NCBI GenBank assembly: GCA_944323405.1
Contig: CALUSJ010000008.1
Location: 1 to 35,060, forward strand
Reading direction: 5' to 3'
Source: Candidatus Gastranaerophilales bacterium
GTDB taxonomy: Bacteria; Cyanobacteriota; Vampirovibrionia; Gastranaerophilales; Gastranaerophilaceae
Length of the DNA: 35,060 bases
Positions 1 through 35,060 of the stretch are shown in pieces. The notes beneath the pieces are model-generated. The model saw only the letters and a program-made list of their open reading frames with translations. It had not been told where the DNA came from and did not search any database. The stretch's first letter is position 1, and each line of letters begins with the position of its first letter. Position numbers and translations under genes: made by a program.

Positions 1-897
1 TGGGCAAAAGCTCACGGAATTAAGGTTGTAAATGTTCCTGTCGGGTTTAAAGAGATTGCTAATATTATGAAAAAAGTAGAACTCCAGATAAAGAATAACC
101 CCGATAAAGAGGTGGTTGTTGACGATGTCTTCGGAAACTCAGTTAACCTCGGAGTTCAGCCTAGATTAATCTTCGGCGGCGAAGAATCCGGCGGTATGAT
201 TATGGGCTCTGAAGATTTAATCGAGTCACTTGCGGGCAGAAAAGCTATCGCGATGAGAGAAAAAAGCGCTACAGAAGCTATTATTGTAGCATCCTCTCTT
301 GCTGCGAAACTGGAAGAAGATAATAAGACTTTATCTGAATATCTTACAGAAATTTTTGACGAAAATAATATTAAAGCAAAGTATGATGTAAGAGAAGATA
401 TCGCTTATTATAACGAGTCGGAGCCCGATATAGAGAAGTTAAAACTTGCTAAAGTTGAAGGTGAAAAACAGAGGACAAAGAACGATTTATTCTATCTGTC
501 GCTTGCAATAGCTATAAGAGAAGGAATTGCAGATATTGAGTCTGTTAAAAAAGTTCTGAATGGTGCTTTTGCAGAATTGAGTTTTGATAATCTTAAATCA
601 GTAAAATTTGTAGGCGACGGTACGTATTTGCAGTTTGCAGATAAATACATTGAGATACGCCCGTCAGGAACCGATGCTAAAACTAAAGCATACGGCGGCG
701 GTGAAGAACTTGGAGATATTGAAAAATTTGCCCGTGTTTTAGGCAACTATTCTGGAGAGAGAACCGAATTACATAAAGAGCTTATATCTAGCGAGTTCTA
801 CAATAATTCAAAAGATAAAGCGATGGAATATTATCTTGAGTTTGTAGAAAAAGATGCAAACAATGAAACATTTGTAATTCCAAAGTATACATTTTAG
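1..897 (+). CDS. Phosphoglucomutase/phosphomannomutase family protein, 3' part (5' end outside window)
   Basis: The reading frame is open from base 1, so the true start lies upstream; 298 residues are visible. The enzyme family moves a phosphate between C1 and C6 of hexoses, feeding sugar nucleotides and glycogen or cell-wall precursors in the cytosol. Seen: the sugar-binding loop GGEESGG (around visible residue 60) and the phosphate-binding loop RPSGTDAKTKAY near the C-terminus, in the order expected for domains III and IV of the alpha-D-phosphohexomutase superfamily. The catalytic phosphoserine loop and metal-binding loop would lie upstream of the window. A strong hairpin terminator follows. 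The exact substrate (glucose, mannose or both) cannot be settled from this fragment. Confidence 0.9.
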   Translation, partial: WAKAHGIKVVNVPVGFKEIANIMKKVELQIKNNPDKEVVVDDVFGNSVNLGVQPRLIFGGEESGGMIMGSEDLIESLAGRKAIAMREKSATEAIIVASSLAAKLEEDNKTLSEYLTEIFDENNIKAKYDVREDIAYYNESEPDIEKLKLAKVEGEKQRTKNDLFYLSLAIAIREGIADIESVKKVLNGAFAELSFDNLKSVKFVGDGTYLQFADKYIEIRPSGTDAKTKAYGGGEELGDIEKFARVLGNYSGERTELHKELISSEFYNNSKDKAMEYYLEFVEKDANNETFVIPKYTF

Positions 898-904
898 AAA
901 AAAC

Positions 905-934
905 AAAGGAGCGTAAAAATTATACGCTCCTTTT
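905..934 (+). terminator. Rho-independent terminator after the phosphohexomutase gene
   Basis: An 11-bp perfect stem, AAAGGAGCGTA pairing with TACGCTCCTTT, encloses a 7-nt A/T loop and is followed by a short T run. It begins 8 nt after the stop codon and isolates the upstream gene from lepA. Confidence 0.85.
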
Positions 935-967
935 ATAATTGTATCTTATCTCACTGAGCTTTTTTCA

Positions 968-975
968 TGTATAAT
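968..975 (+). promoter_or_regulatory. -10 element of lepA (TG directly followed by TATAAT)
   Basis: A consensus TATAAT at 970-975 lies 9 nt before the ATG at 985. The usual start point about 7 nt downstream of the -10 would give a leader of only 2-3 nt. The -35 region is weak. The -10 lies inside the longer reading frame beginning at 967, which argues against that earlier start. Confidence 0.6.
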
Positions 976-984
976 AAGGTTATT

Positions 985-2787
985 ATGGAATATAGAGATA
1001 ACGTAAGAAACTTTTGTATAATAGCTCACATTGATCACGGGAAATCTACTCTTGCAGACAGGCTTTTGGAAGCTACCGGCACAATAGCCGAGAGAGATAT
1101 GCAGGAGCAGCTTTTGGATACAATGGATATAGAGCGAGAGCGTGGAATTACAATTAAGCTTAATGCTGCAAGAATGAATTATACTGCCCAAAACGGACAA
1201 AAATATATTTTCAATCTTATTGACACACCAGGTCACGTTGATTTTTCATATGAGGTTTCACGCTCACTTGCGGCTTGCGAAGGAGCTTTGCTAATCGTTG
1301 ATGCGACTCAAGGTGTTGAAGCTCAGACCTTAGCAAATGTTTATATGGCAATCGAACAGAATCTGGAGATTATTCCTGTTATAAATAAAATTGACCTGCC
1401 TTCTGCCGATGTTGAAAGGGTTAAAGAGGAGATAGAAGAAATCTTAGGCATAGATACTTCTATGGCAATTCCTGTCAGTGCAAAGACCGGGTTAAACATA
1501 GATAAAGTATTGGAAGCTATTGTAGAATTTGTGCCTCCTCCTGCTAATACTTCTGATAAACCCCTAAGAGCACTTGTATTTGACAGTGCGTATGATCCAT
1601 ACTTAGGCACCCTTTGTTTCTTTAAGATTATGGATGGCAAAATGAAACTTGGCGATAAAGTTAAATTTATGGCATCGGGGAAAGAGTATGAAATTGTGGA
1701 ACTCGGATATTTAACACCGCACAGAGTTCAAGTAAATGAGCTTGTTTGCGGCGATGTAGGTTATTTTGCCGGCTCAATCAAAGAAATTACAAGGTTTGTT
1801 GGCGATACCGTTACACATGTCAGCAATCCGGCATCTGAACCTCTTCCAGGATATAAAGAAGCTTTGCCAATGGTATTTTCCGGCATGTATCCTGTAGATA
1901 ATGAAGATTATCACGAACTTAAAGAAGCGTTGGAAAAACTAAAGCTTTCGGACAGCTCAATTACTTTTGAGCCAGAAACCTCGAGTGCTTTAGGTTTTGG
2001 ATTTAGGTGCGGATTTTTGGGAATGCTGCATATGGAGATTGCTCAGGAAAGATTGGAGAGAGAATATGATCTTTCAATTGTTACGACAGCACCATCAGTT
2101 GTTTACCGTGTACATAAAACAAACGGCGAGGTGGTTGAAATTGATAATCCTGCAAATCTTCCGGCCGCACAATACAGGGATTATATAGAAGAACCTTATG
2201 TTAAAGTTTCAATAATTACTCCAAATGATTATGTCGGAACTTTGATGGATTTGTGCCAAACAAAGCGTGGTATCTTTATTAATATGAATTATCTGGACAA
2301 AGTAAGGGTTGATTTAATCTACCATTTACCTTTAAGTGAAGTCATAACTGATTTTTATGATCAGTTGAAATCACGTTCTAAAGGATACGCCAGTCTTGAT
2401 TACGAATTTGAAGACTATAAGCGTTCAAAGCTTATAAAACTCGATGTAATGCTAGCAGGCGAAGTTGTTGATGCTTTGTCTGTAATCTGCCACGAAGATA
2501 ATGCTTATTATATCGGTCAAAAACTTACAGAAAAACTTAAAACGATAATTCCGCGCCAAATGTTTGAAGTTCCGATTCAAGCAGCAATTGGCGGCAGAGT
2601 TATTGCCAGAACAAATATTAAAGCTCTTAGAAAAAGCGTTCTTGATAAATGCTACGGGGGCGATATTTCTCGTAAACGTAAGCTTCTTGAAAAACAGAAA
2701 AAAGGTAAAAAACGAATGAAAGCAATAGGCAGAGTCGAGGTTCCTCAAGAAGCGTTTATGGCAGTTTTGAGCCTTGACGAGGAATAA
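985..2787 (+). CDS. lepA: Elongation factor 4 (LepA), translational GTPase
   Basis: A 600-residue protein of the normal LepA length. LepA is a ribosome-associated GTPase implicated in back-translocation or ribosome assembly. Seen: G1 motif AHIDHGKST (residues 14-22), DTPGH (G3), NKID (G4), and the LepA-specific C-terminal region ending in a basic stretch ([17 protein letters not shown]) before VEVPQEAF. I place the start at ATG 985 ([10 protein letters not shown]) because a perfect -10 box covers the earlier ATG at 967 and neither start has a good Shine-Dalgarno, apart from AAGG at 977-979, which overlaps the likely transcription start. The gene is monocistronic, bounded by terminators on both sides. 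Confidence 0.96.
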
Positions 2788-2820
2788 ACTGCTGCTGATT
2801 TTATAGAGGAGTATAGCTAT

Positions 2821-2847
2821 AAAAAAAAAGCTGCTATTAAAGCAGCT
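2821..2847 (-). terminator. Rho-independent terminator of the fimbrial operon
   Basis: On the minus strand a 7-bp stem AGCTGCT/AGCAGCT with a 5-nt loop is followed by nine T residues. It lies about 40 nt beyond the stop of the usher gene. The T run is on the minus-strand side only, so it serves the leftward operon rather than lepA. Confidence 0.8.
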
Positions 2848-2885
2848 ATAGACACATATGTGTTTTATGTTAAATAGAACTTTGT

Positions 2886-5800
2886 TTATAGAGACAATGT
2901 TTTGTACTCTAAGTTTTGGTTTTTGACATCCGTCGGGTTTTGGTAGTCATACGGAATATAAATGCTTATCTCACTCTTATCCGGCAATTTTTCAAGCCCA
3001 TAAGCATCAATAAATTTTTCATCGAGTTTGAGGGTATATTTTCCCGGCGCAAGCCCTGAAATATAGAACTGGCCTGTTGAATCTACTGTCGAATAATTAA
3101 CCTCATTGCCTTCCATATCGAGAATTACTACAACAAAATCGGTAATCTTCAAATCACGTTCAAAATCATCCGAGATTCTAAGCACACCCGAAACTGAGCC
3201 TACAGTACTTGCAAGCGGAAGTTCCAGTTTTGTTGTAAGCCCTTTATCTATCTTGATTGTTTTAGAAATCAAATCGTTAGTAAGCGGCGCTACAGTAATA
3301 GGCAGAGAATCCATATCAAGCGCTACCGTGTAAACACCGCTTGAAAGAGTAGCAGATGCAACTCTTCCTGACCTGTTAGTATACTCTCGCTCGCTTGACC
3401 AACTGGTTATAAGCGGGATATCTTTAACCGGGATATCGAGTTTTTTATCGTATTTCCCGTTTTTATTAAGATCAATAAAAGCAATAGCTTCAAAAATACC
3501 CTTATCTTCATCATCATCCCCGACAGACTTAAACCCGTGATGGAATACTTGGAATGCATCATTAAAGATAAAGTTAATAGAATGCCTGCTTGTAGTCGGC
3601 ATAAACATATTATCTAAGAAATATCCACCGTTTTTTGAATACTGATATCCGAGAGTAATCATCTGGCCTGATTTTGCACGATAACCTATATTTACATTAA
3701 AATCATTACCGCCCTGGCCGTGGTACCTAAAGCCCCATCCCAATCCTAAAGTGAGACGTTTCCAAGTCGGGAATGTATAACCGAAACGAAACATATTGTA
3801 ATCATTCTTATAGCCGGATGCTTCATAATTAACAAAACTATGCCCGAATTGAATTTTACCTTTGTTATTAGGAATCGGAAGATGAAGCATCGCATAAGTA
3901 TCAGAATATTCAGAATTGTAGTTTCTATTAAGCGTATCAGGGCTGTCATATCTAGTATCATAAACGCTTTCACGTCTTCCGGCTTCTACTTTTGCCCATT
4001 TTTTGATATCACGTGAAACATTAAAATCATAGTAATAATTTTTGTTTCTGCCTAAATCGTTTTCGCCTCGCCTAAAGAAAGTATTAAATCTTACATTCGC
4101 AACTTTTGGAATTCTAGTCGAAGCACCTATATTTGCTTCATCAAAAACTATCGTGCCGCCTTTGTATCTATGATTCATATTAGAATAATACCGGCTGTAG
4201 CCGCCGTTTACGTTAGTTGAATTAAAACTTAAACCTGCTTGAACACGTCCTCCTGTGCGGTCATTTTTCGAAGTAGAATCAGAGCTCGCTATATAAAAAT
4301 CTGGAGAAGTATTAAAGAGCTCCACTCTTGTGTTAGCGCTTTTAGGTTTAAATATTTTCCATTTATACTTGGTCAAATCTTTAGAATATTCACCCGTACC
4401 TTTTACTATATAACCGGCATGAGTATTCTCTTCTCTGACATCATGTGCAACACTTACGCCTGCCGTACCACGAAGTTTAAGGTTCGGATCCTTAGGACTT
4501 ATGTATTCAATACTGTTTAGAGATGTTGCACCTTCTATATAGTTTACATTCTTTTGCGTACCTGATACAAGCAGTGTATCATTCGTCGGGATTCTATAAA
4601 AAACGCTTGTTCCGTTTTTATCATAAATCTTATCTCCAGTAAGTCTTGATTCAAAGGTTACGTTATCCTTTATACCGTATTGATAATCAACTCCGGCCGC
4701 TACCTTTTTGTTGTTCCCTCTATAGATATTAGAGCCTTCTCTAAAAAGCCTGTTTTGATAGCCCCAGACACCGGCAAATACAGACCCTCTCTGTTCTTTC
4801 TCAAAAGGCCTATCTCCATAGAGTGAATATTTTTCTTCTTTAACAAGTTCAATCGTCCCGTCTTCGTTAATCTCTTCTATCTTAATTTTTTCTATTTTTG
4901 CCGGAAGTACAACTTCATTAAGCGACCAGTATCCGGCATAAGTATTAACCGTAACAGGCTCATTATCATTAACCGTTACTCTTACAAGGCTTGTAGGTTT
5001 TACATATCCGTTAAGCTTATATGGAGGAGTTTTGTCATAATCGTAGTTCCAAATCTGAACACCAAAAATATTTGTACCGATTTGAGCGTCAATATCACTC
5101 CGGCCTTTTACTTTACCCAATTCGTAATAATACTTTTCTTTGCCGGTCTCTTTGTCTTTGATACTGTTCATATAAGTAGCTGTCAAACCGCCAAACATAA
5201 ACGCATCTTGACGATAATGAAACATATTCAATTCTGTTCTGTATTTTCCGCCAAAAGCGTTGCCGGAAAAACTTAGAGCTGTGTTTCCTGAGATAGTATC
5301 GTTTATATTATGATAATTAAGTCCTTTTGTAGACATATTATCGTTAATCATATTGTTATGAAGCCCGATTCTATTCAAAGAAATTATTCCGTTCTTTTTA
5401 GGCAAAACTACATCTGGATGAGCTTTTGGCCCTTTATCGTCAACAAGAGTATTTGCACTTGTATGAAGAATCGGTACATCTCGTCCGACTTCTGCACTTA
5501 TTGTAAGCGAAGAATAATCAGTAACAAGCTTTATCCCCATAATTTTTTCGGCAGTAGAAGCCTGGATAAAAGCTTCGTTCATTACATTATCCATAAGACC
5601 TTGTCTTAAAAATATCGGGGTTCTGCTCTGGGTAAGAAGATTGTTAATATAAACCCCTTTGTTATCTATTATACCGTTTTGACCGTCATAGGTTGTGAAG
5701 TTAATAATCTGGTTTACTCTATCAGCCGTATAATGAATATCAAATAAATCCGCAAGCTGCTTAAAAGGCACAAGTATCTCTGAACCCTCACCTATCATGA

Positions 5801-5930
5801 TTTCCACATCTTCATAAACCTTATCGTTAATTGTTATGTATGAAATTGTTGAATCACTTGCAAATGACGGCTGGCAGAGATATATGCCGGTTAAAACCGC
5901 TATAATTATGTATTTGATTCTATTTAACAT
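2886..5930 (-). CDS. Outer-membrane usher-like beta-barrel protein of a divergent chaperone-usher locus
   Basis: 1014 residues, with a signal peptide (basic MLNRIKY, hydrophobic core, ending PSFA-S at about residue 25). Residues ~30-150 resemble paired copper-amine-oxidase-N/stalk modules (ITINDKVYEDVEI, LVPFKQLADLF). Residues ~170-800 are rich in aromatic, alternating strands typical of an outer-membrane barrel, interrupted near 320-370 by a segment (VRVTVNDNEPVTVNTYAGYW) resembling the usher plug/E-set region. The C-terminus carries a calcium-loop-like DLNKNGKYD (residues 820-828) and two carboxypeptidase-regulatory-like Ig modules (GVYTVALD, GKYTLKLD). In known ushers such domains export chaperone-bound pilins. 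It is the last gene of the operon after a 103-nt gap and has no clear Shine-Dalgarno. The family assignment (TcfC/CfaC-like) is inferred from layout and context; a different secretion barrel is the alternative. Confidence 0.65.
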   Translation of the reverse strand: MLNRIKYIIIAVLTGIYLCQPSFASDSTISYITINDKVYEDVEIMIGEGSEILVPFKQLADLFDIHYTADRVNQIINFTTYDGQNGIIDNKGVYINNLLTQSRTPIFLRQGLMDNVMNEAFIQASTAEKIMGIKLVTDYSSLTISAEVGRDVPILHTSANTLVDDKGPKAHPDVVLPKKNGIISLNRIGLHNNMINDNMSTKGLNYHNINDTISGNTALSFSGNAFGGKYRTELNMFHYRQDAFMFGGLTATYMNSIKDKETGKEKYYYELGKVKGRSDIDAQIGTNIFGVQIWNYDYDKTPPYKLNGYVKPTSLVRVTVNDNEPVTVNTYAGYWSLNEVVLPAKIEKIKIEEINEDGTIELVKEEKYSLYGDRPFEKEQRGSVFAGVWGYQNRLFREGSNIYRGNNKKVAAGVDYQYGIKDNVTFESRLTGDKIYDKNGTSVFYRIPTNDTLLVSGTQKNVNYIEGATSLNSIEYISPKDPNLKLRGTAGVSVAHDVREENTHAGYIVKGTGEYSKDLTKYKWKIFKPKSANTRVELFNTSPDFYIASSDSTSKNDRTGGRVQAGLSFNSTNVNGGYSRYYSNMNHRYKGGTIVFDEANIGASTRIPKVANVRFNTFFRRGENDLGRNKNYYYDFNVSRDIKKWAKVEAGRRESVYDTRYDSPDTLNRNYNSEYSDTYAMLHLPIPNNKGKIQFGHSFVNYEASGYKNDYNMFRFGYTFPTWKRLTLGLGWGFRYHGQGGNDFNVNIGYRAKSGQMITLGYQYSKNGGYFLDNMFMPTTSRHSINFIFNDAFQVFHHGFKSVGDDDEDKGIFEAIAFIDLNKNGKYDKKLDIPVKDIPLITSWSSEREYTNRSGRVASATLSSGVYTVALDMDSLPITVAPLTNDLISKTIKIDKGLTTKLELPLASTVGSVSGVLRISDDFERDLKITDFVVVILDMEGNEVNYSTVDSTGQFYISGLAPGKYTLKLDEKFIDAYGLEKLPDKSEISIYIPYDYQNPTDVKNQNLEYKTLSL

Positions 5931-5990
5931 TCGTTATTTTTACTTTTTTGTTCGAAAGATAAACTTTCTACTGTTCCCTGTTTATTTTTA

Positions 5991-6014
5991 AAGCAAGTTT
6001 TCCTTAACCTGCTT
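5991..6014 (-). promoter_or_regulatory. Intercistronic hairpin between pilin genes and usher gene
   Basis: On the minus strand AAGCAGGTT and AACTTGCTT pair (9 bp including one G-U) around an AAGGAA loop, in the 103-nt gap between the second subunit gene and the usher gene. Only three T residues follow, so full termination is doubtful. Partial attenuation or mRNA processing that keeps usher output below pilin output would fit; this is inference. Confidence 0.45.
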
Positions 6015-6033
6015 GTTTTCTATTTAACAATTA

Positions 6034-6645
6034 TTATTTACTAACAGCCGTAAATGTAACCGTTGCTCGATAAGCACCGGCTTCATCCTGGCCGATTGAA
6101 TATGTATTATTTACAGGATTTTGCCCGATTGTTTGGCTTAATGTACCTTCCTGGCTATTATTAACTTTCACACTCCAGCACTCACCATATGTTGCGGAAC
6201 TCGTAAAATCAACGCTCATCGGGTTTGTAATACTCATCGTTACTGGATAAGCAATTACATTACTATTATTATTCCCGCCGGTTTTTGCATTCTCTATTGC
6301 CGATTTCGTTGGAAGCGATACTGTGTTTCCAAAAAGCAAACATCCGTTTTGACCATATGCAGAAACCTCCCCGTCTGTTGTTAATATTGTTGAGCCTACT
6401 ATGAAGTCATAATTCTCATCCGTACCGTTTGTTTGGATTTTGAAAGACGCATTTAATCCAGTATTTGTACCAGTTGTGGGATTTATTGATCCAGTTTCTT
6501 GTGATACGGTTTTAGAGATTGCTACGGAAGGTTGAACGTCCGTTGTTACGGACTGTTCAACTTCTGCGTAGCCATAGGCTTTTACTGTGCCAAAGAGCAC
6601 AGACATTATCAATATTAACGATTTTGTTAATTTATGATTTTTCAA
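6034..6645 (-). CDS. Candidate fimbrial subunit, secreted
   Basis: 203 residues with a signal peptide (MKNHKLTKSLILIMSVLFGTVKAYG). The start is TTG at 6645, preceded by AAGGTG four bases upstream. The mature chain is Ser/Thr/Asn-rich and beta-predicted, with two cysteines (NGC, GEC) that could form one disulfide. It ends in an alternating strand GAYRATVTFTAVSK, very like the end of the upstream protein (GQYQATLTMTETAI), as expected when the final strand packs against a chaperone or the next subunit. The mature N-terminus has an alternating segment (VTTDVQPSVAISKT) that could act as a donor strand. The gene lies 8 nt after its neighbour in the chaperone-usher operon. No specific pilin family is recognised; the role comes from context. 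Confidence 0.6.
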   Translation of the reverse strand: MKNHKLTKSLILIMSVLFGTVKAYGYAEVEQSVTTDVQPSVAISKTVSQETGSINPTTGTNTGLNASFKIQTNGTDENYDFIVGSTILTTDGEVSAYGQNGCLLFGNTVSLPTKSAIENAKTGGNNNSNVIAYPVTMSITNPMSVDFTSSATYGECWSVKVNNSQEGTLSQTIGQNPVNNTYSIGQDEAGAYRATVTFTAVSK

Positions 6646-6653
6646 GTTTCACC

Positions 6654-7313
6654 TTATATTGCGGTTTCTGTCATTGTTAATGTTGCCTGATACTGACCGT
6701 CTGTATCGTGGGTCGAGAATGTATTGGTGTCATTAGAGCCTGATACTGTACAAGTAAATGTTTCAATACCGTTGTTCATTGTGTATTTAACCTTGTTTGT
6801 ATCCCAAACAGCAGTCAAGCTTTCATCAGGCCCATCTTCTCTTGCCGAAGTAATTGTTAAATTAAATCCGATTGCATCCGGGTTATCTCCAGTTGCTGGA
6901 GAACCTCCTGTAATATTGGTTACAGAAGTTGACTGCGGCGGATTATCCGTCTTTGTAAACACCATTTTCAGATTCTTGCAATCTCCATCAGCACCATATA
7001 GGCACGGTGTATTGCTGCTGCCTGAAGTCGGGCAAGTTCCCTGGAGATAGAAATCCTGGGTTCTGTTGTTTGAAATAACCTTGAATACACCAGTCATTGC
7101 AGTATCAATTGTTGCAGAACTGTATTCTGTACCATATGATACCTCAGACGGTGATGGGTCTGTTGTGGTTGCTATTCTCAGATAGTCTGCCAGGTTTAGC
7201 GTATAAACTGCCGTATCTGAGCTTTGTGCATCAGCGCCGCCTGCTGCATATACACCTGCCGATGTACATAGCATGAGCGCTAAGGCAATTGGTAATAGTT
7301 TTTTGAATTTCAT
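6654..7313 (-). CDS. Candidate major fimbrial subunit, secreted
   Basis: 219 residues. The signal peptide MKFKKLLPIALALMLCTSAGVYA is clear, and a Shine-Dalgarno AGGAAGG precedes the ATG. The mature protein has four cysteines (GTC, TPC, GDC, FTC), enough for two disulfides, and is rich in Ser/Thr/Asp. The C-terminal strand GQYQATLTMTETAI alternates hydrophobic residues and matches the end of the next protein, so the two look like distant paralogues. It is the first gene after the chaperone, a usual place for a main pilin. Function is inferred from operon order, secretion signal and the terminal strand; no pilin Pfam family is evident by eye. Confidence 0.6.
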   Translation of the reverse strand: MKFKKLLPIALALMLCTSAGVYAAGGADAQSSDTAVYTLNLADYLRIATTTDPSPSEVSYGTEYSSATIDTAMTGVFKVISNNRTQDFYLQGTCPTSGSSNTPCLYGADGDCKNLKMVFTKTDNPPQSTSVTNITGGSPATGDNPDAIGFNLTITSAREDGPDESLTAVWDTNKVKYTMNNGIETFTCTVSGSNDTNTFSTHDTDGQYQATLTMTETAI

Positions 7314-7336
7314 TTTGGGGTACCTTCCTTTCTTTG

Positions 7337-8161
7337 TTAAACTTCATTTGTGATTTTTAATATTGCGTCTTTCTTTATATTTTTTCTGTTGCCATTTTCG
7401 TCAAAGTATGTGAATACAAGCCTTAAAGTATATTCTCCAGGGCCTTTTATATTCTTGGTCTCTATTTTTTGCCTTGCAACATAACTGTTGTTATCGCCTA
7501 CAACTTTTCCATCCAGTGGATATTCATCGATTAATTTTTTATCCTGTACTATCTGGAAAGTACCGTTGTAGCGGATTTTACTATTCCCAGTCGACAAAAT
7601 TTTCATCTCTGTATACAAGCCGTCCTTGCCTTTTACAATATTGAAATACTCAATATCAGCCTGCTTTTTGAAGTTTCCTTTATCAACATAAACAGGAATA
7701 CCAACTCGGGTTTTCAAAAGCAGCTGAGCGCCAATACCGCTGCCTCCTGAATAAGGAACGCTGAGTTCTTTTGCGTTAACGTCTTCTATATACAAAATAG
7801 CTCTTGACTCTCCATCAGGCAGTGTTTTTATATTAGCAATATTTACACGAACTTTTTGTGACTTGCCCGCAGGAATCGTGAATTCAGACGGAACAAATCT
7901 TACCTTGCCGGAAATATCGTGCGGATCAGAGGAGCTGTCAAGCATAATCATCTCCCCTTTATCCGAAATCTTGAAATAACCAGGATAAGCCCTGAAACGC
8001 ATGGGCTCATTCCCGCCTCTTATCTCAACAGCAGTTGTAAAATAATTATTCTTAACCTTGTTTGCGTTTATCTCTAATCTTGTCGGTGAAACAGTAATCG
8101 ATGCAAAAGCAGGGATTCCAATCAACAATGCAAACACTATACCTAACAGTTTCTTTTTCAT
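7337..8161 (-). CDS. PapD-like periplasmic fimbrial chaperone
   Basis: 274 residues with a signal peptide (MKKKLLGIVFALLIGIPAFA). The mature N-terminus SITVSPTRLEI matches the first strand of PapD-type chaperones, where the Arg (R28 here) anchors the subunit C-terminus. A later segment QLLLKTRVGIPVYV matches the G1 strand that donates to the pilin, with a basic residue at the second anchoring position. FVPSEFTIPAGKSQKVRVNI is typical of domain 1, and the second half forms another Ig-like domain. Such chaperones hold pilins folded in the periplasm and hand them to the usher. It sits 6 nt after the preceding gene and 23 nt before the first pilin gene. This is the best-supported member of the locus. 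Confidence 0.8.
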   Translation of the reverse strand: MKKKLLGIVFALLIGIPAFASITVSPTRLEINANKVKNNYFTTAVEIRGGNEPMRFRAYPGYFKISDKGEMIMLDSSSDPHDISGKVRFVPSEFTIPAGKSQKVRVNIANIKTLPDGESRAILYIEDVNAKELSVPYSGGSGIGAQLLLKTRVGIPVYVDKGNFKKQADIEYFNIVKGKDGLYTEMKILSTGNSKIRYNGTFQIVQDKKLIDEYPLDGKVVGDNNSYVARQKIETKNIKGPGEYTLRLVFTYFDENGNRKNIKKDAILKITNEV

Positions 8162-8167
8162 ACCGGC

Positions 8168-9031
8168 TTAATAAACCTCTCCTTCCCTTAATATGTACTT
8201 TACACGGTTTTGATAATTTCCTGCTGGAATTATTTTTCCACTCGGATTTTCAACCGAAAATTCCACTGAAACAAACTCATTTTCAGCAGGAGCTTTTCCT
8301 CTTGCGAGAATAATTTCTTTTCCCGGCGTAATAAGAGCATTTTCCTGAAGCCTATTCGTTACACCGCCAGAAGCTGATACTGTCCTTACATAATAAGTAC
8401 CGGCCGCATCTTCAAAATCAGTTGTATCTATAGATAATATCCAATCAGTATTAGAGCGGATATAAATCATAGGCGCAGATTCAGCAGGAGTTTTGGAATT
8501 CTTTCTGAATACATCAGAACCGCTTAAGTTTATCCTCGGTGATTCTGAATAAGTATTCAATTCGTGGACTACAGGCACTATAAATTGCAGATTGAATGTA
8601 GTCATAGAAACAATTTCACCGCTCTCTGCATCAGTTGCCTGAACTTCAAACATGATATTGTAAACTCCCGACGGCACAATACCATAGTTTTTAATCTTTG
8701 CGGTCATATTCTTTGCAACACCGCCCATATTTAATCCGTAAAAAATATTGGAGTACTCATTATATTTGAGATAAACGTCTTCTTTCGTATTATTAATAAA
8801 CAGATACTCTAAAGGTATCGAAACAGTTCCCTCAGAATTAGTTACAGCCTCCTGCAAAGGCCTCACCGCTATATTATAATCCCCTCCATCATCACTGTTT
8901 ACTATCAGGTTTCTCTCTATATTATTAGAGGTCACAATCGTATCACCCTGATAATCTATCATTATCATAGTTGCATGTACAGGCAAAATTGTTACAAGCG
9001 CAAATAGCACCATTAGCATAAGTTTTTTCAT
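8168..9031 (-). CDS. Secreted beta-rich protein, first gene of fimbrial operon (possible tip subunit or accessory chaperone)
   Basis: 287 residues from ATG 9031. I prefer this to an earlier in-frame start because it opens with a good signal peptide (MKKLMLMVLFALVTILPVHA) and lies 40 nt after a -10 box. Residues ~22-155 look like one beta domain (NLIVNSDDGGDYNIAVRP, SGVYNIMFEVQ), and ~175-287 like a second that ends AGNYQNRVKYILREGEVY, comparable to the closing strands of the two pilin candidates. Two domains plus first position suggest either a tip adhesin (lectin plus pilin domain) or a second chaperone-like factor. No family is recognised, and which role applies cannot be decided from sequence alone. 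Confidence 0.55.
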   Translation of the reverse strand: MKKLMLMVLFALVTILPVHATMIMIDYQGDTIVTSNNIERNLIVNSDDGGDYNIAVRPLQEAVTNSEGTVSIPLEYLFINNTKEDVYLKYNEYSNIFYGLNMGGVAKNMTAKIKNYGIVPSGVYNIMFEVQATDAESGEIVSMTTFNLQFIVPVVHELNTYSESPRINLSGSDVFRKNSKTPAESAPMIYIRSNTDWILSIDTTDFEDAAGTYYVRTVSASGGVTNRLQENALITPGKEIILARGKAPAENEFVSVEFSVENPSGKIIPAGNYQNRVKYILREGEVY

Positions 9032-9071
9032 ACAAAAACTCACTCTCTGATTGGGAAACACTGATACTACA

Positions 9072-9099
9072 ATTGTAACAATTTGTAACAAAAGTTCAA
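9072..9099 (-). promoter_or_regulatory. Promoter of the fimbrial operon
   Basis: On the minus strand TTGAAC (9094-9099), a 16-nt spacer and TACAAT (9072-9077), with an extended TG one base before the -10. The start point would fall near 9065, giving a leader of about 35 nt before ATG 9031. Confidence 0.6.
9073..9091. promoter_or_regulatory. Tandem TTGTAACAA boxes, candidate operator
   Basis: Two exact copies of the near-palindrome TTGTAACAA (9073-9081 and 9083-9091) have centres exactly 10 bp apart, one helical turn. They cover the spacer and -10 of the fimbrial promoter. The same 9-mer (TTGTWACAA) occurs just inside the first gene (8989-8997), at 18620-18628 before the acidic-protein gene and at 26838-26846 before a hypothetical gene. 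Position over the promoter suggests repression; the protein that binds is unknown. Confidence 0.45.
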
Positions 9100-9206
9100 T
9101 AAATATTTGAATAAAATCAATTATTTGTAGTATATACTTGCAAATAATTCATTTATCAGGAGGAATTTTATCTTCTTGAATCTGCAAAAACCCTTCCCGC
9201 TTAAGC

Positions 9207-9235
9207 TTTACAAAATTTTACAATTAGTGTATATT
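9207..9235 (+). promoter_or_regulatory. Promoter of the GGDEF gene
   Basis: TTTACA (9207-9212), a 17-nt spacer and TATATT (9230-9235). Transcription would start near 9242, just before the Shine-Dalgarno AGAGGAAG (9245-9252) of ATG 9257. This supports 9257 over the upstream TTG at 9176. Confidence 0.5.
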
Positions 9236-9256
9236 ATAAGAATAAGAGGAAGATTT

Positions 9257-10129
9257 ATGAGCAATATTATTATTTATTCAACAAAACCAATGCCGGAATT
9301 ACAGGCCAAGCTGATGGAAATTGATGAAGCAGAAGTAAAAACTGTTTCTATAGATCAAATGAAAGATTATGCATTAAATAATCCGTCATTAATGATAGTT
9401 GAAAATATTGATTTAGCAAAAGATGCATTAATGACACATAAATTCCCTTGTCCGATATTATTTTTCGGGCCAACCAGAAAAGATGTAACAGTAAGAGCAG
9501 AAGGATATGATTTTATTAAAGATCCTTCCAATGCTGATGAATTAATCATAAGAGTTAATACGCTTTTAAGAATTAAGATGCTTAAAGATAAGCTTGAAAG
9601 AGTTTCTACAACAGATGATTTAACTGGGCTTCATAACAGAAAATACCTTCAAGAGAGACTTGAAGAAGAGATTTCACGCTCTAAACGATACGGCACAAAG
9701 CTCTCCTGCATATTATTCGATATAGATTTCTTCAAAGTTGTAAATGATATGTACGGATATGAATGGGGAGATATTCTGCTCAAAAATATCGCAAACAAGC
9801 TAAAAGCTATGGTAAGAAAAGAAGATATCTTAACCCGTTACGGCGACGAAGAGTTTTTGCTTGTGCTGCCTAACACTTCTGAAGAAAACGCCTTTTTGTT
9901 TGGCGAAAGATTCAGACGTGAGATTGAGAAAATGGAATTTATTCCGGCTGGAGAAGAAGAAGCTCACAAAGTCACTATTTCCGGCGGAATTTCTACCTAT
10001 CCTTGCATGAGTGATGTCGATGAAGACGCAAACACTGTAATTAGATATGCAGAGCACGCTCTATATAATGCTAAACACAGAGGCAAGAATAAGATTATAC
10101 AATTCTCTCAAATGAATCTAGAAATGTAA
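9257..10129 (+). CDS. GGDEF-domain protein with degenerate receiver domain (putative diguanylate cyclase)
   Basis: 290 residues. Residues ~1-105 look like a response-regulator receiver fold: alternating strands, and FIKD with the conserved Lys at 88. The strand that normally ends in the phospho-acceptor Asp reads SLMIVEN, with Glu49 there. Residues ~118-288 form a GGDEF domain beginning TTDDLTGLHNRKY. Its active-site loop reads RYGDEEF (GDEEF at 196-200), so the second Gly is Asp. The inhibitory-site RxxD is present (R187-D190), five residues before the loop. Family role: making cyclic di-GMP from two GTP, often controlling adhesion. It is divergent from the fimbrial operon, 225 nt away, which suggests but does not prove a link. 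Activity is uncertain because of the loop change. Confidence 0.85.
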   Translation: MSNIIIYSTKPMPELQAKLMEIDEAEVKTVSIDQMKDYALNNPSLMIVENIDLAKDALMTHKFPCPILFFGPTRKDVTVRAEGYDFIKDPSNADELIIRVNTLLRIKMLKDKLERVSTTDDLTGLHNRKYLQERLEEEISRSKRYGTKLSCILFDIDFFKVVNDMYGYEWGDILLKNIANKLKAMVRKEDILTRYGDEEFLLVLPNTSEENAFLFGERFRREIEKMEFIPAGEEEAHKVTISGGISTYPCMSDVDEDANTVIRYAEHALYNAKHRGKNKIIQFSQMNLEM

Positions 10130-10134
10130 AATAC

Positions 10135-13100
10135 CTATTCTTCTTTGGTATTACTAAATTTGAACAGATTCTTTAGTTCTTCAGCACTATTTTTGAGCTG
10201 TTCTTTTGTTGCATTCCACTGTTCTTTTGAATTATTTACAGCGTCAGTAACACTCTTGACTGTATTGTTCCAATCTTCATCAACAGCCTGCTTAATAGTT
10301 TCTACGGTTTCTTTTACGGATTTTGTTTCTATCGCACTCGTATCAACATCCGTAAGCCATTTGAATGACTTAACAGAACTTGTACTTTCCAATCCTCCGT
10401 TAAACAATACTTTAAAATCCTTATAACTTGTACTACCGCTTGTTAAAGCAGGGATAGAATCAATTTTTTCACCTTTAGGATTTTGGGTCATCGCCTTAAC
10501 AATACCGGCTGTTAAATTACCAAATTTTGGAATATAACCAAGCAGTTTATCTGCCGACAATTCTCCCAATGGCCCAAGCTTTGCAACAATTGTACTCTCA
10601 AGCCGGCCAAGAATTGTTACATTTGTTGTACCGTTTAAAAGATTATATTTGCCTTCTACAAAATAAGCAAGATATTTTCCAGAACTCTTGATTTCTTTTA
10701 TATTTGCCCAGCCGTCTTTAAAACTCAGCTTACCGTCAATATAATCAAACTTAGCCGTATCAGCAAATCCTGCACTGCTTGTAATCGTGGAAACGGTTGT
10801 TTTAAGCACATTATTGGTTATTATATTACTTGCATTAAGCATTTTATCCAAACGCCCTATAGAGCCGAAAGCACCGTTTTTGACACTAAAGCTTACATCA
10901 CCGCTCAATGATTTCATCATTTCATTATAATCAGCTGCAACCAAATCAAGTTTTGCATCAAAACCAAGCGTGCCTGATATAGCATTCTTTATACCTACAG
11001 CGCCTTGTACGGCTTTTGCTGCATCCATATTTGCACCGATAAAATCAACTGTAGTCTTTGCATCGATAAGATTATATTTTATATTTCCAGCAATAGTTCC
11101 CAAAAATGCAGAACCCTTAAGGCTTGTAAGATAAAAATCATTTCCTTTGAGCTCAAAATCACTTGTTAAATTCTCTGCTTCTATACCGCCGGATTTGAAT
11201 TTTGCAAGCGAAGCGCTGCCATCCAAGATTTTACCATCAAGATTTATATTAAGATTATCCATCACAACAGGGATTTCTGGGATATTGAGATTTGGAACCT
11301 GAACTTTTCCTTTCAGAATAGGATTCAACATGCTGCCGGATATCAGTATATTCCCGGTAAAAGACATTTTCGATTTGTCAAACATAGGTATAATGATTGT
11401 CGAAAGTTCGTTTGTATAATACGTAAGATTCAAGGTTTGGGTTCTTACGTTGATATCTCCAGAAAGAGCCGATTTAATATCCCCTGTCGTCAAGAAATTC
11501 AGCCCGATTTTTTCGGTCAAATAATTCTGAATTTTCCCTGAGATTATTGTATTAATTCTCTCTATCTGAACGGGGGTTTGTGTAATAATTATTTCGTTTT
11601 CTTTTATATCAGCACTGAGCTTGGGGATAGAAACTGAAGCTGCTGGATTAATAAGTTTAATATCAGAGCTGACGGCTTTTCCTGAGAAAGTTTTCCCATC
11701 AGAGGTTATATCCACAATAGTTTGCGGAAGTTTTAACACCGTATTTGAAGGAACATTTTTTAAATCAATATTATCAATGCTCAGTTTAACAACTGGATTA
11801 ATCTTATCAAGCCTGCCTGTAACATTTGCATCCATAGAAACAAGCCCGGAATTTATATTATTATCTTTCAATAAAACACTCTGACCAGCTGCTATAATTA
11901 ATCCTTTTAGATTTAGTTTGTCTGCCGTAAGATGCAGATTACAAACCGCATTTTTATCAATCGTTCCAAAGAACTTAAGCGGATGACCTAGGACAGAAAA
12001 CCCGATATTTTTTATATTTACGTTGTTATTGTTGAGTTCAGTATCTGCATTAATATTATCAATTCCTATTTTGTAAAGCCCATAGTAAACATTTGCAGAA
12101 GGTATTTTCAAATATCCGCTTGATTCAACCGTTTTCATATCAGACTTTATATTAAAATCCGCATCAATCTTACCATTAGCACTAAGTGTCTGTAAATCTT
12201 TTATGTCAAAAATCAATGCGATATCTTTTACAATCTTCAAAATATTTGCAAGCTCAGCTTTTGATTCCAGGTTCAAATCAATTTTCGGATTTCTGCCCGT
12301 TTTTACAAAACCATCTATCTTAGAGAGTTCATTCTTTGCTGTATAAAGCTCTGAAAGAATGTTTATTTTTTCACCCTTAAATTCAAGATTTATATTGCTT
12401 GGCGGCAAATCAACCATAGACAGATTAGAAACCAGAGCCTTACCTTCAATTCCTTTGTGCGAAATTGTTAAATCAGCGTCTGCTGCTGCCGTAAGCTTGG
12501 TTTTATAAAGCCCCTTTAAAATCTCCGTTATATTAATTTGAGCTTGCTCATCTTTTTTATTTTCTTCATTCTGAGGATTTGTTACCAATTCGTTAAGCTC
12601 AATATCCGGCATGATTTTATTCAATACAGAAACATTGTATTTAAACTGCTCTCTACCTTTAAATACAGCATTACCAATCGCTTTCACCCGAACGCTTTTA
12701 TTAAGTATAAAATCCGTAATTTCTGTTTCTTCACCACTTATGACGTATTTATCGGAACCGTTTATAAACGTAATGCTATATTTGCCGGATTTTATATCCG
12801 GGAGATGGTTAGAAAGCCTCAACCCTAATGGGAGCGCAAAAGGTTTGGATTCTACATTTTTTAATTCAGTTGTTTCATTATTTTCTTCTGATGACGGGAA
12901 AAATTTCATCACATCAAAGCTCCCGTCATTATTTATTTTTAAGTCTATATCTGCATTTTCTAACTGGACAAGATCTATTTCTATTTTCCTTGCAAGAAGC
13001 GGGATTAATGACATTTTAACCTGAAAATTATCAGCATTAAAAATCTGTTCATTATTAGAAGGAGTATAAAGGGCAAAATTCTTAACCTTAAGCCCTGCCG

Positions 13101-13302
13101 TAAGTTTTGGAGTGGTTACAACCCTGACCCCTTCAAGCTTTGCATTAAGCCCTGATGCTTTAAAGATTTCTCCTGTTATTTGCGGAGTATATCCTTCAAT
13201 AATCGGATTAAGAATCAGCGGAGAAATTAGAAATAATACATAAGTTCCTATAGCCGCACCTGCACACCCGATTAAAACACGCATTAAGCTTTTTTTGTTC
13301 AT
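10135..13302 (-). CDS. AsmA-family inner-membrane-anchored protein
   Basis: 1055 residues from ATG 13302, chosen because AAGGAGG lies four bases upstream; an earlier TTG at 13323 would precede that site. An N-terminal membrane segment (residues ~6-28, VLIGCAGAAIGTYVLFLISPLIL) is followed by a very long periplasmic part of repeated short beta strands, with AsmA-like features near both ends: 'GLNAKLEGVRV...' early, and late 'GDVSFSVKNGAFGSIGRLDKML' with 'DYIDGKLSFKDGWANIKEI'. A short Gln/Lys/Glu helix region closes the protein. AsmA-like proteins (AsmA, TamB, YhdP) are thought to bridge lipids between inner and outer membranes or aid outer-membrane assembly. It lies directly after the MCE protein gene, which supports a lipid-transport role. 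Confidence 0.8.
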   Translation of the reverse strand: MNKKSLMRVLIGCAGAAIGTYVLFLISPLILNPIIEGYTPQITGEIFKASGLNAKLEGVRVVTTPKLTAGLKVKNFALYTPSNNEQIFNADNFQVKMSLIPLLARKIEIDLVQLENADIDLKINNDGSFDVMKFFPSSEENNETTELKNVESKPFALPLGLRLSNHLPDIKSGKYSITFINGSDKYVISGEETEITDFILNKSVRVKAIGNAVFKGREQFKYNVSVLNKIMPDIELNELVTNPQNEENKKDEQAQINITEILKGLYKTKLTAAADADLTISHKGIEGKALVSNLSMVDLPPSNINLEFKGEKINILSELYTAKNELSKIDGFVKTGRNPKIDLNLESKAELANILKIVKDIALIFDIKDLQTLSANGKIDADFNIKSDMKTVESSGYLKIPSANVYYGLYKIGIDNINADTELNNNNVNIKNIGFSVLGHPLKFFGTIDKNAVCNLHLTADKLNLKGLIIAAGQSVLLKDNNINSGLVSMDANVTGRLDKINPVVKLSIDNIDLKNVPSNTVLKLPQTIVDITSDGKTFSGKAVSSDIKLINPAASVSIPKLSADIKENEIIITQTPVQIERINTIISGKIQNYLTEKIGLNFLTTGDIKSALSGDINVRTQTLNLTYYTNELSTIIIPMFDKSKMSFTGNILISGSMLNPILKGKVQVPNLNIPEIPVVMDNLNINLDGKILDGSASLAKFKSGGIEAENLTSDFELKGNDFYLTSLKGSAFLGTIAGNIKYNLIDAKTTVDFIGANMDAAKAVQGAVGIKNAISGTLGFDAKLDLVAADYNEMMKSLSGDVSFSVKNGAFGSIGRLDKMLNASNIITNNVLKTTVSTITSSAGFADTAKFDYIDGKLSFKDGWANIKEIKSSGKYLAYFVEGKYNLLNGTTNVTILGRLESTIVAKLGPLGELSADKLLGYIPKFGNLTAGIVKAMTQNPKGEKIDSIPALTSGSTSYKDFKVLFNGGLESTSSVKSFKWLTDVDTSAIETKSVKETVETIKQAVDEDWNNTVKSVTDAVNNSKEQWNATKEQLKNSAEELKNLFKFSNTKEE

Positions 13303-13322
13303 AACCCCTCCTTGTTTCTTCA

Positions 13323-13351
13323 ATTATATTAAAAATTAGGAGAATTGTGAA
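13323..13351 (-). promoter_or_regulatory. Promoter of the AsmA-family gene
   Basis: On the minus strand TTCACA (13346-13351), a 17-nt spacer and TATAAT (13323-13328). It lies wholly in the 68-nt gap after the MCE gene, so the AsmA-family gene can be transcribed separately from its upstream neighbour. Confidence 0.55.
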
Positions 13352-13370
13352 GGGTGGGGAGAGCTAGTGA

Positions 13371-14249
13371 CTAATCCCCCATCGGTCTCCCCAAAATAAG
13401 CCGCATGCCGGCAAACCTTTTAGAAAGAGTCACCTTAAACCCTTTTACTATATCGTTTATATTCAATACCATATTATTAACATTTTTAATCAGGCAATTC
13501 AAAAGTGTCACGGTTTCACTATCGGCACGTTTGGTCAAAAACGCTGTATTAGAAGTCGTTAGCTGCAAGTTTTTCGTTATAAGTTCTATATTTGCAAATG
13601 TATTATCCAGTCTTTTAGGCTTTGCCGAGCGGTTAAGCTCACGTGAAATATTCGCCAAATTATCGGTAGCAACGGTAAGATTCCTTGTCGTCAGCACCAT
13701 ATTTTCGCCGGATTCCTTAAGAGAAGGTCTTAAGTCGATTAAAATACTATTTGCCGTATGAAACAAATCCGTCAGGGCATCCATCGTTTGTCCTGCTGAC
13801 TCTACTGTGCCGCTCAAATTTTCAGTTAAATCATCCAAATTTCCCGAATCTGCCTGGTCTTGGAAAAATGCTGCAAAACTAACCCCTTTTTCACCTTTGA
13901 TTTTAGACTTATTTTTCAAATACGTTACCGAAGGCATATCTGGATAAATCAACTCGATATAGTCCCGCTTGTTTTTTGTCTTAACCTTAGCCGTAATATT
14001 ATCCGGCAGAGAAAAATCATCCATGCGCAAAACCATATCAACATAAGTTTTAGTAAAATCTTTAGAAGGATAAACCCTTGTTGAGCGCCCAAGCCTAAAC
14101 CCTTTGTAATAAACATTAATATTATGCGGAAAAGGCTCTAATTCATCAAATACAGCACTTACATGCAAATGATTAAGACGGTAAATGCCGTACCAAACAA
14201 CTGCTGCGGCTAATATTACACTCAAAAATATTATCCAAAATTTATTCAT
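13371..14249 (-). CDS. MCE (MlaD-like) domain protein
   Basis: 292 residues. One N-terminal membrane segment (residues ~3-24) is followed by an MCE domain (~30-115: VSAVFDELEPFPHNINVYYKGFRLGRS, then VDMVLRMDDFSLPDNITAKV and DYIELIYP). A long helical tail (~135-275) contains regularly spaced Leu/Asn/Thr. MCE proteins form hexameric rings or tubes that carry lipids across the periplasm with MlaE/MlaF-type ABC transporters. No MlaE permease, MlaF ATPase or MlaC gene adjoins it; its downstream neighbour is the AsmA-family gene. No Shine-Dalgarno is visible before the ATG. Confidence 0.8.
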   Translation of the reverse strand: MNKFWIIFLSVILAAAVVWYGIYRLNHLHVSAVFDELEPFPHNINVYYKGFRLGRSTRVYPSKDFTKTYVDMVLRMDDFSLPDNITAKVKTKNKRDYIELIYPDMPSVTYLKNKSKIKGEKGVSFAAFFQDQADSGNLDDLTENLSGTVESAGQTMDALTDLFHTANSILIDLRPSLKESGENMVLTTRNLTVATDNLANISRELNRSAKPKRLDNTFANIELITKNLQLTTSNTAFLTKRADSETVTLLNCLIKNVNNMVLNINDIVKGFKVTLSKRFAGMRLILGRPMGD

Positions 14250-14378
14250 ATTGTAATTATTTTTAAAACCAAGGATTTAAAAAATCAGCCGCACAACCAA
14301 TCCACTGATTACCTATTTGGTATTAGTAAAAAGATTAACCTCGTTTTTCTATAACTACAATATTCCATTTTAAAAGGA

Positions 14379-15704
14379 TTAGTTAATAATATCTCCGTAT
14401 TCAGCAGGATTATTTAACAAATCATAATTAATTTCATTCTCATTATCTGCAATAGCAGCTGCAACAACAGCATCCGAAGTTACATTGAGCAGCGTACGCA
14501 TCATATCAGTAATTCTTTCAATTGTGAACAAGAATGCAAACCCTGCAACAAGCTGTTCAGGACTCAATCCCATACCATTAAGCACAAGGGCTATTGTAAT
14601 TAATCCGGCACCCGGAATACCTGCACAAGTTGATGAAGCAACTATTGCTAATAAAGCTATCTGGATTACAAGGAACGGAGTCAGTGCAACTCCATAAGCC
14701 TGAGTAAGGAATATTACAGCAATGGTCTGGAGCATAGCTGTTCCATCCATATTCAAAGTAGCACCTAGAGGTAATACAAAGCTTGAGACCTTATGCGAAA
14801 TCCCGCGTTTTTCACAACAAGCAATTGTTAACGGCAGTGTTGCAGAAGAGCTTGCAGTACCAAATGCAACCATCATAGCTTCTGCTATTGCAGCATAAAG
14901 CATTAGTACAGGAACTTTTGAAAATACTTTCAAGAATACTGGATAAACAACAAAGAATTGTATTGCAAACCCCAAAGTTAAAACCCCAAGGTATTTTGAA
15001 ATACTCATAAAAATATCTATACCGAATGATGATACAGCAACCGCCGTTAGAGCGAAAACACCAGGAGCTGCAAAACACATAATCCAATCAGTAACTTTCA
15101 TTGTCGCAGCAAAAACTGACTCAAAAAACCCTACAAACGGTCTATTAACATCACCAGCTTTAGCTAATGCAATAGAGAATATAAGAGCAAATACTATAAT
15201 CGGAACCATATCTCCGCTGGCTATTGAGGCAAGAGGATTTTTAGGAACAAAGCCTAAAATTATATTAAGCAAATTCCCTTTTTGGGCTTCAATAGTAGCC
15301 GCAACCTGTGCTTGTATATCCGCAGCTGTATCGATATTAATATAATGAGCTGCTCCTATCCCTGGTTTGATAAGTAATGCCAGAGCAGTACCAATAGTTA
15401 CTGCCATCAATGTTATTATACCGTAATACAATATCATTTTTGTACCGAGTTTCCCTATCTGCTTGCTGTCTCCGACACTCGTAATCCCGATTACTATTGC
15501 AGATATAACAAGAGGAATTACAACCATCTGAATAAGCCTTATAAAAACTTGGCCAATAAATGTCAATATCGTCATCAATACCGGCAATTGCACATTGTGA
15601 AGCCAAATCCCCACAACTATACCAAGCACCAGTCCGGCAAATATATGCCAATTTCTTTTAAGCCCTAAACCAAGTGCAATCAACACCTGCATATAAAATT
15701 TCAT
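14379..15704 (-). CDS. Dicarboxylate/amino acid:cation symporter (DAACS/SDF family)
   Basis: 441 residues with about eight hydrophobic helices and two hairpin loops. Seen: the serine-rich re-entrant loop AFGTASSSATLPLT, the NMDGTA motif in the seventh helix (ion and substrate binding) and the second hairpin STCAGIPGAGLITI, which are the hallmarks of GltPh/GltP-type carriers. It takes up glutamate, aspartate or C4-dicarboxylates with Na+ or H+ at the inner membrane. A good Shine-Dalgarno (GAGAGGAT) precedes ATG 15704. It is divergent from the ABC ATPase gene. Substrate cannot be decided from motifs alone. Confidence 0.92.
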   Translation of the reverse strand: MKFYMQVLIALGLGLKRNWHIFAGLVLGIVVGIWLHNVQLPVLMTILTFIGQVFIRLIQMVVIPLVISAIVIGITSVGDSKQIGKLGTKMILYYGIITLMAVTIGTALALLIKPGIGAAHYINIDTAADIQAQVAATIEAQKGNLLNIILGFVPKNPLASIASGDMVPIIVFALIFSIALAKAGDVNRPFVGFFESVFAATMKVTDWIMCFAAPGVFALTAVAVSSFGIDIFMSISKYLGVLTLGFAIQFFVVYPVFLKVFSKVPVLMLYAAIAEAMMVAFGTASSSATLPLTIACCEKRGISHKVSSFVLPLGATLNMDGTAMLQTIAVIFLTQAYGVALTPFLVIQIALLAIVASSTCAGIPGAGLITIALVLNGMGLSPEQLVAGFAFLFTIERITDMMRTLLNVTSDAVVAAAIADNENEINYDLLNNPAEYGDIIN

Positions 15705-15829
15705 GTATAAATCCTCTCGTATACTATATATAACCAGATTATTGTACTATTATTTTTACAAAAAGTAAAGATTCATTCAAATTAGAATTTATTTTAAAAC
15801 CTCAAAATCTATTGATTATTATTTGATTA

Positions 15830-15838
15830 TGCTAAAAT
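15830..15838 (+). promoter_or_regulatory. Extended -10 of the ABC ATPase gene, leaderless arrangement
   Basis: TGCTAAAAT, an extended -10 (TGn plus TAAAAT at 15833-15838), lies exactly 6 nt from ATG 15845, so transcription should begin at or next to the A of ATG. No Shine-Dalgarno precedes the start. Confidence 0.55.
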
Positions 15839-15844
15839 TTACCT

Positions 15845-16573
15845 ATGGCGTTAATCGAAATCAAAAATGTTATAAAAACATATAAAAGCGAGGATGAAAG
15901 TTTTAATGCGCTTAATGGCATATCTTTCTCAGTAGAAAAAGGTGAATTTGTTGCAATAATGGGAACTTCCGGCTCAGGAAAATCAACTTGCATGAATATG
16001 CTCGGCACATTAGATAAACCCACAAGCGGAAGCTATCATCTCGATGGAGTTGATGTATTTTCGCTTAATCCCGAAGAATTATCACAAATCCGCAACTTGA
16101 AAATAGGATTTGTATTTCAAGGGTTTAATCTTATCTCAAGAACATCAGCATTAGAAAACGTTGAGCTTCCTATGATATATAAAGGAATCCCGGAAGAAGA
16201 GCGCCACAGGCGTGCAAAAGAAGCATTAGAAATTGTCGGGCTGAAAAATAGAGAGTCACACATGCCAAACCAAATGTCCGGCGGCCAGCAGCAAAGAGTA
16301 GCGATTGCCCGGGCACTAGTTAATGATGCACCGCTGATTTTAGCCGACGAACCTACAGGGAATTTAGATACAAAAACAAGTATCGAAGTTATGGAATTTT
16401 TTGTAAAGCTAAATCGGGGATTTAATGGCAAAGAAGGTAAAACCATTGTTCTGGTTACTCACGAACCCGATATCGCAGAGTATTGTTCCAGAGTGATAAA
16501 GTTTAAGGATGGAAACATCGTATCAGATCTTCCCAAAGATGAGTGGATGAAAATTCGAAACCGTGAAACTTAG
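15845..16573 (+). CDS. ABC transporter ATP-binding protein, LolD/MacB type
   Basis: 242 residues. Walker A GTSGSGKST (40-48), Q-loop FVFQGFNLI, signature SGGQQQR (from 145), Walker B LILADEPTGNLD and the switch His in VTHEPDIAEYC are all present. The MSGGQQQRVAIARALVNDAPLILADEPTGNLD region is characteristic of the LolD/MacB/FtsE group, which drives mechanotransmission permeases for lipoprotein release or efflux. No permease gene lies next to it: the downstream gene is a helicase and the divergent one a symporter. Its partner must be elsewhere. It appears to be translated from a leaderless mRNA. Confidence 0.9.
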   Translation: MALIEIKNVIKTYKSEDESFNALNGISFSVEKGEFVAIMGTSGSGKSTCMNMLGTLDKPTSGSYHLDGVDVFSLNPEELSQIRNLKIGFVFQGFNLISRTSALENVELPMIYKGIPEEERHRRAKEALEIVGLKNRESHMPNQMSGGQQQRVAIARALVNDAPLILADEPTGNLDTKTSIEVMEFFVKLNRGFNGKEGKTIVLVTHEPDIAEYCSRVIKFKDGNIVSDLPKDEWMKIRNRET

Positions 16574-16577
16574 TTTG

Positions 16578-16586
16578 TGTTATAAT
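16578..16586 (+). promoter_or_regulatory. Extended -10 of the helicase gene, leaderless arrangement
   Basis: TGTTATAAT (TGn plus TATAAT at 16581-16586) lies exactly 6 nt before ATG 16593 and just after the stop codon of the ABC gene. It fixes the helicase start at 16593 rather than the GTG at 16563, which precedes this promoter. Confidence 0.65.
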
Positions 16587-16592
16587 CAGCCT

Positions 16593-18602
16593 ATGGAAGT
16601 ACTCGATTTTTCTAATCCAACTGAAACACTAAAAATTTTAACTTCGGAGACTATAAACTATGACGAACTGCTTAAAACAGCCGAAAAGCTTACTCCAGAA
16701 CTTTCTGCAACCCATGTAAACCAAGATGGCAGAAAATACCAAGCGATAACCCAGTGTATTCTGGACTGTTTAAAAAGAATTTATGGATTCAAATCCACCG
16801 AGTGGGTTACCGAAAACAAGCTGGAATACGAACTTAAGCCGCAGCAGGCGCCTATTAATTTTAAAAGGATTAATGCTAAACAAGAAGTTTGTTTGTATAA
16901 AATAATTAACTTTGACCAAATCGATTTTTCAAAAGAAATCCAATATGCTGATGAATACGAAGTTATAAAAAAAGAACCGATTGAAGTTTCAACACAAAAA
17001 TCAAAAACCGAAGATAATACTTATACAAAGATTCTAGCCTTGCTCCAAAACGGAGAAAATGTATTTTTGACAGGGTTTGCAGGAACAGGCAAAAGCTATA
17101 TTCTAAACAAACTCAAAGAACATTTGAAGAAAAAACTGACCATTACGAGTACTACCGGCATTGCTGCTGTCAATGTAAAAGGGCAGACACTTCATTCCTG
17201 GGCTGGAGTCGGGCTTTGCAGAAACACCGTTTCCAATACAGTTGAAAAAATAAGACGAAGAAAAACCCAGCTCAGCCAGATTCTGAATTGCAAAATCTTG
17301 GCCGTTGATGAAATTTCTATGCTAAACATAGAAGCTTTTGAATACGTTAACGAAGTATTAAAAGCAATAAGAGAAACTGACAAACCTTTTGGCGGAATAC
17401 AAGTTCTTTTTATCGGAGATTTTTTTCAGCTCCCGCCTGTTGAAAGCAATAAAGACGATACCGGCGACATTATAGAGCGCAAATATTGTTTTGATTCTCC
17501 GCTTTGGGAAGAATTGAATCTTAAAAATGTTGTTCTAAAAAAGAATTACCGTCAGAATGAAGAAAATTTTATAACAGCTCTTGCCCATATGAGAGAGAAC
17601 TGTCTTGACTCTGATGATATCAAATTGCTTAATCAAAGAAATACAGAACTCGACACATACGAAACAAATATTCTCCATATTTTTTCTACGAATGAAGAAG
17701 CAAATCATTATAATAGAATAAAATTTAACATGATTGAAGAACCAGTGAGAATATTCAGGGCTGAAGATGGTGTATACAGAGGCACAAAGCTTATTTCAGA
17801 AGATTTTACAGAGAGTGAAAACTATATCCTTGAAATATTTTCTAAAAACTGCCGTGCAGAAAAAGAAATCATCCTAAAACTAGGAGCAAGAGTTATGCTC
17901 CTTATTAATATGGATTTTAACAAGGGATTAATCAACGGTGCTTGCGGTACAATACAGGAATTCAATGAAAACAGTATCACAATCAAGTTTGATAATGATA
18001 TAACAGCATCTATTCCACGTCATAAATTCGAATATTACTATAACGACAGAGTCATAGCCGAAAGGATGCAATACCCGCTTAAGCTCGCATACGGTATAAC
18101 TATTCACAAATCTCAGGGAATGACTTTAGATAAACTCGTTGTAGACTGCTCAAGAATATTTGAGAGAGGGCAAGCCTATGTTGCAATGAGCAGGGTAAAA
18201 ACTCTAGGCGGATTGTATATCAAAAACTTTGCACCAGAAAAAGTTATGGTAGATTCAAAAGTTGCAAGATTCTATGAAGATTTGAAAGAAGCAGAAGACG
18301 TAAAATACATTCCACAAATTGAAGAAGTCAAAAATGACATAGATTTAGAAGAAACTATTATAAACTGTATCAAAAACTTCAGCGGACTTTATGGCAAGAG
18401 CGGATTTCGAAAAATCCTTACAGGCAGCTCTCAAATAAAAGCAAACGGATATAACGACAATGTTGTCAACTCAGAATTCTTTGGCGCACTCAAAGGATAC
18501 AGCCAAAAATATGTAGGCGATATTATAGAAGAGCTTATAGAAAAAAAAGAAATAGAAGTAAAGAAAATAAGTTTTGGCAGGCCGGTTTTATGCAAAAATT
18601 GA
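16593..18602 (+). CDS. PIF1/RecD-like DNA helicase with RQC-like C-terminal domain
   Basis: 669 residues. Residues 1-~135 form an unassigned N-terminal region. The superfamily 1B helicase core follows: Walker A GFAGTGKS (161-168), motif Ia TSTTGIAAVNVKGQTLHSW, Walker B VDEIS (D239, E240), motif III GDFFQLPPV, motif IV YRQ, then LINGACGTI, YGITIHKSQGMTLDKL (motif V) and YVAMSRV (motif VI). This is the PIF1-type 5'-3' helicase signature. The last ~85 residues (IINCIKNFSGLYGKSGFRKILTG to GRPVLCKN) resemble the RQC winged helix of RecQ helicases. PIF1 enzymes unwind G-quadruplexes and stalled forks. Start chosen from the promoter 6 nt upstream. Confidence 0.88.
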   Translation: MEVLDFSNPTETLKILTSETINYDELLKTAEKLTPELSATHVNQDGRKYQAITQCILDCLKRIYGFKSTEWVTENKLEYELKPQQAPINFKRINAKQEVCLYKIINFDQIDFSKEIQYADEYEVIKKEPIEVSTQKSKTEDNTYTKILALLQNGENVFLTGFAGTGKSYILNKLKEHLKKKLTITSTTGIAAVNVKGQTLHSWAGVGLCRNTVSNTVEKIRRRKTQLSQILNCKILAVDEISMLNIEAFEYVNEVLKAIRETDKPFGGIQVLFIGDFFQLPPVESNKDDTGDIIERKYCFDSPLWEELNLKNVVLKKNYRQNEENFITALAHMRENCLDSDDIKLLNQRNTELDTYETNILHIFSTNEEANHYNRIKFNMIEEPVRIFRAEDGVYRGTKLISEDFTESENYILEIFSKNCRAEKEIILKLGARVMLLINMDFNKGLINGACGTIQEFNENSITIKFDNDITASIPRHKFEYYYNDRVIAERMQYPLKLAYGITIHKSQGMTLDKLVVDCSRIFERGQAYVAMSRVKTLGGLYIKNFAPEKVMVDSKVARFYEDLKEAEDVKYIPQIEEVKNDIDLEETIINCIKNFSGLYGKSGFRKILTGSSQIKANGYNDNVVNSEFFGALKGYSQKYVGDIIEELIEKKEIEVKKISFGRPVLCKN

Positions 18603-18698
18603 AGCTGAGATGTTAAATTTTGTAACAATTCTTTCAAAATTCCTAAAGTTTTCTCAAAAAATGCCGATATATTACTTGTAGATAAGTAAGGGTGATTT

Positions 18699-20303
18699 AT
18701 GAGAAAACTAAAAGGAATTACAATCAACGGAGAGTGGTTAGGTGATAATGTTATCATTAACGGCTTATTTCGGAATATATGCGAAATATCCCCTTTGGTA
18801 ATGAAAGAATTTATTAAAATCATAAATTCTATTGACAAACTTGATGAAGCGGTTCGCATAAATAATTTCAATTTTCCTGATAATAATACTATCGAGATTG
18901 AATTTTCCAATAAGAGTGTAAGCGGTCTTGCGGACTTATATTTTTATTTGGATAATGGTGTTCCTAAATTATCAGATAGCAAACTTACTTTCAAAAACAG
19001 CGCCGAAGCCTGCACGAATAATAAACAAGAAGTCGTTGAGAGCTTAGAGGATAATACGATTAATAATGAACTTGCAGAAGCTGAGAAAAAAAGTATTAAT
19101 ATTAATAATAATGAAGAAAAGCCTGCTGAACCAGTTCTAACTGAAGAGTTGGAGCCGAAAATTCAGGAAGAAATAATTATTGAAAAAAATGAACAGGAGA
19201 TTGTAGAAAAAACAAATCCGGCAGAAGGAAGTGAAGAAGATATTGTAGAGCTTTACAATATCAACGGAACTATTCAAGAAACCTCCACAGCAGACAACCA
19301 AGAAGTTTCTACGCCAGAAAAACAAACTGTTTCAGAGGAAAAGGCAGGAGAAGCAGAAAAAAACAGTATTTCACAAGATGCAATTTCGGCTATGGTGGAT
19401 GAAATTATTGCAAAATCGCCAAACTTCGCAGGCCTCAGCCAACCAGTTCAAATACAGCTTATGCAGCCGATAGCAGAGCCTCAGCCTGTCCAGATTCAAC
19501 CGATTATTATCCAAGAACAGAATGAGAATAATACAAAGCCTGAAAGTATTGTTGAAGAAAGAGTTTGTGAAAAGCCTGAGATTGAAAACATCAAAGAAGA
19601 GAGTGCTAAAGAAGAAGATTTCCAAGATAAAGAATCTGATATTGCCCAAAACGAGTCTGAAGAAGTTGTAATTGAAGATTCTACTGATATTGAAGAAGAT
19701 GAGAACAAAGAAATTTGTGAAATTAGTGATGATGCAGAAGACATTGAAGAAGAGTCTCCTATTCTAGAAGAAATAGAATCAGAAGAAAGTGATATTGAAG
19801 AAAACATTTCGGACGATATTATTGATTGTGATTCAGATACGGAAGAAGAATTCGAAGAAATAGATGAAGAAAGCGATATAGAGGATTCTAATATAGAAGA
19901 TATTGAATCTTCCGAAGAAACTAAAGAAGATATTCAAGAAGAATCGGAAGATGATATAGAAGATTGTTTATCTGATTTTTATAATGTTGATAAGAATGCC
20001 GAAATAATTAATGAAGCAGTAACCGGCCAGGTAAAGAACAACATTGCAATGCATGCAATGCTTAGTGAAATGGTTATTTTAAAAGATGAGCTGAAAAAAT
20101 TAAAATCAGAGCAGCCTAAGCCTACAGTAAGCGAGTTTTTCGGCGATAATGAGATACAGGATTACAATATAGAGGATGAAGATGCTGATTTTAAGATTAT
20201 GGCAAACGGCGCAAGGATTAATGCCAGTATCCTTGACGAAGATTTGTTTATTGCAGGAAACAGACTTTACAGATGGGGCGATACACTTTATTTAGATGAA
20301 TAA
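18699..20303 (+). CDS. Highly acidic protein of unknown function
   Basis: 534 residues. Three parts are visible. Residues ~1-105 are an ordinary-looking small domain (MRKLKGITINGEWLGDNVII, then FIKIINSIDKLDEAV). Residues ~106-440 are low-complexity, dominated by Glu, Asp, Ile and Ser, with a duplicated PVQIQ segment near 250-265. Residues ~445-534 hold a short coiled-coil-like helix (MLSEMVILKDELKKLKSE) and a compact end, FIAGNRLYRWGDTLYLDE. There is no signal peptide or membrane segment, so it is likely cytosolic. AAGGGTGAT serves as ribosome site. Its 3' end overlaps the convergent TPR gene by 16 nt. I do not recognise the family; a scaffold or binding platform with an acidic linker is a guess. 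Confidence 0.75.
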   Translation: MRKLKGITINGEWLGDNVIINGLFRNICEISPLVMKEFIKIINSIDKLDEAVRINNFNFPDNNTIEIEFSNKSVSGLADLYFYLDNGVPKLSDSKLTFKNSAEACTNNKQEVVESLEDNTINNELAEAEKKSININNNEEKPAEPVLTEELEPKIQEEIIIEKNEQEIVEKTNPAEGSEEDIVELYNINGTIQETSTADNQEVSTPEKQTVSEEKAGEAEKNSISQDAISAMVDEIIAKSPNFAGLSQPVQIQLMQPIAEPQPVQIQPIIIQEQNENNTKPESIVEERVCEKPEIENIKEESAKEEDFQDKESDIAQNESEEVVIEDSTDIEEDENKEICEISDDAEDIEEESPILEEIESEESDIEENISDDIIDCDSDTEEEFEEIDEESDIEDSNIEDIESSEETKEDIQEESEDDIEDCLSDFYNVDKNAEIINEAVTGQVKNNIAMHAMLSEMVILKDELKKLKSEQPKPTVSEFFGDNEIQDYNIEDEDADFKIMANGARINASILDEDLFIAGNRLYRWGDTLYLDE

Positions 20304-21619
20304 AACGATTTTAAAGGAACACGCATTGTTGCAACAAGAGTTTTATACTGTTCGTCTTTGTACAAATAAATATCAATAATGTACTGCTCAAGCTCTTTTT
20401 TTGTAAATATATTTTTACCAAAAACAACTAAAATATCCTGCGTTTCACCTCCGTTAGAATAAAGAGGCGATTTATTATTCACAATAGTTTTGCTCACTGT
20501 TTCAAGAACTCTGCCCCTTTGGCTGAGAACAAAATCAGCAGACAAATGGTTTATGTCATTATTTGAAACATTCCTGAATTTATATTGGGCTCTTAGTTTA
20601 TACTTAAACCATAGTTTTTTTACAATAAAAGAGTCCAAAATCACTTCGATATCATTTTTATAAACAACCTTCTGTCCGACAAAAATATCAATCGAATGAA
20701 TTTTATATCTATAGTATTTTGCCTGAGTAGGTTTGCCTTCTAAATCAGCAATATTAGCCGCTTTCATAAGAGCCTTGCCATAAACGCCGTAATCAATATG
20801 CTGCGGCATTTTTTTCAATAGCGGCTCAAAATATTCAACAGACTTTATTGGATCCAAATCCGAATATATTATCGCAAGTTTATATTTTATCTCAAAATTA
20901 TCGGGTGAATACTTGGCAGCTTTCTCTAAAAATCTTACTGCATCTGAGTTATACCCGTTTTGAACCATAATGTTTGCTGTTTCTATATAAGCATTAGTTA
21001 TTCTTACAATAATTGACTCGTCAATCTTAGAATCTTTCTTTGAGAATTTATCATAATAGAATTTGGATTTTTCATAACTCTTAGCCGCACTCAAAAATTT
21101 ACCCAAAGAATAATATTTATCACCCAAAATAATATACGCACGTGTTTTGAATTTAATAAGTTTAACATTCTGCACATCTCTTATTGACCTAATATAAGTT
21201 TTTGCCTCATCAAATTTTTCCTGTTCAAGAAGAACTTCTATAAGCTTAAGATATGGTGTATAAACTCCCGGCTTCACTTTTTCAATCGCAAGACGATATG
21301 CAAATTCTGCATTTTCAAAATCGTTTGCCGTTGCATACAAATTACCAACCTGAAGACAGATTGCATACTTTTTATTTCTAAGATTCTTGGTCAAATCCGA
21401 CTGCATAACGATTTGTTTAGCAACCTTTTCGTCCATTCTCTGGCGTTCTTGAGGATTAATATAAAGATTCTTAATCATCTCACTTCTGGCATGCATCGAT
21501 AATAGAATAGTAAAAACAAGAGCTACAGCAAAAGATATTGCAATAGTCCTTACATATTCCATTAAAATCTGAAACACTGTTTTTTTCTTTTTAACTTTTT
21601 TTGGAGTTTCCTTAATCAT
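20288..21619 (-). CDS. Membrane-anchored TPR-repeat protein
   Basis: 443 residues. A basic N-terminus (ETPKKVKKKKT) precedes one membrane helix (~20-42). Residues ~85-310 contain TPR-like helical pairs (YAICLQVGNLYATANDFENAEFAYRLAIE, AYIILGDKYYSLGKFLSAAKSYEKS, SDAVRFLEKAAKYSPDNFEIKYKLAIIYSDLD). The remaining ~120 residues look beta-rich and end in a strand-like tail. The topology would place the TPR domain outside the cytoplasm. Its ATG overlaps the end of the MgtC-type gene in ATGATTAA, an 8-nt overlap that implies translational coupling. TPR domains bind peptides or proteins; the partner is unknown. Confidence 0.8.
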   Translation of the reverse strand: MIKETPKKVKKKKTVFQILMEYVRTIAISFAVALVFTILLSMHARSEMIKNLYINPQERQRMDEKVAKQIVMQSDLTKNLRNKKYAICLQVGNLYATANDFENAEFAYRLAIEKVKPGVYTPYLKLIEVLLEQEKFDEAKTYIRSIRDVQNVKLIKFKTRAYIILGDKYYSLGKFLSAAKSYEKSKFYYDKFSKKDSKIDESIIVRITNAYIETANIMVQNGYNSDAVRFLEKAAKYSPDNFEIKYKLAIIYSDLDPIKSVEYFEPLLKKMPQHIDYGVYGKALMKAANIADLEGKPTQAKYYRYKIHSIDIFVGQKVVYKNDIEVILDSFIVKKLWFKYKLRAQYKFRNVSNNDINHLSADFVLSQRGRVLETVSKTIVNNKSPLYSNGGETQDILVVFGKNIFTKKELEQYIIDIYLYKDEQYKTLVATMRVPLKSFYSSK

Positions 21620-22331
21620 TTAATTCCTGCAAAGTTATAGCATCTGGATTCGCCAGATTTGTAAGCTTATTATAAATATCATTCATTACATGTTTATTTC
21701 CTAAATCAAAAATTGCAGTGACTTTCGATTTCTCAGGATTTTCAATAAGTTTTTTAGATGTGAAATCTCTCATATTATCAACTTTTGACATTAGCAAATC
21801 ATAAACAGACTTAACATTATCTCCGCTGCAATAAATAATAGCTTTGCACCTTCTAATTTGTTTGCCGCTTGTCGGAAGGAATTGGCGTTCAAAAATCCTT
21901 ATTAGAGTTAAAACTGCAACAGCCAAAACAGTTGCAATAATAGCAATACCATACATGCCGGCGCCACAAGCCATACCAATACTTGCGGCAATCCACAATG
22001 TAGCTGCTGTTGTGAGACCAAAAACCATAGGGCCGTTTCTTAAAACCGTTCCGGCGCCAATGAACCCGATACCTGTGACTATTTGAGCAGCAACACGCGA
22101 TGTATCTCTTATTCCCGTTGCATTATCGATTATAATATTATCACCGTGTGCATAAGTCGGAAATCCGTATATTGACATCAATGTAAAAATACAAGCACCC
22201 AAACATACAAGAATATGCGTCCTTAATCCCGCATACTTATTTGTAAGTTCTCTTTCCAAGCCCAAAAGAAAACCCAAAGCAAGTGCCATAAATAACCTTA
22301 TTATAAACTCAGCATTAAAAAATGATTCCAT
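21612..22331 (-). CDS. MgtC/SapB family membrane protein
   Basis: 239 residues from ATG 22331, chosen because GGAGAGAG lies four bases upstream; an earlier ATG at 22361 lacks this. Four or five N-terminal membrane helices carry the family signature: RLFMALALGFLLGLERE, KYAGLRTHILVCLGAC, RVAAQIVTGIGFIGAGTVLR and GLTTAATLWIAASIGMACGAG. A cytosolic ACT-like tail of ~85 residues follows. In pathogens MgtC acts on the F-type ATP synthase and aids survival at low Mg2+; many homologues have unknown roles. It is the first gene of a two-gene unit with the TPR protein and is divergent from the dGTPase gene. Confidence 0.9.
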   Translation of the reverse strand: MESFFNAEFIIRLFMALALGFLLGLERELTNKYAGLRTHILVCLGACIFTLMSIYGFPTYAHGDNIIIDNATGIRDTSRVAAQIVTGIGFIGAGTVLRNGPMVFGLTTAATLWIAASIGMACGAGMYGIAIIATVLAVAVLTLIRIFERQFLPTSGKQIRRCKAIIYCSGDNVKSVYDLLMSKVDNMRDFTSKKLIENPEKSKVTAIFDLGNKHVMNDIYNKLTNLANPDAITLQELND

Positions 22332-22390
22332 TATTCTCTCTCCATATGAAATATAATACACTATTTACACTAAAAATACAATCTGAATAG

Positions 22391-22419
22391 TAGCCAAAAC
22401 AGGCAATTTTGTGTATAAT
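22391..22419 (+). promoter_or_regulatory. Promoter of the dGTPase-like gene, leaderless arrangement
   Basis: TAGCCA (22391-22396), a 17-nt spacer and a perfect TATAAT (22414-22419), which is exactly 6 nt from ATG 22426. No Shine-Dalgarno exists before that ATG. The GTG at 22411 lies inside the promoter and is not a credible start. Confidence 0.65.
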
Positions 22420-22425
22420 CTAACT

Positions 22426-23457
22426 ATGGATATTGAGTTTAAGACAATAAAAGATAAATTACAGCATAGAGAATTGGAACAATTAAGTCCCTATGCAACA
22501 AAATGTCTTGACTCGAAGGGCCGAAAAAGACCAAGAAATGAACAATTTGAAATACGGACTGAATTCCAAAGAGACAGAGATAAAATACTTCACTCCAAAT
22601 CTTTTCGCCGATTGAAACACAAAACACAAGTTTTTTTGGCGCCATATAATGACCATTTTAGAACCCGTCTTACACATACTCTTGAAGTTGCACAAATAGG
22701 CCGCACAATGGCCAGAGCCTTAAGATTGAATGAAGATTTGGTCGAAGCGATTTCGCTTGGGCACGATTTAGGCCACACGGCATTTGGGCATTGCGGTGAA
22801 GGAACTCTGGATGAACTTCTGCCAAACGGGTTTCATCACAACATACAAAGCGTCAGGGTTGTAGAAGTTCTTGAGGATATGAACTTATGCCGAGAAACCG
22901 TCGACGGAATACTAACTCATACCTGGGGATATAAGCCAAAAACTCCCGAAGCGCAAATTGTTCAATATGCGGATAAAATTGCATACATAAACCACGATAT
23001 AGAAGATTCAATAAGAGCCGGCATTATCTCAGAAAATGACTTACCCGCTGATTGTGTTAAATACTTTTCATCAAACCAATCCGAAAGGCTCGGAAAGATG
23101 ATTACTGATGTTATCGAAAGCTCTATGGACAAACCTAAAGTCACTATGTCAGAAGAAGGCTGGTTTTATGTCACAAAACTCAGAACATGGATGTTCGACA
23201 ATGTTTATCTAGACCCTATTGCAAAAGCAGAAGAAAAAAAGGCTAAAAACATTATTACATCTTTATTTGAATACTATACTGAAATGCTTACGCCGTATTA
23301 TAACAAAGATGAAATCCCGCAGATTGTGACAGATTATATTTCGGGAATGACTGACCAGTATGCAATAAGAAGGTATAAAGATTTATTTATTCCAATGCCT
23401 TTGGCAGAAAAAACAAGTGATGACGCACTTTTAAAGAAAGCAAGAGAACGAAAATGA
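22426..23457 (+). CDS. dgt: dGTP triphosphohydrolase-like HD-domain protein
   Basis: 343 residues. The HD metal-binding set is present: RLTHTLEVAQIGR with H84, GHDLGHTAFGH with H113-D114 and H117, and a later Asp in YADKIAYINHDIEDS. The N-terminal FRRLKHKTQVF is typical of the dGTPase-like (dNTPase) group. These enzymes cut dNTPs to nucleoside and triphosphate, adjusting dNTP pools. The length matches the shorter 'dGTPase-like' branch rather than the ~500-residue E. coli form. The stop codon overlaps the next start in ATGA, so the two are translationally coupled. The start was chosen from the promoter 6 nt upstream. Confidence 0.9.
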   Translation: MDIEFKTIKDKLQHRELEQLSPYATKCLDSKGRKRPRNEQFEIRTEFQRDRDKILHSKSFRRLKHKTQVFLAPYNDHFRTRLTHTLEVAQIGRTMARALRLNEDLVEAISLGHDLGHTAFGHCGEGTLDELLPNGFHHNIQSVRVVEVLEDMNLCRETVDGILTHTWGYKPKTPEAQIVQYADKIAYINHDIEDSIRAGIISENDLPADCVKYFSSNQSERLGKMITDVIESSMDKPKVTMSEEGWFYVTKLRTWMFDNVYLDPIAKAEEKKAKNIITSLFEYYTEMLTPYYNKDEIPQIVTDYISGMTDQYAIRRYKDLFIPMPLAEKTSDDALLKKARERK

Positions 23458-24080
23458 GATATTTAGGTTACAGCATAAACTGCGGTGAAAAAAATATGCT
23501 TCACGACGCAGAAATGCTCAAAGATGCAATAAACAATAAACTCGAAGAACCGTTATTTCGGCTTTACGGATGGCATCCTGCTTGTATTTCCTTAGGAAAA
23601 AACCAAAAAGATGATTTTTTAGGCGAAAGGCTGAGTTATGTAAGAAGACTTACAGGCGGACGGGCATTATTTCACGATGATGAAGTTACATACTGCTATG
23701 TCGGGAAAGAGCAGAAAAATGAGAGTGTTATTGACTCATACAAAAAAGTCTCAGGAATATTAATTGATTTCTTCAAAACTCTCGGCATTGAACTCGAATA
23801 CGGCAACAACAAAAAAGTTTCTACAAACTATGATTATTGCATGCTCCTCTCAACCGGCGCAGATATCTGCTATAAAGGGAAAAAAATAATCGGCTCGGCT
23901 CAATGCCGAAAAAATGGATATATTATGCAGCACGGCTCAATCCTTTTCAGTTACGACAAAAGCGTGCTAGAAGCTATTTTTCGAGAAAAAGTTGAAGGAA
24001 TTACAACAGTAAACGAAATCCTTCCAGATATTACAAAAGAAGATTTTGTAAAAAAACTTGAAGAATTTATTGCTTCTTAA
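23454..24080 (+). CDS. Octanoyltransferase/lipoate-protein ligase family protein (LipM-like)
   Basis: 208 residues of the biotin/lipoate ligase fold. Seen: RLYGWHPACISLGKNQ, RRLTGGRALFHDDEVTYC (the RRxTGG substrate loop, 64-70) and GKKIIGSAQCRKNGYIMQHGSIL with the conserved Lys near 144. Cys129 in YDYCMLL sits where LipM octanoyltransferases have their catalytic Cys, about 15 residues before the Lys. I therefore favour transfer of octanoyl groups to lipoyl domains or GcvH over ATP-dependent lipoate ligation. It is shorter than B. subtilis LipM. It is coupled to the dGTPase-like gene, and its last 14 nt overlap the end of convergent glmU. Confidence 0.75.
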   Translation: MRYLGYSINCGEKNMLHDAEMLKDAINNKLEEPLFRLYGWHPACISLGKNQKDDFLGERLSYVRRLTGGRALFHDDEVTYCYVGKEQKNESVIDSYKKVSGILIDFFKTLGIELEYGNNKKVSTNYDYCMLLSTGADICYKGKKIIGSAQCRKNGYIMQHGSILFSYDKSVLEAIFREKVEGITTVNEILPDITKEDFVKKLEEFIAS

Positions 24081-25341
24081 CCCAGTTTTCTAAAACCCTA
24101 AGCGGAGCTCTTGTTATAGCTAATGCCCATGCCGGAATATTTTTGGTTATAACACCGACTGCTCCTACATTTGCTCCTTCTTCAATTGTAACAGGTGCAA
24201 CGAGTACTGAATTCGAGCCGATTTTTACATTATCTTTAATCACGGTTTTGCTTTTTTCTTTAGTTAAAGGATTGTAGTTTGCCGTAATCGTACCGGCGCC
24301 GATATTTACGTTTGCACCAATTTCGCTGTCGCCAAGGTATGTTAAATGGCAGGCATTTGTGTGCGATTTAATCGTTGTCTTTTTAACTTCAACAAAGTTC
24401 CCGATTTTAACATGGTCTTCTAATATAACATCCCCTCTTAAGTGAGCAAAAGGGCCGATTTTGCAGTGAGAACCAATTTTATTTTTTCCGTTTATATAGC
24501 AGGATGGGTAAATTACTGTATCTGCTCCGATTTCTGTTTCCGGGCTTATCCAGGTACTCTCTGGGTCAATAATTGTTACACCGTTATCAAGATGATGTTT
24601 TACAACTCTGCGGTTTAATAATCTGCACGCTTCGGATAAATTTGCTTTAGAATTTATGCCGAAGATTTCTTCATTATCTTTCAGAGTATAAGCGTCAACT
24701 CTGAGTTTTTTTTCATTTCCCCATTTTATAATATCAGTTAAATAATATTCACCCTGCGCATTGTTTGTCTTGAGCTCCGAAAATGCTGACTTAATCTTAC
24801 CCCAATTAACACAATATATTCCTGCATTAATTTCTTTTACCAATTTTTGTTCAATATCAGCATCCTTTTCTTCAACGATAGAATTAAGCGTTCCGTCTGA
24901 GTTTCTTATTATGCGTCCGTAATTAGTTGGATTATCAAAAATTGCACTCATTACCGTAATATCGGAATTATTGGATTTATGGCATTCAATAAACTCCTTT
25001 AGCGTTTCGGATGTAATAAGAGGAGTATCGCCGCATAAAATAATAACTTCTCTCTCAAAATCTTTGAGATAAGGAAGCGCCATGCTTACAGCGTGCCCTG
25101 TTCCTAACTGCGGAGCCTGGAGAACACATTTTGAATTCTCATAATTAGATTTTACATAATTTTCGACCTCATTAGCCTGATGCCCGACAATAATATAGTT
25201 TTCGTCGGCTAAATTTGTGCCGTTAACCGCTTCTATAACATAACCCAAAAGCGCTTTATCAAAAATTGTGTGCAAAACCTTCGGCGTATCGGATTTCATT
25301 CTTGTACCCTTACCGGCAGCTAAAATTATCGATTTAATCAT
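24067..25341 (-). CDS. glmU: Bifunctional UDP-GlcNAc pyrophosphorylase / glucosamine-1-phosphate acetyltransferase
   Basis: 424 residues, somewhat below the ~456 of E. coli GlmU. The N-terminal uridyltransferase has LAAGKGTRMKSDTPKVL, then GDTPLIT and GEYYLTDII. The C-terminal left-handed beta-helix has hexad repeats (IGADTVIYPSCYI, HVKIGNFVEVKKTTI), the acetyltransferase His in CHLTYLGDSEIG, and GAGTITANYN. It makes UDP-GlcNAc for peptidoglycan and lipid A in two steps in the cytosol. Shine-Dalgarno AAGGGAG precedes ATG 25341. Its stop overlaps the convergent LipM-like gene by 14 nt with no terminator visible between them. Confidence 0.95.
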   Translation of the reverse strand: MIKSIILAAGKGTRMKSDTPKVLHTIFDKALLGYVIEAVNGTNLADENYIIVGHQANEVENYVKSNYENSKCVLQAPQLGTGHAVSMALPYLKDFEREVIILCGDTPLITSETLKEFIECHKSNNSDITVMSAIFDNPTNYGRIIRNSDGTLNSIVEEKDADIEQKLVKEINAGIYCVNWGKIKSAFSELKTNNAQGEYYLTDIIKWGNEKKLRVDAYTLKDNEEIFGINSKANLSEACRLLNRRVVKHHLDNGVTIIDPESTWISPETEIGADTVIYPSCYINGKNKIGSHCKIGPFAHLRGDVILEDHVKIGNFVEVKKTTIKSHTNACHLTYLGDSEIGANVNIGAGTITANYNPLTKEKSKTVIKDNVKIGSNSVLVAPVTIEEGANVGAVGVITKNIPAWALAITRAPLRVLENWVKKQ

Positions 25342-25385
25342 GTTAATTCTCCCTTATGAATCAATATTAACATAAAGACAAATCT

Positions 25386-26789
25386 TTAATTAGCAAGATT
25401 CTGCAAACTTAATACCATGCGCTTCTCCGGCGGAGAAAGTTTATACATTTGCTGAACAAAATTTATTATATACCACTTACTTAATCCGATTTTATCAAAA
25501 GTTCCATTATTATATAGTTCTATTAATCTATCAACTTGTTTTTGGCAATTATTATAAACTTTTGGATTACGTCTTAAATAATGCGCCATAGGCATATCGC
25601 TGCGTTCGGAATTATAATATTTTGAAGATAAACCATAGTTTGAAATCAAATCATGGCCATCCTTAACATACGGAATCAAATGCTCTATACTTCCTTCAGA
25701 AGCTGCTATTAAATTATACCCTATCTTCGCAGATGAATAATCAGCCGCCTTTACAATAAATGCCGAAATATCTTCGTGAGAAGTCGGAAGTTTTAATGCG
25801 GTTTTAATTATCTTATGAGCAAGCTTAGTATCTTCTACGGAATCCGTTATCTTTTTTAATTCGTAAATAAAAGATTTTCTATTAAAGGCCGTTTTGGTCG
25901 GAATATTAAATATTCTTGCCCGAGTTTGCGCTAAAATCCTGCCCAGCTCAAAATTATCACAAAGCGGAGAATTTAAATACAAAGCTTCTATTTGTTTCAA
26001 GGACTCTCCTCGCTGTCTAACAAGGCTTTGATGAGTTCTTAATTTCTTGTTTCTATGCGCCTTCGATGAAATATTATTCAGCAGCATAATATCTTCCTTA
26101 GTTTTCTCCGGCATTTTCTGCGCTATATGCATAATACTATTCATCGTTGAAATCTCTTCAAAGTTATTACCAGCTTCTACTTCCTCTGAAATACGTTTCA
26201 ATTTATAGTTAAATTCTTTTGCACTAAACGGCTGCACAACAGATTCATTGTTTAACTTTTTGGCAGTTAAAGCCATCAAATTCTTAAAATTTTCACGTGC
26301 TTCATCCGGCAAATCTCTTGCCAAAGTTTTTAACTGCTTAAATACTGGAGTCTGTATATAACGCAATCTTGCATAATGAAGCGGTGCGACATCATCTATA
26401 ATCTCTGCAAGCTGAGCATTCGGCCGTGTTTGAGCTGCTGCTTTTATAATAGAAAAAACTTTTCGCTCAACATCATGCAGACAATCTTCGTGCGGTAATA
26501 TTGCTTCTACTACTTTTGATATCGGCCCTGAAAAAACATGACTTGAAACCAGCTTCTCCATATCTTTAGGATTCAAAATAGTTTTCCCAGAATACATATC
26601 CGGGATATTGTATTCCATAAGCTTTCGCAGCACCTCAGCATTCTTGGCCGAACGCATAAACGATACAGAATTAACAATACTAATCGGACAGACGTCATTT
26701 TTATTGATAGGTTGATAAGTCAAATAATTTTTGCCGTTTGTATTAGCTTTTCTTGTAGTAAAATTGTAACTAATTGGTGTTATTCTCAC
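25386..26789 (-). CDS. Hypothetical protein, lineage-style 'MRITPI' N-terminus
   Basis: 467 residues starting at GTG 26789, the first start in the frame and without a Shine-Dalgarno. No signal peptide or membrane helix is apparent. The chain is alpha-helical and basic throughout. I recall proteins starting M-(R/K)-I-x-P-(I/V) as common in Gastranaerophilales genomes, often without assigned function; that is memory, not a search. No catalytic motif is evident. A TATAAT at 26809-26814 (minus strand) and a TTGTTACAA box at 26838-26846 lie upstream. glmU starts 44 nt after its end, so the two may be co-transcribed. Confidence 0.75.
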   Translation of the reverse strand: MRITPISYNFTTRKANTNGKNYLTYQPINKNDVCPISIVNSVSFMRSAKNAEVLRKLMEYNIPDMYSGKTILNPKDMEKLVSSHVFSGPISKVVEAILPHEDCLHDVERKVFSIIKAAAQTRPNAQLAEIIDDVAPLHYARLRYIQTPVFKQLKTLARDLPDEARENFKNLMALTAKKLNNESVVQPFSAKEFNYKLKRISEEVEAGNNFEEISTMNSIMHIAQKMPEKTKEDIMLLNNISSKAHRNKKLRTHQSLVRQRGESLKQIEALYLNSPLCDNFELGRILAQTRARIFNIPTKTAFNRKSFIYELKKITDSVEDTKLAHKIIKTALKLPTSHEDISAFIVKAADYSSAKIGYNLIAASEGSIEHLIPYVKDGHDLISNYGLSSKYYNSERSDMPMAHYLRRNPKVYNNCQKQVDRLIELYNNGTFDKIGLSKWYIINFVQQMYKLSPPEKRMVLSLQNLAN

Positions 26790-26898
26790 AATATTAAAAT
26801 ACTCTAAAATTATATTTTTTGCTGGTTTGTAAATAAATTGTTACAAACATAGAAAAAGAAAAAATCCAAAAGTGCGAATTTATAAATAAAGAATTAAA

Positions 26899-27142
26899 CA
26901 TATTGGCTAATTGTAGTATCCACAGCGATTTGTTGCTTTAAAACAACTAACCCATGCCAACATCGTTACAAAACTTAATCCCCTATAGATAGCATGAAAA
27001 CATGCTGACGGCATGGGTTTCCATGATTTAAAACGCTGTAAGCATGCAATTATGAGCATTTTACATGTCTGCAAGCGCCAGTCAGCAATAGTTATGTCGG
27101 TTATCAAGCTTTGTTAGAAATCTTAACAATAGCCAACATATG
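26899..27142. ncRNA. Candidate structured RNA in the 432-nt gap
   Basis: The gap 26790-27221 has no convincing gene but strong nested inverted repeats. The ends pair: CATA + TTGGCTA + TTGT (26899-26914) with ACAA + TAGCCAA + TATG (27126-27142), 15 bp with small bulges. Inside, ACAGCG (26922-26927) pairs with CGCTGT (27034-27039). Within that, AACCCATGCC (26949-26958) pairs perfectly with GGCATGGGTT (27010-27019), capped by AGCATG-AAAA-CATGCT (26991-27006). A further TTGTTA/TAACAA hairpin (27111-27129) competes with the outer stem. Strand is unproven; lying before a + strand promoter, either is possible. It matches no RNA class I know; RNase P, tmRNA and common riboswitch cores are absent. Confidence 0.45.
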
Positions 27143-27144
27143 GG

Positions 27145-27172
27145 TTGTAAAAGCTCTCTTAGGCCATATAAT
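27145..27172 (+). promoter_or_regulatory. Promoter of the Cys-rich small protein gene
   Basis: TTGTAA (27145-27150), a 16-nt spacer and TATAAT (27167-27172). It begins immediately after the structured element ends, giving a leader of about 43 nt to GTG 27222. Confidence 0.6.
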
Positions 27173-27221
27173 AGAAATAGTTAAAAAAAGAAATCACAAA
27201 CATATATATTGGGAGGAATAA

Positions 27222-27437
27222 GTGTTTAAGAGTCGTGATATGGGGAGAGCTATTGCCGTTAAAAGATGGACACCTACGGCATTAGAGTGTTATAAACGAG
27301 GTTGTGTATGCGAAGGCTGCTTTTATAGTGATTTTTTCAGCGCAACAGCTCAGAGATGTCAGATGAAAGCCGCCGTATTGGAGCTTGTACGTACTATCGG
27401 TGCGCCTAATGTTGATTTACCGCAGATTTTGGAGTAG
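27222..27437 (+). CDS. Small Cys-rich protein, putative metal or DNA binder
   Basis: 71 residues from GTG, with a strong GGAGG five bases upstream. Seen: WTPTALECYKRGCVCEGCFY, then SATAQRCQMKAAVLELVRTIG. The cysteine spacing, C-x5-C-x-C-x2-C and one more Cys about 13 residues later, suggests bound zinc or an iron-sulfur cluster. I have an impression that similar small proteins occur in Clostridia and related genomes without known function. It lies 59 nt before the hibernation factor gene, which has its own -10. No signal peptide. Confidence 0.75.
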   Translation: MFKSRDMGRAIAVKRWTPTALECYKRGCVCEGCFYSDFFSATAQRCQMKAAVLELVRTIGAPNVDLPQILE

Positions 27438-27460
27438 CCTCTTTAAAAATATCCTAAAAT

Positions 27461-27484
27461 GTAGTACAATAGAAGGGTAGTACA
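27461..27484 (+). promoter_or_regulatory. hpf promoter region with direct repeat
   Basis: A -10 (TACAAT, 27465-27470) lies inside the first of two direct GTAGTACA repeats (27461-27468 and 27477-27484). The second lies at the expected transcription start. The ribosome site AGGAGGTG follows. Confidence 0.45.
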
Positions 27485-27496
27485 TAGGAGGTGTAA

Positions 27497-27859
27497 ATGC
27501 ATATACACGTAAATGGTAAAAACATTGAAATCACTGACGCAATCAAAGCGTACGTCAAAGAGAAAATCGGGAGAGTAGCAACACATTATGATCAAATCAC
27601 AGGCATAGACGTTATTCTCTCAGTGATTAAGAATCCTGCTGCTACGGGCAAGCATGTTGCAGAAGTTTCCTGCAAAATGAACACCGGTGTAGTACATTGT
27701 GAAGAATCAGCCGAATCAATGTATGCAAGTATTGATTTATTGGCAGATAAGCTCGCAAGACAAGTCAAGAAATTTAAAGACAAGGCATTGGCATCAGGCG
27801 GAAAGGAAACTATCCGCAATACTGAAGTCAAAGATTTAGAAGAAGCTGTAGAAAGTTAA
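27497..27859 (+). CDS. hpf: Ribosome hibernation-promoting factor, short form (HPF/RaiA family)
   Basis: 120 residues. It has the conserved core MHIHVNGKNIEITDAIKAYVKEKIGRVATHYDQIT and, later, ESMYASIDLLADKLARQVKKFKDK, the basic helix that contacts 16S rRNA. HPF binds the 30S A/P-site region in stationary phase and protects idle ribosomes. The C-terminal dimerisation domain of long HPF (total ~180 residues) is missing, so this is a short form, which usually works with RMF or acts like RaiA. A strong Shine-Dalgarno (AGGAGGTG) supports the start. Confidence 0.92.
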   Translation: MHIHVNGKNIEITDAIKAYVKEKIGRVATHYDQITGIDVILSVIKNPAATGKHVAEVSCKMNTGVVHCEESAESMYASIDLLADKLARQVKKFKDKALASGGKETIRNTEVKDLEEAVES

Positions 27860-27880
27860 GCAGTTTAAGAACAATGAAAA

Positions 27881-28675
27881 ATGATTAATGATAAAAAAGT
27901 TATAGTAATAATGCCTGCTTATAATGCAGAGAAGACTTTGGAAAAAACTTATAATGAAATTTATCAAAATTTCGTCGACGAGATTATACTTGTCGACGAT
28001 TTTTCATCCGATGAAACAAAAGAAATTGCCAAGCGTCTTAATATAACAACAATAGTACATGAAAAAAACAAAGGTTACGGAGCCAACCAAAAATCTTGTT
28101 ATAGAGCGGCCTTGAAAGCCGGAGCAGATATTGTAATCATGCTTCATCCTGATTACCAATATACTCCAAAACTTGTTCCGGCAATTGCTTCTATGATGGC
28201 ATTTGATGAATATGATGCTGTTATAGCGTCTAGAATGCTGGGAAATTCAGCCCTAAAAGGCGGCATGCCTTTTTATAAGTTTGTATCAAACAGGTTTTTA
28301 ACGGAGTTTGAGAACTTTGTTATTGGAGAAAAATTATCCGAATACCATACTGGGTTCAGGGGATTTACAAGAAAGATTCTAGAGAGTTTGCCATTAGAAG
28401 ATTGCAGCAATGACTTTATTTTTGATAACCAAATGCTTGCGCTTATTTTATATAACGGTTTTAAAATAGGCGAGATATCTTGTCCCACCAAGTATTTTGC
28501 AGAAGCCTCTTCAATCAACTTCTCCCGTTCCTGCAAATACGGATTAGAAGTTTTGCTTGTGAGTATGAAATACAGGCTTGCAAAAATGGGAATGAAAATA
28601 AAGCTATTCTCTCAAGGCGGGAATACATTGAATACAGAAACAGAAATAGAATATTATAACAAAAGGAAAGTATGA
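27881..28675 (+). CDS. Family 2 glycosyltransferase, dolichol-phosphate-mannose-synthase-like
   Basis: 264 residues. GT-A fold signatures: VIMPAYNAEKTLEKT, IILVDDFSSDETKEIA, NKGYGANQKSCYRAAL and an acidic D-x-D-like site read as MLHPDYQYTP (HPD), then TGFRGFTRKILESLP. It probably moves a sugar from a nucleotide donor to a lipid carrier or glycan. No C-terminal membrane helices are evident, unlike many GtrB-type enzymes. It follows hpf by 21 nt and overlaps rdgB by ATGA, so these form one operon. No strong Shine-Dalgarno precedes the start. Donor and acceptor are unknown. Confidence 0.85.
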   Translation: MINDKKVIVIMPAYNAEKTLEKTYNEIYQNFVDEIILVDDFSSDETKEIAKRLNITTIVHEKNKGYGANQKSCYRAALKAGADIVIMLHPDYQYTPKLVPAIASMMAFDEYDAVIASRMLGNSALKGGMPFYKFVSNRFLTEFENFVIGEKLSEYHTGFRGFTRKILESLPLEDCSNDFIFDNQMLALILYNGFKIGEISCPTKYFAEASSINFSRSCKYGLEVLLVSMKYRLAKMGMKIKLFSQGGNTLNTETEIEYYNKRKV

Positions 28676-29241
28676 AAATAGTTTTGGCATCATCTAACGA
28701 ACATAAAGTAAAAGAGATTAACGCAATAAGTTTAGGCGAAGGTATCGAGTTTATTCTTCCTCCTGCGGGTTTTAATCCAGTAGAGAACGGCAAAACTTTT
28801 GAGGAGAATTCCTTAATAAAAGCACAAGAAGCCTGGAAGCTCACAAAAACCTGGACATTAGCAGATGACTCTGGTTTATGCATAGATGCTCTTGATGGAA
28901 AACCCGGGATTTATTCGGCCAGATACGCAGAAACTCCGCTAAAACGTATTGAGCGGGTATTAGGTGAAATGAAAGACATCCAGAATAGAAACGCACACTT
29001 TGCTTGCTGCATGACATTAATTAATCCAGAGGGCAAGGTTGAATACTCATACACTGGAATTTGCGAGGGAGAAATTACTCAAGAGGCTCGAGGCAAAAAC
29101 GGATTTGGTTATGACCCGATATTTTTAGTAAAAAATACTCATAATACAATGGCTGAATTAGATGATGATGAAAAAAACCACGTTTCACACAGGTTTAGAG
29201 CGCTTAGAAAAATTCTTGATTATATTAAAGAAATAAAATAA
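28672..29241 (+). CDS. rdgB: XTP/dITP diphosphatase (RdgB/HAM1 family)
   Basis: 189 residues, full length for the family. Seen: nucleotide-binding IVLASSNEHKVKEI, TFEENSLIKAQ, the catalytic pair in LADDSGLCIDAL (D65, D66), GIYSARYA and GFGYDPIF, then SHRFRALRK near the end. It removes deaminated purine nucleotides (dITP, XTP) from the pool. It begins in the ATGA overlap with the glycosyltransferase gene. Confidence 0.95.
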   Translation: MKIVLASSNEHKVKEINAISLGEGIEFILPPAGFNPVENGKTFEENSLIKAQEAWKLTKTWTLADDSGLCIDALDGKPGIYSARYAETPLKRIERVLGEMKDIQNRNAHFACCMTLINPEGKVEYSYTGICEGEITQEARGKNGFGYDPIFLVKNTHNTMAELDDDEKNHVSHRFRALRKILDYIKEIK

Positions 29242-29260
29242 GAACTATAAAACTACCCGA

Positions 29261-29287
29261 TTGCATAATTGTTTTATAAATTATAAT
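29261..29287 (+). promoter_or_regulatory. Possible promoter of the small heat-shock protein gene
   Basis: TTGCAT (29261-29266) and TATAAT (29282-29287) are separated by 15 nt, slightly short. Transcription would begin near 29294, giving a ~65-nt leader that contains the 29301-29327 hairpin. Confidence 0.4.
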
Positions 29288-29300
29288 AAGGTAAATAAGT

Positions 29301-29327
29301 AAAAGAAGGTTATTAAACCGTCTTTTT
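29301..29327 (+). promoter_or_regulatory. Hairpin before the heat-shock gene: terminator or leader switch
   Basis: AAAAGA-a-GGTT pairs with AACC-g-TCTTTT around ATTA, 10 bp with one mismatch, then more T. It could end the rdgB transcript. Alternatively, TCTTTT (29321-29326) can pair with AAAGGA of the downstream Shine-Dalgarno (29345-29351), with one G-U pair, as in RNA thermometers. Confidence 0.4.
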
Positions 29328-29359
29328 ACACTTATATCAACACGAAAGGAGTTCTTTTT

Positions 29360-29863
29360 ATGTTAGAAGAAGAAAGAAATCATCATCCGATTTGGAAGTT
29401 TTTAGGCATAGTTCTTGCCACATTTATAGGTGCTTATCTGGCTTTTTATTTTGTTGTAGACACTACTTTTAATAGAATGACAAGTCCTGAGTATCAGATG
29501 AAAAGACTTGAGAAAATGATGAAATACCAAGAGAAAAAAATACATAGGTTTGAAGACAAAATGATGCAAAACCCTTTTGAACCTGCTGTTTTGCCGCCTA
29601 TAGTTGATTTTTCGAAGGATGATGGGGAATACAAAATTGTTGTTAATTTAAAACCATTAGCAGATAATGAAAAAAACGTAAATGTAAAACTTGAAAACAA
29701 TATGCTTACAATCTCAGGCGAGGTTGAAAAGAATGGCCGCAGCGGAGAGAGAATAATGCATTTTTTACAAACATTTTATCTTGACGAACAGCTAGACGCA
29801 AGCAAAATGACCAAAGAAAGAAAAGGAAGCAAGTATATAATAACAATTCCATATACGGAATAG
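29360..29863 (+). CDS. Membrane-anchored small heat-shock (Hsp20/alpha-crystallin-like) protein
   Basis: 167 residues. An N-terminal membrane helix (~12-33, FLGIVLATFIGAYLAFYFVV) is followed by a charged helix (~43-70, MKRLEKMMKYQEKKIHRFEDK). An alpha-crystallin-like domain occupies ~75-165: DDGEYKIVVNLKPL, VNVKLENNMLTISGEVEKN, FLQTFYLDEQLDASKMTKERKGSKYIITIPY, in the strand order of Hsp20. Most Hsp20 proteins are soluble holdases, so the membrane anchor is unusual. The usual C-terminal IxI tail is not evident; ITIPY may substitute. A strong Shine-Dalgarno AAAGGAG precedes the ATG, and the gene is monocistronic with its own terminator. Confidence 0.8.
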   Translation: MLEEERNHHPIWKFLGIVLATFIGAYLAFYFVVDTTFNRMTSPEYQMKRLEKMMKYQEKKIHRFEDKMMQNPFEPAVLPPIVDFSKDDGEYKIVVNLKPLADNEKNVNVKLENNMLTISGEVEKNGRSGERIMHFLQTFYLDEQLDASKMTKERKGSKYIITIPYTE

Positions 29864-29870
29864 TTTGCAG

Positions 29871-29899
29871 GAGGATGACTAAAAAAGTCATCCTCTTTT
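29871..29899 (+). terminator. Rho-independent terminator after the heat-shock gene
   Basis: GAGGATGACT and AGTCATCCTC form a perfect 10-bp stem with an AAAAA loop, followed by TTTT. The same stem core reappears in the EF-G terminator at 34622-34651. Confidence 0.88.
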
Positions 29900-30014
29900 A
29901 GGTTTTACTCTAATAAACTGCCCCTATAAGATTACTCCCTTAGCTCATAAGTACAATTGGCATTTTTTTATTTCCCAGCCGCCTCAAGCACAAAATGAAT
30001 TTAGCACATGTCTG

Positions 30015-30023
30015 TGTTATACT
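30015..30023 (+). promoter_or_regulatory. Extended -10 of the rbfA-truB unit
   Basis: TGTTATACT (TGn plus TATACT at 30018-30023), about 26 nt before ATG 30049, with no convincing -35. The 90 nt before it, down to the preceding terminator, show nothing else I can name. Confidence 0.5.
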
Positions 30024-30048
30024 TTTGGTAGTTAAAAGGAGAAAAACA

Positions 30049-30396
30049 ATGTCTTTGAGAAACGAACGAATTAGAAAAGAGTTAATGCGTGATATTTCTG
30101 AAATCTTAAGGAAAGAGGTCAGAGGGCTTGAAGGGGTTGTTTCTATTGTAGATGTAGAGGTTTCACACGATAATTCATTTGCAAAAGTCTACTACAGCGT
30201 TTTAGGTTCGCCTGAGCAAATAGAAAAAGATAGAGAAATTATTGAAAAAAATACCGGGAAAGTACGTTTTGAAGTTGGCAAACGTATACGTTTAAGAGTT
30301 ACTCCAGAAATCAAGCTTGTGTATTCTGATGGAATTGAACAAGGTTCAAAAGTGCTGGAGCTGATAGAAAAAATCTCTAAAGGTGAAATAAAATAG
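30049..30396 (+). CDS. rbfA: Ribosome-binding factor A
   Basis: 115 residues from ATG 30049, with AAGGAG at 30035-30040; an upstream in-frame start at 29995 precedes the promoter. Family features: MSLRNERIRKELMRDISEILRKEV, then VSIVDVEVSHDNSFAKVYYSVLG and the KH-like end RLRVTPEIKLVYSDGIEQGSKVLELIEKI. RbfA binds the 30S subunit late in assembly, near helix 1 of 16S rRNA, and is needed at low temperature. truB follows one base later, a common arrangement (rbfA-truB). Confidence 0.95.
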   Translation: MSLRNERIRKELMRDISEILRKEVRGLEGVVSIVDVEVSHDNSFAKVYYSVLGSPEQIEKDREIIEKNTGKVRFEVGKRIRLRVTPEIKLVYSDGIEQGSKVLELIEKISKGEIK

Positions 30397-30397
30397 G

Positions 30398-31252
30398 ATG
30401 TTCGGTTTTCTGAATATATACAAACCTCGAGGCAAAACTTCTCACGATGTAGTTGCAATATTGAGACGCATTGCCGGAATTAAACAAATAGGGCACACTG
30501 GCACACTAGATCCTTTTGCGGAAGGAGTTTTGCCGTTGTGTATCGGAAAAGCTTGCAGACTGATAGAATATTTAAATGATGATAAAGCCTATATTGGAAC
30601 GATTAAGCTTGGGATGTCAACAACCACGTATGATATAGAAGGTGAAGGAGTAAAATTTTCTGATAAAGAGATTGATATTGAAGATATAGAAGAAGAATTA
30701 GCCAAGTTTCGAGGTGAAATAGAACAAACACCGCCTATTTATTCTGCTATAAAGATTAATGGAAAAAAGCTTTACGAATATGCAAGAAAAGGCGAAGAGG
30801 TTCAGATTAAACCAAGAAAAGTTAACATAAAAGAGCTACGCCTCCTCAATTATAATAAGGAGGAAAGAGTCCTTGAATTATATATTGAATGTTCAAAGGG
30901 AACCTATATCCGCTCTATTGCAAATGATTTAGGCGAAAGCTTAAAAGTATACGGGCATTTGATTAAACTTGTACGGGTAAAAGCCGGAGATTTTAATATT
31001 AAAGATTCAATACACCTTGAAAATATAAAAACACAAGAAGATGTCAAAAAATATTTAATAAATCCTTTAGAGAAAATGGATTATACGAATTATGAGTTAA
31101 ATGAAACCGAAAAGACGAGAGTCTTGCACGGTATGAATATTATTCCCCGCTATAATATTGAAGGAACCGTTATTTTAACCGATTCAGAAAACATTTTAGC
31201 AATCGGCGCAGCGAATAATAATATTATAAAATGTTCCAAAGTGTTTATTTAA
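30398..31252 (+). CDS. truB: tRNA pseudouridine-55 synthase
   Basis: 284 residues. It starts GFLNIYKPRGKTSHDVV, with the catalytic Asp in GHTGTLDPFAEGVLPLCIG (D38), followed by KRYxGT-like KAYIGTIKLGMSTTTYDIEGE and the later CSKGTYIRSIANDLG. It makes pseudouridine 55 in the T arm of tRNAs. The C-terminal ~65 residues form a divergent PUA-like region. It starts one base after the rbfA stop, with AGG inside the rbfA end as ribosome site, so the two are coupled. Confidence 0.96.
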   Translation: MFGFLNIYKPRGKTSHDVVAILRRIAGIKQIGHTGTLDPFAEGVLPLCIGKACRLIEYLNDDKAYIGTIKLGMSTTTYDIEGEGVKFSDKEIDIEDIEEELAKFRGEIEQTPPIYSAIKINGKKLYEYARKGEEVQIKPRKVNIKELRLLNYNKEERVLELYIECSKGTYIRSIANDLGESLKVYGHLIKLVRVKAGDFNIKDSIHLENIKTQEDVKKYLINPLEKMDYTNYELNETEKTRVLHGMNIIPRYNIEGTVILTDSENILAIGAANNNIIKCSKVFI

Positions 31253-31300
31253 AATTTCAGTTTAACATATCGGCCATTTGGCTTCTTTTGTTCATGCCTA

Positions 31301-31329
31301 TTGCTGATTTGCGTTAAATATGGTATAAT
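31301..31329 (+). promoter_or_regulatory. Promoter of the S1 protein gene
   Basis: TTGCTG (31301-31306), a 17-nt spacer and TATAAT (31324-31329) preceded by TGG, so an extended -10. A ~27-nt leader with a TAGGAGA ribosome site leads to ATG 31363. Confidence 0.75.
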
Positions 31330-31362
31330 ACCGACGTGTTTATTAGGAATAGGAGAATACGC

Positions 31363-32421
31363 ATGGTGGAACAGTATTCAGATGTGGATTTTGAAACCCT
31401 TTTGAAAAAATATGATTACAAGTTCAAACGAGGAGACATTGTTAATGGGATTGTATGTGCATATGAATCTGATGGTGCACTTGTTGATATAGGTTCGAAA
31501 AGTACTGCTTTCGTTCCTGCTTATGAATTGTCTACAGATAGAAAATTGAAAGTTGAAGATGTGCTGGAATTGGGTAAAGAGTATGAATTTTTGATTACCC
31601 AAGAAAGCGACGAGAACGGAAAATTTACACTTTCATATAAAAAAGTTTATCTGGCTCATACCTGGGCAGAGTTAGAAAAAGTCAAAGAAGCAGATGAGAC
31701 TATATCCGTTACAGTTTCGCAAATAGTCAAAGGCGGAGTTGTTGTTGATATTTCAGGAGTACAAGGTTTTATTCCGCAGGGACAGCTCTGTGCAAGAGAA
31801 ACGATTTGCAACCCCGGTGATAAACTGGATGTCAAAATTCTTTCCATTGATAAAACCCAAAATAACTTAATCTTATCGAACAAAAAAGTCTATGAAACAA
31901 ATATGGCTGAGAATAGAAAAAATGTTTTTGAACAAATTGAAGTCGGCCAGGTTGTAAAAGGTGAAGTCGTAAGAATTACTGATTTTGGTGCATTTGTAAA
32001 TGTAGGCGGCGTTGATTGCCTGCTTCCGCTTTCACAAATATCCTGGAAATGGGTTGAACATCCTACTGATTTGCTAAAAGTCGGCCAAGAAATTAATGTT
32101 GAAATTATTGACGTTGATTATACTAAGCAGCGAATAAGTTTGAGTTTAAAAAATACCGAACCTGATCCTTGGATTAAAGCCGAAGAAGAATTGAAGGAAG
32201 GAGATATAAAAGAAGGGATTATTACACGCATCAAACCATTTGGCGCATTTGTGGAAGTCTTACCAGGTGTAGAAGCTCTATTACCTCAATCAGCACTATT
32301 GGAATACCAAAACTCCAACAGCAATATCCTAAAAACAGGAGATAAAATTAATACTAAAATTATTAAGTTTCATCCGAAAGATAAACGGATTTCACTTGGC
32401 CTTCCTAATGAAGAGTCATGA
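31363..32421 (+). CDS. rpsA: Ribosomal protein S1-like protein with four S1 domains
   Basis: 352 residues from ATG 31363 (Shine-Dalgarno AGGAGA); an in-frame GTG at 31336 lies upstream of it. Four S1 RNA-binding repeats: ~22-93 (RGDIVNGIVCAYESDGALVDIG), ~110-174 (ISVTVSQIVKGGVVVDI), ~192-263 (GQVVKGEVVRITDFGAFVNVG) and ~278-347 (EGDIKEGIITRIKPFGAFVEV). Repeats 3 and 4 are closest to consensus. E. coli S1 has six repeats; four is usual in Firmicutes, and cyanobacterial forms are also short. It helps mRNA bind the 30S subunit, which matters here because several genes lack a Shine-Dalgarno. Confidence 0.9.
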   Translation: MVEQYSDVDFETLLKKYDYKFKRGDIVNGIVCAYESDGALVDIGSKSTAFVPAYELSTDRKLKVEDVLELGKEYEFLITQESDENGKFTLSYKKVYLAHTWAELEKVKEADETISVTVSQIVKGGVVVDISGVQGFIPQGQLCARETICNPGDKLDVKILSIDKTQNNLILSNKKVYETNMAENRKNVFEQIEVGQVVKGEVVRITDFGAFVNVGGVDCLLPLSQISWKWVEHPTDLLKVGQEINVEIIDVDYTKQRISLSLKNTEPDPWIKAEEELKEGDIKEGIITRIKPFGAFVEVLPGVEALLPQSALLEYQNSNSNILKTGDKINTKIIKFHPKDKRISLGLPNEES

Positions 32422-32449
32422 AAAACTTGCAAATAAGTTTTTTATAGAA

Positions 32450-32480
32450 TGACGGGCTGGATAAAATATCCAGCCCGTCA
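32450..32480. terminator. GC-rich inverted repeat between convergent genes, probable bidirectional terminator
   Basis: TGACGGGCTGGATA (32450-32463) and its exact complement (32467-32480) are separated by AAA: 14 bp, GC-rich in an AT-rich genome. It lies between the stops of rpsA and the Maf gene. Neither side has a proper T run, so it may act as a roadblock or 3'-end protector instead. Confidence 0.55.
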
Positions 32481-32484
32481 CATT

Positions 32485-33060
32485 CTAATTATCAAACCCA
32501 AGCTGGTTCAAAATCGATTTTACAGCCTCTGAAGAAAGCCCAACTATATTCTCAAAACTTCCCTCGTATTTATCAACATAACCGGCAGGAAGCTCTTGTA
32601 TACCATAGCTTCCAGCTTTATCAAGAGGATTAAATTTATCAATGTAATAATGAATCATCTCATCTGACCAATCAGTAAATCTTACATAACTCGTTGTTGA
32701 TAAAAGCGCTGCTCGATTTGTTTGTTTATTTATACCGCAGGCTGATGTAACAACTGAATGCGTATTACCTGATAAGAGCTTAAGCATTTCAAACGCTGCC
32801 TCTTTAGTATGAGGCTTGCCTAAGATTTTATTATGAAATACTACAACCGTATCGGCAGCCAAAACCAATGAATTATTATCAACACGCCTTACTACATCAA
32901 GACACTTTTGTGTCGCCAAGTCCTCTATTTTCTCATATGAAAAAATATCATCTGCAAGTTTCTCTTCATAATTAGAAGGTATTACTTCAAATTTTAACCC
33001 CATATCAGATAATATTTTTTTTCTTCTGGGTGAATTCGATGCGAGAATTAATTTTACCAT
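32485..33060 (-). CDS. maf: Maf-family nucleoside triphosphate pyrophosphatase
   Basis: 191 residues. Seen: LILASNSPRRKKILSDMG (S8-R13 substrate loop), LAADTVVVFHNKILGKP (catalytic D70), KLLSGNTHSVVTSAC, and DKAGSYGIQELPAGYVDKYEGSFENIVGLS. Maf enzymes of the YhdE type hydrolyse dTTP, UTP and modified nucleotides; YceF-type prefer 7-methyl-GTP. The AGSYGIQ segment fits the YhdE type. It directly abuts the preceding gene (stop TAG followed by ATG), so both are translated together. Confidence 0.93.
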   Translation of the reverse strand: MVKLILASNSPRRKKILSDMGLKFEVIPSNYEEKLADDIFSYEKIEDLATQKCLDVVRRVDNNSLVLAADTVVVFHNKILGKPHTKEAAFEMLKLLSGNTHSVVTSACGINKQTNRAALLSTTSYVRFTDWSDEMIHYYIDKFNPLDKAGSYGIQELPAGYVDKYEGSFENIVGLSSEAVKSILNQLGFDN

Positions 33061-33570
33061 CTAAAAAACTCCATTAAGCGGCTCTAAAATCACTGATTTA
33101 ATATTTTTTGAAATATCTGAAAGCTTTTTCGCACCATAATTAGTAAAACCGCTTATATTAATAACTTTTTTTACTATAATACTAGCATTATCAAAATTGC
33201 TTTTCGCCTTGCTTAATAACTCACCAGCTTGCTTGAGAGTTTTTTTCCAGCTCTTAAAGAAAGGTTTTTTATGTTCTATTATTTCACCAGTTTGATTATC
33301 AAAAGTAAGCTTCACATTTCCAAATTCCAAAGTAGAAATTCCGAACATCTTTTTGGCAGGCGACAACAAATAGCGCTTGTCAGAAAAAAAAGCCTTCTCC
33401 TGAATACTTAATCCGCCGACAAGTTTGGATGAAAAATCTGTTTTGCTTTCCTGATATGTAGTTCTTGAATTCATACGATTAAGAAGAAACTGCATATCAG
33501 ATAAAGCTTGAGAGTTTAAAAACCTCTTTTTACCTCTAAAATATTGACTTTGAGCCTGCATAATTTCCAT
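33061..33570 (-). CDS. Hypothetical protein upstream of maf
   Basis: 169 residues. No signal peptide, membrane helix or known motif. The N-terminal third is basic and polar (SQYFRGKKRFLNSQALSDMQFLLNRMN). The middle has a beta-like piece (FGNVKLTFDNQTGEIIEHKKPF), and the end is helical (LLSKAKSNFDNASIIVKKV). GAGG lies before ATG 33570; a second Met at residue 4 is possible. It ends exactly where maf begins, so it is the first gene of a two-gene unit. Confidence 0.65.
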   Translation of the reverse strand: MEIMQAQSQYFRGKKRFLNSQALSDMQFLLNRMNSRTTYQESKTDFSSKLVGGLSIQEKAFFSDKRYLLSPAKKMFGISTLEFGNVKLTFDNQTGEIIEHKKPFFKSWKKTLKQAGELLSKAKSNFDNASIIVKKVINISGFTNYGAKKLSDISKNIKSVILEPLNGVF

Positions 33571-33607
33571 TTTTAAGCCTCATTAATCAGAAAATATATT
33601 AAAATAT

Positions 33608-33636
33608 TTGACAGATTTGTTTTTGTTGTTTATAAT
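33608..33636 (+). promoter_or_regulatory. Consensus sigma-70-type promoter of the 87-residue protein gene
   Basis: TTGACA (33608-33613), 17 nt, TATAAT (33631-33636): both hexamers and the spacer match consensus exactly. It is the strongest promoter by eye in this window. The leader is about 45 nt with AAAGGA before ATG 33688. Confidence 0.85.
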
Positions 33637-33687
33637 AAAAACATCGATACAAAATTATATAAGTATTCTACTTAAGAAAGGATTTTT

Positions 33688-33951
33688 ATGCAAGAAATAG
33701 AACACAAAATTGAAGCAAAAGTTTTTCACAATGAATATACTAATACTGCTGAATTTGAGTTTGAAGATGAAGACAGCAAGCGCAGAGAACTAGAAGAACT
33801 TATTACCACCAATTCCTGCCTCATAGATATCTTAAAAGATGCCTGTGAATACAATATTGAACTAGATTATATCATGCTTATTCATTCAGCCTTGACCGTA
33901 ATTTCAGAAAAACAAATGAAAGCGCTTAAAATTGTCAGCGAACTTTGTTAA
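33688..33951 (+). CDS. Small acidic hypothetical protein
   Basis: 87 residues, acidic in the first half (EFEFEDEDSKRRELEELI) and helical with hydrophobic residues in the second (CLIDILKDACEYNIELDYIMLIHSALTVISEKQMKALKIVSELC). Three cysteines. No known motif. It stands alone behind a consensus promoter, so it is likely abundant. Its stop overlaps that of the convergent radical SAM gene by 4 nt. I do not recognise it. Confidence 0.65.
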   Translation: MQEIEHKIEAKVFHNEYTNTAEFEFEDEDSKRRELEELITTNSCLIDILKDACEYNIELDYIMLIHSALTVISEKQMKALKIVSELC

Positions 33952-34577
33952 TAGCCACTTGTTATAAATTCTCTATTTCTAAACTTGGCTCCCAATGATT
34001 TAGCGATTTCTTCACATTTTTGAATATCAATATGGTGTATCTTATCGAAACCTGTTACAACTGTTGCAGTAGTATCTATTCCTGAATCAACGCAAGCTTT
34101 GATAAATTTCTTTACTTCATCATGTGCATTTTTTATCTTAGGTAAACAAATTTTATCATATTCATCCGAATCAGAACTGTTTAAACTAACAGAAACAGCA
34201 TCGATTAAACCCTTGAACTCCTCAGCAATATTTGTTTTAAAAATAGCATTAGCGTGTCCATTCGTATTAACCCTGATTTTAACATCAGGATAATTTGCTC
34301 TTAGGTATTTGCAAAACTCTTTCATCATCTCTCTTCTTAAAAAAGGTTCACCGTATCCGCAAAACACAACTTCTTTTGGCGTCGGCATAAATGATTTAAA
34401 TTGAGTTATAATATCTTCCAGCGTATAATTATCATCGTGCCACATATCAGCACCGCAAACATCATCCTTTTGTTCACGAAGACAAAATATACATTTATTC
34501 GTGCAAGAGTTTGTAAGATTTACATAAACTGTCTCTGGAGACTTTGTATTATTTATAGAATAAACTAGTGTATACAT
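33948..34577 (-). CDS. Small radical SAM protein (resembles TatD-associated radical SAM family)
   Basis: 209 residues from ATG 34577, chosen because AAGGAG lies five bases upstream; a GTG at 34583 overlaps that spacing. The cluster motif is C25-x3-C29-x2-C32 (TNSCTNKCIFCLR), then GYGEPFLR for SAM binding, RVNTNGHAN, and VSVSLNSSDSDEYDKICLP. Such enzymes cut SAM with a [4Fe-4S] cluster to start radical chemistry. The YVNLTNSCTNKCIFC opening reminds me of a family found beside TatD nucleases, but no tatD lies in this window. Substrate unknown. Confidence 0.8.
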   Translation of the reverse strand: MYTLVYSINNTKSPETVYVNLTNSCTNKCIFCLREQKDDVCGADMWHDDNYTLEDIITQFKSFMPTPKEVVFCGYGEPFLRREMMKEFCKYLRANYPDVKIRVNTNGHANAIFKTNIAEEFKGLIDAVSVSLNSSDSDEYDKICLPKIKNAHDEVKKFIKACVDSGIDTTATVVTGFDKIHHIDIQKCEEIAKSLGAKFRNREFITSGY

Positions 34578-34621
34578 TCTCACTCCTTTATTTATATAAT
34601 ATTACAAAAAAATAAATTTAT

Positions 34622-34651
34622 AAAAAAGAGGATGACATAAAAGTCATCCTC
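34622..34651 (-). terminator. Rho-independent terminator of the EF-G gene
   Basis: On the minus strand GAGGATGAC pairs with GTCATCCTC (9 bp, 6-nt loop), followed by six T. It lies about 25 nt after the EF-G stop and separates it from the radical SAM gene. Confidence 0.85.
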
Positions 34652-34675
34652 TTAAATTTGTATTCATAATCCGAA

Positions 34676-35060
34676 TTACTTAGAAGCGCCTGATTTTTCG
34701 ATAATTTCTTTTTCGATATTTGCAGGAACTTGTTCGTATTTTTGGAATTCCATAGAGAAAGTACCACGGCCTTGAGTATTACTTCTCAAGTCAGTTGCGT
34801 AACCAAACATATTAGCAAGAGGTACAACTGCTCTTACAATTACGTTGCCTGTATTACCTTGAGGTTCCTGACCTTCAACACGGCCTCTTCTTCTAGAGAT
34901 ATCACCGATAATTGTACCAGTGAATTCTTCAGGAATTTCGATTTCAACCTTCATCATAGGCTCTAAGATACAAGGCTGTGCTTGTTTAGCACCGTCTTTA
35001 ATAGCCATGGAACCGGCAATTTTGAATGCCATTTCTGAAGAGTCGACTTCGTGGTAAGAA
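34676..35060 (-). CDS. fusA: Elongation factor G, C-terminal part (5' end outside window)
   Basis: The last ~128 residues are visible; the frame is open to the window edge, so the gene starts beyond it. Seen: [19 protein letters not shown] at the edge (domain IV end), then [33 protein letters not shown] (domain V) and [26 protein letters not shown], all canonical EF-G. EF-G moves tRNA and mRNA through the ribosome with GTP. A strong terminator follows. Confidence 0.95.

Follow-up and report, generated by a model that had tools for sequence, protein, structure and literature searches.

A probable non-classical chaperone-usher pilus locus in Candidatus Gastranaerophilales

The window, the whole 35,060-nucleotide stretch analyzed from a Candidatus Gastranaerophilales contig, contains five ORFs on the minus strand between positions 2886 and 9031, in the transcription order A-chaperone-S1-S2-usher. 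The features, with assignments based on the evidence in brackets, are as follows:

8168..9031, minus strand: A, secreted protein of 287 aa, first gene of the operon
7337..8161, minus strand: putative PapD-like periplasmic chaperone of the non-classical type, 274 aa (chaperone profile, Pro/Arg signature)
6654..7313, minus strand: S1, pilin-like subunit, 219 aa (S2 paralogue; N-terminal donor-strand motif)
6034..6645, minus strand: S2, pilin-like subunit, 203 aa (AlphaFold2 model and structure matches)
2886..5930, minus strand: predicted outer-membrane usher, 1014 aa (superfamily profile against PF00577-positive ushers)
2829..2847, minus strand: terminator hairpin 3' of the usher gene (7-bp stem and 8-T tail)

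A preliminary description of this DNA had proposed a leftward five-gene operon, every member with a signal peptide, in a cyanobacteria-related host. The five ORFs were confirmed, and signal peptides could be read by inspection at all five N-termini. The intergenic gaps, from A to the usher, are 6, 23, 8 and 103 nt. The start of A was assigned to the ATG at 9031; a longer ORF with a TTG start, reaching 9091, is the less favored choice, since the signal peptide begins at 9031. The survey of gene order that had been proposed showed that related species keep all five genes in an unchanged order. The relatives comprise MAGs of 'Candidatus Gastranaerophilales' and 'Cyanobacteria bacterium SIG28', in agreement with the proposed affiliation of the organism.

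The proposal of a single promoter and a single terminator held for the terminator, a rho-independent-type hairpin (AGCTGC..GCAGCT followed by T8, 2847-2829) between the usher gene and the convergent lepA. It was not established for the promoter: a promoter-like site at 9099-9072 has 9 of 12 matches and a TG element, and the region contains 27 such sites versus 23.1 ± 4.5 in shuffled sequences. The 103-nt gap between S2 and the usher gene folds more stably than shuffled sequences (z = −2.6). An attenuator there was considered and dropped, because neither the sequence nor the length of the gap is conserved among relatives. Control by c-di-GMP through an adjoining GGDEF gene was likewise dropped, because this gene is not conserved beside the operon in relatives.

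Profile analysis of the 1014-aa protein delimits an N-terminal domain, a barrel, a plug at about residues 308-380, and C-terminal domains. The Pfam usher model (PF00577) had no match in the genome, and none among 10 usher homologues up to E 1. A profile pooled from the 1014-aa protein and its cyanobacterial relatives was compared with PF00577-positive archaic-type ushers, giving 99.5% (E 3.3e-23), with an alignment spanning usher residues 25-1002, nearly full length, and the plug segment in register. Reversed-profile controls gave 0.4-2.7%, and FimD, as the positive control, gave 97.0%. By this profile comparison, the 1014-aa protein was shown to be homologous to known ushers, in agreement with its initial reading as a 1014-residue barrel with an usher-like plug.

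The Gastranaerophilaceae ushers alone matched the PF00577-positive ushers at the C-terminal end only (88.9%, E 2.4e-6), and the full-length homology thus runs through cyanobacterial intermediates. Among these, the cyanobacterial CU2 family was matched by the Gastranaerophilaceae usher profile along its length (96.7%); CU1 and CU2 are our labels for cyanobacterial usher-like families with an adjacent chaperone and small secreted proteins. An AlphaFold2 model of the usher, built with 10 close homologues, had a pLDDT of 39, so that the usher barrel rests on sequence profiles. Pfam searches found C-terminal CarboxypepD_reg/SdrD_B-like domains on the ushers, and CooC_C/TcfC-type usher domains were absent from the Gastranaerophilaceae ushers, with weak CooC_C matches (E 3e-4 and 0.08) in the cyanobacterial relatives only. 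A plasmid search with a cyanobacterial usher as query returned carboxypeptidase-regulatory-like domains only.

The chaperone profile matched the chaperones of PF00577-positive (archaic-type) usher loci (97.5%, E 5.7e-12; 0.1% when reversed) and did not match FimC (1.1%); PapD_N matched weakly in 6 of 9 members of the chaperone family. The signature of non-classical chaperones is represented by Pro60 and Arg89 of EcpB (PMC4654587). P91 aligns with Pro60, the invariant proline of the superfamily, and is kept in all 47 aligned chaperones, and R120 aligns with Arg89 of CsuC/EcpB (strand F1), in 45 of 47 chaperones overall and 20 of 20 from Gastranaerophilaceae. Of the second-domain pair of EcpB, Arg148 aligns with R197 (42 of 47 sequences), and the column of Tyr169, which in EcpB helps to anchor the subunit end, does not align. 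For the classical Arg20/Lys139 cleft pair of Caf1M, the arginine position chosen by eye (R28) is not conserved in the family, and FimC gave no alignment reliable enough to place the lysine. The profile match and the Pro/Arg signature support homology to known chaperones, in line with the PapD-like reading first proposed for this gene, and point to the non-classical type.

S1 and S2 are paralogous (profile E 9e-72) and have in common a C-terminal D..G.Y.A strand motif, found throughout their family, which bears out their description as two small paralogous proteins with matching C-terminal strands. Their N-terminal extension shows a hydrophobic/polar alternation across 25 family members, corresponding to a donor-strand motif. 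Modelling showed a pilin-like fold for S2 (AlphaFold2, pLDDT 86.7), in which the first 40 residues contribute no strand to the body. The Foldseek search suggested in the preliminary description returned the CFA/I pilin CfaB as all five best matches of the S2 model (E 1.6e-4 to 4.3e-4), and a CS17 pilus as the sixth. VIA-align matched the model to SafD and further pilins of chaperone-usher systems with Z scores as high as 7.3, with integrin and other Ig-like domains also appearing in the same Z range; further matches were CfaE, Caf1, DraD, CupE and CsuE. No genuine match was found by single-sequence and family profile searches of the PDB, nor by comparison of the subunit profiles with cyanobacterial, EcpA and FimA pilins. 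The invariant cysteine pair of archaic pilins was not found: the best cysteine column is occupied in 20 of 62 subunits, and 11 of 62 contain no cysteine. The earlier suggestion that the subunits lie outside the described pilin families therefore holds at the level of sequence similarity and fails at the level of fold, which is that of known pilins.

Taken together, these results indicate that the locus very probably encodes a non-classical (archaic/alternative-type) chaperone-usher pilus, best read as a divergent and new branch within an already known kind of system. Neither of the two outcomes that the preliminary description had named as refuting its reading was observed: an usher is supported, on profile evidence, over a non-usher barrel, and the S2 model has an Ig-like pilin fold, for which complementation by the chaperone is proposed. 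Another outer-membrane export device, in which a non-usher barrel exports two Ig-like proteins and the PapD-like protein is a general periplasmic chaperone, would account for the missing Pfam usher match, the unreliable barrel model and the CarboxypepD_reg/SdrD_B-like domains, which occur in many unrelated secreted proteins. We consider it very improbable in view of the near full-length usher match with the plug in register, the non-classical signature residues of the chaperone, and the pilin fold (S2 model) and donor-strand motif of the subunits.

To investigate the occurrence of the system, 239 genomes of the family were surveyed. Usher, chaperone and subunits co-occur (p 7e-28 to 1e-32), with subunits in 29 of 31 chaperone-containing genomes and usher sequence in all 31 subunit-containing genomes. 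Any usher sequence was present in only 41 of the 239 genomes, a good part of these being fragments or containing stop codons, as would be expected if the operon were a decaying relic of little function in this organism. Such decay is highly unlikely here, since the five genes in the window are all intact, homologues from related species retain usher identities of 65-87% and the invariant chaperone signature residues, and a second, paralogous operon is kept intact in the same genome. This genome also has a third subunit gene at another site, adjoining an Omp85-skp pair; the 748-aa neighbor of this gene was considered as a tip adhesin and rejected, being an Omp85/POTRA protein.

Gene A is conserved at the head of both Gastranaerophilaceae operon types, and has no match in Pfam, NCBIfam or PDB. 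Over its whole length, A weakly resembles the chaperone family (40.6%, E 3e-4); the similarity was not reproduced by half-protein profiles, which gave no support to A as chaperone-like or as carrying a pilin-type C-terminal domain. Candidate roles for A are those of a tip subunit, an accessory subunit or a chaperone-like protein. The initial description of the locus as complete may not hold, as A is no more than a candidate for the tip adhesin and the third subunit gene lies outside the operon.

In the mechanism we propose, the periplasm would receive S1, S2 and perhaps also A as incomplete Ig-like subunits, to which the chaperone would lend a strand of its first domain, its conserved arginine gripping the subunit C-terminus. 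At the outer membrane, the 1014-aa usher would take in the chaperone-subunit complexes and shift its plug out of the way. Subunits would then be linked by donor-strand exchange, one subunit filling the groove of the next with its N-terminal extension of alternating hydrophobic residues, so that a fibre emerges on the cell surface. The assembled fibre may be adhesive, possibly with a host as target. A true chaperone-usher system could instead form a capsule-like coat (cf. Caf1) or a structural surface layer, an alternative that agrees with the proposed mechanism up to its last step. The two or three similar subunits, the lack of an identified adhesin, and the presence of Caf1 among the structural neighbors of S2 favor a coat; we regard it as unlikely, because the nearest Foldseek matches of S2 are the pilus-forming CfaB and CS17 pilins, and A could be a tip protein.

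Chaperone-usher pili are protein hairs, usually for sticking to surfaces, and to our knowledge have been studied almost only in Proteobacteria. Gastranaerophilales are common gut bacteria, largely uncultured, and we know of no description of their means of surface attachment. A search of the open-licence literature for chaperone-usher systems, ushers, fimbriae or pili in Gastranaerophilales or Melainabacteria found no such system described. A pilus missed by curated models would be a concrete candidate for attachment in this group, and suggests that chaperone-usher systems outside Proteobacteria are under-counted. Archaic systems have been reported from Cyanobacteria (PMC4654587, PMC10104325), which makes the lineage less surprising than the title of the preliminary description suggests.

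Comparison with archaic (sigma) pili, including Csu of Acinetobacter baumannii, CupE of Pseudomonas aeruginosa and PF00577-positive cyanobacterial loci, shows in common the full-length usher homology, the chaperone with diagnostic Pro and Arg, the pilin Ig-like fold (S2 model), and an operon with several subunits. In contrast to these, the Gastranaerophilaceae usher falls outside PF00577 and is about 150-200 residues longer than cyanobacterial PF00577 ushers, the subunits show no sequence similarity to the pilins of archaic systems and do not have their invariant cysteine pair, and the operon has the extra conserved gene A. The alternative (alpha) pili, CFA/I (CfaA-CfaB-CfaC-CfaE) and ECP (EcpA-D), are resembled in the closest Foldseek matches of the S2 model, in the proline/arginine and G1 strand that the chaperone shares with EcpB, and in subunits without conserved cysteines. 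Unlike in alternative systems, there is no significant match of the subunits to EcpA, or of the usher to EcpC (17%). A profile comparison with single FimD and EcpC sequences was without power, FimD against EcpC itself giving 0.4%. The Gastranaerophilaceae sequences may be of use in deciding where the archaic and alternative types parted in the evolutionary history of chaperone-usher systems.

The nearest relatives of the Gastranaerophilaceae usher and chaperone are those of CU1 and CU2, likewise missed by PF00577 and related at a level detected by profiles only; small proteins adjoining CU1 did not match S1 or S2. It is conceivable, though doubtful, that the Gastranaerophilaceae and CU1/CU2 ushers form a fourth, deeply separate class, with a new pilin family without conserved cysteines and with assembly tied to Omp85/Skp through the third subunit gene. 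The CU2 chaperones group with the Gastranaerophilaceae chaperones with support of 94/86.

The operon lies on the minus strand of the window, which is contig C8 of a source genome of 1.76 Mb (80% complete). Its genes and neighbors are as follows.

9031-8168, minus strand: A, secreted 287-aa protein, operon gene 1
8161-7337, minus strand: C, PapD-like chaperone (274 aa), operon gene 2
7313-6654, minus strand: S1, pilin-like subunit (219 aa), operon gene 3
6645-6034, minus strand: S2, pilin-like subunit (203 aa), operon gene 4
5930-2886, minus strand: U, usher (1014 aa), operon gene 5
Flanking the operon, convergent: lepA, identified by inspection
9176-10129, divergent from the operon: GGDEF gene (diguanylate cyclase), E 6.6e-44

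The intergenic gaps from A to U are 6, 23, 8 and 103 nt, and a terminator hairpin follows U. An upstream promoter scan revealed no site exceeding chance. The gene order A-C-S1-S2-U is conserved at loci of other species; a search with U retrieved relatives among Candidatus Gastranaerophilales MAGs and others of gut or rumen origin. The S2-usher gap (5931-6033 in the window) spans 103-284 nt for this operon type, with hairpins and unconserved sequence. Relatives have no conserved GGDEF gene at the corresponding place adjoining the operon.

The operon is best read as a non-classical chaperone-usher pilus, and its homology, fold and gene linkage are those of a chaperone-usher system. Searches of all five proteins against Pfam and NCBIfam gave no usher, chaperone or pilin match above cut-off, and the Pfam usher model (PF00577) had zero matches in the whole source genome. 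PapD_N weakly matched 6 of 9 chaperone homologs (best E 0.0066), and weak CarboxypepD_reg/SdrD_B-like matches were present near the end of U.

Among 292 genomes of the phylum, relatives of U were detected in 26 Gastranaerophilaceae and, weakly, in two cyanobacteria, whose loci (L049, L050) hold usher-like, chaperone-like and small secreted proteins. The usher-like family of these two loci, CU1, was matched in 37/60 genomes of its cyanobacterial family and is thus common; the same survey contained a second, CU2 (~25% identity). PF00577 matches neither. Ushers above the PF00577 cut-off occurred in 7 of the 60 genomes and were used as the reference set; one of them also matches many NCBIfam usher models. 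Loci L049, L050 and L064-L093 represent two widespread cyanobacterial usher-like families with adjoining chaperones, invisible to the Pfam usher model.

The Gastranaerophilaceae usher profile aligned to CU2 over 125-963 (141-866 of CU2, 96.7%). Alone, these ushers matched the reference ushers at the C-terminal end only (88.9%, E 2.4e-6). Adding CU2 to the profile extended the match to the whole length (98.9%), and adding both CU1 and CU2 raised it to 99.5% (E 3.3e-23). In controls, FimD scored 97.0% against the same reference, and reversed profiles 0.4% and 2.7%. The profile alignment placed U from residue 308, GYVKPTSLVRVTVNDNEPVTVNTYAGYWSLNEVVLPAK, on reference GAALTPSKVEVFVNGQRVNQTEVPPGRFQFDNLLLPTG, a segment that we take to be the plug from the known usher domain order, and C-terminal GQFYISGLAPGKYTLKL on reference GDFYLDSVSPGKYPANV. 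The full-length usher homology of U must be read with care, since it runs through the CU1/CU2 intermediates; its barrel is a prediction from sequence profiles.

The chaperone family profile matched the chaperones encoded beside the reference ushers (97.5%, E 5.7e-12; reversed, 0.1%) and the ECP chaperone EcpB (57%, E 1e-4). Non-classical chaperones lack a counterpart of the classical Arg/Lys pair, and their signature comprises EcpB Pro60 and Arg89, the arginine binding the subunit C-terminus (PMC4654587). C has P91 and R120 at these positions, the proline being conserved in 47/47 sequences and the arginine in 45/47. EcpB Arg148 corresponds to R197 (42/47), and the EcpB tyrosine has no aligned counterpart. 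In the chaperone tree, all Gastranaerophilaceae sequences form one group (100/99) beside CU2 (94/86), a placement for which long branches urge caution.

S1 and S2 are paralogous (profile E 9e-72), and a third copy, S3, lies elsewhere in the source genome. Sequence searches against known pilins revealed no relative of the subunits. An AlphaFold2 model of S2, built from 27 paralogous sequences, had a pLDDT of 86.7 (>90 from about residue 40), and residues 1-40 make no strand with the body. The best five Foldseek matches in the PDB were all the CFA/I pilin CfaB (E 1.6e-4 to 4.3e-4), and the CS17 pilus came next; because the TM-scores, normalized to query length, reach a low 0.33-0.39, the likeness is one of fold, not of close structure. 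VIA-align matched the model to SafD (Z 7.3, rmsd 3.6, 119 residues) and further to CfaE, Caf1, DraD, AggA, MyfA, CupE and CsuE; Z alone is not decisive, since integrin domains also reach 6-7. Columns 55/57/59/63/65 of the subunit N-terminal extension have mean hydropathies of +2.5/+2.3/+3.5/+3.2/+4.4, with polar columns in between, an alternation that is supporting and not proof because comparable windows are also present in other parts of these beta-rich subunits (columns 91-97).

By analogy with the named families, the chaperone would cap the subunits, which would be joined by donor-strand exchange through the plugged usher; the assembled pilus may form a fibre and mediate adhesion. Archaic pilins have conserved cysteines (PMC4654587, PMC10104325), whereas the Gastranaerophilaceae subunits have no conserved cysteine column (best 20/62). 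Its subunits and usher family set the operon apart from the archaic class, and its sequence sets it apart from the alternative class, so we file it in neither. Archaic systems have been described from Cyanobacteria (PMC4654587, PMC10104325), which limits the surprise of the finding; a search of open-licence literature found no report of such a system from Gastranaerophilales.

Across 239 Gastranaerophilaceae genomes, usher sequence was present in 41, including every subunit genome, and chaperone and subunits in 31 each. Pairwise overlaps gave hypergeometric p values of 7e-28 to 1e-32, uncorrected for genome relatedness. In nine genomes, usher sequence occurs with neither chaperone nor subunits and is mostly fragmentary; the system is therefore patchy and often lost. 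Usher fragments or stop-interrupted copies in many genomes (e.g. G020, G402, G204, G148, G423) point to repeated loss.

The source genome has a second, paralogous A-chaperone-S1-S2-usher operon in the same order (contig C27, L047, 2997-10097). It is flanked by a divergent pair of secreted proteins (159 and 248 aa) that recurs in relatives; neither matches Pfam. S3 lies directly upstream of Omp85/BamA-like (Omp85 E 1.5e-40) and OmpH/Skp-like genes; this group (contig C76, L048, 3457-6794) is also found at L001, L004, L005 and L010 and adjoins the pilus operon in several relatives. At 10135-14249, the window encodes a DUF748/AsmA-like protein of 1062 aa and, after it, a protein of 292 aa that looks MCE-like, a pair probably involved in envelope lipid transport.
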